From Isosphaera pallida ATCC 43644 (GTDB lineage Bacteria; Planctomycetota; Planctomycetia; Isosphaerales; Isosphaeraceae), in the NCBI RefSeq assembly GCF_000186345.1, contig NC_014962.1, positions 3,004,450-3,068,449 of the forward strand: a stretch of 64,000 nucleotides of DNA, read 5' to 3'. How positions within the stretch are numbered: the first letter of the stretch is position 1; the number at the start of each line of letters is the position of its first letter. The notes beneath the pieces are model-generated. The model did not search any database. It worked only from the letters and a program-made list of their open reading frames with translations, and had not been told where the DNA came from. This document shows, one piece after another, positions 1 through 64,000 of the stretch. The position numbers and the translations under genes are program-made.

Positions 1-1
1 G

Positions 2-820
2 CTCAACCATGACGACTTCGACAACCGCGAGCGTTACCTCAACATTCGCAACACCATGCACGCTCTGTTCGAGTGGCGTGCGGTGCCGGTCATCAACGAA
101 AACGACTCCGTAAGCGTTAATGAAATCAAGCTAGGCGACAACGACACCCTGGCGGCGATGGTCGCCAACCTCATCCCTGCCCCCTTGCTCGTCATCCTCT
201 CGGTCGTGGATGGACTATACCCCACCGACCCAACCTGCGAAACCGCTTCGGACCCCACTCGACCTAACGAGCCAATCCGATTGGTTCCTCGTCTTGACGA
301 GGCCACCCTCAAACTCGCCGGGTTGTCCAAAAGCGCGTTGGGGACCGGCGGCATGACCACCAAGCTGCGGGCCGCCGGCTTGGTGACCCGCGCTGGTGGA
401 TCAGTCATCATCGCTTCGGGACGCCACGAACGCCCTTTGACCCGCTTTCTCAACGGCGAACCGGGCGGCACCCTGTTTCTGGCCGAAGGTCGAAGCCAGG
501 ACGCCCGCCGTCGTTGGATCGGTCTGACCGCGCGGCCCAAGGGCCGTCTCATCGTTGATGACGGCGCGAAGGTCGCACTCGTCGAGAAGGGCCGCAGTCT
601 GCTGCCGATCGGTCTGCTCGACGCCCGCGGCGACTTCGACAAAGGGGATGTGGTGGCCGTCGAGGATCGTCAGGGCCGCGAATTCGCCCGGGGACTCGTC
701 AACTACGGCCTGGTGGAAACCCTTCGGGTCCGGGGGTTGCGGGCCGATCAACTCAAGAAAATCCTGGGAGCCGCGCTGCATGATGAAATCATCCATCGCG
801 ACAACCTGGTCATTCTCTGA
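2..820 (+). CDS. proB: Glutamate 5-kinase, C-terminal part (5' end outside window)
   Basis: Glutamate 5-kinase phosphorylates glutamate in the first step of cytoplasmic proline synthesis. The gene enters from the left edge, so only 272 residues are visible. Motifs seen are INENDSVS at about visible residue 31, GDNDTLAAMVANL shortly after it, and GTGGMTTKL at about residue 114, all typical of the amino-acid-kinase domain of ProB. The last 75-80 residues resemble the PUA domain that most bacterial ProB proteins carry. No proA follows; proC lies far away at 39223, so the proline genes are dispersed. The identification is firm; the start is unknown. Confidence 0.95.
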   Translation, partial: LNHDDFDNRERYLNIRNTMHALFEWRAVPVINENDSVSVNEIKLGDNDTLAAMVANLIPAPLLVILSVVDGLYPTDPTCETASDPTRPNEPIRLVPRLDEATLKLAGLSKSALGTGGMTTKLRAAGLVTRAGGSVIIASGRHERPLTRFLNGEPGGTLFLAEGRSQDARRRWIGLTARPKGRLIVDDGAKVALVEKGRSLLPIGLLDARGDFDKGDVVAVEDRQGREFARGLVNYGLVETLRVRGLRADQLKKILGAALHDEIIHRDNLVIL

Positions 821-1023
821 GCCAACGCCCTCGTTTCCAACGCCACGGCCAAACCCGCCTGATTTGGATCGCGGTCTTTCCGCAAGATTTCCCCCACGCC
901 GTCGAATCACTCAATGGATGAAGTGAGGGTTGTTATCCCGCTTCCTCCCGGTAGATTGCTTCCCACGGATTTTGCCCCCACTTGGTCGGCCAACCCCGGC
1001 CCAATCACAAGGGTTTTTAGGTC

Positions 1024-1815
1024 ATGGGACTCGACCTTGCGCTCCTCGTCGTGGTCGGCATCAACGCGGTGGTGGGCCTGTTTCGAGGCGTCTTCACTCA
1101 AATTCTGAACTTGACCGCCCTGGTTGCCTCGATTTTCCTGGCCGACCCCGTGCGGGATTGGGCTTTGCCCCATGTTCACCCCTATTTCCAGGCCATTGCC
1201 GAGCCGACCTTCGCCAAAGTCCTCTGGTGGGTCTCAGCCTTGGTGATCATGTGGACAATAAACGGTCTAGGCAGCTGGCTAGGTCACCTGCTCTTCCAGA
1301 CGTTGCCCAAGACGGTCGGCAATCCCCTTGAGCGGGTCAACCAAGGGCTTGGATTTTGTTATGGAGCCGCCGTCGGTACCCTCGTCACAGCGATTCTCTG
1401 CGCCGGCCTCATCCGCTTCGAGGATATGGCCTCGCGGTTGCCCTGGGTCGGCGACCAGTTGCCAGAATCGCGCGCGGTGGAGTTGAGCCGGCGTTTTGAT
1501 CCGATCGGTCGCCTTTGGAACGCGCCACCAATCCTGGTTCTCCGTGATCAAATTGCCGCCAACGGATTCATCGACCTTGGTGTGGCCGCCACTCCGACCG
1601 AAGATCAACCCCACTTTGGCGCCGCCGACTCTCAACCTCCAGCTCACGACGAGGAGGTGCCCAAGCGGTCTGGAGATTCCCGTTCTCCCTTGGAATCCAA
1701 CGCCCCACGCGACGACGCCGACCGGATCGGGACCGACGACAACGCCGACCCCGCCGCGTTGCCTAACGACGACGCCGAGTGGTGGTGGTCGATCTTGACG
1801 CCGAAGCGGGGCTGA
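1024..1815 (+). CDS. CvpA family membrane protein
   Basis: A 263-residue protein that starts with a hydrophobic segment (LALLVVVGINAVVGLFRG) and has further membrane segments at about residues 28-45, 62-85 and 112-135. This arrangement, with the glycine-arginine turn after the first helix, matches the CvpA / colicin V production family of inner-membrane proteins, whose exact function is poorly defined. The region after about residue 190 is acidic, Asp/Pro-rich and probably disordered, and ends with WWWSILTPKRG. The ATG at 1024 is the only start that keeps the first helix complete. It lies 203 bp after proB, with no clear functional link. Confidence 0.75.
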   Translation: MGLDLALLVVVGINAVVGLFRGVFTQILNLTALVASIFLADPVRDWALPHVHPYFQAIAEPTFAKVLWWVSALVIMWTINGLGSWLGHLLFQTLPKTVGNPLERVNQGLGFCYGAAVGTLVTAILCAGLIRFEDMASRLPWVGDQLPESRAVELSRRFDPIGRLWNAPPILVLRDQIAANGFIDLGVAATPTEDQPHFGAADSQPPAHDEEVPKRSGDSRSPLESNAPRDDADRIGTDDNADPAALPNDDAEWWWSILTPKRG

Positions 1816-1905
1816 GGTCTGGTGAATCTCCCGCCAACGGGCCTCAGCAAGGTGAGGGGTGGGGGAGGGGAGGGTGAGGAAATGGTGTGAAGAGGGGTAG
1901 GGGAT

Positions 1906-4182
1906 GTGGAAGCCTGGTCCGTCTTCATCTCATTCCGTCTTCATCTCGTGAGGTACACCCAACTCAGATCGGCTCGTTACGCTCGACCGGCCCTACCCCA
2001 CGACGGCGCGGAGAGAGAGATCGAACCGTTGGACGGCACGATCAAGGCAAAGACAACGGAGCGCTTGACTCACCTTTGGGCCACGGTGCGGCCCTGGTTG
2101 ATTCTCCTCGGCGCGACCCTGACCGTGATGGGCTACGAAAGCCGCAACGGCGATCAAGCCTATCGCCTCCCTTTGCTTTTGCACCGCCACGACCCCACGC
2201 TCTTCGCCGACGATCCGTTTGTCGCCGCCTTCGCCACCTTCAACCCCCATGCTGGCTACCTCGCGTTGCTCGACGCCAGCCAGCGGGTCGTCGGACTCTC
2301 CGCAACGCTCTTTCTCGGCTGGGTTTGCGCGTTTGGGCTCACCGCGTTCGCGTTGGCCCGGATCGCCCGTTGGGTCGCGTCCCTGTCACCCACTCCAACG
2401 CGGGACGCGGGCTTGGCGTTGGGGCTGACTGCCTCGGCCTTGGCGATGATCGATCGGGCGGGCAACATCGGCACCAATCACGTGTTCGCCTCGATGTTGC
2501 TAGATCGTGTGATCGCTCATGGTCTAGGCTGGAGCGCCGCGGCGCTTTGGATCACGGGGAGTTGGCGGGCCGCCCTTTGCGGCCCGGTTCTGATTGGCGC
2601 GGCGGCCTGGATTCATCCCGCGTTGGGGTTGCAGTGGGGGATGGTCCTGGGAGCTTGCTGGACCATCGAAGCGCTGGGGGGTTGGCGTCTCCGGCCGCGT
2701 CGTCGTTTGCAACCCCACCAGAGCTTCTTCGGGCGGGGACCGCAGACTGCCGCAGTATTGACGCTGGTGATGCTGTCGCCCAATCTCGCCGCCCTGCCCT
2801 CGCAAAGCCGAGCGTTGCTGGAGGGTCTGGACCCTCAAACCTTCTTGATCCTTTCGGCCTGGATTCAAAGTCCCCAACACATGTTGCCGGGTCAATGGCG
2901 TTTCGAGCAGTGGGCTGCGTTTGGGTGTCATGGGGTGCTGGCGGTTCCCGGGTTGGTTACGCTGGTGGGGGCCTTGCGTCGGGGCGATCCAAGAGCGGGT
3001 CGTTTGATCTTGCTGGGCGTGGTGTTAGGCCTGTTCCTGTTGGCCTCCTGGGTAGCCGTCGTGGTGATGGAGGATCTCAAGGCGACCCTCTTTCAGCCGT
3101 TCCGCATGGCGACGGCCGCCCGAGTCTGGGCGTTGGTGTTGATCGCGTGTCACGTCGCCGGGCTTTGGAACCGACGAACTGCTTGGGGCCGGGTTCGGGC
3201 CGTTCTGATCGCGGCGGGTCTCACCGGCGATTGGCGTTTGGTGACGGTAACGCTGGCCGAGTCCGCCGCTTGGTTAACCGAGCGTGTGAGGGGAGATCGT
3301 TCCCTCGTCGCGCCCGGTTGGGCGGAGGCGTTTTGGTTGGGCGTGCTGGGGGGCGGCCTGCTCCACCTGCTCCACCACGACACCCGCAACGGCGCGTCGA
3401 TCCTCGGCGGGACTTTGGTAGTTTGGATGGGAGTTGAAGCGTTGATCCGTCGGCACACGCAGCGGATTGACCGCGAATCCACCAAGGAGAAGAGCCTCCC
3501 ACGATGGGAACCGCTCAGCGCGATTCGTCCCCGACCAGGTGTTTGGCTGGGTTTGGCCTGGTTGGTTCCGGGCGCGGCCTGGTGCCTTCAGGTGGTCACG
3601 CCCGCGTCGGATCGAGCCGATTGGCCCATCGCGTTGACGGCCCGCTGGCGATTTCTGGAGCGTCCTATCGACGACGAGGAGCGATTGGCCTGGTGGTGTC
3701 GCACCCACCTGCCCGCCGAGGCGCGGTTGGTGACGCCGCCGGGTCCCAAGTCGATTCGTCTGTGGTCCCAACGATCGGTCGTGTTCAACCGAGCGGGTGG
3801 ACCCTACCACGCCCGCGGCCTGGCCGAGTGGGCCGAACGGTTTCGCCTTCACGTCGGCTTCGAGGGCGACCTCCAGACCTTCGCCGCCGCTTATCTGAAC
3901 AACCGCGTTGCGCTTGAGTCCCGCTACGACAAGCTGACCGACCGTCAACTGGCCGATCTCGCCCGAAAGTTCAACGCAACCCATGTTTGGACGCGAACCG
4001 ACGCGCAAGCCACAGCCGACTCGCCGCTGATCCTCCTCAAGACGATCGGACGTCACCGAGTTTATCGGGTGCGTGAAGATTGGGAGTCGCCGGCTCCTCC
4101 CGAGTCGCCAACCGACGGGTCAGCCGAGCCAGCCGGCGACGGAACAAAGTCATCACCAAGAGGTGCGCTTGTGCTTGAGTAA
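1906..4182 (+). CDS. Large polytopic membrane protein, GT-C-like (DUF6798-type)
   Basis: Up to 758 residues with about ten hydrophobic segments between residues 60 and 590, followed by a soluble C-terminal domain (about 600-730) containing LAWWCRTHLPAEARL and RLWSQRSVVFNRAG. This layout resembles planctomycete membrane proteins annotated with DUF6798, which recall GT-C glycosyltransferases or oligosaccharide flippases; no catalytic motif can be named. The GTG at 1906 has GAGGGG eight bases upstream, but the first 40 residues look non-coding and contain a 13-bp direct repeat (1919-1931 and 1935-1947), so a start near 2029 (TTG) or later is possible. The 3' end overlaps the convergent gene at 4037-5665 by 146 bp. 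Confidence 0.6.
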   Translation: MEAWSVFISFRLHLVRYTQLRSARYARPALPHDGAEREIEPLDGTIKAKTTERLTHLWATVRPWLILLGATLTVMGYESRNGDQAYRLPLLLHRHDPTLFADDPFVAAFATFNPHAGYLALLDASQRVVGLSATLFLGWVCAFGLTAFALARIARWVASLSPTPTRDAGLALGLTASALAMIDRAGNIGTNHVFASMLLDRVIAHGLGWSAAALWITGSWRAALCGPVLIGAAAWIHPALGLQWGMVLGACWTIEALGGWRLRPRRRLQPHQSFFGRGPQTAAVLTLVMLSPNLAALPSQSRALLEGLDPQTFLILSAWIQSPQHMLPGQWRFEQWAAFGCHGVLAVPGLVTLVGALRRGDPRAGRLILLGVVLGLFLLASWVAVVVMEDLKATLFQPFRMATAARVWALVLIACHVAGLWNRRTAWGRVRAVLIAAGLTGDWRLVTVTLAESAAWLTERVRGDRSLVAPGWAEAFWLGVLGGGLLHLLHHDTRNGASILGGTLVVWMGVEALIRRHTQRIDRESTKEKSLPRWEPLSAIRPRPGVWLGLAWLVPGAAWCLQVVTPASDRADWPIALTARWRFLERPIDDEERLAWWCRTHLPAEARLVTPPGPKSIRLWSQRSVVFNRAGGPYHARGLAEWAERFRLHVGFEGDLQTFAAAYLNNRVALESRYDKLTDRQLADLARKFNATHVWTRTDAQATADSPLILLKTIGRHRVYRVREDWESPAPPESPTDGSAEPAGDGTKSSPRGALVLE

Positions 4183-5665
4183 ACTGATAAATGTACCAGG
4201 GTAAGCGTGGTGGGTAATTATGAATACCCACCAAAAGCTTGGTACCGTTGAGCACAGCGCGGAACTCGAAGAGGCCACGGGGCCGCACCGGCGCGGGGCT
4301 TGGGTTTTCAGCGACTTGGTTGGCCTGAGTTGCCTCAGGAGGGGGGGGAACGACCATTTGATTCATCGAGTCTGGCACTGGAGCGTCGGGGGGACGGGTC
4401 AGCAAGCCGCCGGTGATTCGGTAGGATTGACAGGCTTCGCGGTCGGAGGTCTCGGGGTCGTGGCTGAGTTCCAGCAGAGTCAGCCCCAGGGGGACGAAGC
4501 AGAAGCGGTGGGCATCGCGTCCTTGGAGGTCGGTAAGGTTCTCGCAACGAATGAACGGCCAGAACCGGCTAGAGAGCCACTCGAAGTAATCGCGTCCAGC
4601 GCGGGGGGCATCCCAACCGGCGGGCAAATCCATGCGTTGGATCGAGCGGACCCAGCGTTGCCTGCGCAAGTCGGCGTCGTCCTGCTTGCGAAGGGAAACC
4701 CGCGGGTTGGGAATGGGGCGTCGATCCTCGTCTAAAGCGCGTTGCAGGGCGGCGTCGAACCCCAACGCTTCGGGTTGCAGCCAATCCAGCAGCGGGTTGG
4801 GCGAAGCGATCATGGGATGGATTTGTGATTCAATGAGCGGGTCCACCAGGGCCGAGGGGGCTCCACTGACCAGGCTGACCAACCGCTTGACCAACCAGGT
4901 CGGAGCCCACGAAACGGTATAAATCGGCCGCTTGAGCCGCATGACTGCTACAGCGCGTTCGACCATTTCGCGATAGGTCAAAATGTCCGGCCCACCGATG
5001 TCGTACACCCCCGACTCACCTTCGGGACGATTCAGGCTCCATTGCACGGCACGCACCACGTCGGCCAGAGCGATGGGTTGAGAGGGGGTCGAGACCCAGG
5101 GGGGTAGGATCAACACGGGGAGGCGACGGACCAGGTTGACCAGCATGTTGAACGAGGAGCCGCCCGCGCCCACAATCAAGCCGGCCCGCAGCGAAATGAC
5201 TGCCGCGCCGTGGCTGCGGAGGGCCTCTTCAACCTCCAGACGACTGGCCAAATGGGGCGAGAGGGCGGAACGGTCTTCGGTAGGGGTGATACCGCCGAGA
5301 TAGACGATCCGCTTGACCCCCTGCTCGGCGGCGGCCCGGCCCACGGTGTCGGCCATGAGCAGGTCGAGGTCCATGAAGCTGGCCTGGGTCAAACGTGCCG
5401 AGGGCAGCATTGAGTGAACCAGGTAGAGGACTTGATCGACCCCACGCAACGCTTTGCGAACCTCGACGGGGTCGAACAGGTCGCATCGTCGCCAGATGGT
5501 GGGATCGTCGGGATCGACCCGCTTAGCGCGGGTGGTCGAGCGGGTCAGACCGATGATCTGAAAGCGGTCGGCCAGGACCCGGCGGAGGGTTTGACCCACG
5601 AACCCAGTCGCGCCGGCGATGGCGAGGGTGGGTCGGTGGGAGGAAGCGGCGACCGTCGCGCTCAT
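4037..5665 (-). CDS. NAD(P)-binding SDR/epimerase-like protein with C-terminal DUF2867-like domain
   Basis: A 542-residue two-domain protein. The first ~310 residues are an atypical short-chain dehydrogenase/NmrA-like Rossmann domain: the dinucleotide loop GATGFVGQTLRRVL is near residue 20, followed by YLVHSM and IVYLGGI. The C-terminal third, with WLSSRFWPFIRCENL and LFEFRAVLNG, fits the DUF2867 region fused to such domains in many bacteria. The substrate is unknown; quinone- or lipid-related reductases are the usual guess for relatives. The ATG at 5665 was chosen because it places the Rossmann loop at the normal distance from the N-terminus. The C-terminal ~48 codons overlap the convergent membrane protein gene. 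Confidence 0.75.
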   Translation of the reverse strand: MSATVAASSHRPTLAIAGATGFVGQTLRRVLADRFQIIGLTRSTTRAKRVDPDDPTIWRRCDLFDPVEVRKALRGVDQVLYLVHSMLPSARLTQASFMDLDLLMADTVGRAAAEQGVKRIVYLGGITPTEDRSALSPHLASRLEVEEALRSHGAAVISLRAGLIVGAGGSSFNMLVNLVRRLPVLILPPWVSTPSQPIALADVVRAVQWSLNRPEGESGVYDIGGPDILTYREMVERAVAVMRLKRPIYTVSWAPTWLVKRLVSLVSGAPSALVDPLIESQIHPMIASPNPLLDWLQPEALGFDAALQRALDEDRRPIPNPRVSLRKQDDADLRRQRWVRSIQRMDLPAGWDAPRAGRDYFEWLSSRFWPFIRCENLTDLQGRDAHRFCFVPLGLTLLELSHDPETSDREACQSYRITGGLLTRPPDAPVPDSMNQMVVPPPPEATQANQVAENPSPAPVRPRGLFEFRAVLNGTKLLVGIHNYPPRLPWYIYQFTQAQAHLLVMTLFRRRLARLTRRLATREEPATPNLHAPDKLGDVRSS

Positions 5666-5860
5666 AGCGTCTGTCTCAGATCTCCCAGCAAAATGAAGGA
5701 GGGAACAGGTGGGAGATGGCGAGTGGTGGGCCGCCCCGCCAGGAACATCCACTGGTGACCTCCGGAGGACGCTCCAACCCAATCCGAACGCCTTGACGAC
5801 GACGCGCCGTCAATCCATCAAACCATCAATCACAACCATCTTGGTTGGGAGGAGTGATCG

Positions 5861-6724
5861 TCACTCACCGCGAGTTAGGACCTCGACTCCTTGGGCGGTG
5901 ATGGCGACGGTGTGTTCAAAGTGGGCGCTGGCGCGTCCGTCGCGGGTCACGATCGTCCAGTGGTCGTTGAGTTGCCGGACTTCGCGGGTGCCCAGGCTGA
6001 CCATCGGTTCGATAGCTAGAACCAGGCCGGGTTCCAGGGAGAAGTCCTGTTCCAGCATTTCGGCGTTGACAAAGTTAGGCACTTGGGGTGATTCATGCAT
6101 AGCTCGACCGATGCCGTGGCCCACGAACTTTTCAACCGGATGCAGGCCATTTTCGACCACGAGCGCTTCCATGCGGGCGGCCACTTCGGACCATTTGCGG
6201 CACTGGGGGATCAACTCGATGGCGAGATCCAAAGTCGCCTTGGTGATCTCCAGCAGTTTGCGGTGTTCCTGGGAGATTTCGCCGATGGCCAGGGTGATGG
6301 CCGAGTCGCCACACCAGCCGTTGAGGCTGCACCCGGTGTCGATCGAGACGATATCGCCTTCGACCAGGACGGTCTTGTGCGAGGGAATTCCGTGGACCAC
6401 TTGTTCGTTGACGCTGGAGCAAATGACACCGGGAAATGGCGGCTTGCCCCGTTCGGAGTTGGGATAGTTGAGGAACAGGGGCCGGGCTTGATGCTTGCGG
6501 AAAATCGCCGCGACCTTGTCGTTGAGTTCGCCGGTGGTCACGCCGGGCTTGGCGAGTTCGCGCACGGACGCCAACGCTTCGGCGACCACCTTGCCGGCCT
6601 CGCGCATCAGACCAATCTCGCGCGGGGTCTTCAACACCACTGGCGGCCTTGAGACATGGTCCCGTTTTGGTTTCGCCAACGCTTTGCGCAGGTTCAGGTG
6701 ACGCATGGGGGGTCGGTTGGTCAT
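5861..6724 (-). CDS. map: Methionine aminopeptidase, type I
   Basis: Removes the N-terminal methionine from new proteins in the cytoplasm, using two divalent metal ions. The metal ligands can be followed: SIDTG and GDSAIT (two Asp), GHGIGRAMHE (His), IEPMV (Glu) and FEHTVAI (Glu). The predicted 287 residues include about 35 extra N-terminal residues compared with the E. coli enzyme; starts at 6724 (MTNRP) and 6706 (MRHLN) are both possible. In many bacteria map sits between secY and infA in the spc operon. Here it is about 26 kb away in a minus-strand run with DAHP synthase and a sulfurtransferase, and the spc position is empty. Confidence 0.93.
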   Translation of the reverse strand: MTNRPPMRHLNLRKALAKPKRDHVSRPPVVLKTPREIGLMREAGKVVAEALASVRELAKPGVTTGELNDKVAAIFRKHQARPLFLNYPNSERGKPPFPGVICSSVNEQVVHGIPSHKTVLVEGDIVSIDTGCSLNGWCGDSAITLAIGEISQEHRKLLEITKATLDLAIELIPQCRKWSEVAARMEALVVENGLHPVEKFVGHGIGRAMHESPQVPNFVNAEMLEQDFSLEPGLVLAIEPMVSLGTREVRQLNDHWTIVTRDGRASAHFEHTVAITAQGVEVLTRGE

Positions 6725-6862
6725 AAGGCGGTCGAAAGGTGCGGGATCGGGATGGGGGCGGGCTGTGGCGAGGCCATTCAACCGAACTCGGTGACGGGCG
6801 GAGCGCGATGGAGAACGCGACCCGTGCCTGGACGAAGAACGTGAGGGGGCAAGAACGTGGAG

Positions 6863-7969
6863 TTAGGCCGAGGTGAACGCGGCGGTGTAACGAGAACGAA
6901 GATGGGCACGCCATTCCTGGTGGGCCTGGAGCAGCAGAGATTCCGTTTCGTCCCAGCCGATACAGCCATCGGTGATCGACACACCGTAACGTAACGCCGC
7001 GCGGTTGGAGGTCAAGGGTTGGTTGCCGGGAAAGAGGTGGCTTTCCAACATCAATCCCAGCAGATGGCGTTCGGGTGGGGGTTCTTCGAGGGTGCGCTTT
7101 AGCACCGAGCGAAACACCCGTCCTTGTTCGGCGGGATTCTTGTTCGAGTTGGCGTGGCTGCAGTCGATCATCACCCGCGCAGGCAGGTTGGCGGCGTTGA
7201 GCCGGGCCACCGCGTCGGCCAGTTGTTCGGGGGAGTGGTTGGGACCACCCCGTCCCCCCCGCAGAATCAGGTGTCCCCAGGGGTTGCCGCGGGTCTGAAC
7301 CACGCAGGTGCGTCCTTCGGCGTCAATCCCCAAAAAGGCGTGGGGAGCGCGGGCGGAAATCAGGGCGTCGATGGCGGTTTGACAGTCTCCGTCAGTGCCG
7401 TTCTTGAAGCCAACCGGCATCGACAAGCCGCTGGCCATTTGCCGATGGGTGGGGGATTCAGTGGTACGCGCGCCAATCGCGGTCCAGGCGATCAGATCGG
7501 CGAGATACTGGGGGGTGATTGGTTCCAGCAACTCAGTAGCCGCTGGCACCCCTTTTTCGTTGATCGCCACCAGCAACCGGCGGGCGATCCGCAGCCCGGT
7601 TTGCATGTCGAACGAATCGTCCAGGTGCGGGTCGTTGATGAGACCTTTCCAGCCTACCGTGGTTCGCGGCTTCTCGAAATAAACCCGCATCACTACGAGG
7701 AGGGTTTCTTCAACCCGGCGAGCCAGGTCGGCCAGACGGTCGGCGTACTCCAACGCCGCGGTCTCGTCGTGGATCGAACAGGGTCCCACAATCACCAGCA
7801 ACCGTTCGTCTCGACCATCCAGGACGCGGCGGATTGCCTCGCGTCCCTTCAACACGGTTTGGGCTGCACGCTCGGTCAGAGGCAGTTGCTCACGCAAAAC
7901 GATCGGAGGCGTGAGCGGACTCATTGCCTGAACATGAAGGTCTTGAGTGGACGTGATCGGTGTGGTCAT
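6863..7969 (-). CDS. 3-deoxy-7-phosphoheptulonate (DAHP) synthase, class I
   Basis: Condenses phosphoenolpyruvate and erythrose 4-phosphate, the entry step of the shikimate pathway. The 368-residue protein has the class I (AroF/G/H) signatures in order: LVIVGPCSIHD, MRVYFEKPRTTVGWKGL, PAATELLEPI, GARTTESPTHRQMASGLSMP, GFKNGTDG, ILRGGRG, IDCSHANSNK and SITDGCIGW. The ATG at 7969 was chosen over longer readings because upstream codons are Arg/Ser-rich and non-conserved. Which feedback inhibitor it responds to cannot be read from the sequence, so no letter-specific symbol is given. It lies 138 bp upstream of map in the same direction. Confidence 0.95.
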   Translation of the reverse strand: MTTPITSTQDLHVQAMSPLTPPIVLREQLPLTERAAQTVLKGREAIRRVLDGRDERLLVIVGPCSIHDETAALEYADRLADLARRVEETLLVVMRVYFEKPRTTVGWKGLINDPHLDDSFDMQTGLRIARRLLVAINEKGVPAATELLEPITPQYLADLIAWTAIGARTTESPTHRQMASGLSMPVGFKNGTDGDCQTAIDALISARAPHAFLGIDAEGRTCVVQTRGNPWGHLILRGGRGGPNHSPEQLADAVARLNAANLPARVMIDCSHANSNKNPAEQGRVFRSVLKRTLEEPPPERHLLGLMLESHLFPGNQPLTSNRAALRYGVSITDGCIGWDETESLLLQAHQEWRAHLRSRYTAAFTSA

Positions 7970-8204
7970 TCCGGAACCTGATTGCGGTCGGATCGGATGG
8001 GGAGGGATCGCGGGCCGAGCCGATCTTCCACTCCGCCGCGGCCACGGCCTTCCAGCAAAATGGATTACCCTTCGCCTGGCACTCGATATCTTACCAGATC
8101 GTCTGGAGGAACGTCGAGTCAACTCGGCGTCGGACCGGACCGGGGTCCAAACCCAACTCGGCCCAGGTCGTCCGGTCACGTCTAACTAAGCTCACAATTG
8201 AGTA

Positions 8205-9197
8205 TTAGATCATATTGGTTTGGGTGGGATTGACTCCGGTTTCGATGGGCAGGTCGTTGCGGGTTCCCCACTCGTTCCAGGAGCCGTCGTAGTTGGCGAG
8301 GTTCTCGAAGCCCAGGCGGGCTAGGGTGAAGAGGGCGACGGTAGCGGCGACCCCGCCGTTGCAGTAGGCGATTACGGGTTGGTCGGGGGTCAACCCGGTG
8401 GCAGCGACCAGTTGGCGGAGTTCCTCCAAAGGGCGGAAGCCGCCGCCCTGGTCGGCGGGTCGGAAAAACCGTTCGCGGGGTAGGTTGAAGGCGCCGGGGA
8501 TGTGACCGCCTCGGGGGCCTCGGCGTTTGGCTCCGGTGAACTGTTCGGGGTCGCGGGCGTCAAGCAATCGAGGGGCGTGGGGTTGTCCCAGCAAGTTGCG
8601 GAGCGTCTCCGCGTCGATGCGCCAGGCAGGGTTGGGACAGACCAAAAATGATTCGGGTTTAACGGTGACGGGACCCGATTCAGTGGGACGACCTTCGGCT
8701 TTCCAACGGTCGAGGCCGCCGTCCATGACCTTGACCCGATGGGCGGGGTGGCCATAAACGCGAAGCGCCCACCATAATCGGGTGGCGAACTGGCCACCAT
8801 TTTGGTCGTAGATCACCACGGTGGTGCGGGGGCCGACTCCGGCCCGGCTCACGACAGCGGCGAACCGCTCGGGTGGAGCCAGTTGGACCGGCACGTGATC
8901 GTCCGGATCGATGATGTCGCGGGTCCAATCGAGATAGACCGCGCCAGGGAGGTGTTCGGCTAGATAGTCGGCCCGGCCATCGAGATAGTCCGCCTCCTCC
9001 ACTCCTTCGGCGATTTGGCGGGTGACCACCTTGCCTCTCATATCAATGATTCGCAGATGATCTTGTCCCAGATGGTCGGCCACCCAGGAGGGTTGCACCA
9101 GGGGGTCAGGATTGGTTTCGAGCGCGGGGTTTCCAGTGGAGGCTTGATGGTCGTTGGAGGTGCGGGATTGGAGATGGGGAGAGGGGGTATCGGTCAT
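8205..9197 (-). CDS. Sulfurtransferase with two rhodanese domains (3-mercaptopyruvate/thiosulfate type)
   Basis: A 330-residue tandem-rhodanese protein that moves a sulfane sulfur through a cysteine persulfide. The N-terminal inactive domain has YLDWTRDI and RAGVGPRTTVVIYD; the C-terminal domain has LLDARDPEQF, GHIPGAFNLP and the active loop VIAYCNGGVAATVA with catalytic Cys at about residue 279. The loop CNGGVAA is closer to the mercaptopyruvate-type CGSGVTA than to the thiosulfate-type loop, but substrate cannot be settled by eye. YDGSWNEWG near the C-terminus is typical of the family. The ATG at 9197 is followed by a ~20-residue Ser/Pro-rich lead. It reads in the same direction as the DAHP synthase gene, 235 bp upstream of it. 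Confidence 0.9.
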   Translation of the reverse strand: MTDTPSPHLQSRTSNDHQASTGNPALETNPDPLVQPSWVADHLGQDHLRIIDMRGKVVTRQIAEGVEEADYLDGRADYLAEHLPGAVYLDWTRDIIDPDDHVPVQLAPPERFAAVVSRAGVGPRTTVVIYDQNGGQFATRLWWALRVYGHPAHRVKVMDGGLDRWKAEGRPTESGPVTVKPESFLVCPNPAWRIDAETLRNLLGQPHAPRLLDARDPEQFTGAKRRGPRGGHIPGAFNLPRERFFRPADQGGGFRPLEELRQLVAATGLTPDQPVIAYCNGGVAATVALFTLARLGFENLANYDGSWNEWGTRNDLPIETGVNPTQTNMI

Positions 9198-9492
9198 CGG
9201 CGGACCTCGATTTGGCGACGCGGGAGACACTCGGGGGAGGACAGCGTTCCAGGGAAAATCACTCCGACGAGCGTGCCGGGTGATTTGCATCCCCCCGAAC
9301 CCACCGCATCGATTAGGATAGCGACCCGTTGAGAGGGTTCCCAGGGAGCGCCGCGTTTCCGAGGCGGTTCGGCCTTGCCGTGTCGCGTGGTTCGAGCGGG
9401 TCGCGGATCAATCCTCATGGACCGAGCGATCATGTTGAATGAATCGCATGGACGTTTGATCGACTGGACGAACGCGAAGGAAGGCGGTCGGG

Positions 9493-10476
9493 ATGAAGCG
9501 GGTGGTTTTCGAGCGATGCGGCGAACCGGCGGAGGTGTTGGAGACGCGCGAGGAGCCGACTCCCACGCCTGGTTCGGGACAGGTGTTGGTGCGGATGATC
9601 GCCTCGCCGGTCAATCCCTCGGATTTGCTTTATGTGCGGGGTCGTTACACTTTCACCCCACGCACGCCTTCAGGGGTAGGGTTCGAGGGGGTCGGCGTGG
9701 TCGAAACAGCCGGGGCCGGTCTGGGCAAGCTCTGGGTGGGGCGACGGGTTTGCGTCCTCAATCAAAACGGCGGCAATTGGGCTGACTACGTCGTGGTGGA
9801 CGCCAAGCGGGTCGTCCCGGTCGCGTCCGACTTGCCCGACGAGCAGGTGGCCTCGATGTTCGTCAACCCCGCGACCGTGCTGGCGATGGTGCGTCATGTC
9901 CTGAAGGTGCCTCAAGGCGGCTGGCTTCTGCAATCGGCCGCCGGGTCGGAACTGGGCAAAATGGTCATTCGGCTGGGCAAGCGCGATGGATTCAAAACCG
10001 TGAACGTGGTGCGGCGTCCCGAAGCCAAGGCGTCCCTCTCAGCGCTCGGAGCCGACGCAGTGATTTGTTCGGCCGAAGGACCGATCGACGAACAAGTGCG
10101 GGCGATCGTGTCTGAGGGGGTGAAGTTCGCCCTCGATCCGGTCGGCGGCGAAACCGGCACCCAGATGATTCGCGCCCTCGCCGAGGGGGGCAAGATTCTG
10201 TTTTATGGCACCCTCACCGGCGAGCCGGTTTGCTTCCACCCGCGGTTCCTGTTCGGCGGCGGGCGGCGTTTGGAAGGGTTTTATCTGGGCTGGTGGATCG
10301 AATCCCAGTCGATCTTCGCCAAGATCAGTCTGTTCCGCGAGATCACCAAACTGATTCGTGAAGGAATTCTCACCACCGACGTTGGCCCCTCGTTCCCGCT
10401 CGATCGGGTCCGTGAGGCGGTCCAAGCCGCCGAGCAGCCCGGACGCGCTGGCAAAGTGTTCATCCGCCCCGCCTGA
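9493..10476 (+). CDS. MDR-family oxidoreductase (zinc-independent alcohol dehydrogenase / enoyl reductase-like)
   Basis: A 327-residue medium-chain dehydrogenase/reductase. The N-terminal GroES-like domain contains SPVNPSDLLYVRGRY and GFEGVGVV; the Rossmann domain follows with LLQSAAGSELGKMVIRLGK and later FALDPVGGETG. The usual structural and catalytic zinc cysteines are absent, so a zinc-independent NADPH enzyme of the quinone reductase or trans-2-enoyl reductase (ETR/MECR) type is likely. The ATG at 9493 directly precedes the conserved first strand (MKRVVFERCGEP). It is divergent from the sulfurtransferase gene, with a 295-bp spacer that holds no evident gene. Substrate is not known. Confidence 0.8.
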   Translation: MKRVVFERCGEPAEVLETREEPTPTPGSGQVLVRMIASPVNPSDLLYVRGRYTFTPRTPSGVGFEGVGVVETAGAGLGKLWVGRRVCVLNQNGGNWADYVVVDAKRVVPVASDLPDEQVASMFVNPATVLAMVRHVLKVPQGGWLLQSAAGSELGKMVIRLGKRDGFKTVNVVRRPEAKASLSALGADAVICSAEGPIDEQVRAIVSEGVKFALDPVGGETGTQMIRALAEGGKILFYGTLTGEPVCFHPRFLFGGGRRLEGFYLGWWIESQSIFAKISLFREITKLIREGILTTDVGPSFPLDRVREAVQAAEQPGRAGKVFIRPA

Positions 10477-10511
10477 CCGCGCTGGGAGCAAATTGGAGAC
10501 GGATTAGAAGA

Positions 10512-10530
10512 CCAACCCGTCGAGGGTTGG
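10512..10530 (+). terminator. Hairpin after the MDR gene
   Basis: Perfect 7-bp stem CCAACCC/GGGTTGG with a five-base loop, 35 bp after the stop at 10476. There is no T-tract, so it may be a weak terminator or an RNA 3'-end stabiliser. Confidence 0.35.
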
Positions 10531-10546
10531 CGATGATGACGCGGAG

Positions 10547-10665
10547 GTGGAGTCAATTGAAAAGTGGAGTCAATTGGAAATGAACGCAACCGAAGAGCGT
10601 GGAACCTAGCCCGTGCGGTCCATGATTCGGAGCCTCGCTTCGGATTCGGATCATGGTGACTCCAC
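10547..10665. promoter_or_regulatory. Three copies of GTGGAGTCA upstream of the DNA methyltransferase gene
   Basis: The 13-mer GTGGAGTCAATTG occurs at 10547-10559 and again at 10564-10576 (17-bp period), and its first nine bases recur in inverted orientation at 10657-10665. All copies lie in the 222-bp spacer before the methyltransferase gene. The pattern suits an operator or autoregulatory site; this is inference, and no regulator gene is adjacent. Confidence 0.3.
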
Positions 10666-10698
10666 CTCTGGCTCCTTCGCGTCGCCCCGGACTTCATC

Positions 10699-11682
10699 GT
10701 GTCCACGTTCGCCTTCCCCTCAATGCCAATCAAAGCCAAGCCCAACCCCGATTGGTCGTCGCTCGACCCGGTTCAAGTGAAGCGAGGATGTCTGGGCGAC
10801 ACCCGTCCATCCGACCCCTCCACGCCGTTGCGGATTTTTTATGAACATCCCCGTGGCCATCTTGTCACTGGGGATGCCATCGCTTGGCTCAATCAACTCG
10901 ACGCCGCCTCGGTGGATTTGATCGTGGCCGATCCTCCCTACAACCTCCAAAAGGCCAAATGGGACCGCTTCGCCACTGAGGAAGCCTATCTGACCTGGTC
11001 TTTAGAATGGATCGCGGCCGCGCGACGGGTCCTCAAGGAGACCGGCTCGCTTTATGTATGCGGCTTCTCCGAAACGTTGGCCGACCTCAAAAGGCCGGCG
11101 CTTCGGTGGTTCGCCGATTGTCGCTGGCTGGTTTGGCATTACCGCAACAAGGCCAACCTGGGCCGTGACTGGGGACGTTCCCACGAGAGCATTCTGCACC
11201 TGAGGGTGACCCCAGCGTTTCGTCTTCGGTTGGACGCGGTTCGGGTGCCTTATGGTGGTCACACGGTCAAATACCCGGCACGGACCCAGGCTCGAACCAG
11301 TTGTTTCGGGGATGGACGCTCTCGCGCCCCCTGGGTACCCCATCCCGCAGGAGCCAAGCCGCGCGACGTATTGGAGTATCCCACCACCTGCAACGGCATG
11401 GGGGAACGCACTCCGCACCCCTCCCAGAAGCCGGAAGGGCTGATCCGTCACCTGATTCTCGCCGCGAGCGACGAACACGATCTGGTGATCGATCCCTTCT
11501 CGGGTTCAGGCACTACCGTGGTGGCCGCCCAGCAACTCAACCGCCGTTGGATCGGCTGCGACCGCGAACCCTCCTACCACGCCTGGGCGGTTCGACGCCT
11601 GGAAACCCTCCCCAATCGCTCCATCGCCGACTGGCTCGACCACGACCGCCGCGCCGCCTCCCACCGCGACGGCATCCGCTAA
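10699..11682 (+). CDS. Site-specific DNA methyltransferase, beta class (N6-adenine or N4-cytosine)
   Basis: A 327-residue DNA amino-methyltransferase. The catalytic motif IV IVADPPYNL is at about residue 75-83 and the AdoMet-binding motif I DPFSGSGTT at about 265-273, so the order catalytic motif, target-recognition region, AdoMet motif places it in the beta class. TPHPSQKPEGLIRHLI just before motif I is also typical. DPPY fits N6-adenine but does not exclude N4-cytosine, and the recognition site cannot be deduced. No restriction endonuclease gene is adjacent, so it looks solitary (regulatory, or a leftover of a restriction-modification system). Start is GTG 10699 or ATG 10723. Repeats just upstream may regulate it. 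Confidence 0.85.
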   Translation: MSTFAFPSMPIKAKPNPDWSSLDPVQVKRGCLGDTRPSDPSTPLRIFYEHPRGHLVTGDAIAWLNQLDAASVDLIVADPPYNLQKAKWDRFATEEAYLTWSLEWIAAARRVLKETGSLYVCGFSETLADLKRPALRWFADCRWLVWHYRNKANLGRDWGRSHESILHLRVTPAFRLRLDAVRVPYGGHTVKYPARTQARTSCFGDGRSRAPWVPHPAGAKPRDVLEYPTTCNGMGERTPHPSQKPEGLIRHLILAASDEHDLVIDPFSGSGTTVVAAQQLNRRWIGCDREPSYHAWAVRRLETLPNRSIADWLDHDRRAASHRDGIR

Positions 11683-11748
11683 ACCCGCTCTAGGAATTCA
11701 AGCCGTGTGGAACCAATAGGTTCAAGAAATCTCATGACTTGACTTCGT

Positions 11749-12426
11749 TTACCCAATCTTGGTCTTACGGAGCCGATGGCCAAGAAACCTGGGCGCACCC
11801 GCCACGGTTTCAATCACCTCCTCTCGTTCCAAAGTCAGACCACAAGAGTCGTAAATCAAGCGCAGACGTTTAGCGCTTTGACAGAGGGTGTCTCCAAGAA
11901 AGCCGGGAAGCCGTCGTCCTGACCAGTCGTAGACAACAGAATTGACGAGCATCCGCAAGCCATAAAACCGCTTTTTGAAGTGAGCACCGTGCAAAAGGTA
12001 GTCCCAACCGAATCCCCAGCCGTGATAGGTGGCGTGCACCAGGCCGCCGGGTTTGAGAATCCGGCTCCATTCTCGAATAGCGCGACGGGAATCGGTATAG
12101 GGAATCACCACGCTGCACACCACCGCGTCGAGGCTTGCGGAGGCAAGCGGTATAGCTTCGGCTCGCCCTCGGATGACGAAAAGTCCCCGCTGGTGGCAGA
12201 CACGGGTCAACTCCGGATCGATTTCGAGACCGAAAACCTTGTCGAATCCCCCCTGACGCTTCAAGACCTCGAGGAGCTCGCCATCGCCGCAACCAACGTC
12301 CAGCAAAGCTTCGCCACGGCCCAAACCCTCCCGCAGGAACCGTCGGCAGCGTTGGGAGGTTTCCGGTTTGTGGTGAGGTGGTTCGGCTTCAATAGGGGAT
12401 GCGATGGAATCGGAATCGAACACCAC
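11749..12426 (-). CDS. Class I SAM-dependent methyltransferase
   Basis: A 225-residue small-molecule-type methyltransferase: motif I LLDVGCGDGELLEVL at about residue 40, an acidic residue ending strand 2 (VFGLEIDPEL), AEAIPLASASLDAVVCS as motifs II/III, and ILKPGGLVHATYHGWGFG after it. The C-terminal part is not diagnostic. This is the UbiE/Methyltransf_11 pattern; the substrate is unknown. The start is one of two adjacent GTG codons at 12426/12423. It is convergent with the DNA methyltransferase across a 66-bp gap without an obvious terminator. Confidence 0.8.
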   Translation of the reverse strand: MVFDSDSIASPIEAEPPHHKPETSQRCRRFLREGLGRGEALLDVGCGDGELLEVLKRQGGFDKVFGLEIDPELTRVCHQRGLFVIRGRAEAIPLASASLDAVVCSVVIPYTDSRRAIREWSRILKPGGLVHATYHGWGFGWDYLLHGAHFKKRFYGLRMLVNSVVYDWSGRRLPGFLGDTLCQSAKRLRLIYDSCGLTLEREEVIETVAGAPRFLGHRLRKTKIG

Positions 12427-12630
12427 GACGCGCTCCGTCGGAATGTCCCGATCCGCTTTGGACTTGCCCTGCCCAAGTCCAGCGGGATGCGGATGAAATC
12501 GTGGGGGGAATCAGTGGTCGCGTTGAACGACGCAGAAGACAACCCCGGATGAGGGCAGGATAACCGGCCTCTCTGAAGTTTTCATCGGCAATCCGCGCGG
12601 GAACGCTCTCGAACCGGATAATCATGCGAG

Positions 12631-12671
12631 GCGATTCCCCCAGAGCCACTGTGTTGGCTAGAGGGAATCGC
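12631..12671 (-). terminator. Nested stem-loop downstream of the DUF1559 gene
   Basis: Outer stem GCGATTCCC/GGGAATCGC (9 bp, 12631-12639 with 12663-12671) and inner stem AGCCA/TGGCT. It lies about 50 bp after the stop of the minus-strand DUF1559 gene. No T-tract follows, so it may be a Rho-assisted or processing hairpin. Confidence 0.4.
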
Positions 12672-12722
12672 TTCAGGAGCGTGGATGACGTGAGGCGTCT
12701 TCAAGGCGATTCGGCAAAGAAA

Positions 12723-13772
12723 TCACAAGGCGTCGGCGGAGATCACCTCGCCGCCGTTGCGGGTAGCCAAGGCGCGCCAGGTGAACGGGTTGATGGTGTC
12801 CTTGACGAACCGCACCGAGCCGTCGCCCAGCAAAACATTGAGCCCGCCGGGGTGGAGACTGCGGGCAGCCAGATAGCCCTGACCATGAATGAAGATGTCC
12901 GGGGTACGGCTGTTAGGCAGATGGTAGGCCAAAAACAGGCCTTGAGCAGCCGTACCGATAAACCAGGAATTGCCGCGATCCCCCCGCCAGGACGTGGCGA
13001 TGGCGGCCAGTTGATCCAAGTCGGGGTTGATGAGTGGCGGGATGTAACCCTGGCCTCCGGCGACGGAGCGAATGTCTCCTCGACTAGCCGAGCGGCGAAA
13101 CTCAGGATGACGCCCGGCGTTGGGACCGTCCGAACCCGCGCCCCGGATCATCTCGGCCGCCAGGATGGTGTTGCTGGTTCCGTCCACGATGTCGGCGATC
13201 CGGACCGCGGATTGATTCCAGACCACACCGTCAGTGGGCCAACGCACATCGGCGTTGAGACCTTGACCCGTTCCTCCGTTAACCGCGTAGTTGGTCCCCG
13301 CGGACGGGAAGGTGTAATATCCCGGCACGGTCAACCCCGGCTGACCGTCGCTGGGACAAAGGTAGCTCGACACCACCGTCGTTATCGCCGTCCGATGCGC
13401 TGGACTCACGGGAAAACCCACGCCAGGGACGAAAGAGAGGACCTGGACCTGAAAATTGATCGCGTTGTTGAGTTGAGCCTGCTCCATAAACGGCAGCAGC
13501 CGCGCTTGGGCCGAGAACCCGTTGAACGTGACAATGTCAACCAACCCCCCCCCGAAGCCGGGAAACACGCCGTTGACGCTCTCGTAATTGTGCATCGCCA
13601 ACCCAATCTGTTTGAGGTTGTTGGTGCATTGAATGCGCCGAGCCGCCTCGCGGGCTGACTGCACCGCTGGCAGCAACAGCGCGATCAGCACCGCGATGAT
13701 TGCAATGACGACCAGCAACTCAATTAGCGTGAACCCGACGCGGGGACGACGAACCCGCCATGAACCCATCAT
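12723..13772 (-). CDS. DUF1559 prepilin-like exported protein
   Basis: A 349-residue protein with a type II/IV pseudopilin N-terminus: [14 protein letters not shown] follows a short basic leader, so a prepilin peptidase should cleave before Phe. [20 protein letters not shown] and [10 protein letters not shown] come next, and the C-terminus has [20 protein letters not shown], all diagnostic of the DUF1559 family that is greatly expanded in planctomycetes. The function is unknown, presumably cell-envelope or surface structures. The start at 13772 is supported by AGGAGA (complement of 13782-13787) nine bases upstream. A second family member lies at 58440. Confidence 0.93.
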
Positions 13773-13991
13773 GGTGCGACTTCTCCTGAAGCTCAATACC
13801 GATGGAAAACGGAATGATCAGGTTCTCTGGCGATCCTTCGCCGACAAGCAACCCGCTAAGCTCGTCATCACCACGCCCCGTGAGTGGGATCTCCTCCCAA
13901 ACCCGTGTCTCCCCTCCTGAAGCGGACGACGAGGACAAGTCGTCGTGAGGCGCGGTAATGAGAACCCATTATTATCAAGTACCAAAGAGAG

Positions 13992-15155
13992 TCAAGAGTC
14001 GAGACTCGGAAGCGAGTTGAAAAGGTCGTCGAGGGGTTGGAGAGCGCGGTCGATCGAGGCTGGGTTGTCGTTGGGTTCACAGGGGACCAGGAACGAGCAG
14101 AAGGGGTCGCCGGTTTGGAAACGGGTACCGGGTAGGGGTAGGTCGGCGAAGGTGGGTGGAGCGGGGTCGAGGCAGACGGCACGTTCGAGAGCGTCACGCC
14201 ACCAGAGCGGCGGGGGGTCGGGCAACTGAAGGGGTCGGGGGGCGTAGGCGACCCATTTGAGCGCGGGGGTCTGCCGCGACGCGCCACGTTCAAACAGTTC
14301 GGCGGAGGCGGGGGGACGGGGATTGACCTCGACGACCTGGAATCGTCCTTTAGAATCGAGGACACCATCGACCCCGAAGAGTCCGGCGAGTCCGAAGGTT
14401 TCGGTCAGTCGTTGCCCCAACCCCTCCAGTTCAGGATGGAGGGTGGGAAGGGGAGGATACCAGGGAGCCAGATTGCCTCGATGGAGGAATGGGCGGCCGG
14501 GCAAGCCGTGGAACTGGCGCGTGATTCCAACAAGCTGACAGTCGTGGGATGAACCGACGCGATAGACCGCCGACACGGCGACGCCTACAATGCGTTGCTG
14601 CCAAAGCCAATCCGAAGGATTGCCGAGCCTCCGCCCCCGCCAGGGTTCAACGCGCCGTCCGCCCGCCGAGGCTCGGGGCTTGAGTAACCAAGAGCCGTCG
14701 CACGGTACCCCGGCGTGATCCAACCGGGTCTCGGGAGCGGCGAAGTGGTGGCGGATCAGAAAGGGTCCCAGCTTGCGCCAGTCGCGGACCGCGCGGGTCG
14801 CCTCGGGTGAACAACCCAGGGCTGGTCCCGTCACGCAAGCTTTGATCTGTTCGAGAACGTCGGGATGATTCTCCAATCCCCCCACCGCCAACCAAGCGGC
14901 GTCGGAGGGCACCCAACCGCGCGCCAGGTTGGGCAGATGGCAGGGATACCGCCGAGAAGCGATCCGCCGGGATCGTCCCCGGGTGAGGACCCGCGTGTCG
15001 GCGTCGGCGAAAAGGTCGATGGTCCAGGGCGTCCAGCCTGCCCTCCTCAAGCCAAAAGCCGCCGCCCGCGCTGAGGCCCCCACAATCAAGACCGGATGAC
15101 CCCGCTCCGGAGGCTCCGGCCACAAAGTCGTTGTCTCCACCCCAGCCCACCCCAC
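13992..15155 (-). CDS. ATP-grasp domain protein
   Basis: A 387-residue protein. The N-terminal ~110 residues form a nucleotide-fold-like region starting VLIVGASARAAAFGLRRAGW; the middle contains WLLKPRASAGGRRVEPW, an ATP-binding lysine region; the C-terminal GLFGVDGVLDSKGRFQVVEVNPRP carries the acidic and Asn metal ligands of ATP-grasp ligases. Planctomycetes with tetrahydromethanopterin-type C1 genes often encode ATP-grasp proteins of this general size, but I cannot tie this one to that pathway from sequence alone. It lies 274 bp downstream of the GT2 gene and may be in a separate unit. The substrate is unknown. Confidence 0.7.
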   Translation of the reverse strand: MGWAGVETTTLWPEPPERGHPVLIVGASARAAAFGLRRAGWTPWTIDLFADADTRVLTRGRSRRIASRRYPCHLPNLARGWVPSDAAWLAVGGLENHPDVLEQIKACVTGPALGCSPEATRAVRDWRKLGPFLIRHHFAAPETRLDHAGVPCDGSWLLKPRASAGGRRVEPWRGRRLGNPSDWLWQQRIVGVAVSAVYRVGSSHDCQLVGITRQFHGLPGRPFLHRGNLAPWYPPLPTLHPELEGLGQRLTETFGLAGLFGVDGVLDSKGRFQVVEVNPRPPASAELFERGASRQTPALKWVAYAPRPLQLPDPPPLWWRDALERAVCLDPAPPTFADLPLPGTRFQTGDPFCSFLVPCEPNDNPASIDRALQPLDDLFNSLPSLDS

Positions 15156-15429
15156 ACCAATCAGCTCCAGAAGAAATCAAAAGTAACGTTGATACAAATT
15201 CAATGCCACTTCAGTGAAGAAAAGCGCGATCTCTCGTCTCTAAACCGAGTCAACAACCTACAACGACGGGTGCGGCGAAGCGGAAAGCGAAGGTTCGCGG
15301 TTTCTCAAAAGCGGCACAAGATCTGACTTCGATGAGAATAACAAGAGATGGTGAAACGCGGCCAAGAGGACCTTGGAGAATCACGCGCCTCCCCGCCGCA
15401 CCATACCAAAACCACAATTCAATTCCAAT

Positions 15430-16770
15430 TTAGGACGAGGAGGTGTCGTTCAACTCCAGGCTGGCGGCGAAGGGGCCAAGGTCGCAACGGGAGACCGAGG
15501 CGGGGGGGCGCAGCGGTTCGGCCTTCATGGGAATCAGGCTCAACCGTCTGGGTTCGCGGGTCGAGGCCGCGTAAGTGGTGCCCCGCCAGGTGACTTTGCC
15601 CGTCCAACACATCCACAGCGAGCGGAACAGCACCACATCCATGATCAGACCGGCCAGCGCGTAGCCCAGCGAGAATTGGGGGTGGCGGGTCGAGTAGCGG
15701 TAGAGGCGATGGAGCAGCGACACGCTCAGAACCGCGTGCGCCAGCGCCAGGGCGAGCAACGCCTGGGCGAATTGGGTCTGATTGACCGTCGTGGCGGTGG
15801 AAAGCAAAAACAGCGAAGCGGGTAGCGCCAGCTGTCCGGTTTTGGTGAAGATCAGCGGTTCGATCATGAGCCAGGCCAACGGCCAGGGGTCGCGGCCGCG
15901 GGCGTCGTACAGGATGCGGCTCCATCCCCGCACGATTTGACCAAGCGAGGTGTACATCCGAGTGGAGCTGAGTCGGGGCGCGACACTGACCCGGATGGCG
16001 AACCCCGCCTCCTTGACACGTCGCGCCAGATAAATGTCTTCGACGAACCGGTGGCGGACCACCTCGTGCCCGCCGACGGCATGATAGGCGTCCCGCCGGA
16101 CTAGGATGAACTGACCGTTAGCAAAGGCGCGGCGGGAATGGCGGGAATTGACGAGAACCAGCGGAAAGGCCCGCATCAGAACCACTCCGGCCAGGGGCTG
16201 GATCAGATTCTCCCAGAAGGTTTCCCCTCTCAAGGTGGGCAACACGCTGGCGAGGGCCGCGTCGTGACGGATCGCGTGGGCCAAGACAATCGAAAGGCAG
16301 CGCGGGATGTGGCGGGTGTCGGCGTCCAAGAACCAGAGCCAGTCGCCCTTGGCGTGTTGGGAAGCAACATGAAGCGCGTGGGTTTTGCCGGTCCAGCCTT
16401 CAGGGAGGTGGTCAATGGGCAAAACCCGCACTCGTGGGTCACGGGCGGCGATGTTCTCGGCGATGGCGCGGGTGCGATCGCGGCTGCGATCGTCCACCAC
16501 GATCACCTCCAGGCGGGGATAATCCTGGGCAAGGACGCTGTTGAGACAGTCGGCCAGGGTGGACTCCTCGTCCTTGGCGGGAATGATCGCCGTGACCAGA
16601 GGCCAATCCTGTTGAGGACGATCCGACTTGAAGCCCTCGGCACGTTCGTCCAGCTGGTCGAGACGGCGGCTGAGGATCGTCAAGCCAAGATGGCGCGCTG
16701 CCCACCAGCTCACAATCGCGCCAAGTCCGCCAAGGATGATCGTCTGCGTCAAACTCATGGTCGTGGTCAT
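15430..16770 (-). CDS. Family 2 glycosyltransferase, membrane-bound (HpnB-like)
   Basis: A 446-residue inverting glycosyltransferase. One N-terminal membrane segment precedes the GT-A domain: VTAIIPAKDEESTLADCL, VIVVDDRSRDRT, LPEGWTGKTHAL, WLWFLDADT (the DxD metal site), GQFILVRRDAYHAVGGH and RFVEDIYLARRVKEAG. Three or four C-terminal hydrophobic segments follow. The GWTGKTHA and VEDI motifs match hopene-associated (HpnB) and carotenoid-type GT2 enzymes acting on lipid acceptors at the cytoplasmic membrane; no hopanoid genes are nearby, so the acceptor remains open. It lies 63 bp downstream of the unknown protein and LarC genes, and the three probably form an operon. Confidence 0.85.
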   Translation of the reverse strand: MTTTMSLTQTIILGGLGAIVSWWAARHLGLTILSRRLDQLDERAEGFKSDRPQQDWPLVTAIIPAKDEESTLADCLNSVLAQDYPRLEVIVVDDRSRDRTRAIAENIAARDPRVRVLPIDHLPEGWTGKTHALHVASQHAKGDWLWFLDADTRHIPRCLSIVLAHAIRHDAALASVLPTLRGETFWENLIQPLAGVVLMRAFPLVLVNSRHSRRAFANGQFILVRRDAYHAVGGHEVVRHRFVEDIYLARRVKEAGFAIRVSVAPRLSSTRMYTSLGQIVRGWSRILYDARGRDPWPLAWLMIEPLIFTKTGQLALPASLFLLSTATTVNQTQFAQALLALALAHAVLSVSLLHRLYRYSTRHPQFSLGYALAGLIMDVVLFRSLWMCWTGKVTWRGTTYAASTREPRRLSLIPMKAEPLRPPASVSRCDLGPFAASLELNDTSSS

Positions 16771-16833
16771 ACGACAGATCTCGATCGGTCGAAGGAAACG
16801 GGGACGAGCCGGTGGAGAACGACCATGAGTCCA

Positions 16834-17655
16834 TCAGTTGTCAAAGCGGAGTTGCGTGTCGCCGTCGGTTCCACCGTTCAAAGCGACGCGGGAGCTGGTT
16901 GCGGTCTCATCGAGATGCCAGGCATGTTCGATAAGGGTCACCGATTCTCGGATCAATTCCACTTGAGCTGGAGTGTAGCCGTATTCCCGGGCGATCTCAT
17001 GGGTCGGCACCCCCATCCTCAGCTGGCTGGCGATCCGCTCAAATCGGCGCGCGACCTCGCGTTGGGCCTGTCGCGCCCGCTCGTCGTCGGGAGCTGGCGA
17101 GAAGTCGGGCAAGCTGAGGAGAACCGGAGGCGGGGAGGAGTCCGTGGTCGCGTGCCCCTCATCGAAGCGGGCCGTGACTGAACCATCCCCCTGCTTGCCG
17201 CCGGGGGGAACTTGGTGCGGAGCGCGGTGATCCGGAGGATCAAATCCTAAGGTTGCGGAACCCGAGTCGTTCCGACGCCGCCTAAACCAGGTTCGCAGGT
17301 TCCACCAACGCCAACCGCGTCGCGGTTCATCCCGAGGCGGGGTTGGCTTCGAGAGGCGGGAATCATCTGGACAGCGACGGACGCGACGTTGCCTCGATCC
17401 CGTCCAGGCGGCGATCAGGCCAACGATGAGGCCACAAAGCGATGAAAAAAGGATGATCCCCAAAAACCGTGAGGGGCGCGACCAGGCATTCGGAGTTCCA
17501 GCCTCCACCTGAGCCCACACCGCACCGAAGGGGGGTGCGTCGCCGGCCACCCACGGAATCGTCACCATCGAGTTCCACTTCGAGACCCAATCTCCATCGC
17601 CTTCTGCAAAGGTCAGGAGGCGGAGGAATTCAATCAATTCGAATTCGATCATCAT
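16834..17655 (-). CDS. Unknown one-TM protein with C-terminal HTH-like segment
   Basis: A 273-residue protein I do not recognise. It has a hydrophobic segment at about residues 64-86 (FLGIILFSSLCGLIVGLIAA), a basic Arg/Trp-rich stretch after it, a Pro/Asp-rich linker, and a C-terminal helical region in which THEIAREYGYTPAQVELIR reads like a helix-turn-helix. Topology would put the HTH-like part in the cytoplasm, which could suit a membrane-tethered regulator; this is inference. It starts 38 bp after larC stops and ends 63 bp before the GT2 gene, so co-transcription is likely. Confidence 0.6.
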   Translation of the reverse strand: MMIEFELIEFLRLLTFAEGDGDWVSKWNSMVTIPWVAGDAPPFGAVWAQVEAGTPNAWSRPSRFLGIILFSSLCGLIVGLIAAWTGSRQRRVRRCPDDSRLSKPTPPRDEPRRGWRWWNLRTWFRRRRNDSGSATLGFDPPDHRAPHQVPPGGKQGDGSVTARFDEGHATTDSSPPPVLLSLPDFSPAPDDERARQAQREVARRFERIASQLRMGVPTHEIAREYGYTPAQVELIRESVTLIEHAWHLDETATSSRVALNGGTDGDTQLRFDN

Positions 17656-17693
17656 CCGACTCCTTCCTTGGAAAAAACGCTTAGGCCATCGGC

Positions 17694-19127
17694 TTACAAC
17701 TTGTCACCATGCTCCGAATCGTGAGAGTGGCCATGCTCATGGGGCTCATGGGAGTGATGATGCTCGTGAGAGTGGCCATGATGACGATGAGAATGACCAT
17801 GCTCGTGAGAGTGGCTGTGCGGGTGGTGATGCGGGTGAGTGTGATGGTCGATGGTCGAGGCCGATTCAGAAAAATGACTGCTCGACCCACTTCCCGCCTC
17901 CTGTCGCTCGTTTTCGTTCTGGACACGTCCCGCAACCGGCGGGGCCAAGCGGAGGTAAGCGTCGCGCGCTGCCTGTTCGACGAGTCGCAAAGGCAAACCG
18001 TGGTCGCGGGCCGCAGCGGCGCAGTCGTCGTATTCGGGACTGAACGCGGGGGGATGGGTTCCGAACCAGGCCACCTTGACTCGAATCGGACCATACTCGG
18101 TTTGGACTTGAACCGTCGCCCTGGGCAATTTGCGACGCTGAACCGCCAAACGACGCACACCCAGGGTGCCGGTTTCGGCGAACAGAACCGCCTCGATTCC
18201 TTCAACAGTGGCTTCGCCACAAAGCGCTGCGAGCAAGACACCGGGCCGGTTCTTCTTCATCTGAATTGGAATGGTGTACACATCCAACGCGCCGGCTTCG
18301 AGCAAACGATGAGTCGCGTGGCCGATTGCTTCGCCCGAGAGATCGTCCAAATTGGTTTCCAGCAGGACGACCCGATCCTCCTCCAAACCGTCGGTCCTCG
18401 ATTGGGCAAGCTGACCGACCAACACACGCAGCAGGTTGGCGTGGGTTTGAGGATCGCGGGTCCCAGCGCCCATGCCGATTGCCTCGATGGTCATGGCCGG
18501 AGGGGGACCAAACCGCTGGGCTAATGCCGCCACAATGGCCGCTCCGGTCGGGGTGGTCAACTCCATCGGGGTGTCGCTGGGCGGGGAGGCCAGCGGAATC
18601 CCTTTGAGCAGCAACGCCGTGGCCGGGGTGGGAATCGGCATCGCCCCGTGCGCAGCGTGAACCACACCGTGACCCGTCGGGATCGGCGAACACTCAACCC
18701 GCTCGATTCCGAGCAGATCGAAGCCAACGGCCACCCCCACGATGTCGATGATCGAATCCACCGCGCCGACTTCATGGAAGTGAACCGCCTCCAGGTCAAT
18801 TCCGTGGACCTCGGCCTCGGCCACGCCCAAGCGGCGGAAGATGGTTTTGGCGAGGTCGCGCTGACGCGGGGTCAGTCGGGTCGCCTGGTCGATCAGACGC
18901 TCGATGTGACTGAGATGACGGTGGACGTGTTCGTGCGGAGTGTCCACAATCGCGTGGGTCGCGCGGAAGCCCCCCCGACGCACCGCCTCGAACCGCAACC
19001 GTCCCGGCAGATGGAGCGACTCGACCGCCGCGATCAACGCGGCAGGGTCAGCCCCCGCGTCCACCAACGCCCCCAGGGTCATGTCGCCGGAGATTCCGCT
19101 GAAGCAGTCGAGATAGGCGATCCTCAC
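17694..19127 (-). CDS. larC: LarC-type nickel insertion protein with histidine-rich tail
   Basis: LarC inserts nickel into the pincer nucleotide cofactor used by lactate racemase and related enzymes. The 477-residue protein begins IAYLDCFSGISGDMTLGAL, has AVHFHEVGAVDSIIDIVG and PTGAAIVAAL in the first domain, and LLETNLDDLSGEAIGHA plus MKKNRPGVLLAALC in the second, so both LarC1 and LarC2 parts are in one frame. The last ~50 residues hold 25 histidines with Ser, Glu and Gly, a likely metal-storage tail. GTG 19127 is the start that removes a non-conserved 55-codon lead. larA, larB and larE are not in the window. Confidence 0.9.
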   Translation of the reverse strand: MRIAYLDCFSGISGDMTLGALVDAGADPAALIAAVESLHLPGRLRFEAVRRGGFRATHAIVDTPHEHVHRHLSHIERLIDQATRLTPRQRDLAKTIFRRLGVAEAEVHGIDLEAVHFHEVGAVDSIIDIVGVAVGFDLLGIERVECSPIPTGHGVVHAAHGAMPIPTPATALLLKGIPLASPPSDTPMELTTPTGAAIVAALAQRFGPPPAMTIEAIGMGAGTRDPQTHANLLRVLVGQLAQSRTDGLEEDRVVLLETNLDDLSGEAIGHATHRLLEAGALDVYTIPIQMKKNRPGVLLAALCGEATVEGIEAVLFAETGTLGVRRLAVQRRKLPRATVQVQTEYGPIRVKVAWFGTHPPAFSPEYDDCAAAARDHGLPLRLVEQAARDAYLRLAPPVAGRVQNENERQEAGSGSSSHFSESASTIDHHTHPHHHPHSHSHEHGHSHRHHGHSHEHHHSHEPHEHGHSHDSEHGDKL

Positions 19128-20242
19128 AGCTTGATTTCTCCGACTCTCCGTCCGTCGTGGTAGTATTGCGACGAGTGGGGGCACGACCAGAATGGATGGA
19201 TGGAATAACGAGGAGGAAGCCCACGCCGTGCTGGAGTTTATCTCAATCCAGCTGCGAGATGTTCTTCGTTCACGCGGGCCGACACCGATCATAACCGGTT
19301 GACCGCTATTAGCAAGGCGACCGCGCCCGACCGTTTGGCTTGGCGCGATCAGTCAAACCTTCAAGTTACGAAGTTGTTCGGCCCTTCAAGATTCAAAGGC
19401 GCGGGGGGCAGGAAAAAATCACGAATCCGACTTGAAATCCCAAGATGAATCCGAGACAATATCACCCTACGCCCGACCAGGGATCAAATTCCCCGAGGTC
19501 AAATCCCCGCGATCCTTCCATGTCGGCGTGATCAACGCTTCAGGGCCGGAAGGTCACACTTCGACCCTGAGAGTTTGATCAACTGCGGGAAGGATTGCGT
19601 TCGTTCCCGTCCGCCAGCTCCCAGCTTTGAGGCGTTGTGGACCTGTTTGATCGCCTCGTTTCGATTGGGTGGTCGCGTTGCGATGACCGAATCGAATTGA
19701 AGGCGTTCTTCGAAATGGCACCAAGCCGCTCAAGCTCGGGTCAGGCGTCACCGGGGACAACCGTGGCGCATCGCACCTCCCGGATATCCACCTTCGGGTG
19801 GGTTCGTGGAAGGTGCTTCGCCAGTTCGTCACACGGGTCCTTCTTGGCCGCGGTTGTCTGCGCATGAAGGCCTTCCCTGTTGACTTGATCCGGCGACGGA
19901 TTGCGTCGTGCGGCGAACCGGCGACTCACCCTGACTCGACCCGCCCTTGACCGAATCGGCGGCGTCGGTTAAGGTGAGGGCTTGCCCCAGCGGTTGTGTC
20001 CCGGCGGCGTGATCCCTCTCAACCTGTTTGATCGCATGGGCAGCGCGGATCTGGCCGATGGCGTGGAGAAGAAGCGAGGTTGAACGGCGTCGGCCGCGCC
20101 CGGCGAATGACGCCGCCTCGCCGGATACTTAATCGCGTTGGGTTGTGTGATTGGTTTGGAATCGTTCACCCCTACTGGAGATGCTTCCCCGCGGCCCCCT
20201 TCCCCGCCGCGCGGCGTGGTCCCAGGAACAAGGAACCCCGGC
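19128..20242. other. Gene-poor 1.1-kb region upstream of rpsJ
   Basis: No reading frame here resembles a known protein, and the open frames are short and overlap one another. An imperfect 16-bp-period repeat (TCAAATTCCCC then TCAAATCCCC) lies near 19483-19508. The region presumably contains the larC promoter at its left and the S10-operon promoter and leader at its right. No tRNA or rRNA was recognised. Confidence 0.5.
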
Positions 20243-20575
20243 ATGGCGGGCCCCAGCCACCAGCGGATTCGGATTCGGATGGAAGCCTACGATCATGTGA
20301 TCCTCGATCAGTCGGCCCGCGAAATCATCGACACGGCCCGACGAACCGAGGCGGTCGTGCATGGTCCCATCCCCTTGCCAACTCGGATCGAGCGGTACAC
20401 CGTGCTGCGTTCGCCGCACATTGATAAGAAATCGCGCGAGCAGTTCGAGATTCGCACGCACAAGCGGTTGATCGACATCGTGCAACCAACGATTAAAACG
20501 ATCGACGCCTTGAACAAATTGTCCCTCCCAGCTGGGGTGGACATCAAGATCAAAGCCTCCCAGGCTGGCGGCTGA
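20243..20575 (+). CDS. rpsJ: Ribosomal protein S10
   Basis: Head protein of the 30S subunit; in many bacteria it also partners NusB in transcription antitermination. 110 residues, slightly longer than usual. [15 protein letters not shown] starts the fold, followed by [19 protein letters not shown] and [15 protein letters not shown], the canonical S10 motifs. The ATG at 20243 has AGGA eight bases upstream and gives MAGPSHQ before the conserved strand. It opens the S10-spc-alpha cluster; the str genes (rpsL, rpsG, fusA, tuf) that often precede it are not within the 1.1 kb upstream. Confidence 0.96.
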
Positions 20576-21018
20576 GCCGTCAGGCCTTCCCGCTTGGATG
20601 ACTGACTTAGCGGCTTGTCGGGTCCGCCCCCTGCCCACGGGAGGGGACTCGAAACCGATGAGACGAGTGAAGTGGATTGTCGGAACGCCTCTGATTTGAC
20701 GAGACGGAGTGGGAGTTAAGTCGCCACGGCTGCGGTCGCGTTCTTTTGGTTTTGGTTAGCGCGCGACACCTTGGCGTCCCCTCCCAACGAACCCGGACCT
20801 CTCCGAGGAAGGGCACGAGTCCAGCCAGCCCGGCCCGGATCGACCGCCGTCTCCCCTTTGACGGCGATTGGGGGGCGCGTTGCCGCGGCGCGGCCTCGGG
20901 GGGATTGGGCGGATGCGTTGGCGTCGTTTGAGGCTGGGTCGAGCGGTCGCTCCGAGATCACCCCGCTTGACGAACTGAGAACCGAGACGGTTGGTTGGAC
21001 TGAGACAGGACTCCCACG
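20576..21018. other. 443-bp spacer between rpsJ and rplC
   Basis: Unusually long for an S10 operon. I see no gene, strong hairpin or T-tract. AGGA at 21007-21010 is the ribosome-binding site of rplC. An additional promoter could be present but none is clear. Confidence 0.4.
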
Positions 21019-21657
21019 ATGGTCGTTGGATTGTTGGGCCGGAAGGTTGGCATGACCCAGATTTACCGCGAGGACGGCCAGGCGGTCCCAGTGACGGTTC
21101 TGGAGTGTGGCCCTTGCACTGTGCTTCAGGTCAAGACGCCGGAAACCGACGGCTACTGCGCAGTGCAACTGGGCTATCTGGACCGCAAGCGCAAGACGGC
21201 CACCGCGGCGGCTCGCGGCCACGCCCGCAAGGCGGGCAACGCCGAACCCAAGCGGTACATCCGCGAAATCCGCCAGGACGAACCGCCCACGCTCAAATTG
21301 GGAGACCAGCTCACCGTGTCGGTGTTCGAGGCGATCAAGCGGGTGGATGTGACCGGGGTGAGCAAGGGCCGAGGGTTCGCCGGCGTCGTCAAACGCCACG
21401 GCTTCCGCGGTCTGCGCGCCACCCACGGCGTCAAGCGGATGCACCGCCACCCCGGTTCCTCCGGCCCTTCCGCGGACCCGTCGCGGACCCGCAAGGGAAT
21501 TCGCAAGCCGGGTCACTTCGGTCACGCTAAGGTCACCGCGCTGAATCTCGAAGTGGTCAAGGTCGATCCCGATGCCAACCTCCTCGTGGTCAAAGGAGCT
21601 GTCCCCGGTCCTAACGGTGGCTTCGTGACGGTTCGCCAAACCAATCGTCTGGGCTGA
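21019..21657 (+). CDS. rplC: Ribosomal protein L3
   Basis: Binds domain VI of 23S rRNA near the peptidyl transferase centre and is an early 50S assembly protein. 212 residues, normal length. MVVGLLGRKVGMTQIY is the typical start; GVSKGRGFAGVVKRHGF and HRHPGSSGPSADPSRTRKG form the extended loop that reaches the catalytic centre. The glutamine normally methylated by PrmB in E. coli lies in this loop; here the equivalent stretch reads SSGPSADPS, so no claim on modification is made. Followed by rplD after 160 bp. Confidence 0.96.
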   Translation: MVVGLLGRKVGMTQIYREDGQAVPVTVLECGPCTVLQVKTPETDGYCAVQLGYLDRKRKTATAAARGHARKAGNAEPKRYIREIRQDEPPTLKLGDQLTVSVFEAIKRVDVTGVSKGRGFAGVVKRHGFRGLRATHGVKRMHRHPGSSGPSADPSRTRKGIRKPGHFGHAKVTALNLEVVKVDPDANLLVVKGAVPGPNGGFVTVRQTNRLG

Positions 21658-21817
21658 ACCGAGCCGCCGTTGGCCTCGGGTGGTCGCGGCGGGCGTCGCG
21701 TGTCGCCCCTTGGTTCATCCCGTTGACTTGGTTGATTCATTCCCATCCCCGTATCCAGCTTGTGCCTTTTGAGGAGCCGACGGCCCGACGTGGTCGCGGC
21801 CGGCGGAGAAAGACGCG

Positions 21818-22588
21818 ATGGTGACCGTTCCTGTATACGACCGCGAAGGTCGCAAGGTCGGCGAAGAAACGATCGACCCGGCCGATTTCGGCGGCGTGGT
21901 CAAAAAGCAGCTGCTGCATGACGTGGTGTTGATGCATCTGGCGGCCCGTCGCGTGGGGACCGTCAACACGCGGGGCCGGGCCGACGTGGCCGGCTCAGGC
22001 AAAAAACTCTTCCGTCAAAAAGGGACCGGCAACGCCCGCGTTGGTTCCAAACGAACTAACAAACGCAAGGGTGGTGGCGTGGCGTTCGCCCGCCGCAACC
22101 GCAACTATCGCTACACCCTTCCCAAACGGGCAGTACGCGCGGCCATCCGCATGGCGGTGCTGTCCAAGTTCCTGGACCACCAAGCGCTGATTGTTGAAGA
22201 CTTGCCGATCAACCGCGACGCGCCCAAAACCCGTGACGTGGCCGCCCTGCTCCGCGCCCTGCCCCGCCCCGACCTCAACGGCGAGGCGGTCCAGCCCACC
22301 GAAGGCGAACCCAAATCCCACGCCCTCAAACGAACCTTGGATCACCGCAGCGTGTTGATCGGCCTGCCGGCCCACGACCCAATCGCCTGGCGGGCCGCCC
22401 GCAACGTCGAAGGGGTCATGGTCGCTCCGGTGGCCGAGTTCAACACCTACGACATTCTCAAACAGCGCTACCTGCTGCTGACCCGTCCCGCTCTGGAGGC
22501 GCTCAAGCAACGCGCCAAGACGATGATCGGACGCCGCCCGGCGTTGGCCGTGGCTGCGGCTTCCCCCACCACTGCTTCGGAGGCTTGA
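21818..22588 (+). CDS. rplD: Ribosomal protein L4, long form
   Basis: Lines the polypeptide exit tunnel with its extended loop and in E. coli represses the S10 operon. The loop motif GSGKKLFRQKGTGNARVGS is clear. At 256 residues it is about 50 longer than usual; the excess is an insertion around residues 145-185 (DLNGEAVQPTEGEPKSHALK and neighbours) plus a C-terminal Ala-rich tail. LPINRDAPKTRDVAALLRAL and YDILKQRYLLLTRPALE fit the rest of the fold. rplW follows after 7 bp, so the two are translated as a pair. Confidence 0.95.
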   Translation: MVTVPVYDREGRKVGEETIDPADFGGVVKKQLLHDVVLMHLAARRVGTVNTRGRADVAGSGKKLFRQKGTGNARVGSKRTNKRKGGGVAFARRNRNYRYTLPKRAVRAAIRMAVLSKFLDHQALIVEDLPINRDAPKTRDVAALLRALPRPDLNGEAVQPTEGEPKSHALKRTLDHRSVLIGLPAHDPIAWRAARNVEGVMVAPVAEFNTYDILKQRYLLLTRPALEALKQRAKTMIGRRPALAVAAASPTTASEA

Positions 22589-22595
22589 GCCGCTG

Positions 22596-22925
22596 ATGGT
22601 CACACTGCGTCGCCCTCCCCAAATCCTGATTCGCAAAGGTCCTCAACTCGAGCCCTACCAAGTCGTGCTGCGTCCGTTGGTGACGGAGAAGTCCACCTAC
22701 CTTTCGGAACGGTTCAACGCTTACACCTTCGAGGTCAACCTGTTGGCCTCCAAGACTGACATCAAGAAGGCCGTTGAAGACCTGTATCAAGTCAAGGTCG
22801 TTGACGTGCGGGTTCAAAACCGCGCAGGCAAGGCCAAACGCTTCAAGTTGACCAAAGGTCGCCGCCGCAACTGGAAGAAGGCGATCGTCGCCCTCGACCC
22901 GGAATATCGCATCGACTTTTATTGA
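22596..22925 (+). CDS. rplW: Ribosomal protein L23
   Basis: Sits at the tunnel exit, where trigger factor and the signal recognition particle dock. 109 residues; the core begins QVVLRPLVTEKSTYLSE and includes FEVNLLASKTDIKKAVEDLY and KVVDVRVQN. The ATG at 22596 adds about 20 N-terminal residues not seen in short forms. It ends FYW-free with YRIDFY. The 192-bp spacer to rplB again has no obvious gene. Confidence 0.95.
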   Translation: MVTLRRPPQILIRKGPQLEPYQVVLRPLVTEKSTYLSERFNAYTFEVNLLASKTDIKKAVEDLYQVKVVDVRVQNRAGKAKRFKLTKGRRRNWKKAIVALDPEYRIDFY

Positions 22926-23117
22926 GCTTGAGATGGAGGAGGAAGGCGATCTCACCTAGCCGCCACAAGTGGGAGGCAGATCGCCGCCTCGATCAAGGGC
23001 GGTCGCGGCCGCCGCGTCTCGCTCCTCATTCACACGCCACACCCGAGCGGTTCAAGGTTGACCACCCGTCGGGTTGGGGTCGGTTTCCACCGCGTCCTCA
23101 AGGATTCAGGTTTTGTC

Positions 23118-23978
23118 ATGGGTATTCGATTCTACAAGCCGACCAGTCCCGGACGGCGGTTCGCCTCGGTCAGCGACTTCGCCGAACTGACCGACAAGAA
23201 CAAGAAGCCGGAGAAGTCACTGACCGCGCCGCTCAAGAAAACCGGCGGCCGCAACAACCAAGGCTTCATCACCTCGCGCCACCGCGGCGGCGGCCACAAG
23301 CGGATGTACCGGATCATCGACTTCAAGCGCAACGACCGCGATGGTCAAATCGCCGAAGTCACTCACATCGAATACGACCCCAACCGCTCAGCCCGGATCG
23401 CGCTAATCCGCTACCAGGACGGGGTCAAGCGCTACATCCTGGCCCCCGAAGGTCTCAAAGCCGGCATGGTGGTGCAGTCGGGACCCGACGCCGAACCCAA
23501 GCTGGGCAACTGCTTGCCGCTCAACCGTATCCCCACCGGTCTGGCGGTTCACAACATCGAGATGCAGCCGGGCAGCGGCGGTAAGCTGTGCCGCTCGGCG
23601 GGATGCTCGGCCGTGCTGACCGCCCGCGAATCCACCTGGGCCCAATTGACCCTGCCCTCCGGCGAAGTGCGCCGCGTGCCAGCCGCCTGCCGAGCCACGA
23701 TCGGCGTGGTTGGTAACGCCGAGCACATGAACATACGGCTTGGCAAGGCGGGTCGGGCGCGGTGGTTGGGTCGTCGCCCCCACGTTCGTGGGGTGGCAAT
23801 GAACCCGCACGACCACCCGATGGGCGGTGGCGAAGGTCGGACCTCGGGTGGTCGTCATCCCTGCTCTCGGACCGGCAAGCTGGCCAAGGGAGGCAAGACC
23901 CGCCGCCGCCGCAAGCCGTCCAACTCGCAGATCATTCGCCGTCGCAAGAGCGTGCGTTACGGCCAACTCAAGCTCTGA
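23118..23978 (+). CDS. rplB: Ribosomal protein L2
   Basis: Primary 23S binder close to the peptidyl transferase centre. 286 residues; [17 protein letters not shown] opens it, [18 protein letters not shown] follows, and [20 protein letters not shown] carries the conserved histidine equivalent to E. coli His229. The residue two later, His231 in E. coli, is Met here. The C-terminus is rich in Arg/Lys as normal. The ATG at 23118 directly precedes the conserved start. A strong intrinsic terminator-like hairpin follows, before rpsS. Confidence 0.96.
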
Positions 23979-23982
23979 GGCG

Positions 23983-24034
23983 CGCGGGGTTGGGTGGTGG
24001 TCCAGGATGGTTGGGACCGCCCCGCGTTTTTTTT
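23983..24034 (+). terminator. Intrinsic terminator between rplB and rpsS
   Basis: CGCGGGG (23983-23989) pairs with CCCCGCG (24020-24026), with an inner GGTCC/GGACC stem, and eight consecutive T follow at 24027-24034. It begins 5 bp after the rplB stop. This is the clearest Rho-independent terminator in the window, and it lies inside a cluster normally transcribed as one operon. It could be a full terminator with a new promoter downstream, or a partial attenuator. Confidence 0.75.
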
Positions 24035-24064
24035 CCCTGATTCTCGTTCGGGACGCCAGTTGTC

Positions 24065-24340
24065 ATGGGACGTTCGCTCAAGAAAGGGCCTTATGTGGAC
24101 CTTCGGCTGTTGTCGAAGGTCGAGAAGGCCGAAGCTGCCAATCAGCGCGACCCGATCAAGACCTGGTCGCGCGCCTGCACGATCATCCCGGAGTTCGTCG
24201 GCAAGAACTTCGCCATCCACAACGGCCGGACGTTCATCAAGCTGTACGTCACCGAGGATATGGTTGGACACAAGCTGGGGGAGTTCGCCCCCACCCGCAC
24301 CTTCAAGTCGCACGGCGGCAAGGCCAAGGGCAAGAAGTAA
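24065..24340 (+). CDS. rpsS: Ribosomal protein S19
   Basis: Head protein of 30S that contacts S13 and the A-site tRNA region. 91 residues, normal length. [19 protein letters not shown] is the standard N-terminus; [40 protein letters not shown] and [12 protein letters not shown] complete the fold. It is the first gene after the intrinsic terminator, and only 30 bp separate the T-tract from its ATG, so any new promoter must overlap the hairpin or lie within rplB. Confidence 0.97.
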
Positions 24341-24343
24341 CCT

Positions 24344-24360
24344 TCGTCCGCCTCGGACGA
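24344..24360 (+). other. Small hairpin after rpsS
   Basis: TCGTCCG/CGGACGA, a perfect 7-bp stem with a three-base loop, starting 4 bp after the rpsS stop. No T-tract. It may mark an RNA processing or pausing site. Confidence 0.3.
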
Positions 24361-24446
24361 GTCTGATCGGCCGCCCTGCCCTGCTTGGCTCCGCTCCGCT
24401 TTGGCTTTGAGTTTGGTCCGTTCGCCCCGGCTTAGGAACCCGCGTC

Positions 24447-24899
24447 ATGCCCAGTTCGACCGCCCCCTATCACGCGCATCATCGCTTCGCCCGCTCGTCG
24501 GTGTTGAAACTGCGGCCGATCTTGAATTTGATCCGCAACCGCTACGCCGACGAGGCAATGAATATCCTCAAGCACCTGCCGCACCGGGGGGCGCGGATGA
24601 TTGAACAGGTGCTCAAAAGCGCGATGGCCAACGCCGAGAATGCCGGCGTGCGGGAGGTCGGCAGCCTGGTGGTCACCGACGCCCGCGGCGACGGCGGCCC
24701 GATGTTCAAGCGGCTCATGCCCCGCGCCCGCGGGACCGCCTACATGATTCGCAAGCGGACCTGTCACATCCACATTGGATTGTCGGAGGACTTCGCCAGC
24801 GACTCCTCGACGCGGTTTGAGGCAAGTCAAGCTGTGGAATCCTCCCCGGTCAAGGCGGAGGCCGACGCTGACACCAGCGCAGTCGCGGCCAACGCCTGA
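24447..24899 (+). CDS. rplV: Ribosomal protein L22
   Basis: Forms part of the exit tunnel with its beta hairpin. 150 residues against about 110 in E. coli; the excess is a C-terminal Glu/Ala/Ser-rich tail after residue ~115. Core motifs are RFARSSVLKLRPILNLIRNR, AMNILKHLPHRGARMIEQVL, AMANAENAG and PRARGTAYMIRKRTCHI; the last is the hairpin where macrolide-resistance mutations map in other bacteria. The ATG at 24447 gives an 11-residue lead before the core. Confidence 0.95.
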   Translation: MPSSTAPYHAHHRFARSSVLKLRPILNLIRNRYADEAMNILKHLPHRGARMIEQVLKSAMANAENAGVREVGSLVVTDARGDGGPMFKRLMPRARGTAYMIRKRTCHIHIGLSEDFASDSSTRFEASQAVESSPVKAEADADTSAVAANA

Positions 24900-25114
24900 G
24901 CGTCGCCCGGCGGGTCGCTCCACGCCTGATCTGACCCGCCGTCCCGTCCATCGCCGGCCACGGCCTCATCTTGCTTGGTGTGTGGCAAAACAAGACAAGA
25001 CAAGGCACATCGTCGGATGCCGTTGTTGTTGGTGTTGTTCCCGTTCATCGCCTCGGCGCGCCGCGCCGAATCGTCCACCCGGCTCGGCCCGGATCGACGC
25101 GAGGATCATTCGTC

Positions 25115-25819
25115 ATGGGTCAAAAAGTCAGACCAACCGGCTTTCGAGTTGGCATCATGGAGGACTGGCGCAGCCGCTGGTACGCCTCCAAACAAGATTT
25201 CAGCGATCTTCTAGTCGAAGACTTCAAGATTCGCAAGTATATCAAGACGAAACACGGCAACGCTGGGATCCCCAAGGTCGAGATCGAACGCACCCGGGAC
25301 GCTGTCAAGGTGATTCTGTTCACTGCGCGGCCCGGCGTGATCATCGGCAAGAAGGGAGCCGAGGTCGAAAAACTCCAGGAAGAGCTGCAAAAGCTCACCG
25401 GACGCCGCATCGACATCAAAATCGAGGAAGTCAACCGCCCGGAAATCAATGCGCAGCTGATCGCTGAGGATATCGCCGACCAACTGCAACGCCGGGTATC
25501 GTTCCGCCGCACCATCAAGCGGGCTCAGGAATCAACGATGGAGGCCGGGGCCAAAGGAGTCAAAGTGCAACTCTCCGGGCGGCTAGGCGGGGCCGAAATG
25601 TCCCGCACCGAGCAAGGCGCGGCCGGCTCGATCCCGCTTTCCACCCTCCGCGCCAAGATCGACTACGGGTTTGCCGAGGCCAAGACCCCCCAAGGGCACA
25701 TCGGCATCAAAGTCTGGGTCAACCAGGGGGACTATTTGAAGCTGGAGGGTTCCGCCGATGGCCATGATGCCCAAAAGGGTGAAGTATCGAAAAAGTCAAA
25801 AAGGCCGCGTAAAAGGTAA
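25115..25819 (+). CDS. rpsC: Ribosomal protein S3
   Basis: 30S head protein with RNA-unwinding activity at the mRNA entry channel. 234 residues. MGQKVRPTGFRVGIMEDW opens it; GVIIGKKGAEVEKLQEEL is the type II KH loop; RISFRR-like VSFRRTIKRAQ and GRLGGAEMSRTE mark the C-terminal domain. The final ~20 codons (GHDAQKGEVSKKSKRPRKR) run beyond the normal end and overlap the start of rplP by 62 bp. The ATG at 25115 was chosen because upstream codons are not S3-like. Confidence 0.96.
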   Translation: MGQKVRPTGFRVGIMEDWRSRWYASKQDFSDLLVEDFKIRKYIKTKHGNAGIPKVEIERTRDAVKVILFTARPGVIIGKKGAEVEKLQEELQKLTGRRIDIKIEEVNRPEINAQLIAEDIADQLQRRVSFRRTIKRAQESTMEAGAKGVKVQLSGRLGGAEMSRTEQGAAGSIPLSTLRAKIDYGFAEAKTPQGHIGIKVWVNQGDYLKLEGSADGHDAQKGEVSKKSKRPRKR

Positions 25820-26177
25820 GGCCACCCGCGGCAACTACGTCGCCTTCGGCGACTATGGCCTGCAATCGCTGGGCTCCGCGCGAATCAGCGCCCAGACCAT
25901 CGAAGCCGGCCGCGTCGTGGCGGCTCAAGCCGTGCGTGGTCAGGGAAAGGTCTATATTCGCATTTTCCCGCACAAGTCGGTCACGGCGATCCCAGCCGAG
26001 ACACGTATGGGCAAGGGCAAAGGCGAGGTCGAATACTGGGCGGCGATCGTCAAGCCCGGCACGGTGATGTTCGAGGTTTCGGGGATCGGTGAAGACGCCG
26101 CCCGAGCCGCCCTGGCGCGAATCGCCTACAAGATGCCGGTCCCCTGCCGGTTCGTGACCCGCCGCCCAACCCTGTGA
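25758..26177 (+). CDS. rplP: Ribosomal protein L16
   Basis: Needed for the A-site environment of 50S and late assembly. 139 residues. MMPKRVKYRKSQKGRVKGKA is the standard beginning, then GNYVAFGDYGLQSL, VYIRIFPHKSVTAIPAETRM and GKGEVEYWAAIVKPG. The ATG at 25758 has GGAGGG at 25744-25749 with an eight-base spacer, so this start inside rpsC is well supported; ATG 25764 and 25767 are alternatives that still overlap rpsC. Translation is probably coupled to rpsC. Confidence 0.95.
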   Translation: MAMMPKRVKYRKSQKGRVKGKATRGNYVAFGDYGLQSLGSARISAQTIEAGRVVAAQAVRGQGKVYIRIFPHKSVTAIPAETRMGKGKGEVEYWAAIVKPGTVMFEVSGIGEDAARAALARIAYKMPVPCRFVTRRPTL

Positions 26178-26274
26178 TCGCGGGTAACCTCATTCCGTAT
26201 GCCGACTCGACTAGGTTCCCGCTTGGCGGATTCCCGCTTGGCCGTTCAATCGGGCGTTGTCCGCCCGAAGGTCT

Positions 26275-26301
26275 GGGCGGCTGCGGTCGCAAAGGCCGCC
26301 C
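26275..26301 (+). other. GC-rich hairpin and C-run between rplP and rpmC
   Basis: GGGCGGC/GCCGCCC, a 7-bp stem with a 13-base loop, followed closely by a run of ten C. It lies 98 bp after the rplP stop. The same 240-bp spacer carries two copies of TTCCCGCTTGGC. Possible attenuator; no T-tract. Confidence 0.3.
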
Positions 26302-26417
26302 TACCCCCCCCCCAATCCTCTCCCAGGCTCGGCGGGGTCCTCCTCACGCCATCTCGGCTCGCCCACGATTGCCTTGCCTTTCATTTTCATGTTGTTGATC
26401 CACCTGAGGTTCGTCCG

Positions 26418-26639
26418 ATGAACGCCGCCCAGGAATATCGCAAAGAATCGACCGAGCAACTGCAACTCACCCTCAAGGAAATCCAGCGCAACCTGTTTCG
26501 GTTGCGGGTCCAAAGTGAAACCGAAAAGTTGCAGGCTCCGACCGAGATTTCCAAAGCCAAGAAGTCGATTGCCCGAATCCTGACCATCCTGCGTGAGCGG
26601 GAACTCGAAGCTCAACGGTCTGGTTCGACCACCTCCTGA
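26418..26639 (+). CDS. rpmC: Ribosomal protein L29
   Basis: Small helical protein near the tunnel exit, adjacent to L23. 73 residues. STEQLQLTLKEIQRNLFRLR and KAKKSIARILTILRERELEA match the two-helix fold (typical core EL..L..L..L..LR..). The ATG at 26418 lies at the normal distance from the core. Spacers of 240 bp before and 125 bp after are far longer than in most S10 operons. Confidence 0.93.
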   Translation: MNAAQEYRKESTEQLQLTLKEIQRNLFRLRVQSETEKLQAPTEISKAKKSIARILTILRERELEAQRSGSTTS

Positions 26640-26764
26640 CCCAATCCACCGCCGGGAGGCCGCGGCTTGGGTTCGACCCACCGCCCCCGGCTTAGCGCAC
26701 CTTGACACCCGTCACGCTCCGAGCGGGCTCCGATCATCCCCCCTTTGGTCCTTGGAAACCGTCC

Positions 26765-27091
26765 ATGAGTGTCCCGTCCTCCGCCAATTCCACCCCCAAC
26801 CCACCGCGGAACCGCCGCAAGACCGAGGTGGGTCTGGTGACCTCTGATAAGATGAACAAAACCCGCCGGGTCGAGATTGAACGGCTGGTCCCCCATCCCA
26901 AGTACGGCAAGTTCGTGCGTCGGCGCACCGTCTGCCACGTCCACGACGAACATAACGAAACCCGCGTCGGCGACCTGGTGGAAATCATGGAGACTCGGCC
27001 GCTTTCCAAGCTCAAGCGGTGGCGGTTCGTTCGCATCGTCCGCCCCGGCGTGCGTCACGGCGAGGCGGTCGCAGCCTCCACTGAGGAATGA
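26765..27091 (+). CDS. rpsQ: Ribosomal protein S17
   Basis: Primary 16S binder of the 30S body with an OB fold. 108 residues; the first ~20 (Ser/Pro/Arg-rich) extend beyond the usual start. [39 protein letters not shown] and [19 protein letters not shown] are the canonical motifs. The next gene, rplN, begins 262 bp later, which breaks the usual tight rpsQ-rplN spacing. Confidence 0.95.
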
Positions 27092-27353
27092 ACCGACCTG
27101 ATTCGATTTGATGTCACCACAAACCTGAAGTAAACCCAAACGGGGGTCGCCGCCCGTTGCGCGGCTCCCAGCGAGACCCGCTCCGGGATCCTCCCCCTGA
27201 TCGACCCGGCGTGGAATCGCGTTGTACGACGAGAAACACGCGTGGAAGTGTCCTAGGCAAGATGGCTCGAAACTGGTCAATCCGGCGCGACTCGACTTGT
27301 CGGGTCGAGTCCAGGTGGGGAACGGGCCGGCGTTCCCGTGGAGCGTTCCGCCA

Positions 27354-27740
27354 ATGATTCAGATGCAAACGCGGCTTGACGTCGCCGACAACACCGGGGC
27401 CAAGGAAGTGATGTGCTTCAAGGTGCTCGGCGGCAGTGCGTCGCGGTACAAACGACGGGTCGCCGGGTTGGGCGACGTGATCATCGCCTCGGTCAAGAAG
27501 GCTAGTCCCAGCGGCGACATCAAGGCTGGCGAGATTGTGCGTTGCGTGGTGGTGCGGGTGCGAAACTCGACCCGACGGGCCGATGGTTCCTACATCAAGT
27601 TCGACCGCAACGCCGTTGTGATCATCGACAACGACGGCAACCCCAAGGGAACCCGCATCTTCGGGGCCATCGCCCGCGAACTGCGCGAGACCAATCCGCC
27701 GTTTATGAAAATCATCAGCTTGGCCGCCGAGGTGTGGTGA
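27354..27740 (+). CDS. rplN: Ribosomal protein L14
   Basis: 50S protein at the subunit interface, contacting 16S helix 14. 128 residues. [19 protein letters not shown] is the typical N-terminus; [20 protein letters not shown] and [20 protein letters not shown] follow, and it ends [10 protein letters not shown]. The ATG at 27354 or, one codon set later, M at position 4 are the only reasonable starts. It is normally the first gene of the spc operon, so a promoter may lie in the 262-bp spacer upstream. Confidence 0.96.
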
Positions 27741-27874
27741 GGCGAAGCGCGGCGTGATCCCGCCGGCCAGCTCCACCTTTTGGTGATCCCTTGACTTGAC
27801 GCTCCCCCCCTCCCCTCTCCTCCGCCATTCTCCACCATCGCGTTTGGTCACCGCATTCGATTGGACCCAAAGCC

Positions 27875-28249
27875 ATGCGTATCCGCAAGGACGACGAGGT
27901 CAAAGTGATCTCGGGCGACGATAAGGGCAAGATTGGCAAGGTGTTGCGGGTTCTTCCCGATGACGACAAGGTCGTGGTCGAAGGAGTCAACCTGGTTTAC
28001 AAACACCTGCGTCCCAGCCCTAAGAATCCTAAAGGGGGTCGGATCTCCAAAGAGATGCCGATCCACGTTTCCAACGTCATGATCATTTCCAAAGCGGCCG
28101 GTCGCCCAGTTCGGATCGGCTACCGCTTTCTGGAAAATGGCCAAAAGGAACGGTATTGCAAAGAAACCGGGGCGTCGTTGGGCCTGGTCGGCACGCCCAA
28201 ACCCCGGCGGGCCGCGGCGTTGGCCCGCTCCACGTCGCGGGACTCCTAA
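27875..28249 (+). CDS. rplX: Ribosomal protein L24
   Basis: Initiates 50S assembly at the 5' end of 23S rRNA. 124 residues. The KOW motif [18 protein letters not shown] is at residues ~8-26, followed by [32 protein letters not shown] and [12 protein letters not shown]. The C-terminal ~25 residues are Arg/Ala-rich. In the spacer after it, 28377-28417 is a run of GGTTT-like units, described separately. Confidence 0.95.
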
Positions 28250-28376
28250 CCGGGCTGCGCGTCGCCTGTCCCCGGCTTGTTTTCGCGGTCCCGGTCCCCG
28301 TGACGTTGGCTTGGCCGCCATCGCCGGGCGCAGCCGGGCTCTTGACCCGATTGCCAACCCGGACGCCACCCGTTCG

Positions 28377-28417
28377 GTTTGGTTTGGTTTGGCTCTGTTG
28401 CGTTTGGTTTGATTCGG
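28377..28417. repeat. GGTTT-type degenerate short repeats between rplX and rplE
   Basis: Within the 224-bp spacer the units TTTGG and GGTTT recur (ggtttggtttggtttggctc and similar). Comparable short tandem or near-tandem units occur at 30714-30743, 38041-38062 and 38567-38590, all in spacers of the ribosomal cluster or just after it. Confidence 0.5.
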
Positions 28418-28473
28418 TTCCGAGTCCGACTCCGGTTCCGCTTCGTTTCCCCCCGTCTGGATGACCTCCGCTC

Positions 28474-29115
28474 ATGGCTCGCGCGACTCCATCCGCACCC
28501 GCCGCCACCGCCAAGGCCCCCGCCTCCAATCGACCGGCGCGGCTTCAGGCGCTTTATCACACGACGATCGCGCCAGAACTCAAGGCCAAATACCAAATCT
28601 CCAACCCCATGGCGGTTCCCCGCCTGGAAAAGATCGTCATCAACATGGGGGTCGGCCGCGCCACCCAGGATAAGGCGATTTTGGAGTCGGCCGTCGAGAC
28701 CCTCTCCAAAATCTCCGGCCAGAAACCGTTGATCTGCAAAGCCAAGGTGTCGGTCTCGCAGTTCCGGCTCCGCGAAGGCAACAATATCGGCTGCAAGGTG
28801 ACCCTGCGCGGCAAGCGGATGTACGAGTTCCTCGACCGCCTGGTGACCCTGGCGCTGCCCCGAATCCGCGACTTCCGTGGGGTCAACCCCAATAGCTTCG
28901 ACGGCAACGGCAACTATTCGCTAGGCCTGACCGAACAGGTCGTCTTCCCAGAAATCGAAGCCGACAAGATCGTTCACACCCATGGGATGGACATCACCCT
29001 GGTGACCAACGTTTCCAACGACGACCAAGCCCGCGAACTCCTCCGCGCCCTGGGAATGCCGTTCCGCAAGCCCGTCGTTCGCAAACCTCAGCCGGTCGAA
29101 CCCTCGAACAACTGA
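28474..29115 (+). CDS. rplE: Ribosomal protein L5
   Basis: Binds 5S rRNA and contacts the P-site tRNA and S13. 213 residues, with an Ala/Pro-rich N-terminal lead of about 28 residues before the core PARLQALYHTTIAPELKAKY. RLEKIVINMGVGRATQDKAI, GQKPLICKAKVSVSQFRLRE, LRGKRMYEFLDRLVTLALPR and IRDFRGVNPNSFDGNGNY are canonical. The ATG at 28474 gives the longest version; no better internal start is obvious because the core lacks an early Met. Confidence 0.95.
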   Translation: MARATPSAPAATAKAPASNRPARLQALYHTTIAPELKAKYQISNPMAVPRLEKIVINMGVGRATQDKAILESAVETLSKISGQKPLICKAKVSVSQFRLREGNNIGCKVTLRGKRMYEFLDRLVTLALPRIRDFRGVNPNSFDGNGNYSLGLTEQVVFPEIEADKIVHTHGMDITLVTNVSNDDQARELLRALGMPFRKPVVRKPQPVEPSNN

Positions 29116-29291
29116 ATCGACTCGCTCGGCCTCAACCCCTTCTCAAATCGTTCCGATTTTGGTAACCTGATGCTTTGACCCAGCGCGAGATCAAGCGAGG
29201 CAACGACTCGTTGGCGTCCCATCGGTTTGATCACCGTCGCGCTGGAGTACCAAGTTCACTCTAACCCACCTGGAGGGTTCACGCCGGAACT

Positions 29292-29477
29292 ATGTCCACC
29301 AAGGCTCAGATGATCAAATCGATGACCCCGCGCAAATTCGCGGTGCGTCACCGCAACCGCTGCAAGCTCTGCGGCCGTCCTCGAGGTTACTATCGCAAGT
29401 TTGGCATTTGCCGGATTTGCTTCCGCAGCCTCGCCAGCCGCGGCCTCATCCCGGGCGTGAAGAAGGCAAGTTGGTAA
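29292..29477 (+). CDS. rpsN: Ribosomal protein S14, zinc-binding short form
   Basis: 30S head protein. 61 residues with two CxxC pairs, [20 protein letters not shown], so it is the C+ (type Z) form that binds zinc; [18 protein letters not shown] is the standard C-terminus. The ATG at 29292 gives [20 protein letters not shown]. The presence of only the zinc form here leaves open whether a zinc-free copy exists elsewhere. Confidence 0.96.
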
Positions 29478-29663
29478 GGCATTGGCCACGCGGCCCCACT
29501 CCCACAGCCCCCTACGGTCGTTCCCACCCCCAACTTCGTTCCAACGATCTCCCCCTCGCTCCTCAGCTTGCGGATTCCGACCCCTATTCTCCACCCACCC
29601 GCCGCCCCGCCGAACCGGAGACTTGGTTCGTGACCGGCGACGGAGATCAGGACGCCTGCGACC

Positions 29664-30059
29664 ATGATGACCGACCCGATCGCCGACATGCTGACCCGAA
29701 TCCGCAACGCTTCGCGGATCGAGCGGCCGGTCGTCGAGATGCCGACCTCGAACATGAGGCGTGGAATCGCCCAGGTGCTCAAGGATGAAGGCTACATATG
29801 GGACTTCGACGAGGTGGAGACCCGTCCGGTCCGGACCCTGCGGCTGCAAATGAAGTACGGCCCTAACGGTGAACGCCTCATCACCCGGATCGATCGGGTC
29901 AGCAAGCCGGGCCGCCGCATCTACTGCGGCTATCGCGACCTCAAACCGGTCCTCAACGGCCTGGGCATTCGAGTCCTCTCGACCCCCCAAGGGATTTTGT
30001 CGGACCGCCAGGCCCGCGACAAGAAGGTGGGCGGCGAAGTGTTGGCATTGATTTATTGA
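29664..30059 (+). CDS. rpsH: Ribosomal protein S8
   Basis: Primary 16S binder of the central domain and, in E. coli, translational repressor of the spc operon. 131 residues. MTDPIADMLTRIRNASRIER, MRRGIAQVLKDEGYI, ISKPGRR-like VSKPGRRIYCGYRDL and LSTPQGILSDRQARDKKVGG are typical, and it ends VLALIY. Spacers of 186 bp before and 107 bp after. Confidence 0.96.
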   Translation: MMTDPIADMLTRIRNASRIERPVVEMPTSNMRRGIAQVLKDEGYIWDFDEVETRPVRTLRLQMKYGPNGERLITRIDRVSKPGRRIYCGYRDLKPVLNGLGIRVLSTPQGILSDRQARDKKVGGEVLALIY

Positions 30060-30166
30060 CCCGCGGCCAGTGGGTTGAACCTACTCCGCCGTTGGCGGCG
30101 GGCGGAACCAACCGGCTCCTCCCTCCCCCCATCTTATCCCTCATCGAGTGATTGGAACTTGCACCC

Positions 30167-30715
30167 ATGTCGCGTATCGGACGGTTGCCGGTGGCGATCC
30201 CGGCGAACGTGAAAGTGGCGATCGCCGACTCGGCTATTCAAATCGAAGGGCCCAAAGGCAAATTGACGTTCACCCATCGCCCCGAGGTGTCGGTGGAGTT
30301 CGATGAGGCGGCCCGTCAAGTCAAAGTGACCCGTTCGAGTGACAGCGGCCCGGTCAAGGCGTATCATGGTCTGACCCGAGCCTTGATTCTGAATATGGTC
30401 AAAGGCGTCACCGAAGGGTACGTCCGCAAACTGGAGATCCAGGGGGTGGGTTACCAAGCCCAGATCAAGTCCCCCAACACGATCACGCTCCAGGTAGGCT
30501 TTGCCAACCAGATTACGCTCAAAGCCCCCGAGGGGGTTACGGTGACCTTGAGCGACCCTACCCACATCACGGTGAGTGGGTCGGACAAGCAGGCCGTGGG
30601 TCAATTCGCCGCCGAGATTCGCGCCGTCCGTCCCCCCGAGCCGTATAAAGGCAAAGGAATTCGGTACGAGGGTGAAGTGGTGCGCCGCAAAGCGGGTAAG
30701 GCGTTCTCCAAGTGA
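30167..30715 (+). CDS. rplF: Ribosomal protein L6
   Basis: 50S protein near the factor-binding centre. 182 residues, normal. MSRIGRLPVAIPANVKVAI starts it; ALILNMVKGVTEGYVRKLEI, GVGYQAQIK and PEPYKGKGIRYEGEVVRRKA are canonical. The stop codon TGA overlaps the first unit of the GATTG tandem repeat that follows. The ATG at 30167 is preferred over an upstream in-frame start. Confidence 0.96.
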   Translation: MSRIGRLPVAIPANVKVAIADSAIQIEGPKGKLTFTHRPEVSVEFDEAARQVKVTRSSDSGPVKAYHGLTRALILNMVKGVTEGYVRKLEIQGVGYQAQIKSPNTITLQVGFANQITLKAPEGVTVTLSDPTHITVSGSDKQAVGQFAAEIRAVRPPEPYKGKGIRYEGEVVRRKAGKAFSK

Positions 30716-30743
30716 TTGGATTGGATTGGATTGGATTGGATCG
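30714..30743. repeat. (GATTG)n tandem repeat after rplF
   Basis: Five head-to-tail copies of GATTG plus a degenerate sixth begin inside the rplF stop codon. The spacer to rplR is 269 bp and otherwise shows no gene. Slipped-strand variation could change its length without harming rplF. Confidence 0.8.
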
Positions 30744-30984
30744 CCATTGGTGGCGACAACCCGCCTGGGCGGGTCGGTTCGTCTGGGCTTCGAGCTTGGT
30801 CGTGCTACGCGACGACTGGAAGGTGCTTGGAAACCCGACCCGATTCGATCGGTTCAGCGACGACCCTTCTCGTTGGCGAGTGAGTTTTGCGTTAGGAATG
30901 GGTTTCGAGTGTTGCGTTTTGGGGCTGGATGACCGGTCGGCAATCGGTGATCCCCAAGGCCCCCCAACCTAAGGATGTCCTCCG

Positions 30985-31356
30985 TTGAGTCACCGCGAAG
31001 TGGTTCAAGCCCGCCGGCGTCGTCGCCAGTTGCGGGTTCGCAAACGCCTTTTCGGCACCCCCCAGCGTCCGCGTCTGGCGGTGTTCCGCAGCAGCAAGCA
31101 TATTTACGCCCAGATCATCAACGACGTCGTCGGCGTCACCCTGGTCTCGGCCAGTACGCTGGACAAGGAGATCAGACCGTTGTTGACCGGATCGGGCGGC
31201 AACAAGCCCGCGGCCGATCTGGTGGGCAAGATGGTGGGCCAGCGCGCCAAGGCCGCCGGGATCAACAAGGTTTGCTTCGACCGTCGGAGCTACCGCTATC
31301 ACGGGCGGGTCAAGGCCTTGGCCGACGCAGCGCGGGCTGCGGGGTTGGATTTCTAA
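30985..31356 (+). CDS. rplR: Ribosomal protein L18
   Basis: Binds 5S rRNA together with L5 in the central protuberance. 123 residues. [37 protein letters not shown] and [17 protein letters not shown] are canonical. The start is the rare TTG at 30985, supported by AAGGA at 30971-30975 with a nine-base spacer; no in-frame ATG or GTG lies near. Confidence 0.94.
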
Positions 31357-31511
31357 CCCCCAAACCCAACCCAAGTCCAGTCCAGCGGCAAGTACGCCTG
31401 TCTCGTTTCGCTTATCCATACGTTTAGTCGTTTCCAAATTTCCAAATAGGTTGCGAACGGGGTTTTCCACTTCTTCTTCATCGTTCTCCTTCTGCGGGAG
31501 TCTCATCAACC

Positions 31512-32015
31512 GTGGCGATCGAAGGGCAGGACCGCGACCGGGATCGCGGCGGCAAGGAATGGCAGGATTACGTAGTGACGATCCGACGCTGCGCTGCGGT
31601 GGTCAAGGGCGGTCGTCGGTTCAGCTTCAATGCGCTGGTGGTGGTGGGCAACGGCAAAGGGACCGTGGGCTGGGGCTACGGCAAGGCCAATGAAGTGCCG
31701 CCAGCGGTGGAAAAGGGTGTCAAGGACGCCCATAAGCAACTCAAGCGGGTCAACCTCAAGGGAGGCACGATCCCGCATCCGGTGATTGGACGCTTTGGGG
31801 CTTCGCGGGTTTTGATGATGCCGGCCCGTCCAGGCACCGGCGTTATCGCCGGCGGCGCGGTCCGCGCTGTCTTGCAAGCCGCTGGTGTCACCGACATCCT
31901 GACCAAGAGCTATGGCTCGACCAATAAGCTCAACCTCGTCAAAGCGGCCGTGGATGGCCTGTCCCGTCTGCGAACTAAGGACGAGGTGGCCCGTCTGCGT
32001 GGAGTGGAACTTTAA
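31512..32015 (+). CDS. rpsE: Ribosomal protein S5
   Basis: 30S body protein involved in decoding accuracy. 167 residues. The dsRNA-binding-like part contains [20 protein letters not shown] and [20 protein letters not shown]; the C-terminal part has [20 protein letters not shown] and [22 protein letters not shown] 31512 is the start, about 11 bases after GGGAG. rplO starts 2 bp after its stop, so there is no room for rpmD (L30), which usually lies between. Confidence 0.96.
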
Positions 32016-32017
32016 TA

Positions 32018-32506
32018 ATGCAACTGCACGACGTCCATCAAGGCATCCAGCGTCGCAAACGGCGCAAGCGGGTCGGTCGTGGTCCAGGTTCGGGCCACGG
32101 CAAGACCGCCACCAAAGGTCACAAGGGTCACTCCTCGCGTCAAGGTTTCAAAATGAACCCATTGAGCGAGGGTGGCGGTCAACCTCTGATCCGTCGGGTA
32201 CCCAAGCGCGGTTTCAACAACGGCGCATTCAAGAAGCACTTCGTCGTCCTGAACCTCCACCTCCTCGAATCCAAGTTCGAGGCGGGTTCGGAAGTGACCC
32301 GCGAAATCCTTCGCCAACGTCTGATCGTCAAAGGTCAGATCAAGGACGGCATCAAGATTTTGGGCGACGGTGAATTGACCAAGCCGTTGGTCGTTACCGC
32401 CGACGGGTTCTCCAAGTCGGCGATTGCGAAGATCGTCCAAGCTGGCGGCAAGGCGATCGACCGCAAGACCGGCAAGGAACTCACGCCGGTCTCAGCCGCT
32501 TCCTGA
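32018..32506 (+). CDS. rplO: Ribosomal protein L15
   Basis: Late 50S assembly protein. 162 residues. MQLHDVHQGIQRRKRRKRVG, GRGPGSGHGKTATKGHKGHS, EGGGQPLIRRVPKRGFNN and the C-terminal KIVQAGGKAIDRKTG are characteristic. It begins 2 bp after the rpsE stop, the tightest junction in the cluster, so translation is likely coupled. secY follows after 120 bp. Confidence 0.96.
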   Translation: MQLHDVHQGIQRRKRRKRVGRGPGSGHGKTATKGHKGHSSRQGFKMNPLSEGGGQPLIRRVPKRGFNNGAFKKHFVVLNLHLLESKFEAGSEVTREILRQRLIVKGQIKDGIKILGDGELTKPLVVTADGFSKSAIAKIVQAGGKAIDRKTGKELTPVSAAS

Positions 32507-32626
32507 TCCCCTCGACCAACCCGACCTGCGCCCTTGGTTTTGGTCGCGGTCGAGGGTTGGTTCGTCATTCCGTCCCCTTCAGTTTCCCGCGTCCCCGACC
32601 TGTCCCGGCCCCCCAGGAGTCCCGCC

Positions 32627-34021
32627 GTGGCCCTCCCGTTTGTGGGCACGTTGCGCACGATGCCCGAACTGACCAACAAGCTGTTGTTCACCCTCGGCTT
32701 GCTGGCGATTTATCGGATCGGGTTCTACGTCCCGTTGCCGATCATCGACCAGGCCAAGCTCCAGAGCTTCCAGGAAAGCGTCTCCTCGGAAGGCGGGCTG
32801 GGCAAGCTCATGAGTACCGTGGCGATGTTCGGCGGCACCGACATTGGCATGGCCACGATCTTCGGCTTGGGGATCATGCCGTACATCTCGGCCTCGATCG
32901 TCTTTCAACTGCTGGGAAGCGTAGTGCCGCAACTCGAAGCCCTCATGAAGGAGGGCGAGTCGGGTCGCAAAAAGATCAACGAGTACACCCGTTACGCCAC
33001 GGTGCTGTTCTGCGTGATCCAATCCTCGGCCTGGCTCCGATTCCTCATGGAACGGGATATCATCCCCGCCGCCTACCAGTCGTTCGGCTTCATCGCCTCG
33101 TGCGTGATCGTCATGACGGCGGGGACGATCTTCCTGATGTGGTTGGGTGAGCAGATCGACGAATACGGGATTGGCAACGGCATCTCGATGCTCATCATGG
33201 CCGGCATCCTCGCCCGCGCCCCGGCCGCGATCCAAACCTTAGCGACCAACGCCACCTTCAAGCTGTCGGAGGATCCAGGGGAAATCGGTCCAGTGAAACT
33301 CCTGCTCCTGCTGGCGATGTTCATCGGCGTGATCGTGGGCGTGGTCATTATGACCGAAAGCCAACGCCGGATTCCAACCCAGTCGGCTCGTCATGTGCGT
33401 GGCCGCCGGATGACCGTGGGGGCGCGTCAATACCTGCCGCTCAAAGTCAACCAAGCTGGGGTCATGCCGATCATCTTCGCCTCCAGCCTGATGTCGCTGC
33501 CGTGGATTCTCTTCAACACCTTGAGGGGAGTGACCGCCTCCTGGATTGACCCGGACGCGACCACCTTGGGAGCCCGTTTTGCGTCGGGACTGGCCCAGTT
33601 CTTCGAAGCGGCCTCCGACGCCTTCGGCCAACCTTCCGGCTTCGTCTACCTGTTCCTCAACATCACGCTCATCTACTTCTTCTGCTACCTGTGGACCGCG
33701 ATCACGTTCAACCCCAAAGACATGGCCGAGAACCTCAAGGATTACGGCTCGTTCATTCCCGGTTATCGCCCAGGCAAGCGGACCGCCGACTATCTTGAGA
33801 AGGTCATGTTGCGGATCACCTACGTGGGCGCGGCGTTCCTCAGCCTGGTGGCGATCATTCCAACCCTGGTTCAGGACTCGCTGGATGTCTCGCCGATCGT
33901 AGCCTCGTTCCTAGGGGGAACCGGGTTGCTCATCGTGGTGAGCGTCTGCCTCGACCTGGTCCACCGCATCGACAGCCACCTGGTCATGCGCAACTACCCC
34001 ACGTTGCTCAACAAACGGTGA
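32627..34021 (+). CDS. secY: Preprotein translocase subunit SecY
   Basis: Channel of the Sec translocon in the cytoplasmic membrane. 464 residues with ten hydrophobic segments. TMPELTNKLLFTLGLLAIYR starts the first region; GIMPYISASIVFQLL, GNGISMLIMAGI, RRIPTQSARHVRGRRMTVGA and SFIPGYRPGKRTADYLE are family hallmarks. GTG 32627 is supported by AGGAG at 32615-32619; an upstream frame extension was rejected. The genes that often follow, adk, map and infA, are missing here. Confidence 0.96.
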   Translation: MALPFVGTLRTMPELTNKLLFTLGLLAIYRIGFYVPLPIIDQAKLQSFQESVSSEGGLGKLMSTVAMFGGTDIGMATIFGLGIMPYISASIVFQLLGSVVPQLEALMKEGESGRKKINEYTRYATVLFCVIQSSAWLRFLMERDIIPAAYQSFGFIASCVIVMTAGTIFLMWLGEQIDEYGIGNGISMLIMAGILARAPAAIQTLATNATFKLSEDPGEIGPVKLLLLLAMFIGVIVGVVIMTESQRRIPTQSARHVRGRRMTVGARQYLPLKVNQAGVMPIIFASSLMSLPWILFNTLRGVTASWIDPDATTLGARFASGLAQFFEAASDAFGQPSGFVYLFLNITLIYFFCYLWTAITFNPKDMAENLKDYGSFIPGYRPGKRTADYLEKVMLRITYVGAAFLSLVAIIPTLVQDSLDVSPIVASFLGGTGLLIVVSVCLDLVHRIDSHLVMRNYPTLLNKR

Positions 34022-34082
34022 GCGTGGTCCTGGTCCCTCCCACGCCTCTTGTCAAGCGGTGATGAGTTTGATAAACTTTCCC

Positions 34083-34117
34083 GTTCTTCCGTGATCCAGT
34101 CGAGATGACGGAAGAAC
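34083..34117 (+). terminator. 10-bp-stem hairpin between secY and rpmJ
   Basis: GTTCTTCCGT (34083-34092) and ACGGAAGAAC (34108-34117) form a perfect 10-bp stem with a 15-base loop, 61 bp after the secY stop. No T-tract follows. It is a candidate terminator or regulatory hairpin at the spc/alpha operon boundary. Confidence 0.45.
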
Positions 34118-34292
34118 AGCCCGGTTCGGTTTCACTTGGTTTGCTTGCCAAGCGGGTGATTCAACTGGTTTCGTCATTCTTCACTTCATTTTCATTTGGT
34201 TTTAACCATGACGACAATGCCGAATCCCGGTCCTCGTCCGGCTCCGATGATGGATGGTTCAGCATTGCTCGCAGTTGAGGGAGCCTTAAGCG

Positions 34293-34406
34293 ATGAAAGT
34301 CCGATCAAGCGTCAAGCGGATCTGTGAAAGTTGCAAAATCGTCCGGCGTCATGGCAAAATCCTGGTGATTTGCGAGAATCCCCGGCATAAGCAACGTCAA
34401 GGCTGA
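34293..34406 (+). CDS. rpmJ: Ribosomal protein L36
   Basis: Smallest 50S protein, bound to domains II and V of 23S rRNA. 37 codons: [20 protein letters not shown] then [17 protein letters not shown]. The ligands Cys11, Cys14, Cys27 and His32 are present, so it is the zinc-binding C+ form. ATG 34293 follows GAGGGAG-like sequence at 34277-34283. It marks the transition from spc to alpha genes; infA, which often precedes it, is not found in the 271-bp spacer. Confidence 0.95.
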
Positions 34407-34726
34407 TCCGCGTTGTTGCTTCATCATCCGCCAACCTCGCACGGGACGTTGCCCCCAAAGCGTTGGCGGCTTGTTGAATTGTGTGATTCAGATGGTTTGC
34501 GATCGCCCGTCAGCTTTGCGACCGTTGGCGGGTCAATCGGTTCCCCTAGGGATTATCACCGCAACGTTCTTGTTCGGTCGCCTGGTCCGCAACAGTCTTG
34601 TTTCTCTTCAAGATCAAGATGGTTTCCCACGCCGCGTCGTTCGAGTCGGAGGGATGACGATGGGTCGGTTTGGCCGCGTCCCGCTCCCGTTCGATCGGAC
34701 GGAACGCACTTAGGAGCGTTCAATCC
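34407..34726. other. 320-bp spacer between rpmJ and rpsM
   Basis: No gene, strong hairpin or T-tract recognised. TAGGAG at 34711-34716 provides the ribosome-binding site for rpsM. A promoter for the alpha genes could lie here but is not evident by eye. Confidence 0.4.
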
Positions 34727-35110
34727 ATGCCCCGCCTTCTCGGTGTTGACATTCCCAACGACAAACCGACGCAATACTCGTTGCGCTACATTTACGGGAT
34801 TGGACCAACCTTGGCGCTGGAGGTTTGCCAACGCCTCAATATCGACCCGTCCAAAAGGGCGCGGGACCTGACCGAAGAGGAATTGGCTCGGATCGCCGCG
34901 CTGCTCGACAACGAGTACACGGTGGAAGGCCAGCTGCGGCGACAGATTCAACTGGCGATTGGCCGTCTCCAAGCGATTTCCTGTTACCGTGGTTTGCGTC
35001 ACCGCAAGAAGCTACCAGTACGCGGCCAACGGACCCGAACCAACGCCCGCACCCGCAAAGGTCCACGCCGTACCGTGGCGGGCAAGAAGGGCGTCAAGGA
35101 TATGCGTTGA
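34727..35110 (+). CDS. rpsM: Ribosomal protein S13
   Basis: 30S head protein contacting L5 and the P-site tRNA. 127 residues. MPRLLGVDIPNDKPTQYSLR, YIYGIGPTLALEVCQRLNI, CYRGLRHRKKLPVRGQRTRT and NARTRKGPRRTVAGKKG are canonical. TAGGAG lies about 10 bases before the ATG at 34727. It opens the alpha group (rpsM, rpsK, rpsD, rpoA, rplQ). Confidence 0.96.
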   Translation: MPRLLGVDIPNDKPTQYSLRYIYGIGPTLALEVCQRLNIDPSKRARDLTEEELARIAALLDNEYTVEGQLRRQIQLAIGRLQAISCYRGLRHRKKLPVRGQRTRTNARTRKGPRRTVAGKKGVKDMR

Positions 35111-35361
35111 GCAATCACGACCCCCTGACTCCTTTCCCTTCCCGGGCCGGTTTGCAGCTCCCCTTGCGGCAAGGGTGGCCAAGGTCGAACCCGGCTCAAG
35201 GTTCAAAAGGAAAGCGGGGCGTCACCCCGAACTTCCTACCCTGCCGCGGCTCGATTGGGACGGGACGCGGCTGACCTGACAACGCGCCACATACGGTTCC
35301 GGCGTGGTTGCCTGCGAATTGGATTTGAGTCGGCTTCATTTTGGACGGGAGCGTGCATCTC

Positions 35362-35745
35362 GTGGCCAAGGCCAATAAAAAGAAGAAAACCCGGCGCAAC
35401 GTCAGCCGGGCAATCGTTCACATCAAGACGACGTTCAACAATACCCTGGTGACCGTGACCGACCCGACCGGCGACACCCTATGTTGGGCCTCCTCGGGGA
35501 CCGTCGGCTTCAAAGGGAGCCGGAAAAGTACCCCCTTCGCGGCCCAACGCGCGGCCGAGACCGCGGCGAGCGCGGCCAACAAGTTCGGCGTCAAAGAGGT
35601 TGAAGTCAAGGTCAAGGGGCCGGGTTCAGGACGCGAAAGCGCCATCACCGCGCTTCACGCCAACGGCCTCTCCATCAAGGCGATCGAAGACGTCACTCCC
35701 TTGCCCCACAACGGTTGCCGTCCCCCCAAGAAACGGCGGGTGTGA
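35362..35745 (+). CDS. rpsK: Ribosomal protein S11
   Basis: 30S platform protein near the mRNA exit. 127 residues. [59 protein letters not shown] and [18 protein letters not shown] are canonical. GTG 35362 is preferred because GGGAG at 35347-35351 is ten bases upstream; GTG 35353 and TTG 35341 are alternatives. The 251-bp spacer before it has a small CCCTTG/CAAGGG hairpin at 35161-35175. Confidence 0.95.
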
Positions 35746-36049
35746 CCGCAGCGCGACGAGCCGACGGGACGATGGATTCGCCCGTCGCGTGTCGGCCTCG
35801 CGTCATGTGTCCGCTCGTGAGTGCATCCGATCGGATTCGGCGAGGCAATCGCCCCGGCCATCCAGGTTGCCGTGCGGGGCCGTTTCGTCCCCCTCACGAT
35901 GCCACGCAACACCAGTCAGTTCAGTCCACGATCGTTGCTCTTCTTCCTTTTCCTCCGTTATTCTTCTTTAAACCAACGGCTTCGCCGGATTCGTTTCGAT
36001 GGTACGCGACGCGACGCGATCCGGCCCGCCGCGAGGATGATTTTCGGTT
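35746..36049. other. 304-bp spacer between rpsK and rpsD
   Basis: Contains a hairpin CGACGGG/CCCGTCG (35762-35768 with 35781-35787, 12-base loop) starting 17 bp after the rpsK stop, without a T-tract. Otherwise nothing recognised. Confidence 0.4.
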
Positions 36050-36679
36050 ATGGGACGTTACACCGGCCCGGTTTGTCGGCTCTGCCGGCGCGAAGGGATC
36101 AAACTCTACCTCAAGGGGACCCGCTGCGACTCGCCCAAGTGCGCGATCGAGCGACGACAGACTGTGCCGGGTATGCATCAGACCCGGCGGGGCAAGGCGA
36201 GCGAGTATGCTAAGCGGTTGCGCGAGAAGCAGAAAGTCAAGCGCTATTACGGTGTGTACGAGCGTCAATTCCGCAAGTATTACGCCGAAGCCAACCGGTT
36301 GCCGGGCAACACCGGCGAACGGCTCATGGCGTTGCTGGAACGTCGCTTGGACAACGTGGTGACCCGTCTGGGCTTCGCCATCAGTCGTCCTCAAGCCCGT
36401 CAGCTTATCAGTCACGGCCACATCCTGGTCAATGGTCGCAAACTGGACATTCCCAGCTATCTGGTTCGGGCCGGCGAGTCGATCACGCTGAAGGATCGGG
36501 AACACTCCAGGCGCGTGACCTCGGACAATCTCCATCAAGAAAACCTGCCAGCAGTGCCCGACTGGCTTGAGCGCATTTCCGAGGATCCACCCGAAGGCCG
36601 AGTGTCACGCTTACCTTCGGCCCAGGATATTTCGCTGCCGGTTCAACCGCAACTGATCGTCGAATTGTTGAGCCGTTGA
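36050..36679 (+). CDS. rpsD: Ribosomal protein S4, zinc-binding form
   Basis: Primary 16S binder that nucleates 30S assembly. 209 residues. The N-terminus YTGPVCRLCRREG with further CDSPKC at about 26-31 gives four cysteines, so it is the zinc C+ form. RLREKQKVKRYYGVYERQF, ERRLDNVVTRLGFA and ARQLISHGHILVNGRKLDIP (S4/RNA-binding domain) are canonical. A bulged hairpin begins immediately after its stop codon. Confidence 0.96.
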   Translation: MGRYTGPVCRLCRREGIKLYLKGTRCDSPKCAIERRQTVPGMHQTRRGKASEYAKRLREKQKVKRYYGVYERQFRKYYAEANRLPGNTGERLMALLERRLDNVVTRLGFAISRPQARQLISHGHILVNGRKLDIPSYLVRAGESITLKDREHSRRVTSDNLHQENLPAVPDWLERISEDPPEGRVSRLPSAQDISLPVQPQLIVELLSR

Positions 36680-36705
36680 TCAGATCGAATCCCTTTCGAA
36701 TCTGA
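36680..36705 (+). terminator. Hairpin directly after rpsD
   Basis: TCAGAT-CGAA pairs with TTCG-ATCTGA across one bulged A and a five-base loop; the first base follows the rpsD stop. No T-tract. It may uncouple rpoA expression from the upstream ribosomal genes. Confidence 0.4.
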
Positions 36706-36915
36706 ACGTTCTCATTCCTTCCTCCATTGCCTCGCGGGTTGGTGTCGTAGAACGCTTGGGAACCTGTCTGGTTGCCGCGTGCGACGACAAGCCCACCAAC
36801 CCGTCCCATTGCTTCACGACACCCCTTCCCTGCTTGACCACTCCGCCTTTTGGGTTGGGTTTGCCAGTCCGGGTCGGAGTCGTCCCCTTCCGGTTCCCGA
36901 CGGAGTCCACGCGCG

Positions 36916-37923
36916 ATGCGCATTCGATGGCGCGGCCTTGAGATCCCCAGCCGGGTCGTCCCTAACCGCGAGACCCTTTCCGACTCCTTTGGCGAGTTCG
37001 TGATCGAACCGTTCGAACGCGGCTTCGGGCACACGGTGGGGAATTCACTCCGCCGCATCCTGCTCTCCAGCCTGGAGGGCAGCGCGGTGACCCGGATCAA
37101 AATCGAAGGCGTCCAGCACGAGTTTTCCTCGATTCCCGGTATGGTCGAGGATATCACCGATCTGGTGCTCAACCTGAAAGGTCTTATCGTCAAGAACCAC
37201 TCAGATCAACCCAAAACCATCGTCATCGAACGCGACCGGGAAGGGATCGTCACCGCCGCGGACATCGTTCATGACGAAACGATCGAAGTGGTCAACCCCG
37301 ACCACATCCTCTGCACGCTTAGCGGCGACGCACGTCTGCACATGAGAATGACGGTTGAGAACGGACGGGGTTACCGTCCCGCCGCCGAAGGCCACACCGA
37401 GGACCTCGAACCGGGGGCCATCCCGATCGACGCGATCTTCTCGCCGGTTCAGCGGGTCGAATACCGCGTCGAGGAAACCCGGGTGGGCCAAAAGACCAAC
37501 TTCGACAAGCTGATCATGCGCATCTGGACCACCGGCACAATTCGACCCGACATGGCGCTGGTCGAAGCCGCCAAGATCCTCCGCAAACACCTCAACCCCT
37601 TCGTCCAATATTTCGAGCCAGGGCCCGGCCTGCCCGCGGAAGGTTCCGGTCCCGCCGACATTGGACGCGGCCTAGAACCGCACGACGCCGAACTCGAACG
37701 CAAACTCAACATGAGTTTGGCCGAACTGGAATTGTCCGTCCGCGCCACCAACTGCCTGGAATCCGAAGGAATCACCACCATTCGGGAATTGGTGTCGCGC
37801 TCCGAGGAACAACTGCTCACCGTGCGCAACTTCGGTGAGACCACCCTCAAAGAAGTGCGCAGCAAACTCAACGACCTCGGAATCGACCTGGGCATGCTCG
37901 CCTCCAACCGCTCCGGTGGATAA
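36916..37923 (+). CDS. rpoA: RNA polymerase alpha subunit
   Basis: Dimerises to start assembly of RNA polymerase and binds UP elements and activators through its C-terminal domain. 335 residues. The N-terminal domain has [20 protein letters not shown] and [19 protein letters not shown]; the C-terminal domain has [20 protein letters not shown] and [20 protein letters not shown]. The ATG at 36916 is the start closest to the family norm; the 66 bp of open frame upstream are not conserved-looking. Confidence 0.97.
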
Positions 37924-38040
37924 CCCCAGGCGATCCGATCCGGTTCGGGGACCGACGCGAGCCATTCCCCGCCACCGGCGTTTGGTCCGATCCGGTTCCG
38001 CTTCGTTTCCGTCCCACGCCTCGCGCGATCGCTAACCTAA

Positions 38041-38062
38041 CCCAAACCGAACCGAACCCCGT
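38041..38062. repeat. AACCGAACC-type short repeats before rplQ
   Basis: The spacer between rpoA and rplQ contains cccaaaccgaaccgaacccc, the complement of the GGTTCGG units seen at 38567-38590 and similar to the GGTTT units at 28377-28417. Low complexity; function unknown. Confidence 0.4.
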
Positions 38063-38080
38063 TCGATTGGATAACCTCCC

Positions 38081-38518
38081 ATGCGTCACCGTAAAGCCGG
38101 CCGGAAGTTCAAACGCAGCCCTTCCCACCGCCGAATGCTCCTGCGCAACCTCGCCACCGATCTGCTGGACCACGGCCGAATCACCACCACCTTGGCCAAG
38201 GCCAAGGAAGTCCAACCCTACACCGAAAAAATTATCACCCTAGCGCGCGAGGGTTGGAATCTGAACAACTTTCGCCGCGTCTTGACCGTGTTGACCCGCC
38301 GCGAGGTGGCCTTCCGGCTGTTCAACGAGATCGGCCCCCGCTACAAGACCCGCCCCGGCGGCTACACCCGAATTTATAAACTCGCTAAGGTCCGTCAGGG
38401 TGATTGCTCGGCAATGGCCGTGATCTCGTTGGTGGGCGAGGACGAAACCCCCTCCAAGCCGAACCTTCAAGGCGGCGCGTCGGCAGCTCCGCGGTCACAA
38501 GTCGCCTCCGGCGTGTGA
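38081..38518 (+). CDS. rplQ: Ribosomal protein L17
   Basis: 50S protein at the tunnel exit side. 145 residues. MRHRKAGRKFKRSPSHRRML, LRNLATDLLDHGRITTTLAK and GPRYKTRPGGYTRIYKLAKV are canonical; the last ~30 residues are a variable tail. It closes the ribosomal cluster. The 142 bp before the HIT gene contain GGTTCGG units but no clear terminator. Confidence 0.96.
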   Translation: MRHRKAGRKFKRSPSHRRMLLRNLATDLLDHGRITTTLAKAKEVQPYTEKIITLAREGWNLNNFRRVLTVLTRREVAFRLFNEIGPRYKTRPGGYTRIYKLAKVRQGDCSAMAVISLVGEDETPSKPNLQGGASAAPRSQVASGV

Positions 38519-38566
38519 CGCGACGACCTCCCCAAACCAGACCAGATCCATCGACTCGCTGATCGG

Positions 38567-38590
38567 TCGGTTCGGTTCGGTTTGGTTCGT
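38567..38590. repeat. GGTTCGG-type short repeats after rplQ
   Basis: Near-tandem units ggtcggttcggttcggtttg within the 142-bp spacer between rplQ and the HIT gene. Complementary in type to 38041-38062. Confidence 0.4.
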
Positions 38591-38660
38591 TGCCGTTGCC
38601 AAACCATCGTGCCGGTTCCTCCCCATGATCCATCGCGCCGCCCCGCAAGGTCGCCCCGCC

Positions 38661-39137
38661 ATGACCGAAGCCCTCTCCACCCCGGGCTCTCCCTATCCTC
38701 TGGATCGCTCCAACCTGTTCGCCCGGATCATTTTGGGCGAACTGCCGGCGGCCAAGGTGTGGGAGTCCGACTTGGCCTTGGCCTTTCTGGACATCAACCC
38801 CGCCGCGCCCGGACACACCCTCCTGGTGCCTAAAGGGTCGTTCGCCTCGCTGATGGACCTCCCTGACGATCTGTCCGCCCATCTGGGTCGGGTTCTCCCG
38901 CGGTTGTGCCGCGCCGTTAAGGAAACCACCGGGGCCGACGGGATCAACGTGATCGTCAACAACGGTGCGGCGGCCGGTCAGGTGATCTTCCACGTTCATT
39001 ATCACATCATTCCACGCTTCGTCCAGGATGGTTATCGCTGGCCGTTCGCCGCCCATCCCTACCAGGGCGACGCGATGGAGAAAATGCGTGCCGCCTTGGC
39101 GGATCGTCTGGCCCGTGAGACCGAATCAGCCGTTTGA
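38661..39137 (+). CDS. HIT-family nucleotide hydrolase or transferase
   Basis: 158 residues of the histidine-triad superfamily (Hint branch). NLFARIILGELPAAKVWESD and FLDINPAAPGHTLLVPKGSF are typical, and the active-site triad is HVHYHIIPRF, where the middle His is the nucleophile in the family. Relatives hydrolyse AMP-lysine or AMP-NH2; the true substrate is unknown. The ATG at 38661 was preferred to one 36 bp upstream because conserved sequence starts about 17 residues in. It probably follows rplQ in the same unit. Confidence 0.9.
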   Translation: MTEALSTPGSPYPLDRSNLFARIILGELPAAKVWESDLALAFLDINPAAPGHTLLVPKGSFASLMDLPDDLSAHLGRVLPRLCRAVKETTGADGINVIVNNGAAAGQVIFHVHYHIIPRFVQDGYRWPFAAHPYQGDAMEKMRAALADRLARETESAV

Positions 39138-39222
39138 TCGCGGCCTTGGGGTCGCGGCCGCGGGTGTCCCCGCCGCCGCGTTTGCTCGACCCATTCGTTG
39201 ATTCTTACCAGGACACCGCCTC

Positions 39223-40056
39223 ATGTCCCAAACCTCGGCCATTCGTTGGGGATTCCTCGGAGCTGGTCGAATGGCGACCGCCCTGGGACGAGGCTTGGTG
39301 GCTTCAGGTGTGGCTTCGGGCGAAGCGTTGATCGCATACGATCCGCTGGCTTCGGCTCTCGGACAATGGACCCAAGCCACCGGGGGACACTCCGCCCCCA
39401 GCGCGGCCGCAGTTGTCAAAGCGTGCGAAGTGGTGATCGTCGCGGTCAAACCCTCAGTGGTGGCCGCGGCGCTGGGCGAGGCGGCCGCGGCGTTCCAGGT
39501 CGAGCGACACTTGCTCATCTCCATCGCCGCGGGGATCCCGCTCGCCGCCATCGAAGCGCGGTTGCCCAGCGGTGCGGCGGTCGTTCGCGCCATGCCCAAT
39601 ACCCCCGCGTTGCTCGGCGTTGGCGCGACCGGGTTCGCTGCCGGTCGTCATGTGGACGCAACTCGTCTGGACTGGGCCAAACGCTGCTTCGAGTCGGTCG
39701 GCATCGTCCGCGTCGTGCCCGAGGCGTTGCTCGACGCGGTGACCGGCCTTTCCGGCAGCGGACCCGCGTTTGTTTATCTCATCATCGAAGCAATGGCCGA
39801 CGGCGGGGTGCGGATGGGCCTGCCCCGTGAGGAAGCCCAGGCGCTGGCCGCCCAAACCGTCATGGGCGCAGCGCGCATGGTGCTGGAAACCGGTCGGCAC
39901 CCCGGCCAACTCAAAGACGAAGTGACCAGTCCCGGCGGCACCACCATCGCCGGACTCCACCTCCTGGAACGCGCCGGCGTGCGCGGCGCATTCATCGACG
40001 CCGTCGAGGCCGCCACGCTCCGCTCCCGCCAACTGGGTTCCGGCTCCTCAGGATGA
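39223..40056 (+). CDS. proC: Pyrroline-5-carboxylate reductase
   Basis: Reduces pyrroline-5-carboxylate to proline with NADPH, the last step of proline synthesis. 277 residues. The Rossmann loop GFLGAGRMATALGRGL is at about residue 10, VVKACEVVIVAVKPSVV follows, and the C-terminal dimer domain has DAVTGLSGSGPAFVYLIIEA and SPGGTTIAGLHLLERAGVRG, the ProC signature. ATG 39223 gives the family-length protein. The upstream pathway gene proB is at the left edge of the window. Confidence 0.95.
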   Translation: MSQTSAIRWGFLGAGRMATALGRGLVASGVASGEALIAYDPLASALGQWTQATGGHSAPSAAAVVKACEVVIVAVKPSVVAAALGEAAAAFQVERHLLISIAAGIPLAAIEARLPSGAAVVRAMPNTPALLGVGATGFAAGRHVDATRLDWAKRCFESVGIVRVVPEALLDAVTGLSGSGPAFVYLIIEAMADGGVRMGLPREEAQALAAQTVMGAARMVLETGRHPGQLKDEVTSPGGTTIAGLHLLERAGVRGAFIDAVEAATLRSRQLGSGSSG

Positions 40057-40108
40057 CCAGTGAATCCCAAGCGCCTTGGAGAAGAGCATGACACCATCCG
40101 GAGTCATC

Positions 40109-40146
40109 CACTCATTTCATCCTCATTCACTCATTTCATCTTCATT
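40109..40146. repeat. 19-bp tandem duplication after proC
   Basis: CACTCATTTCATCCTCATT at 40109-40127 is followed at once by the same 19-mer with one substitution (40128-40146). It lies in the 109-bp gap between the convergent proC and SDR genes. Confidence 0.7.
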
Positions 40147-40165
40147 CCATGCGACTCCCTTTGAT

Positions 40166-41005
40166 TCACGATCGTCCTAGATATTCCCGACCGAACTTCG
40201 GTTGAGCAATCCGGCTCATGACCCACTCGAACGGTCCCGGCAGCCAATGAGCCGCCTGAACCACAGCCCAGGCGCTCCAGCTGGGCAACAGAAAGGCCGG
40301 AGGACGACGGCGATCCAACCCTCTGAGGATCGCGCGGGCGATGCGGTCAGTCGGTTCGCCGCGAGGGGCGTGGCGTTGTCCCCGGGCGGCTACCTCGTGG
40401 AACTCGCTTTGAGTCCGTGCCGGGCAGGCGGCCCAGACCTTCACGCCAGTGCCCCGCAATTCATAGCGCAAACACTTGACTAAACCATTGACCGTGTGCT
40501 TGCTCGCAGTGTACACCGCCGAATACGGCACACCTATGAATCCCAACACCGAAGAAATCTGAATGATCTGTCCTGCTTTACGCACCTTCATATGAGCCAT
40601 CGCTCGCTGAGTAAGATCAAACAGCGCCACCACGTTGACCTGCCAAATCCGGTCGATCTCGGCAGGATCCTGCCGCTCGAACTCCGAATAGAAACCCAGT
40701 CCGGCGTTGTTAATGAGGACCGACACTCCGCCCTGTATCGCTGCCACACGGTTCCACATCGCTTCACGAAACGAGGCGTCCGCAAGATCGCCGACAATAG
40801 GGATGATCATGCCTTCGGGACACTCCTTGGCCAGCTGGTTGAGACGTTCGGCGCGACGAGCCACTGCCGCCACGCGATGGCCGCGCTCGGTCGCCAACTG
40901 CCGCGCCAATTCTCGACCAATGCCGGCCGAGGCCCCCGTCACCACTGCCAAAGGGCACTCGTCGGCTTGCCGGTCCCGTGGTGGTGAACCCGGCTCACTG
41001 CGCAT
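40166..41005 (-). CDS. SDR-family oxidoreductase
   Basis: 279 residues of a classical short-chain dehydrogenase. VVTGASAGIGRELARQLA is the cofactor loop, VLINNAGLGFYSEF the NNAG motif, IIQISSVLGFIGVPYSAVYTASK... carries the catalytic Ser, Tyr and Lys in the spacing YxxxK. The C-terminal ~40 residues are hydrophobic and may associate with membrane. The ATG at 41005 overlaps the end of the LOG-family gene by 11 bp, so the two are translationally coupled. The substrate is unknown. Confidence 0.88.
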   Translation of the reverse strand: MRSEPGSPPRDRQADECPLAVVTGASAGIGRELARQLATERGHRVAAVARRAERLNQLAKECPEGMIIPIVGDLADASFREAMWNRVAAIQGGVSVLINNAGLGFYSEFERQDPAEIDRIWQVNVVALFDLTQRAMAHMKVRKAGQIIQISSVLGFIGVPYSAVYTASKHTVNGLVKCLRYELRGTGVKVWAACPARTQSEFHEVAARGQRHAPRGEPTDRIARAILRGLDRRRPPAFLLPSWSAWAVVQAAHWLPGPFEWVMSRIAQPKFGREYLGRS

Positions 41006-42029
41006 CGGACTTCCTCCGATCGAGGGCCGTCTCAGGTGCGCCTGGAGGGTCCGCTGCCAACCGCCGGCCTTCTGACCGTTTCCAAGTGGTCCAGCACTTC
41101 GAGCGGTAACACTCCAAAATCGCGTCGCGAGCCTCAGCTGCCGTTTCCACGACAATCAACAAGTTGAGGTCCTCGGGCGAAATCATGCCCGTCCCTAACT
41201 GGGTGGTTTCCACCCAGTCAAGCAACCCCTTCCAGTAATCCCGACCCATCAGCACGATCGGGAACCGATGAATCTTGCGAGTCTGAACCAGAGTCAACGC
41301 CTCGAACAACTCGTCCAGCGTGCCGAAGCCGCCCGGCAGGATGACGAAGCCGTTAGAGTATTTGACGAACATCGTTTTGCGCACGAAAAAGTAGCGAAAG
41401 TTGATCGACGTGGTCAGATACTCGTTAGAGCGTTGTTCGAAGGGCAACTCGATGTTGCAGCCAATCGACGGTCCCCCCGCCTCGAACGCGCCCCGGTTGG
41501 CCGCCTCCATCAATCCGGGACCGCCGCCGGTGATCACCGCGAATCCGGCCTTCACTAGTTCATAACCTACGTCCCGCGCCAGTTGATACCACGGATGGGT
41601 CCGGGCAATCCTGGCCGAACCGAAGACCGTCACCGCCGCGCCGAGCTCGGCCAGGGCATTGAAACCGTAGACGAATTCGGACTGAATCCGCAGCACCCGC
41701 CAGGGATCGGTGTGGGTGAAGGCTCCCAACTCCGGCGCGTGGGGTTTGGGCAGCGCGTGGATCGCTCGGTTGAGCAGTTCCTCATCCTCAGTGGAACTCG
41801 GCACCCTGACGCTCCGGCTGGGAAACGTTGCCTCCAGAGGGTGGGTTCCCAACATGGCCGGGGCGTGAGGGACAACCGCAGCCTCGGCGTGTCGATGAGT
41901 GCGCTGCGGGGTAATCTCGTCGGCCTCCAGCGGCAAGCGGGGCGGTTCATCGGTCTTGTCGTCGCGCGTTGGGGCTTGAGCAGGGGGAAAGGAGGAATCC
42001 GTGAGCGGGGAAGTGGTCTTGCGTGCCAT
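40995..42029 (-). CDS. LOG-family protein (TIGR00730-like; possible nucleotide 5'-monophosphate phosphoribohydrolase)
   Basis: 344 residues. The conserved Rossmann core has AVTVFGSARIARTHPWYQLA, VITGGGPGLMEAANRGAFEA and VILPGGFGTLDELFEALTLV, the GGGxGxM and PGGxGTxxE motifs of the LOG / lysine-decarboxylase-like family. Members release the base from nucleoside 5'-monophosphates (cytokinin activation in plants, purine turnover in bacteria). About 100 N-terminal residues are Pro/Thr-rich and probably disordered. The ATG at 42029 was chosen to shorten a non-conserved lead. It is upstream of and coupled to the SDR gene. Confidence 0.85.
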   Translation of the reverse strand: MARKTTSPLTDSSFPPAQAPTRDDKTDEPPRLPLEADEITPQRTHRHAEAAVVPHAPAMLGTHPLEATFPSRSVRVPSSTEDEELLNRAIHALPKPHAPELGAFTHTDPWRVLRIQSEFVYGFNALAELGAAVTVFGSARIARTHPWYQLARDVGYELVKAGFAVITGGGPGLMEAANRGAFEAGGPSIGCNIELPFEQRSNEYLTTSINFRYFFVRKTMFVKYSNGFVILPGGFGTLDELFEALTLVQTRKIHRFPIVLMGRDYWKGLLDWVETTQLGTGMISPEDLNLLIVVETAAEARDAILECYRSKCWTTWKRSEGRRLAADPPGAPETALDRRKSDAQ

Positions 42030-42327
42030 GCCTAAGGGTCGCCAATCAACCAAAGAATTGGAAGAAGAAGTCACAATGCAACACGCCGCGGTCGGCCAAC
42101 CTTTCAAGTGTAGGTTGAATAGTCAACCCAATGGTTGGCAGTCGTCACGCTTGGACGTTCCAGTAGGACGATCCCCGATGCGATCCCGCTTCGTCGTGGG
42201 GTCTATGGTATTATCACGTTTTCCGAGTCTCCCGAACCCAACCGGCGCGTCCGACCCTCAACCCTTCCCAGACGATGCGCGTGGCGGCGACTCCATAATC
42301 GCAAACCCATAGGGAGCGCTCTGACAA

Positions 42328-43410
42328 ATGACCGATTCTTCCCCCGCGGCTTCGTCCGCCAGTCCGTCTTCTGCCGCCATGCGCCGCGACGCGCCTTTCC
42401 TCCGCGCCTGCCGCCGCGAACCGGCTTCGGTGACCCCGATCTGGTTGATGCGTCAAGCGGGCCGCTACATGCCCGAATATCGCGCAGTGCGGAACAAAGT
42501 GGGGTTCCTCGAGCTCTGCAAACGTCCTGAGTTGGCCTGTCAGGTGACGGTCGAGGCCGCCGAGATTCTCGGGGTGGACGCGGCGATCCTGTTTGCGGAC
42601 ATCCTCTTGATCCTGGAGCCCCTGGGGTTCGACCTGGAGTTCGCCAAAGGCGAGGGACCGGTCATTCACAACCCGATCCGCTGCCCCGAAGACCTCCAAC
42701 GGGTGCGACCCCTCAGCGATCATCAGCCGCTCGATTATGTCACAAAGGCCGTCAAGCTGATCCGGGACACCCTGCCGCCCCGCCTGCCCCTCATTGGATT
42801 CGCCGGTGCACCGTTCACCTTGGCCTGTTACGCGATCGAAGGCGGCGGCTCCCGCAACTTCGAGACCGCCAAGAGCTTCATGCGCACCCATCCCGAGGCG
42901 TGGCGAACCCTGTTGGATCGTTTGGCCGACGCCACCGCGATCTACCTCAACGCCCAAGTCGCCGCCGGAGCCGACGCGCTGCAACTCTTTGACAGCTGGG
43001 TCGGCAGTCTCAGTCCCAGCGACTATGTGGAATCGGTGCAACCCGCAATGCGACGGCTATTCGCTTCCCTCGACGCCACGGTGCCCCGCATTCACTTTGG
43101 CACCGACACCGCGATGCTGCTGACCCACCAGCGCGACGCCGGCGGCGAAGTGATCGGGCTGGACCACCGGGTGCCGCTGGATTGGGGCTGGGAGCGGTTG
43201 GGTGACCAAGTCGCAGTGCAAGGCAACCTCGATCCCACCTGCCTGTTCGCGCCGATCCCCGAGATCCGCCGCCAGGCCGACCGCATCCTCGCCGAAGCCG
43301 GCGGACGTCCCGGCCACATCTTCAACCTGGGCCACGGCATCTTGCCGGGAACCCCGGTCGATCACGTCAAGGCGCTGGTGGATTATGTTCACGAACGGAC
43401 CAGTCGCTGA
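42328..43410 (+). CDS. hemE: Uroporphyrinogen decarboxylase
   Basis: Decarboxylates uroporphyrinogen III to coproporphyrinogen III in haem synthesis. 360 residues. PIWLMRQAGRYMPEYRAVR is the first signature with the active-site Arg residues; AILFADILLILEPLGFDLEF holds the catalytic Asp; LIGFAGAPFTLACYAIEGGG is the second signature and FNLGHGILPGTPVDHVKALV the C-terminal one. ATG 42328 precedes an Ala/Ser-rich lead of about 20 residues. No other haem genes are adjacent. Confidence 0.97.
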   Translation: MTDSSPAASSASPSSAAMRRDAPFLRACRREPASVTPIWLMRQAGRYMPEYRAVRNKVGFLELCKRPELACQVTVEAAEILGVDAAILFADILLILEPLGFDLEFAKGEGPVIHNPIRCPEDLQRVRPLSDHQPLDYVTKAVKLIRDTLPPRLPLIGFAGAPFTLACYAIEGGGSRNFETAKSFMRTHPEAWRTLLDRLADATAIYLNAQVAAGADALQLFDSWVGSLSPSDYVESVQPAMRRLFASLDATVPRIHFGTDTAMLLTHQRDAGGEVIGLDHRVPLDWGWERLGDQVAVQGNLDPTCLFAPIPEIRRQADRILAEAGGRPGHIFNLGHGILPGTPVDHVKALVDYVHERTSR

Positions 43411-43423
43411 ACCATGACACACC

Positions 43424-43832
43424 GTCGCCGCCCTTGACGAAGAGGAGACCATCGAGGAATGGTCGTTGTTCGACGAGTTCTGGAAAACCGGGGTTTGCGG
43501 CGAAGGCCAAAACGTCTGCGATCGACTCAGAATTCATTTCCTCCCGCCACCCATTAGGTGATGTCCCAGCCGATCCGATCGGCGTGGTTGTCTCGGACCC
43601 GGCCTACCCGACCACCCACAGCGACGCCGGGCCAATCCGAAGCGCTCGTGGGGACAACCGCGCGATCTCGACTCCATTACAAAGAGGAGTTGCGGCCCGA
43701 TCTTCCCAAGGGCCGGTGAGAGAGAGATGGTGGACAAGGCGCTCAAGATCAACCCCGCCAATCAATCGTTTCGCCACAGTACGGGAGATGTTCGACGCTC
43801 TGGAACCACACGCCAAGCTGCCGAAAGCCTGA
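43424..43832 (+). pseudogene. Decayed gene; last part resembles the end of a Ser/Thr protein kinase domain
   Basis: The 520-bp gap after hemE has two coding-like remnants in one frame: an acidic stretch from 43424 (DEEETIEEWSLFDEFWKTGV) that ends at a TGA at 43559, and MVDKALKINPAN from 43727. Four bases AATC are duplicated at 43760-43767; removing one copy gives KALKINPANRFATVREMFDA, which resembles the C-terminal end of planctomycete protein-kinase domains (pattern KAL..dPa.RfatarEm.daL). So a frameshift by a 4-bp duplication is likely. The kinase identity rests on this short tail only. Confidence 0.4.
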
Positions 43833-43930
43833 GTGCAGCGAACGCTTGCCCGCCGAAGGTCGGGCCGCTAAGCTGCCGGGGATTGGTGACGTGAAACCAG
43901 ACCCAGCGCGATCCCTAGGCGAGGCGACCC

Positions 43931-44929
43931 GTGAAGGCGTTCGAGTTGGAGAATCTGCATAAGCGTTATGGCAAAGTCGTGGCGCTGCGGGGGTTGACGG
44001 TGGAGGCCCCGACCGGGGCGATTGGCTTGCTTGGACCCAATGGGGCGGGCAAGACCACCATGATCCGCGCGTTGCTCGGGCTCATCACCTTCGAAGAGGG
44101 ACAAGGCAGGGTATTGGGACGGGACATCCGCCGCGAACGGTTGGCGATCCGCGAAATCGTCGGTTTCGCGCCCGAGGATGAATGTCTGTTTCCAGGGCTG
44201 CAAGGGGTCGAGTTCGTCTGCTACGCCGGCGAGCTTTGCGGAATGCCCCGCAAGGACGCCCTGCGCAGGGCGCACGAGATGCTCGATTACGTCGGACTCG
44301 GCGAGGCGCGGTATCGTCCGGTTGAAGGGTATTCTACTGGCATGAAACAGCGGCTCAAAATCGCCTCGGCGTTGGTGCACGATCCCAAGTTGTTGATCCT
44401 CGACGAGCCGACCAACGGCATGGACCCCGAGGGGCGTCGAGAGATTCTGGAGTTGGCCCGCGACCTCTCCCGCAACAAAGGGATGTCGTTGCTGTTTTCC
44501 AGCCATTTGTTGCCCGACGTGGAGGCGGTGTGCGATCATGTGCTGGTCATGGGCGGCGGCAGGCTGCTGCTCTCCGGCTCGATCGCCGAATTGACCCGGC
44601 GGGAACGAATTCGCTACGTCGTCAAAGTCAAGAGCCATGTGGCCGAGTATCGTCGGGCGCTCGAAGCTCTGGGCGCGACCACCGAGACCCGCGAGGATCA
44701 AGGCCGGGACGAGTTCCTGGCCGAACCACCGGCTGGTCGGGATGTCGAGATTTTTTGGGAGACGGCGCGTGGCACGGGGATTCAAGTCAGGCGGTTGCAA
44801 CGGGAGCGTACCACGCTCGAACAGGTTTTCCTTCAAGCCGTCGCTGACGCTGGATCCCCCAACGCCAACGAGGCCAAGACGGCCGAGGTGGAAACCGAGT
44901 TCGCCGCGGAGTCAGTGGGGGCAGTCTGA
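43931..44929 (+). CDS. ABC-2 type transporter ATP-binding protein (first copy)
   Basis: 332 residues. Walker A LLGPNGAGKTTMIRALLG at about residue 36, Q-loop equivalent IVGFAPEDECLFPGL, signature YSTGMKQRLKIASALVHDP, Walker B KLLILDEPTNGMDPEG and switch SSHLLPDVEAV. The C-terminal 100 residues form the extra domain common in drug/lipid and NosF-like exporters. Its permease partner follows after 119 bp. Together with the next four genes it forms a likely operon to 48699. The substrate is unknown. Confidence 0.93.
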   Translation: MKAFELENLHKRYGKVVALRGLTVEAPTGAIGLLGPNGAGKTTMIRALLGLITFEEGQGRVLGRDIRRERLAIREIVGFAPEDECLFPGLQGVEFVCYAGELCGMPRKDALRRAHEMLDYVGLGEARYRPVEGYSTGMKQRLKIASALVHDPKLLILDEPTNGMDPEGRREILELARDLSRNKGMSLLFSSHLLPDVEAVCDHVLVMGGGRLLLSGSIAELTRRERIRYVVKVKSHVAEYRRALEALGATTETREDQGRDEFLAEPPAGRDVEIFWETARGTGIQVRRLQRERTTLEQVFLQAVADAGSPNANEAKTAEVETEFAAESVGAV

Positions 44930-45048
44930 TCTGATCGACTCGGCGTCCCGCCCCGCCCTGAGGACCCGCCCACAGGTCGCGCCGTGGGCTCGACGTGGTG
45001 TTGAGGGTTGGGGTTTTCGTTTTCGACCGTCCGACGCGGGGTTCGCTC

Positions 45049-46128
45049 ATGCCGATTTTCGACCAAGGGTATCAACACTGGGAGGGTCCACGGCGTCCCC
45101 GGTCCCTGCGCTGGTTGACGATCACCCGCTCAGGTCTGGTGGCGGGGTTTCGTCCCCGTTCGGTCAAGCTGCTGGGGCTGGCGTCGCTGGCACCAGCGCT
45201 GCTGTTGGTAATCGCGCTGGCGGTCTGGGGCCTTTTGGAGCAAGGCTCGTCGTTGGTGTCGTTCTTGATTCCGCTGTTGCGGTCGTTGCGGCTGCCCACT
45301 GAGGTGCTGGAAGACCCGAGTTTGATTCGTCTGCCGATCTGGAGTTTGGCGTTCGACCGCTTCTTCCGGATTCAGAACTTCCTTTGGGTGTTTTTGGTCG
45401 CGGCGATTGGTCCGCAACTCATCAGCCGTGATCTGCGTTTCAACGCCTTGCCGCTTTATCTATCGCGTCCGTTGACCCGGTTCGACTACGTTCTGGGCAA
45501 GTTCGGCATGGTCGCGGTGGTGATCGGCTCGGTGACGCTGGCCCCGATGGTTTTGGCCTACGTGCTGGGGGTGGCGTTCAGCCTGGAAGCCTCGGTGTTG
45601 ACCGACACCTTCGGCCTGCTGCTCAACGCGACGCTCTATTGCGTGTTGATCATTGTCATCGCCGGACTGTTGATCCTGGCGATCTCGTCGCTGACCCGCA
45701 ACTCGCGCTACACCGGTCTCATCTGGATCGGCCTTTGGTTGGTCAGCGACGGGGTGGCCGACGTTCTGACGATCAGCGTCCGACAGCCGTGGTGTCACTT
45801 GGTGAGCCTGCCCAAGAACTTCGAGGCGATCCGAATTCACCTGATGGACGCCGACGTCTCGTGGGAGAAACTTCAAGCAGTGCTGCCTCAAACGCCTCCG
45901 GGGGGTGGTCCCGGCGGACGAGGACGCAACCAGGGACCATTCGGCAGTCGGCCAACGACGCTGCCTCCCGAGGCGATAGAGCAAAGCGAAGAGGAGCGGG
46001 CGATCCAGGCGTTGCTCCAAGTCGAACGTCCCGACTGGACCCAGTCGTTGGCCACCCTGTTGGGGCTCAGCGCGGTCTCGGCCTTGATCCTCTCGACCCG
46101 GATTCGGGGATTGGACCGGCTCAAATGA
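45049..46128 (+). CDS. ABC-2 type transporter permease (first copy)
   Basis: 359 residues with about six membrane segments (for example VKLLGLASLAPALLLVIALA, FLWVFLVAAIGPQLISRDL and TLYCVLIIVIAGLLILAI). PQLISRDLRFNALPLYLSRP and LTRFDYVLGKFGMVAVVIGS match ABC-2 permeases of the NosY/CcmB-like group. A Gly/Pro/Arg-rich loop lies at about residues 280-305. ATG 45049 removes a non-conserved 18-codon lead. Its TGA overlaps the next ATG (ATGA), so the second ATPase is translationally coupled. Confidence 0.85.
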   Translation: MPIFDQGYQHWEGPRRPRSLRWLTITRSGLVAGFRPRSVKLLGLASLAPALLLVIALAVWGLLEQGSSLVSFLIPLLRSLRLPTEVLEDPSLIRLPIWSLAFDRFFRIQNFLWVFLVAAIGPQLISRDLRFNALPLYLSRPLTRFDYVLGKFGMVAVVIGSVTLAPMVLAYVLGVAFSLEASVLTDTFGLLLNATLYCVLIIVIAGLLILAISSLTRNSRYTGLIWIGLWLVSDGVADVLTISVRQPWCHLVSLPKNFEAIRIHLMDADVSWEKLQAVLPQTPPGGGPGGRGRNQGPFGSRPTTLPPEAIEQSEEERAIQALLQVERPDWTQSLATLLGLSAVSALILSTRIRGLDRLK

Positions 46129-47147
46129 CACACTCCCTTGCCTCACCCGCCGCGAACGCAACCACGACCGCCCCTCCCCCCCTGCCAGCGTCCGACGCCT
46201 GCTCCCAGGACCGCTTCGCGTCCCAAGCCGCGCTGATCCGGTTTGAAGGGGTCTCGAAGTGGTTCGGCAACGTCATCGGTCTGAACAACCTGACCGTGGA
46301 GATCGGGCCGGGACTCACTGGCCTGCTCGGACCCAACGGCGCGGGCAAATCGACCCTGCTGCAACTGGCCACCGGCCAGCTCAAACCGAGCCAGGGCCGG
46401 GTCGAAGTGCTGGGCGTTGCCCCCTGGGGACATCCGGGACTCAACCATCACCTGGGGTTGTGTCCCGAGCAGGACGCATTTTATGAATGGATGACCGGGC
46501 GGCGGTTCGTGACCTTTCGCGCGCGGCTTCAGGGAATGAGTCCCAAGAAGGCCGCTGAGGCGGCCGCCCAGGCGATCGACCTGGTCTCAATGGGTCACGC
46601 CGCTGATCGACCCATCAAAGGCTATTCCAAGGGGATGCGGCAACGGATCAAGCTGGCTCAAGCGCTGGTCCATCATCCCAAGGTGCTGTTTCTAGACGAA
46701 CCGTTCACTGGCACAGACCCGGTCGCCCGACGCGAGATCATGGACGCGATCTTGGCGATGGGACGGCGGGGGGTGAGCGTGGTGGTCTCCAGCCATGTGT
46801 TGTACGAGGTCGAGGCGCTGACGGACCAGGTGGTGATGCTCAACCGTGGCCGTTTGGTGGCCACGGGGCGTCTGGATCGGATTCGAGACCTGATCGACCG
46901 TCACCCCCACCGGATCGTCATCCGGGCCGACGACCCGCGGGCCGTCGCAGCCGAACTGGTGAAGTGGGATCACGTCGTCGGCCTGAACCTCAAACGGGAC
47001 GACGGCTCGATCCTGGTCGAAACCCACCAACCCGACCGGTTCTACGACGCCCTGCCCGAACTGGCGACCCGTCCGGGATTGATCATCCGCGGAATCCACT
47101 CCGACGACGACAATCTCGAAGCGGTGTTCCAATATCTCATCAAGTGA
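46125..47147 (+). CDS. ABC-2 type transporter ATP-binding protein (second copy)
   Basis: 340 residues; ATG 46125 overlaps the permease stop as ATGA. Walker A GLLGPNGAGKSTLLQLATGQ, Q-loop region LGLCPEQDAFYEWMTG, signature YSKGMRQRIKLAQALVHHP, Walker B KVLFLDEPFTGTDPVARREI and SSHVLYEVEAL. The first ~35 residues are Ala/Pro-rich. It is only moderately similar to the first ATPase, so this is not a recent tandem copy. The two ATPases and two permeases may form one heteromeric exporter or two separate ones. Confidence 0.92.
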   Translation: MTHSLASPAANATTTAPPPLPASDACSQDRFASQAALIRFEGVSKWFGNVIGLNNLTVEIGPGLTGLLGPNGAGKSTLLQLATGQLKPSQGRVEVLGVAPWGHPGLNHHLGLCPEQDAFYEWMTGRRFVTFRARLQGMSPKKAAEAAAQAIDLVSMGHAADRPIKGYSKGMRQRIKLAQALVHHPKVLFLDEPFTGTDPVARREIMDAILAMGRRGVSVVVSSHVLYEVEALTDQVVMLNRGRLVATGRLDRIRDLIDRHPHRIVIRADDPRAVAAELVKWDHVVGLNLKRDDGSILVETHQPDRFYDALPELATRPGLIIRGIHSDDDNLEAVFQYLIK

Positions 47148-47226
47148 AAAGTGAAACGAGTAGATAATCCGTGAATGGATAAGGTTATCAAGCCTGACGC
47201 GCGTTCACGCCACGAGGGACTTGCTG

Positions 47227-48123
47227 ATGTCCTCCATCTCCACCACCACCGCCTCTCCGCCTTCCGACCCGACGGCCACCGCCCCGCCCGCCCTGGAAGT
47301 CGGCGGCGGGTTGGCAGGATGGAATCTCTCGGCGCTGACAGCGCTCTATGTCGCCGCGTTCCGTTCCGCCTGGCGTCCAAGGCGGTTGGCCATTCTCGGT
47401 CTGATCTTCGGCGGCCCGCCGGTGCTGGCGCTGGCGTTCCGCCTCCTGGGGGTGGTGAACGATTCCAACGAGGCGTCCAAGGCGGCCTTATCGCTGATCG
47501 ACAACTTCTATCCCAACCTCATCATCCCCCTGGCCTCGCTGCTGTTCGCCACGGGACTCATCCGCGACGAGGTCGAAGATCAGACATTGACCTATTTGCT
47601 GGTCAGCCCTGTCGCGCGTCCAGCGATCTATTTGATGAAGCTCAAAGCGGCTTGCCATCTGACGATCCTGTTGGTGGTCGGCTTCGCGGCGCTTTCGGTG
47701 GCGCTCCTGACCGTCGGCGTCTCGATCGGCTCCGAAGCGCCGGCGATCGGCCTAAACGGGCGTCTGCTCAAGACGATGGCGATGTTCGCGTTGGCGATCG
47801 TCGCCTATTCGACCTGGTTCGGCTTGTTGGGGTTAGTGACACGGTATGCCACCACGGTAGGCGTGGTGCAAATCATTCTACTCGAGAATCTCTTGGTGGG
47901 CTTCGATTTTCTGTTGCGGCAGGCAACGATCATCTATCATGTGCGGGCGCTGACGATGCGCTGGCTGGAAATCACGCCCGCAAACTGGAACATGACGCTC
48001 GACACCCTGCCCGAAGCCTCCTTCTCGCTTGAGGTTCTGCTCGGGGTGATCCTCGTTTCGACCGCGGCGGCGATGATTTTGGTTAAAACCCGCGAGTTTC
48101 GGGTCAAAACGCCCGAAGGATGA
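47227..48123 (+). CDS. ABC-2 type transporter permease (second copy)
   Basis: 298 residues with six hydrophobic segments (LAILGLIFGGPPVLALAFRL, LIIPLASLLFATGLIRDEVE and LTILLVVGFAALSVALLTVG among them). GLIRDEVEDQTLTYLLVSPV and ARPAIYLMKLKAACHLTILL match the ABC-2 permease pattern of an early cytoplasmic loop. ATG 47227 is the first ATG in a frame opened by TTG CTG. It follows its ATPase by 79 bp and precedes the FmdE-like gene by 24 bp. Confidence 0.83.
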   Translation: MSSISTTTASPPSDPTATAPPALEVGGGLAGWNLSALTALYVAAFRSAWRPRRLAILGLIFGGPPVLALAFRLLGVVNDSNEASKAALSLIDNFYPNLIIPLASLLFATGLIRDEVEDQTLTYLLVSPVARPAIYLMKLKAACHLTILLVVGFAALSVALLTVGVSIGSEAPAIGLNGRLLKTMAMFALAIVAYSTWFGLLGLVTRYATTVGVVQIILLENLLVGFDFLLRQATIIYHVRALTMRWLEITPANWNMTLDTLPEASFSLEVLLGVILVSTAAAMILVKTREFRVKTPEG

Positions 48124-48147
48124 GAGCATGGCATCAGGAGCCAACCG

Positions 48148-48699
48148 ATGACGATGCGACGATGGTGGACGATCGTGGTGGTCGCTGCGTTCCTGGCCGT
48201 TGGCGCGGTGGGACGAGCAAACAACGAGCCGCCCACGCCCGACGAGGTGCGGGTCTGTTTGGAACGGGTCAAGGAGTTCCACGGCGGGGCCGGCCCTTGG
48301 GCGGTCGTCGGTTACCGCATTGGCATGCGGGCCAGCCGCGAGTTGGATCTACCGCGCCACGATTTCCGGTGGCGGGTGGTGCATCGCGCGCCGGAGGAAA
48401 TCCCCTTCCGTTGCGTCGCCGACGGTCTCTCGGCCGCCACCGGCGCGACGGTGGGTAAGCTCAATCTCATCATCGAGACCGTGGATCGCTCGGCGCTGGA
48501 GACGATCGTGACCGACCGCCGCGACGGTCGAAGCCTGCGGTTTCGGCTGCGTCCCGAGTTGGTCGCGTCGATCCTCGACCTGCCTTATGATCGTCTGGCT
48601 GCCGAAGGCGAGCGGGTCGCAACGCTTCCGGACGAGGCGATCTTCACCCTGGAACCGATCGCCACTCCACCCGAGACGTCCGCGGTCAAGCCGGATTGA
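48148..48699 (+). CDS. Exported FmdE-like protein
   Basis: 183 residues. An N-terminal signal peptide (MRRWWTIVVVAAFLAVGAV, cleavage near GRA-NN) indicates export. The rest resembles the FmdE domain of formylmethanofuran dehydrogenase subunit E: EFHGGAGPWAVVGYRIGMRA aligns with the family FHGHxxPxLxxGYR motif and FRCVADGLSAATGATVGKLN with the C.DAIQ..TG.T.GK motif. His and Cys of these motifs are presumed metal ligands. In other organisms FmdE-type domains bind zinc or iron; here an exported version ends an ABC exporter operon, so metal handling outside the cytoplasm is a reasonable inference. Confidence 0.7.
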   Translation: MTMRRWWTIVVVAAFLAVGAVGRANNEPPTPDEVRVCLERVKEFHGGAGPWAVVGYRIGMRASRELDLPRHDFRWRVVHRAPEEIPFRCVADGLSAATGATVGKLNLIIETVDRSALETIVTDRRDGRSLRFRLRPELVASILDLPYDRLAAEGERVATLPDEAIFTLEPIATPPETSAVKPD

Positions 48700-48721
48700 C
48701 CAACACCGAGTTAACGAGAAC

Positions 48722-48791
48722 GGGGGGGGGGGCGGCTTGGCCGGAGCCGGATCAACTCGACCGCCCCCAAACCCTCCGCGGCGGTTTGGGG
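48722..48791. terminator. G-run and bidirectional hairpin between convergent genes
   Basis: A run of eleven G at 48722-48732 is followed by the stem CCCCAAACC/GGTTTGGGG (48765-48773 with 48783-48791, nine-base loop). It sits between the convergent FmdE-like (ends 48699) and phasin-like (ends 48832) genes. No long T-tract; it can serve both strands. Confidence 0.55.
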
Positions 48792-48831
48792 TCGGGTCGT
48801 CGCGGCCGTGGTTGCGGGTGCAGTTGGAACG

Positions 48832-49188
48832 TCAGCCTTGGGGTTGGTTGACGCGGGCTTCGAGCGCCTCGACGCGGGCGAGCAGGGCGTCGATGCGGAG
48901 GTTGGCGTTTTCAAGCGCCGACATGCGTTGGGTAAGGCTTTCGACCTGATGATGCGTGGCGAGGTTCATGCGGGTCAGGACAGTTTCGACTGTGTTTTCG
49001 ATGCGAGCTTCGAGGTCGCTTTTGGCCTGTTCGGCAGTGGCGTTGAGTTCGTCGAGGAACTGGCGTCCCTCCTGCTCGGAGAGATTGGCTTGGCGAATCA
49101 TCTCCCGGCCCATCTCTTCGAGCTTGTCCTTGGTCAGGACCGCCGCGCCCAGACCGGTATAAAGGGCTTTCTTCATTGTGTCCAGCAT
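48832..49188 (-). CDS. Phasin / PHA granule-regulator-like coiled-coil protein
   Basis: 118 residues, all helical. MLDTMKKALYTGLGAAVLTK and KLEEMGREMIRQANLSEQEG match the PhaF/PhaI-like (poly-hydroxyalkanoate regulator) N-terminus; the C-terminal half is a leucine/alanine heptad coiled coil (TQRMSALENANLRIDALLAR). The ATG at 49188 has GGAG about ten bases upstream and removes a non-conserved lead of 57 codons. A granule-associated or generic scaffolding role is inferred; no PHA synthase is in the window. Confidence 0.75.
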   Translation of the reverse strand: MLDTMKKALYTGLGAAVLTKDKLEEMGREMIRQANLSEQEGRQFLDELNATAEQAKSDLEARIENTVETVLTRMNLATHHQVESLTQRMSALENANLRIDALLARVEALEARVNQPQG

Positions 49189-49482
49189 GGTATGACACTC
49201 CGGGTCGTTGGTGACGGGGCTCTGACTCGAGGAAACTCGCCTCTCCGCGGCCGTCCTCAATGGGAGTCGGAAGCCGGAAGGGGGACCGGTTGACGTGAAG
49301 TCGAGTCGAGTTTCGCCGCACGTCATCGCATTGTACGGGAACGAGGCGTCAACAACCACCGCATCCTTCCTTTGGATCGAAATTGGAGCTCAAGCGGAAC
49401 CGGCAAGCAACGCAAGACACAGAAGGGATGGCGAGGCTTCCAGGATGGAATCCCGCGACGATGTCAGAACGACTCAGGGTCA

Positions 49483-50610
49483 ATGAGGACCATGCGACGC
49501 ATGGACGTGCGACAACCGAGGGAACGGTGTGGCGACGCGGGCCAACGAGCGCGACACGGAGTCGTCGTGCTGGCAGGGGTTTTGGCGTGGTGCGGCGGTT
49601 GCGCTAAGCCGTTGGACATCCGGACCCAAAATCGGTTCGACGTAGCCGGTTCAGTCGAGACCCGAGTGACAGCGGAACTCTCGGCGGTGTCTCAAGGGGG
49701 GCCGGTGGTGGCGGTCGCGGTCGAACCGGGGGTGCCGGTCGAGTGCGCCAAGGTGGCGCTCATCGACCTCGATGGCCTGATCGCCAACGCCCCGATGGCT
49801 GGGTTCTTCTCGCTGGGCGACAACCCGGTGGCGACCGTCTCGGAGAAACTGGCCGCCGCGGCCCGCGACCCTACGATCATGGCGGTGGTGGTGCGGATCA
49901 ACTCTCCCGGAGGCGGCGTGGCCGCCACCGATGCCCTTTGGCGCGAGGTCCAGAGCTTCCGAAGTCGCACCCGCAAACCCACCGTCGCGGCGATTATCGA
50001 CGTGGGAGCCGGCGGCGGCTACTATCTGGCGGCGGGCTGCGATCGGATCGTGGCCGCCCCTGGCGCGATCATCGGAGGCATCGGCGTCGTCCTGAACCTC
50101 TACAACGTCAAGGATCTGATGGCCCAATTCAACGTCTTCTCCCAGTCGATTAAAGCGGGCGACAAGATCGACCTGGGCAGCTCAGTCGAACCCCTCGATG
50201 ACGAGAGCCGCCAGCTGCTCCAAGAAATGGCCGACGAATACCATGAGCGGTTCAAGCAGGTGGTCCGTCGCGGACGCCCCGGCCTAACTCCCCAGGCCGA
50301 ACCGTTGGCCTTCGACGGTCGCATCATGAGCGCCCGACGCGCCCTGGAACTCGGCCTGATCGACGAGATTGGCCACCTGGAGGACGCTCTGGCCACCGCC
50401 CGCACCCTCGCTGGCGTGCCCGACGCCGTGCCAGTCCTGTTCCGTCGCCGGGGCGACGCGGCCTATTCGCTCTACGCTGTGACTCCCAACACCCCAATCC
50501 AAAACCAACTCCTCCCCTTCAGCATCCCCGGCGTGGAACGGGCCAAGTTGCCTGGCTTCCTCTACCTTTGGCAAGCCGAGCCCACCCTGGAGCGCGCGTC
50601 CGGCCGATAG
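49483..50610 (+). CDS. S49 (SppA-like) peptidase family protein lacking catalytic residues
   Basis: 375 residues. An N-terminal hydrophobic segment (GVVVLAGVLAWCGGC) may be a signal peptide or a weak lipobox. The rest has the ClpP/crotonase-like S49 fold: VALIDLDGLIANAP, VVVRINSPGGGVAATDALW, PTVAAIIDVGAGGGYYLAAG and IIGGIGVVLNLYNVKDLMAQ. In SppA the motif reads ASGGYY with the serine nucleophile; here it is AGGGYY (Gly177). The general-base Lys region SGAHKDIMS corresponds to AGDKIDLGS, with Ile at the aligned Lys position. A pseudoprotease is likely, perhaps a scaffold for the MacB-like genes that follow after 107 bp. Confidence 0.8.
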   Translation: MRTMRRMDVRQPRERCGDAGQRARHGVVVLAGVLAWCGGCAKPLDIRTQNRFDVAGSVETRVTAELSAVSQGGPVVAVAVEPGVPVECAKVALIDLDGLIANAPMAGFFSLGDNPVATVSEKLAAAARDPTIMAVVVRINSPGGGVAATDALWREVQSFRSRTRKPTVAAIIDVGAGGGYYLAAGCDRIVAAPGAIIGGIGVVLNLYNVKDLMAQFNVFSQSIKAGDKIDLGSSVEPLDDESRQLLQEMADEYHERFKQVVRRGRPGLTPQAEPLAFDGRIMSARRALELGLIDEIGHLEDALATARTLAGVPDAVPVLFRRRGDAAYSLYAVTPNTPIQNQLLPFSIPGVERAKLPGFLYLWQAEPTLERASGR

Positions 50611-50717
50611 ATCGCCCTCCGCCCGCCCAATCCCTCCTTCCTCCCGTCCCGCCTCGCTCAACTCACTACCTCTCACACGTCCTCGGAACGTCTTCTTTCT
50701 TAGGGAATCTCGAGCCG

Positions 50718-51870
50718 ATGAGCTGGTGGCGCTTGATCTGGTCCAACATTCGGCGACGACCCACCCGGTCACTGTTGACCGCGGCGGGAATCGCCGCCTC
50801 GGTGGGGGCGGTGGTCGCGCTCAGCGGCATCACTGACTCCTTCCGGCGCAACTTTCTCGACCTCTATCAAAGTCGCGGGATCGACCTGGTGGTGGTGCGG
50901 GCCGGCACCTCGGCTAACCCCGGAGCCAAGATCGACGCGGGCCTGGGCGAGCGGATCGCCGCCTTGCCCGATGTCCGCGCGGTGGCTCCCGGCCTAGTGG
51001 ATGTGGTGTCGTTCGAGCGCGAGGGCCTCATCGGCGTGCCGATCCAGGGCTGGCCGGTCGGCTCGTTCCTCTTCGACGAACTCAAGTTCGTCGCTGGGCG
51101 GCCGTTCGTGTCCGGCGAGGACACCCCGGATACCCGCAAGGTGATCCTCGGGGCTATCCTGGCCCGCAACCTCTCCAAGACGGTCGGCGACACCCTGGAG
51201 ATTCAGTTGGAACCCTTCGAGATCGTCGGAATTTACGAAAGCGGCAACATCTTCGAAAACGGTTCGGCAGTGGTGCCGATCGAGGCGCTGCGCGACCTGA
51301 TGCAAATCGACGATCAGGTGACTGACTTCCAGGTGATGTTGGCTCAGGATCGCCGCGACGAGGCGCACGTCAAGCAGGTCCGCGACGCCATCGAGTCGCT
51401 CCGCGACGCCGAGGGCCGACGTCTGGGACTGGCCGCGCTGCCAACCCGCGACTACGTCAACGGCTTCGCTCAACTGAAAATCGCCGAAGGCATGTGCCTA
51501 GCGACCCTGACGGTGGCCTTGTTCGTGGGAACGATGGGCATGCTCAACACAATGCTGATGTCGGTCTTCGAGCGGACCCGCGAATTCGGCGTGCTGCGGG
51601 CGTTGGGGTGGCGTCCGGGGCGAATCGCGTGGTTGGTGGTGACCGAAGCAGTCACCCTGGCGTTGCTCGGCGCGATCCTGGGCATCCTGGGAGCCTGGGT
51701 TCTCGTGGTGGTGCTGAGCGGTCTGCCAGGAATCAACGGCTTCCTCACCGCCGATCTCTCGCCCCGGATCATGCTTCAGGGGGTGGTTCTGGCATTGATC
51801 GCGGCGCTTCTGGGCGGCCTTCACCCTGCTCGACGAGCCGCGCGTCTCTCACCCATCGAGGCCATCCGCC

Positions 51871-51878
<8 letters not shown>
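50718..51878 (+). CDS. MacB/FtsX-like ABC transporter permease
   Basis: 386 residues. One N-terminal membrane helix (RSLLTAAGIAASVGAVVALS) is followed by a ~230-residue extracytoplasmic MacB_PCD-like domain (DLVVVRAGTSANPGAKIDAG, IVGIYESGNIFENGSAVVPI) and three C-terminal helices with FERTREFGVLRALGWRPGRI and HPARRAARLSPIEAIRHE. This is the FtsX/LolCE/MacB topology used for lipoprotein sorting, mechanotransmission or toxin efflux. It shares an 8-bp overlap with the ATPase that follows. No periplasmic adaptor is adjacent. Confidence 0.9.
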
Positions 51879-52737
<859 letters not shown>

Positions 52738-52769
52738 AACGTCTTGGACCGTCGTTCCCTCAACCTTCC

Positions 52770-52980
52770 GGTTGATGTCGGGCGAGGCGGTGGAGGGAAT
52801 CGTCAGCGCCACCTCCCGTGCATGGTCGGGAATCGATGGGTCGGAGGCTTCGGTCAGCTCCCGCTGATGGAGTTTGTGGAACACTGTGCCGGGCGTCAGC
52901 GGCCTGGACCGACTCGCAAGCTCAACGGCGTGCCCCGATCCGAATCCACCACCATCCCCGGCAACCCCAGCCCGCGCCTC
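52770..52980 (-). pseudogene. Inverted, internally deleted copy of part of the terminase-like gene
   Basis: Read on the minus strand this segment matches 55609-55687 and then 55869-56001 of the terminase-like gene, with the ~181 bp between them missing. By hand alignment there are about 8 differences in about 211 positions. The translated stretch TPGTVFHKLHQRELTEASDP is readable, but the deletion shifts the frame, so it cannot make the protein. The high similarity implies a recent duplication or gene-conversion event within the islet. Confidence 0.85.
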
Positions 52981-53106
52981 GGCTTGCCCACGCCTTGCCA
53001 TAAGGCAAGGGAATCCGTCCACCACGTCCCGTCCCTCCCTTGCGGATCGACCGGCCGGAGCGGTTCGACGACCCGGGGCGAATTTGGCCACAAGAACCTT
53101 GGAGGA

Positions 53107-53934
53107 TCAGGCAGGGTCGTCCAAACCAGCTGACTCGTCGTCGTTGTCGATGAGACGAGCGATCCACCACCAAGAAGGGGGGTCGGATTCGGGTAGGAAG
53201 TGAACCCCAGCTTGAATGAGCCGAGTGAAGACGGCGCGGTTGGTCTTGCGATCCAGCCCGTCGCCGGGATCACAAGCCAGACGAATGAGCTCGGCGGTCT
53301 CCAGGTCGCCACGCTCCTCCAACCAATCAGCGTAAATCAACGACTCGGTCGGGTCGATGGACTCCCCCTGAACCAACGCCTTAGCGAGGCGGGCCTCGAT
53401 GCGGTCGGCGAAGTCGGAGGCGGAGACGACCAAATCCGTCAACGAGCGGGTCGCCGCGCCGCTGCACTGATCCCGCATCGCCAACGCCCGCGCCTGCTCC
53501 ACCACCCAGCGTTGAGCCAACAACACCCGAAATCGCCGAGTCCACCAAAGGCGATCCCGGCGGGCCGTCTGATGCGACTCCTCCCGACGCGCCTTGGCCA
53601 ACAGCCGATGAATCGTGGTCGAGCCATGCCAGGGAGCCAGACACGAGGCCATCCGAATCACCGACTCGAACACCCCGCCGGCCGGGACCATCCGCAAAGC
53701 CACTTCTTGGAGGCAATCGCGTACCACCACGGCCGGCTGAGAACCAGGAGAACCTTCTAATTCGCGGAACAGCTTCGTCACCAACTCGATCAGCGCCGCC
53801 TCATTGACCTCGCGGCAAGGACGGCCCCGACGAGCCTCCGCCGCTCGTCGCGCGATCGCCAACACCACGCCAGCGGCATCGCGCCGCTGAAGACGCTCGA
53901 CATCGGCGGCGCACGGACGCACCGGATCGGTCAT
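53107..53934 (-). CDS. Unknown protein with TIGR02996-like repeat-companion motif
   Basis: 275 residues. Near residue 215-235, PTESLIYADWLEERGDLETA matches the TIGR02996 repeat-companion motif (yaDWLeerGd) common in large planctomycetes. The rest is Arg- and Ala-rich and helical, with no catalytic motif recognised (LLAKARREESHQTARRDRLW is notable for its basic character). ATG 53934 is chosen because MTDPVRPC starts the plausible coding region. It lies between the terminase fragment and the terminase companion gene and is divergent from the latter; role unknown. Confidence 0.65.
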   Translation of the reverse strand: MTDPVRPCAADVERLQRRDAAGVVLAIARRAAEARRGRPCREVNEAALIELVTKLFRELEGSPGSQPAVVVRDCLQEVALRMVPAGGVFESVIRMASCLAPWHGSTTIHRLLAKARREESHQTARRDRLWWTRRFRVLLAQRWVVEQARALAMRDQCSGAATRSLTDLVVSASDFADRIEARLAKALVQGESIDPTESLIYADWLEERGDLETAELIRLACDPGDGLDRKTNRAVFTRLIQAGVHFLPESDPPSWWWIARLIDNDDESAGLDDPA

Positions 53935-54196
53935 CGTTGCACTCCTTACACTCCATGCCATCCGCTTCGAGGGGCGACATCGATGTTCCAGGGACATCGG
54001 AACCACGTTCCGACTACACCCGTTGCCGGTTTGTTTCAATGGCCGGCGTTTCGCTCACTCTCACGCTTGGCTGGGTTATCGATTCGCTCGGGAGCAATCA
54101 CTTCTCCTCAAGTGTACTCATCGAACGTCGATTCCGATCACTCCCGCCGCGGCTCCCTCCCGGCGATGCCGTCCGTCCCGAACCGAGGCCGCTTTG

Positions 54197-54568
54197 ATGG
54201 TTCCCTCCGCTCCCGATTCCGTCGCCCCTGTGGACCATTCCCATCCCCTCGTTGATCCAACCGATTCGAGACTCGATCCGACCACCTGGACCCACGATTG
54301 GTCTCATCCCGGTCCTCGACGGCTCACTTTGCTGGAACGCTTATTCACGCTCATTGAACAAGATCGCGTCAAACCCTCCGAACTCGTCAGCGCGATCAAC
54401 GCCCTCACCCGAATTGACGAGTATCGTCTGCGTAAACGTGGCTGGTCACGTCGAGGCAATTCGGGCCGCCCCACCCAACACGACGGCTTCGAAGCCGAAC
54501 GCGATCCTAATCGCCCGATCGCCCAGGTCGCTTTGGAAATCCTGGCTGACCAGGCTCGTGATGGGTAG
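54197..54568 (+). CDS. Small unknown protein upstream of the terminase-like gene
   Basis: 123 residues from ATG 54197 (MVPSAPDSVAPVDHSHP); an upstream in-frame extension to 54023 looks non-coding. The C-terminal half is helical with LTLLERLFTLIEQDRVKPSE and LVSAINALTRIDEYRLRKRG, a pattern that could be a small DNA-binding or terminase small-subunit-like helical bundle. I do not recognise the family. It reads toward the terminase gene, and its stop codon abuts the G-rich repeat tract. Confidence 0.5.
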   Translation: MVPSAPDSVAPVDHSHPLVDPTDSRLDPTTWTHDWSHPGPRRLTLLERLFTLIEQDRVKPSELVSAINALTRIDEYRLRKRGWSRRGNSGRPTQHDGFEAERDPNRPIAQVALEILADQARDG

Positions 54569-54664
54569 GGAGTGGGGTGTGGGGTGTGGGGTGTTCGGAG
54601 TGGGGTGTGGGGTGTGGGGTGTGGGGTGTTCGGAGTGGGGTGTGGGGTGTTCGGAGTGGGGTGT
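54569..54664. repeat. G-rich heptamer tandem repeats (left tract)
   Basis: Head-to-tail heptamers GGGGTGT with interspersed TCGGAGT / GGAGTGG variants; roughly 13 units in 96 bp, starting at the base after the stop of the 54197 gene. Runs of four G every seven bases could form G-quadruplexes on this strand. The right tract carries the same heptamer family in inverted orientation. Confidence 0.9.
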
Positions 54665-54978
54665 AGAAGATTGCATGGAGAGTTTCGAGTTGAGACGGAA
54701 GAAGTGAGTAGAGAAAAACCAAAACAAGCTGTTGGTGATCGTAGGGCAAAGTGACATCAGCATTCCGGTTTGCAAAAGTCTCAACAATACCTTGGTATTG
54801 TTGAGTGTTATTAAGTTGATAATGACGTTCAATATTATACTTCTTAAACTTAGTTATAGTCATTGATGATCGATGTAACATCCCACAACTTGCTCTTCTA
54901 CTTCGATCAAATCTTACCTCTCATCTTCTCGCTTTTTACTTATCATCCCACAGCCCGAACTCCCTGCTCTCTACGCTC
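54665..54978. other. AT-rich core between inverted repeat tracts, with a 24-nt palindrome
   Basis: About 314 bp clearly richer in A+T than the rest of the window. TCAACAATACC-TT-GGTATTGTTGA at 54781-54804 is a perfect 11-bp inverted repeat with a two-base centre. No convincing gene. The composition suggests foreign origin or an intergenic control region of the islet. Confidence 0.6.
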
Positions 54979-55218
54979 TACTCGAACACCCCACACCTCA
55001 CACCCCACTCCCCACACCCCACTCCCCACTCCCCACTCCCCACACTCCACACCCCACTCCCCACTCCCCACACTCCACACCCCACTCCCCACTCCCCACT
55101 CCCCACTCCCCACACCCCACTCCCCACACCCCACTCCCCACTCCCCACTCCCCACTCCCCACACCCCACTCCCCACTCCCCACTCCCCACTCCCCACACC
55201 CCACTCCCCACTCCCCCC
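54979..55218. repeat. C-rich heptamer tandem repeats (right tract)
   Basis: About 240 bp of CCCCACT and CCCCACA heptamers, the reverse complement of the left tract's units (including one ctcgaacacccc that mirrors the left ggggtgttcggag). It ends 26 bp before the terminase ATG. Heptamer tandem repeats of the CCCCRGT type are known as STRR elements in filamentous cyanobacteria; this is a similar but not identical unit. Confidence 0.9.
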
Positions 55219-55244
55219 CTTGAACTTGAAGAGAGGGAACGAAC

Positions 55245-56906
55245 ATGCGGAAAGAGAAAGAGGAGATAAGGACGCTTGCAACCCCGTTGATGGTCGAGGA
55301 ATCGACAGCGGGGATGGTGGCACGGGCGTTACGCTGTTTGGCCGACGACCCGGTAGGATTCAACCGTTTAGCGTTGGGGCGTCCCGACTACTGGGAGGGT
55401 CAACGCCGCGCGGCGTTGGCGTTGACACGGGCACGATCGGTGGTGGTGGCGACCGGCAACGCGGTGGGGAAGAGTTATTTGGCGGCAGGCCTGACCTTGT
55501 GGTGGTTGTACACCCATCCCGGTTCGCTCGTGGTGGCAACCGCGCCGAGTCAAGGATTGCTTGGCACCGTGTTGTTTCGAGAGCTTCAAAAAGCGTTGGC
55601 CGCGTCGCGGAGGCGTGGGCTGGGGTTGCCGGGGATGGTGGTGGGTTCGGATCGGGGCACACCGTTCAGCTTGCGGGTCGGTCCAGGTCGGCGATTGGCC
55701 GCCGAGGGTTGGGGCTGTCTGGGAATCGCTACCCGCGGCGTGGAACGGCTCGCGGGCCGTCATCATGCCGATTTGATGGTGGTGGTGGACGAGGCGTCCG
55801 GAGTCCAGCCGGAGGCGTGGGAGGCTCTGACTTCACTCAACCCCCGCAAGCTGTTTGTTTGCGGCAACCCGCTGACGCCCGGCACGGTGTTCCACAAACT
55901 CCATCAGCGGGGGCTGACCGAAGCCTCCGACCCATCGATTCCCGACCATGCACGGGGGGTGGCGCTGACGATTCCCTCCACCGCCTCGCCCGACATCAAC
56001 CTGGAACGCTCGCCACGCGGCCTGGCCGACCGCGGCTTCATCCGCGAGGCGGAGCGGCAATGGGGACGTGGCTCCCCCTTGTGGCTGTCTCACGTCGAGG
56101 GGGTGTTTCCCACCGTCGCGGTCCACGCCTTGATCGAACCAGGCTGGCTCGACCAAGCCGCCTCTCTCGAACGTTCGCAAACCTACGAGAACCCCCCCGG
56201 GCAGCCTGTGCTGGGCTGCGACCTGGCCGCCGGAGTCGGTGCCGACCGCACCGCGATCGTCGTGCGAGACGAGGGCGGCATCCGCGAATTGATCGCCTCC
56301 GACCGCCTAGCCCCCGACGAGGCCGCCACCCTGATCGCCAGTCTGGCGCGCAAACACCTCATCGCCCCCGAACGCATCCTCTACGATGGCGCAGGTCTGG
56401 GCGCGGAATTGACCACACGGCTAGCCCGCCAGGGTCCCGGCTTCGTTCACGCTCGCGCCATCTTCGGCGCGGCTTCGGGAGGCGCGGGCTTTCTCAACCA
56501 TCGTGCTTGGTGTGGCTGGCGGTTGCGTCAACGACTCGATCCCAGCTACTCGGGCCTCGATCCCATCGCCATGACCGGCGGGGAACCCGCGACGCGGGTG
56601 GTCTGGGATGGCGACCGCTTCGACCCGGCTACCCAAACCTGGCGCCTTCCCCCCGACGACGACCCCACCGACTTCGCTGCCCTTGGTCCCGCCTTGCGTC
56701 CCGCTCGCTCCAACCAAGCCAGTCGGCTTCCCTTCGTCATCCCCCCCGAACCCTGGTGGCCCAACCTGCGTGAGGAACTGGAGGCGCTGAGGTACCGCTT
56801 GGTCGGCACCAAACTCGCCCTGGAGGACAAACGCGAAACCCGGCGACGGCTAGGACGCTCGCCCGACCTGGCCGACGCCCTCTTGATAACCTTCAGCGTC
56901 GATTAA
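55245..56906 (+). CDS. Terminase large subunit-like ATPase/nuclease (orphan)
   Basis: 553 residues. Phage terminases package DNA with an N-terminal ATPase and cut it with a C-terminal RNase H-like nuclease. Here the Walker A-like loop is VVVATGNAVGKSYLAAGLTL (about residues 66-85), Walker B DLMVVVDEASG (about 175), and motif III-like KLFVCGNPLTPGTVF. The nuclease part has GCDLAAGVGADRTAIVVRDE and RILYDGAGLGAEL with acidic residues. ATG 55245 follows AGAGGG. No portal, capsid or tail genes are in the window, so it is an orphan: a prophage remnant, a gene-transfer-agent part or a domesticated gene. Confidence 0.82.
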   Translation: MRKEKEEIRTLATPLMVEESTAGMVARALRCLADDPVGFNRLALGRPDYWEGQRRAALALTRARSVVVATGNAVGKSYLAAGLTLWWLYTHPGSLVVATAPSQGLLGTVLFRELQKALAASRRRGLGLPGMVVGSDRGTPFSLRVGPGRRLAAEGWGCLGIATRGVERLAGRHHADLMVVVDEASGVQPEAWEALTSLNPRKLFVCGNPLTPGTVFHKLHQRGLTEASDPSIPDHARGVALTIPSTASPDINLERSPRGLADRGFIREAERQWGRGSPLWLSHVEGVFPTVAVHALIEPGWLDQAASLERSQTYENPPGQPVLGCDLAAGVGADRTAIVVRDEGGIRELIASDRLAPDEAATLIASLARKHLIAPERILYDGAGLGAELTTRLARQGPGFVHARAIFGAASGGAGFLNHRAWCGWRLRQRLDPSYSGLDPIAMTGGEPATRVVWDGDRFDPATQTWRLPPDDDPTDFAALGPALRPARSNQASRLPFVIPPEPWWPNLREELEALRYRLVGTKLALEDKRETRRRLGRSPDLADALLITFSVD

Positions 56907-57142
56907 TCCCAACCCCCGCCGCCCAACCGATCTCCCCTCCCCCACCGCTCAAGTCTATGTGAACGTAATAACAGCGTTGGGCGCAACATCCGGTCATGGT
57001 AAGGTTTTGTCACCCGGTTGACGGATGATTCGCTCAAGCGGATCCTGCCCGCGCGACGAACAACCAAGGATGGTGTGGAGGACGACGGAATGGACGGGGG
57101 TGGCGGGGGGCGTCCCCAGGTGGGATTGGGAGGGGTGAAGTC

Positions 57143-58270
57143 GTGTCTACGGTGACAAACGCAAATCCGCCGATCATTCCGTTGTCTCAGCTTCAGCATG
57201 GCCAAGAGGCGATCTGTTTCGCCGCCTTGTCGCGCAAGGAAATCGGGACCGACCGTCACGGCAATCCGTTCGTCAAGTGCGTGTTCCGCGATCGTTACGT
57301 CGAGCGTCTGGCTCCGCTGTGGTGGTCCAACGCCTTTCGAGAAGTGGCCGCCAATTGGCGGGAGGGGGATGCGTTTCGGTTGCACGTCAAAGGCCAGCAT
57401 TTGGTCAAATATGGATTTCAGCTTGAAATTATCGATGCGCGTCCGGTGGTCGATTCCGACGTGGCGGACGGCTACAATTATTTTCAGCTGGTGGAGTCGT
57501 CCGACCGGGAACCGGAGGATTTATTGCGCAATGTGCGGGCGGTGATCGACAAGGCGATCGACGAACCGCCGTTGCGGCGGTTGGTTCACGCGATCATTGA
57601 CGAGCATCAGAGTCTCTTCATGCGGATGCCGGCCTCCCAGTCGTTTCATCACAATTACACCGCCGGTTTGCTGGAGCATGTCTGGAGCATGACCCGGATC
57701 GCCGGATTTTTGGCAGAACATTACGCGCGCTACTACCACAACCTCAATCCCCCGCTCAACAAGGGGATCATCGTGGCCGGGGCGGTGTTGCACGACATTG
57801 GCAAGCTGTTTGAACTGGATTACCACCCGGTTGAGGCCAAATACACCATCCAAGGCAAGTTGATTGGTCATGTGCTGATCGGTCGAGACATGGTCCGCGA
57901 GACGGCGCGGCGGCTGGGCGACGTGCCGGAGGAGACGTTGTTGTTGCTGGAACACGCGATCCTCGCCCACCACGGCCGGGAGGAATTCGGCGCGCCCAAG
58001 CCGCCGCAAACCTTAGAGGCGTTGATTCTCCATTACATCGACGACCTCGACAGCAAGGTGAACGCGGTGGCCCGCCAGCGGATCAAGTCCAACGGCGACG
58101 CTCCCTGGACCGACCGGATCGGCTCGCTGAACAACCGACAGTTTTATCGCGGTGTGCCGGTTCCACCGCCGCCGTTGGACCCTACCGAGGCAACTCACGA
58201 GCCGCCCGAACCAAGGTTGCGGTTGCATAAGGACGACCGCGAACCCCAAACCAACACCAGACCCGATTGA
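57143..58270 (+). CDS. YhaM-like 3'-5' exoribonuclease (OB fold plus HD domain)
   Basis: 375 residues. The first ~120 residues form an OB-like nucleic-acid-binding domain (RHGNPFVKCVFRDRYVERLA, FRLHVKGQHLVKYGFQLEII); the HD domain begins around 170 with ASQSFHHNYTAGLLEHVWSM, then VAGAVLHDIGKLFELDYHPV (HD pair), LEHAILAHHGREEFGAPKPP and LILHYIDDLDSKVNAVARQR. This is the YhaM family, which degrades RNA and single-stranded DNA from the 3' end with Mn2+. GTG 57143 is the start. A Pro-rich tail of ~45 residues follows the HD domain. Confidence 0.9.
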   Translation: MSTVTNANPPIIPLSQLQHGQEAICFAALSRKEIGTDRHGNPFVKCVFRDRYVERLAPLWWSNAFREVAANWREGDAFRLHVKGQHLVKYGFQLEIIDARPVVDSDVADGYNYFQLVESSDREPEDLLRNVRAVIDKAIDEPPLRRLVHAIIDEHQSLFMRMPASQSFHHNYTAGLLEHVWSMTRIAGFLAEHYARYYHNLNPPLNKGIIVAGAVLHDIGKLFELDYHPVEAKYTIQGKLIGHVLIGRDMVRETARRLGDVPEETLLLLEHAILAHHGREEFGAPKPPQTLEALILHYIDDLDSKVNAVARQRIKSNGDAPWTDRIGSLNNRQFYRGVPVPPPPLDPTEATHEPPEPRLRLHKDDREPQTNTRPD

Positions 58271-58439
58271 GAACGTGCAGAGAGCGAAGGGCGATTCTCG
58301 AAATCCGATCGTCACATGGGTTGAACTTGGAGCTGTGAACGGCAAGAATCGCGTTGTGGTCAAACCAAGCGACTCGACATCTTCTCGCATGATTGGAGAG
58401 TCGGCCAAAAAAACTTCATTCCATCCTTAGGAACCATCG

Positions 58440-59447
58440 ATGACGCTTCTCCGGAGAAAAACGATGTCGTTGACGACTCGTCAGGGCTTCACCCTGATCG
58501 AGCTTCTGGTGGTCATCGCCATCATCGCGGTACTGATTGCCCTGTTGTTGCCGGCGGTGCAGGCCGCCCGCGAAGCAGCCCGACGGGCCCAGTGCGTCAA
58601 CAATCTCAAGCAGATTGGGCTAGCGGTTCACTTGTACGAATCGACTCATGGGGTGTTTCCTCCCTCATCGCAGGGTCCGGTGTATCAATTCAGCGCGTTG
58701 GCGCGGTTGTTGCCATTTCTCGAGCAATCGAGTCTGCTGGCCGCGCTCAACTTCGACCTGGGGCTGCGCGCAAACGGCAACGCTCCGATTCAACCGGCCA
58801 ATACCACCGCTACCCGAACGGCGGTCGCCACCTATCTTTGCCCCAGCGACCCCAACGCTCAGCGAATTTTCGACCCGATGCTGCGACCGTTCAATTATTC
58901 CGGCTGCGCGGGCGATGGGCTGGTTGACGACGGGGCGACGATTCCGCCGTTTGCCAACGGCGTGATTTTCATCAGCGCGGTGGTCCGCTTCGCCGAGGTG
59001 ACCGACGGCCTTTCTCAAACCGTGGCGGTGGCTGAAACCTTGATTGGCGGAGGGGTGACGAACGTCCCTCCAGGCGCGCCTGGCGATCCCCGCACCCAAC
59101 ACCGTGAACTCGGCGACGCGGTTCCTCCGTTGATTCGTCCCACGGCCGAGACCTGTGCGATCAGTTCGAGCTTCCCATGGGGAGGCAACCGCAACTACGG
59201 CTGGGCGATCGGGCGAACCGACGGCACGATTTACAACCACGTCCTTTTGCCCAACGATCCTCAACCCGACTGCTTCCACGCCCACATCCGGGGGTGGAAG
59301 GCAGCGCGGAGTAACCACCCCGGAGGTGTCAACGCGCTGCTAGCCGAAGGCTCGGTCCGTTTCGTTAAAAACACGGTGGCCCTGCCGGTCTGGCGCGGTT
59401 TGGCTACCCGATCCGGCGGTGAAGTCCTCTCCGCCGACGCCTATTGA
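58440..59447 (+). CDS. DUF1559 prepilin-like exported protein (second copy)
   Basis: 335 residues, same family as 12723-13772. [20 protein letters not shown] near residue 16 is the pseudopilin N-terminus; [40 protein letters not shown] and [20 protein letters not shown] follow. ATG 58440 has AGGA about eight bases upstream; ATG 58464 is an alternative that also keeps the prepilin leader. It is not in an operon with type II secretion genes. Function unknown. Confidence 0.93.
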
Positions 59448-59540
59448 GATTGATGATGAACAATCCTACAAGGAATTAATGGAACGACTCAAAAAGCGGG
59501 CCGCGAGCCAAACCTCCAAGCGGTCGCGCTGGGCTGGGGA

Positions 59541-61235
59541 TCAGCCGCCGCGAGCCTCGGCGAGCATGGCGCGGACTTCGCGGCGGGTGCCGTCGGCGAC
59601 CGAGTCGCCCCGAAGCATGGCAGCGAGTTCCTCGATCCGTTCGGTTTCATCGAGCGCGGTGATGGTGGTCAGAGTGCGACCGTCGCGGGTTTCCTTGCGG
59701 ATGACCCACTGGTGAGCGGCGAAGCTAGCGAGTTGGGGCATATGGGTCACGCAAATGATTTGATGATGACGGGCCAGTTCACTGAGCTTGCGACCCAGCG
59801 ACGCGCCCAGGCGTCCGCCCACGGCCGCGTCGATCTCATCGAAAATGAGCGTGGGCACGCGGTCGGCGTCGGCCAGAACCGTCTTGATGGCTAGGGTGAC
59901 GCGAGCGAGTTCGCCGCCGGAGGCGATTTTGCGGAGTGGGCGGGGCGGCTCACCGGGGTTGGGGGCGAAAAGGAACTCAACCCGATCGACGCCGTGTTCC
60001 GGAGGCGAGGCCATGGTGGGGTTGTCGCCCAGCGGGGCGGTCGCAACTTCAATGGTCAAGCGCGCCTCGGGAAGCGCGAGGTCTTTGAGGTGGTTCTGGA
60101 CATCGCGGGCCAGGACGCGGGCGGCCCTGGAGCGGGCGGCAGAGAGGTCGGCGGCGGTCTGACGCAGTTCGTTCCAGGCGGCGTTGAGGGGGGAGTCCAG
60201 CGCGTCGAGGTCAGCGGCGGCACGTTCCAGATTGTCGAGGCGGTGTTGCAGGTGGACCAGATGATCGGCCAGTTCGTCGGGATCGCGGCGAAAGCGACCG
60301 GCGAGTTTGCGGTAAAGGGCCAAGCGGGTTTCGATCTCGTCGAGGCGTCGGGGGTCGTCGGTCCAGGCGCGTCCCAGCGAGCGCAGGGCGTAGGCCGCTT
60401 CGCGTGTCTCGTCGGCCAGACGCTCCAGGGTCTCGGCGAGTTCAGCGAGTTCGGGAGCGTCAGCGCTGAGAGGATGGAGGTCGCGCGCGACCTTCTGAAT
60501 CCGTTCCACTGCCGAACCGTCGGCTTCGTAAAGCCAATGATGACCCCCTTGGACCGCCTCGCGGAATCGGCGGGCATTGGCCAATCGTCGCGCCTCGCGT
60601 TGCAACTCTTCGTACTCGCCGACCACGGGACGGGCGGCGGCCAGCTCCTCGCACTCGAAACGGAGCAGTTCCAGCTCGCGGTCGCGCTGCTCGGCGGATT
60701 CGACCAATTCGCGGCGGCGTTGTAGCAGCGCTGCATGAACCGCGCGGGCTTCACAATAACGGAGCCTCAGCGGTTCAAGCTTGCCGAAGGCATCCAACCA
60801 ACCGCGCTGGCGGTCGGGGTCGGCCAGGGCGCGGGCATCCTGCTGGCTGTGAAGATCGAGCAAATGACTACTCAACGCCTTGAGGGTCGCGGCGGTGACT
60901 GGAACGCCATTGACATGGGCCCAACTACGCCCCTGCGCCCCCAGACGCCTCGTGACGATCAAGGTCTCCTCCTCGATCTCGCCGCCCAGGACTGCCTCGA
61001 CCTCTCCTTTGAGCAATGGGTCGGACAAATCGAAAACCGCCGAGGCCCGCGCCTCTTCCTTGCCTTCACGGACCAGTTCGGGACTGGCCTTGGCTCCCAT
61101 CACCAGCCCCAGCGCGGTCAAAAGCAAACTTTTGCCCGCGCCGGTCTCGCCGGTCCAGGCGCACAAACCGGGTTTCAACTCCACCCGCGCGTCTTCGATC
61201 AACGCGAGGTTCTTGACCGACACTTCGAGCAACAT
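59541..61235 (-). CDS. recN: DNA repair protein RecN
   Basis: 564 residues of the SMC-like ATPase that acts early in double-strand-break repair. ALIEDARVELKPGLCAWTGE and TGAGKSLLLTALGLVMGAKA hold Walker A; coiled-coil arms fill about residues 170-370; the C-terminal head has IASGGELARVTLAIKTVL (signature), LIFDEIDAAVGGRLGASLGR (Walker B) and QIICVTHMPQLASFAAHQWV. The ATG at 61235 gives MLLEVSVKNLALIED, the standard start. Sits 132 bp after the tRNA-binding protein gene in the same direction. Confidence 0.96.
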   Translation of the reverse strand: MLLEVSVKNLALIEDARVELKPGLCAWTGETGAGKSLLLTALGLVMGAKASPELVREGKEEARASAVFDLSDPLLKGEVEAVLGGEIEEETLIVTRRLGAQGRSWAHVNGVPVTAATLKALSSHLLDLHSQQDARALADPDRQRGWLDAFGKLEPLRLRYCEARAVHAALLQRRRELVESAEQRDRELELLRFECEELAAARPVVGEYEELQREARRLANARRFREAVQGGHHWLYEADGSAVERIQKVARDLHPLSADAPELAELAETLERLADETREAAYALRSLGRAWTDDPRRLDEIETRLALYRKLAGRFRRDPDELADHLVHLQHRLDNLERAAADLDALDSPLNAAWNELRQTAADLSAARSRAARVLARDVQNHLKDLALPEARLTIEVATAPLGDNPTMASPPEHGVDRVEFLFAPNPGEPPRPLRKIASGGELARVTLAIKTVLADADRVPTLIFDEIDAAVGGRLGASLGRKLSELARHHQIICVTHMPQLASFAAHQWVIRKETRDGRTLTTITALDETERIEELAAMLRGDSVADGTRREVRAMLAEARGG

Positions 61236-61367
61236 GGCTCCGCCCCGCCCTAAGTCGCTGAGGTTCGACTCGTCCCGTTGCGTCACACCGCGAAGGGTCG
61301 CGGATCAAACCAAGCCGAGGCGGTGGGGGTCCAACCAGGTCCATCCCGTTCAAGTCGCGCGATTGGC

Positions 61368-61703
61368 CTACTTGACGACTGAACCGGGCAGACACGAGGG
61401 ATCGTCGGGGGTCAGAACAATGACCTTGTCACCGGAGGTGGCTGCCAGCAGCATCCCCTCGGAGGTTTCGCCCCGCAGGATCGCCGGCTCCAGATTGTTA
61501 ACCACCACGATCAGCTTGCCCACTAACGCCTCGGGTGCGTAATGCTTGCGAATTCCGGCCACGATCTGCTTGGGGGTCTCCCCGCCGACATCGACCGTCA
61601 GCAGCAACAGCTTGTCGGCGTTGGGGTGGGGGCGGGCTTCAACCACCTTGGCCACCCTCAGTTCCAGCTTGGCGAACTCGTCGTACTTGATGAACTCGGA
61701 CAT
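61368..61703 (-). CDS. Stand-alone tRNA-binding (EMAP II / MetRS beta-like) protein
   Basis: 111 residues forming a single OB-fold tRNA-binding domain: LELRVAKVVEARPHPNADKL, DVGGETPKQIVAGIRKHY, LVGKLIVVVNNLEPAILRGE and SEGMLLAATSGDKVIVLTPD. This is the domain found at the C-terminus of many methionyl-tRNA synthetases or as a separate beta subunit, and in the chaperone CsaA. ATG 61703 gives MSEFIKYDEFAKLELRV. No metG is adjacent. The role as MetRS partner is inferred. Confidence 0.88.
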   Translation of the reverse strand: MSEFIKYDEFAKLELRVAKVVEARPHPNADKLLLLTVDVGGETPKQIVAGIRKHYAPEALVGKLIVVVNNLEPAILRGETSEGMLLAATSGDKVIVLTPDDPSCLPGSVVK

Positions 61704-62074
61704 CGACGCCTCAAACGAAGGAAAAGAACACGGGACAAAATTCAACGGTGTGGAGTTGGATCGACGTTCAGCGCCTCAAATCATCCCCCCTCACCATCCT
61801 CATCGTCCCACTCGCTGACGTCCCCCGTCTCGACCGATCTCCGGATTCCCAACGCGACAGCAGTCACGATCCTAACGATCCGTTCACTCCTGGTCAAGAG
61901 TGCCACTTGAACCAAGTTCATCGTGTTCGCTTGTTCGCCTTGCGGGAATGGGTTTCGGACGATCATGCGGGATTCGTCGGGTCAATTTGGAAAAACCGAA
62001 CCGACTTGGTTCGGGCGGAACCGATTGTGCCGTCTGGGCGGGGGTCAGACGAGAGAGCACGACTTGGAATCCGT

Positions 62075-62662
62075 TCAGCGGGGTTGGAAGTTCAGCGAGG
62101 CGGAGTTGACGCAGTAACGCAGGCCGGTAGGGGGCGGACCGTCCTCAAAGACGTGACCGAGGTGAGATCCGCAGTTAGAGCAGAGAATCTCGGTGCGGAC
62201 CATGAAGTAGCTGCGATCTTCCTCGGTGACGACGGCGGCCGGGTCGATCGCCTGGAAGAAGCTGGGCCAGCCGGTGCCAGAGTCGAACTTATGATCGGAG
62301 GAAAAAAGTGGTTGACCGCAGCAGACGCAGAGATAGGTGCCGGGGGTCTTGGTGTTCCAGTACGCGCCGGTGAAGGCACGCTCGGTCCCCTTGCGGCGGG
62401 TAATCTGGAATTGGGTTGAAGAGAGGAGTTGGGCCCATTCCTCGTCAGTCTTGGAGACGGGGAAGCGGGTCGTGGCGGACGAGGAGTCAGACATCGCAGC
62501 GGAACTCCCTGGAGGTAGAGCAGTGGTGAGAACCAGGCGCGTCGGGAGCTGGCTCACGATCAAGAGCATGAGCGCCGCGGCCCCAACGGCAACCCATGTT
62601 CTTCTCCCCACGTCCAGCCTAACCAGACCCTGAAACAACGATCGCCTTAAATCGCTCGTCAC
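62075..62662 (-). CDS. msrB: Peptide-methionine (R)-S-oxide reductase MsrB, possibly membrane-anchored
   Basis: Reduces methionine-R-sulfoxide in proteins. The catalytic domain has RAFTGAYWNTKTPGTYLCVC, zinc cysteines CVCC and CSNC, and the C-terminal catalytic motif RYCVNSASLNF. From GTG 62662 the protein is 195 residues with an N-terminal hydrophobic segment (VAVGAAALMLLIVSQLPTRL) that would anchor or export it. From ATG 62494, which has GGGAG about ten bases upstream, it is a cytoplasmic 139-residue enzyme. Both are open; the longer form has reasonable codon use. Confidence 0.9.
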   Translation of the reverse strand: MTSDLRRSLFQGLVRLDVGRRTWVAVGAAALMLLIVSQLPTRLVLTTALPPGSSAAMSDSSSATTRFPVSKTDEEWAQLLSSTQFQITRRKGTERAFTGAYWNTKTPGTYLCVCCGQPLFSSDHKFDSGTGWPSFFQAIDPAAVVTEEDRSYFMVRTEILCSNCGSHLGHVFEDGPPPTGLRYCVNSASLNFQPR

Positions 62663-63073
62663 GTCAACCTCGGATAATGGCAGAGTGGAGAGGGTGAAGC
62701 GAATCGGGGGATTCTCAAACCATTTGCAAGAACTTGTTCTCGTTTTTCCGATTCATGGTAGAGTGAAGGTCGAGGAGGGCTGGGAAAACTCTACGCGAAA
62801 AATCCCCCAAGCTCCTCTTCTTCTCTTGACCTTCGGAATACATCGGTGCGATATTGTGAGCGATGTACTCGGACGGGTCGCCAAACGTCACGCTGACGTC
62901 AGGAATCCGTTAAAAGAGGGTCGCTTCTTCTTTCTTTCTTGCGACTCTATCAGACCGCGACCGCGACCACCTCTTGTGGCGCGGAAGATTATTCATTCCG
63001 TCCTCAGGTTTACTCAGTCGGACGGCGTTGATCGAGCTGCTATTTCCTGGAACTATACGGGAGTGATTGCTCC
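62663..63073. other. 411-bp spacer upstream of the PEP-CTERM gene
   Basis: No gene recognised. An AGAAC-TT-GTTCT inverted repeat lies at 62728-62739. This divergent region presumably holds promoters for msrB and for the PEP-CTERM gene. Confidence 0.35.
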
Positions 63074-63826
63074 ATGATCCGTTTCGCCTTCGGTCTGACC
63101 GTCCTTTCGTTGTGCGTTCCCGCTGCGCATGCCGATTTGGTGTTGGACGATTTTTCGACCGCCTTGGCAGGTTTGACCGCGTCAGGCGTTGGCAGCAGCA
63201 ACACCCTGAGCGCCTCCGCCAGCGTGGTTGGCGGGATTCGCGATGCTCGGGTGACGGTCTTGAATAGTTCCTCTGGATTCCCGGTTCCTTCAGGAACTCT
63301 GACTATCGATTCCAGCAGCTCCCCCAGGTTCGCCGATTTCCAAAGCAACTCCAGCGCCGACGCGATTTTCGCCTTGGAGTATGACGGGACTTCTGGATTC
63401 AATACTGGTCCGCTGCCCAGCGCTGGTTTGAATCTGAACCTGGCCGGCGCGACGGGCTTTTCGTTCAGCTACATCACGTCGAGCAACTTCACTGTCACAA
63501 TCGCGGTGGTGGACAGCACTGGCACGACCAACGATTCGGGAACATTCAACCTGCCGGGCGTGACCAACCTAACCAACGCCTTCTTGCCGATCAGTGGTTT
63601 TTCGGGTGGCGGCTCGATCTTCAACAATAGCAATATCGGCGGGTTTCGCCTTACGTTTTCCGCTGGCCGCGACTTCGACGTGACGATCGCCGACGGCATT
63701 CTTCTCGTCATCCCTGCCAACGGCAACGGCGACGTGATTCCCGAGCCAGGCACGTTGGTTCTGGCGGGTGTGCTAGGCGCGGTCGGCGTGGGCCTGGGGT
63801 TGGCTCGTCGTCGCCGAGTTGCTTGA
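63074..63826 (+). CDS. PEP-CTERM sorting-domain exported protein
   Basis: 250 residues. An N-terminal signal peptide (FGLTVLSLCVPAAHA, cleavage before DLVLDD) is followed by a Ser/Thr/Gly/Asn-rich beta-type region without a recognised enzyme motif. The C-terminus has PEPGTL, a hydrophobic stretch and RRRR, the PEP-CTERM signal for exosortase-mediated sorting in bacteria that export heteropolymers or surface proteins. Its presence implies an exosortase elsewhere. The gene ends 174 bp before the window edge; nothing is recognised after it. Confidence 0.9.
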   Translation: MIRFAFGLTVLSLCVPAAHADLVLDDFSTALAGLTASGVGSSNTLSASASVVGGIRDARVTVLNSSSGFPVPSGTLTIDSSSSPRFADFQSNSSADAIFALEYDGTSGFNTGPLPSAGLNLNLAGATGFSFSYITSSNFTVTIAVVDSTGTTNDSGTFNLPGVTNLTNAFLPISGFSGGGSIFNNSNIGGFRLTFSAGRDFDVTIADGILLVIPANGNGDVIPEPGTLVLAGVLGAVGVGLGLARRRRVA

Positions 63827-64000
63827 CTCCCTCAACGCATCGTAATGCCTCTCGTCCGAGGGATCTCTCATTTCATACCATACCCACCGCGCCGCGACAC
63901 TTGGCTCCAAATGGAGTGAGGTCGCGGCTACCTTTTGAAATCTTCCTACACACTTCCAGTACGCGGGGGTCGGGAGCGTCGAATCTCTCTTGCGCGGTGA

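Follow-up and report, generated by a model that had tools for sequence, protein, structure and literature searches.

What does a phage DNA-packaging gene do in the chromosome of the hot-spring bacterium Isosphaera pallida when no head or tail gene lies beside it? The first-pass annotation of the window (the whole stretch of 64,000 nt analysed) described a terminase-like islet with no other phage genes. Within the window this holds except for a small terminase candidate and a broken terminase copy; portal and capsid profiles of the terminase's own family gave no match in the 64,000 nt. Both profiles match elsewhere in the genome, where the claim fails. A lone terminase gene calls for a genome-wide look for a capsid before it is named an orphan, and this islet may be half of a particle-packing system rather than a stray fragment.

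The terminase islet and its flanks

The gene at 55245-56906 (+ strand) is terL, encoding an intact terminase large subunit of 553 residues that matches PHROG phrog_2 (E 4e-24). A family alignment of 13 rows is invariant at G75, K76, E183, D326, D381 and D544, all kept in TerL; these are presumably the residues of the P-loop, the Walker B motif and the nuclease. Its predicted fold is nearest to the terminases of Sf6 (gp2), T4 (gp17) and D6E; Sf6 and T4 use headful packaging. The match, the invariant residues and the predicted fold confirm the terminase-like gene noted earlier, and by its conserved P-loop ATPase and RNase H-like nuclease residues and its modelled fold TerL is a tailed-phage large terminase. 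An intact TerL of this family occurs once in the genome (chromosome position 3059694), together with two fragment pieces, a count that covers its own family. Searching PDB by sequence gave no match to TerL at E up to 1, nor did exact TerL peptide patterns give any in IMG/VR; the 13-row alignment found 234 loci in IMG/VR, of which 80 were retained. TerL is matched in nine of 44 other Isosphaeraceae genomes, in at least one of them within an integrase-bearing prophage.

Upstream of terL is an ORF for 123 residues (54197-54568, + strand). It had been described as a small helical companion, to which we add a weak kinship to the small terminases (TerS) of the same phage family. An iterated TerS profile of 21 rows, built with the companion itself excluded, ranked it second best among 7311 sequences (E 0.0019), followed by an unrelated protein (E 0.0078); an earlier profile of four rows gave only E 1.8. 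The hhalign probability was 40%, and a position upstream of TerL fits TerS. A search of the 44 other Isosphaeraceae genomes gave nothing that matches this candidate with an E of 0.001 or less. As a heptamer element separates it from terL, TerL would probably need a promoter of its own.

An inverted, internally deleted copy of terL (52770-52983, - strand), overlooked in the first-pass annotation, forms the left edge of the islet. It consists of terL nucleotides 363-446 (84 nt, 92% identity) and about 625-762 (133 nt, 98% identity), and the resulting 133-base inverted repeats are spaced 2966 bases apart. The reported TIGR02996-type protein is present between the edge and the companion (53107-53934, - strand; NCBIfam E 9e-9, above the cut-off). 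Neither PHROG nor Pfam gave a match to it with an E of 0.1 or less, and it shows no link to packaging.

Domain matches of the flanks bear out the placing of the islet between a MacB-like pair and a YhaM gene, taken here as host genes: a MacB/LolCDE-type permease (50568-51878) and ATPase (51871-52737) on the left and a YhaM-like HD-domain protein (57143-58270) on the right, all on the + strand. The YhaM-like protein is matched in 40 of 45 Isosphaeraceae genomes, its own included. Comparing flanks in relatives, as had been proposed for finding an empty site, gave nothing usable: the MacB pair is absent from all 20 YhaM regions compared, of which 18 reach 10 kb or more upstream and the other two, L118 and L121, less than 7 kb. 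The nearest approach is region L125: 3.8 kb upstream of its YhaM gene, and on that gene's strand, is a permease 30% alike, but the ATPase is missing.

A self-contained terminase islet, mobile or domesticated, of which the TIGR02996 protein and the heptamer tracts would be parts, might be read from the compact layout, bounded on the left by inverted TerL sequence, but the companion is unmatched in the other family genomes, the heptamer element occurs at other sites and TerL only here, no 11-mer is common to the short flanks compared for attachment repeats (52501-53150 and 56851-57250), and the portal gene comes after TerL in 11 of 12 sister loci. We regard such an islet as very improbable.

Head and tail genes elsewhere on the chromosome

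Genome-wide profile searches found a single portal gene and a single capsid gene of TerL's phage family, both in one cluster at chromosome 2885698-2897620, about 160 kb from the islet (about 172 kb from TerL to portal). The cluster encodes a portal, a scaffold-like protein, the major capsid protein and collinear tail proteins; a TerL of the same family is absent there, though the cluster may have one from another terminase family. Gene boundaries in this and other fetched loci are our own ORF picks, two on the minus strand of the cluster being replaced after frames were listed. The portal model resembles the solved portals of NF5, Douge, Bxb1 and 80alpha, and the capsid protein matches phrog_283. 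The portal had no match in annotated phages, nor by exact patterns in IMG/VR; the capsid matched six annotated phage records at 22-25% identity. Over the 328 kb examined, five genes had one to five IMG/VR matches each.

Only two PF00589 recombinases were found, at 4.27 and 4.37 Mb, more than 1.2 Mb from either locus. Neither an integrase of the common kind nor a recognised replication gene lies beside the islet or the cluster, and the compared flanks of the two have no 11-mer in common. The integrase, the attachment repeats (in the short flanks compared) and the contiguous packaging, head and tail genes of an intact prophage are not found.

The reading that we prefer, tentatively and with a confidence a little short of even, is that the islet is the packaging half of a phage-derived particle system whose head-tail half is the cluster about 160 kb away. 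The TerS-like gene and TerL would form the DNA-packaging locus, the distant portal, scaffold-like, capsid and tail genes would supply head and tail, and the two loci would work together. Because neither locus adjoins a common integrase or a recognised replication gene, the motor may fill heads with host DNA in the manner of a gene transfer agent (GTA), and a two-locus layout with no PF00589 recombinase nearby fits a GTA-like system. Among the earlier suggestions that of a GTA fragment survives best, altered to the packaging locus of a two-locus, phage-derived system. Counted against this reading is that the portal lacks the C-terminal part of its family.

Sister loci

Isosphaeraceae prophages, at least one with an integrase, and IMG/VR contigs have the same TerL family, portal, capsid and tail order as I. 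pallida, some also with a TerS-like gene upstream of TerL. In these the portal gene comes after TerL, whereas in I. pallida it is about 172 kb away. When the neighbours of TerL were listed, as had been advised, the one sister locus without a following portal was a contig that ends there. In the prophage of genome G393 an integrase lies near TerS-TerL-portal, and the I. pallida cluster has the gene order of this prophage minus TerS-TerL. Among 12 TerL loci at phylum level, the portal profile matched none of the 11 that were extended (L232-L242, all but L011), so these phages have other portals or none nearby. A scan of the genome collection gave four loci, three on contigs of the same lengths as ones already in the set, and no congener.

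Selection on the head-tail genes

An IMG/VR contig of 10,232 bases is 98.98% identical to chromosome 2887121-2897353, an overlap that leaves the portal outside. Across 11 head-tail genes, 44 of the changes between the two are synonymous and 32 nonsynonymous (omega 0.26, or 0.33 under the observed mutation spectrum, P = 1e-6), and the sole indel is intergenic. The test covers these 11 genes, with portal and TerL outside it and the starts of p276 and p905 set later than first picked; about 276 bases taken as non-genic (12524-12799 of L115), with two changes, may contain an 80-residue gene. For p140 no constraint was seen, on five changes only, which is counted against the two-locus reading. Judged from these substitutions, the head-tail half, portal excepted, is under purifying selection between two populations and, with omega about 0.26-0.33, is not decaying. 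This signal could also stem from a still active virus.

These results bear on whether an ordinary prophage was torn by rearrangement and lost its integrase and other genes, TerL surviving by chance or decaying slowly. The integrase close to TerS-TerL-portal in the G393 prophage, the local rearrangement seen in the broken inverted TerL piece, the shortened portal and the long branches all agree with this account. It would not lead one to expect open head-tail frames under purifying selection (the portal apart), nor a TerL that keeps every family-invariant residue, and we consider it rather unlikely.

Trees and composition

It is less probable still, and on balance improbable, that the cluster and the TerS-TerL pair are leftovers of different phages, the cluster having been put to another use such as a DNA-free particle resembling a phage tail or a capsid. 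The nearest sisters in the trees disagree, that of TerL being in G399 (support 85/92) and that of the portal in G396 (87/95), but TerL and portal each group with the same seven loci (the portal group weakly supported), and a further TerL, portal or capsid of their family did not turn up in the genome. The trees of TerL, portal and capsid fail to settle relationships, and long branches occur. Composition also differs between TerL and the head-tail genes. GC3 of TerL is host-like (0.756, against 0.74-0.80 in four host neighbours) and that of ten head-tail genes is 0.63-0.71, a gap that could mean separate histories. Proteins encoded by GTAs are expected to have a reduced carbon cost. The cost of TerL is low (none of 33 GC3-matched homologues is lower), whereas that of the capsid exceeds all 19 homologues and that of the portal exceeds 88% of 49, a mixed picture with respect to that expectation. 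The disagreement of the trees, the GC3 gap and the mixed carbon cost count against the two-locus reading as well.

Comparison with gene transfer agents

Returning to the two-locus system, phage-derived packaging and structural genes are both present and lie in distant loci (TerL at 3059694, portal from 2885698) that would serve jointly. We know of no earlier GTA from Planctomycetota, and the titles and abstract beginnings among the literature matches listed describe none. It is possible, if doubtful, that I. pallida makes a true GTA, the first in that phylum, the gene for its Sf6-like motor lying 160 kb from that for the capsid; in addition, inversion at the 133-base TerL repeats could turn round the first 0.6-0.76 kb of the gene and act as a reversible packaging off-switch. 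Telling GTAs from dead prophages is hard; two loci, a separate motor and selection at population level make this a concrete GTA candidate in a cultured type strain.

The likeness to GTAs such as RcGTA is that packaging and structural genes occupy loci far apart with no integrase of the common kind nearby (PMC11841831). GTA TerS is reported to have no detectable DNA-binding domain (PMC11841831). The TerL model is nearest to Sf6 gp2 and T4 gp17, and RcGTA-like TerLs fall among those of headful phages, nearest to P22-like ones (PMC7947584). Unlike the I. pallida cluster, the RcGTA head-tail cluster contains DNA packaging genes (PMC7947584). Packaging of random host DNA and long vertical inheritance with the host lineage are further traits of a GTA.

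The heptamer element

The inverted G-rich heptamer tracts and AT-rich core reported in the islet are present at 54558-55216, between the TerS-like gene and terL. A G-rich array (about 54568-54664) and a C-rich array (about 54986-55216), 79-87% complementary in the pairs listed, enclose a core of 321 bases with 40% G+C (54665-54985). As a part of the islet the tracts were rejected, the same element being found at other sites in the genome. The unit is GGGG(A/T)GT, in arrays of about 5-33 units. Arrays were taken from 16 regions picked from listings, one of the regions being truncated, and any count of the elements is therefore a lower bound. Cores at three sites are 73-84% alike, six of 11 cores carry an additional inverted repeat of 52-74 bases, and one contains a TIGR02436 gene. 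The exact repeat pattern was found in none of the 44 other Isosphaeraceae genomes. Convergent pairs of G-rich heptamer repeats number 70 and 75 in two Xanthomonas genomes, and Nostoc has GGGGA(C/T)T repeats (PMC4692102). The I. pallida element is like these in consisting of intergenic tandem heptamers, G-quadruplex-capable and in convergent pairs (PMC4692102). Its arrays of about 5-33 units compare with 2-26, mostly four, given there (PMC4692102), and it differs in its unit, its recurrent cores, the inverted repeats within them and the TIGR02436 gene.

An intact terminase beside a broken copy

The genome of I. pallida comprises 5,529,304 bases in two contigs, a chromosome of 5,472,964 and a plasmid of 56,340; the window covers positions 3004450-3068449 of the chromosome (contig C2). 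The terminase islet described in the first-pass annotation is real and contains an intact TerL (terL, window 55245-56906), which matches phrog_2 and, in the alignment, keeps every residue invariant across 13 family members, including G75, K76, E183, D326, D381 and D544. Its predicted model (mean pLDDT 81) was closest in structure searches to the terminases Sf6 gp2, T4 gp17 and D6E, with full-length TM-scores of 0.3 to 0.5; the Sf6 nuclease domain alone gave 0.69 to 0.75 by target length. For the TIGR02996-domain gene (window 53107-53934), profile searches found no phage match.

The 123-residue companion is likely, though not certainly, related to TerS, judging from profile and hhalign scores together with gene position. 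A first TerS profile was seeded with the TerS-like genes that precede TerL in four sister prophages. Of 80 IMG/VR loci searched with it, 21 held a relative at E up to 1, 19 of these at 0.0013 or better, and among the matches listed they were upstream of TerL. The iterated 21-row profile ranked the companion second among 7311 sequences (E 0.0019), after an ORF overlapping a TerS gene in a different frame (E 0.0018) and ahead of an unrelated protein (E 0.0078). The hhalign probability was 40% over 64 columns.

An inverted terL copy at window 52770-52983 is, by its sequence, a broken relic in which two terL pieces are joined with 178 nt left out; over 222 nt, 10 bases are substituted and a single one is deleted relative to terL. 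Inverted repeats of 133 bases, 98% alike, lie at 52770-52902 and 55869-56001, one copy within terL. If they recombined, 3 kb would be flipped and terL split in two. Another terminase relic, a lone 83-residue TerL C-terminus piece, occurs in the related genome G394 (L231, 4460-4708), on a contig from which the portal is absent. As to the MacB-YhaM flank, G392 possibly keeps a trace of an old gene order: 3.8 kb upstream of its YhaM gene, and on that gene's strand, is a MacB-type permease (L125, 8240-9448) that is 30% alike, without the ATPase.

Portal and capsid genes in a distant cluster

The terminase had been called an orphan; the islet stands, but elsewhere the genome has a single portal gene and a single capsid gene of its family. 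A portal of about 500 residues follows TerL in 11 of 12 sister loci, the contig ending in the twelfth, and two further TerL pieces in G394 (L230 and L231) are fragments at which no portal was found. Where IMG/VR loci extend at least 1.8 kb beyond TerL, this portal is present in 46 of 63 and the capsid of the family in 20 of 63. Against the I. pallida genome itself, the portal profile gave a single match (chromosome 2885752-2887047, E 2e-95) and the capsid profile a single gene (2887750-2888643). The portal model (pLDDT 81) matches solved phage portals with E down to 1.5e-13.

Both genes belong to a cluster at 2885698-2897620, all on one strand, with the order portal, scaffold-like, capsid, several small genes, a tail-like 309-residue protein (phrog_290, weak, E 0.011) and a 905-residue protein. 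Fur and endonuclease V genes lie to its left, and to its right a putative thioredoxin-like protein and then starch/glycogen synthase. From the portal end to the TerL start is 172.6 kb. Relatives of ten cluster genes besides portal and capsid were sought in sister loci or IMG/VR contigs; six (275, 309, 276, 197, tail-like 309 and 905 aa) have them, with E of about 4e-4 or better; for the scaffold-like, 140, 139 and 158 aa proteins none were found there. Gene order agrees with that of a G393 prophage, where an integrase lies 2 kb from TerL and a small-terminase gene is present. This G393 locus (L042, 8807-15163), possibly a compact or satellite-like element, has its integrase, small terminase gene, TerL, portal and tail genes tightly packed, with a host-type oxidoreductase adjoining the integrase.

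When the 253 called genes of 2800001-3128400 were compared with IMG/VR loci, TerL matched in 80, portal in 49 and capsid in 19. Three further cluster genes matched in one to three loci each, the ORF over the terL relic in three, and five other genes in one to five each. PF00589 recombinases are found in the genome only at 4.27 and 4.37 Mb.

Selection on the head-tail half

The head-tail half is under selection, the portal lying outside these data. A capsid-protein scan of IMG/VR yielded one contig of 10,232 bases, 98.98% identical to and collinear with 2887121-2897353, which stops short of the portal and lacks the TerL locus; because it carries no host flank, it may be either host chromosome or virus. 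Eleven cluster genes show 44 synonymous and 32 nonsynonymous differences, giving an omega of 0.26 by simple counting (p 5e-9) and 0.33 with the expectation taken from the observed mutation spectrum (p 1e-6). Differing sites number 76 of 9095 in genes and 27 of 1138 elsewhere (Fisher p 2e-5), and the sole indel is 3 bases past a stop codon. No premature stops were seen in the 11 genes, which alone means little since 2.3 would be expected among 76 random changes. Synonymous/nonsynonymous counts were 7/1 for capsid, 6/1 for p309, 9/12 for p905 and 1/4 for p140.

A proposed split phage-derived system

TerL, portal and capsid of this family are one gene each, spread over two loci. The reading that we favour, at not quite an even chance, makes the islet the packaging half of a phage-derived system divided between two loci, which would most likely work as a gene transfer agent. 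The first-pass annotation had listed a gene transfer agent among its options, and that option is kept here in this recast form. The islet and the distant cluster would act together, the islet's motor filling heads built from the cluster. The excerpted text of PMC11841831 lists such features for gene transfer agents and cautions that these agents and remnant phages look very similar. Several observations count against joint working of this kind: carbon cost gave a mixed result, GC3 differs, the portal is shortened and the trees do not resolve. The main rival, a prophage split over the two loci, is somewhat unlikely. The tabulated description in PMC8597652 gives an Isosphaeraceae hot-spring genome an 'incomplete' 11.5-kb prophage region with head, capsid and tail and without an attachment site.

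The heptamer element

The left arm of the heptamer element begins close to where the TerS-like gene stops, and 28 bases separate the end of its right arm from terL. A genome-wide count of the exact pattern GGGGWGTGGGGWGTGGGGWG gave 105 copies on one strand and 112 on the other; 44 other family genomes have none. Among 17 stretches examined (16 fetched regions and the window), a G-rich array is followed by a C-rich array within 1.5 kb in 11, and the reverse order is seen in none. The predicted fold of the element as single-stranded DNA is much stronger than those of 20 shuffled sequences (z -16), and the window's core resembles the cores at 3070810 (84%) and 4130625 (73%). The element's kind is already known, since convergent heptamer pairs are described in Xanthomonas (PMC4692102, in excerpt); what sets I. 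pallida apart from the pairs as portrayed there is the recurrence of cores and the presence of inner inverted repeats.

A second copy of the window's element (L106, 3070712-3071162) is 85% alike over 455 bases and lies 11 kb off. The plasmid carries arrays at 49485-49535, 56169-56336 and 4-75, and no pair within 1.5 kb was found in the two plasmid stretches examined. Another chromosomal element (L103, 2792573-2793791) has 60-base inner inverted repeats (98%) and encloses a TIGR02436 four-helix-bundle gene (2792973-2793296), the only one found in the genome; it is reminiscent of 23S rRNA intervening sequences, in which four-helix-bundle proteins are encoded between inverted repeats.
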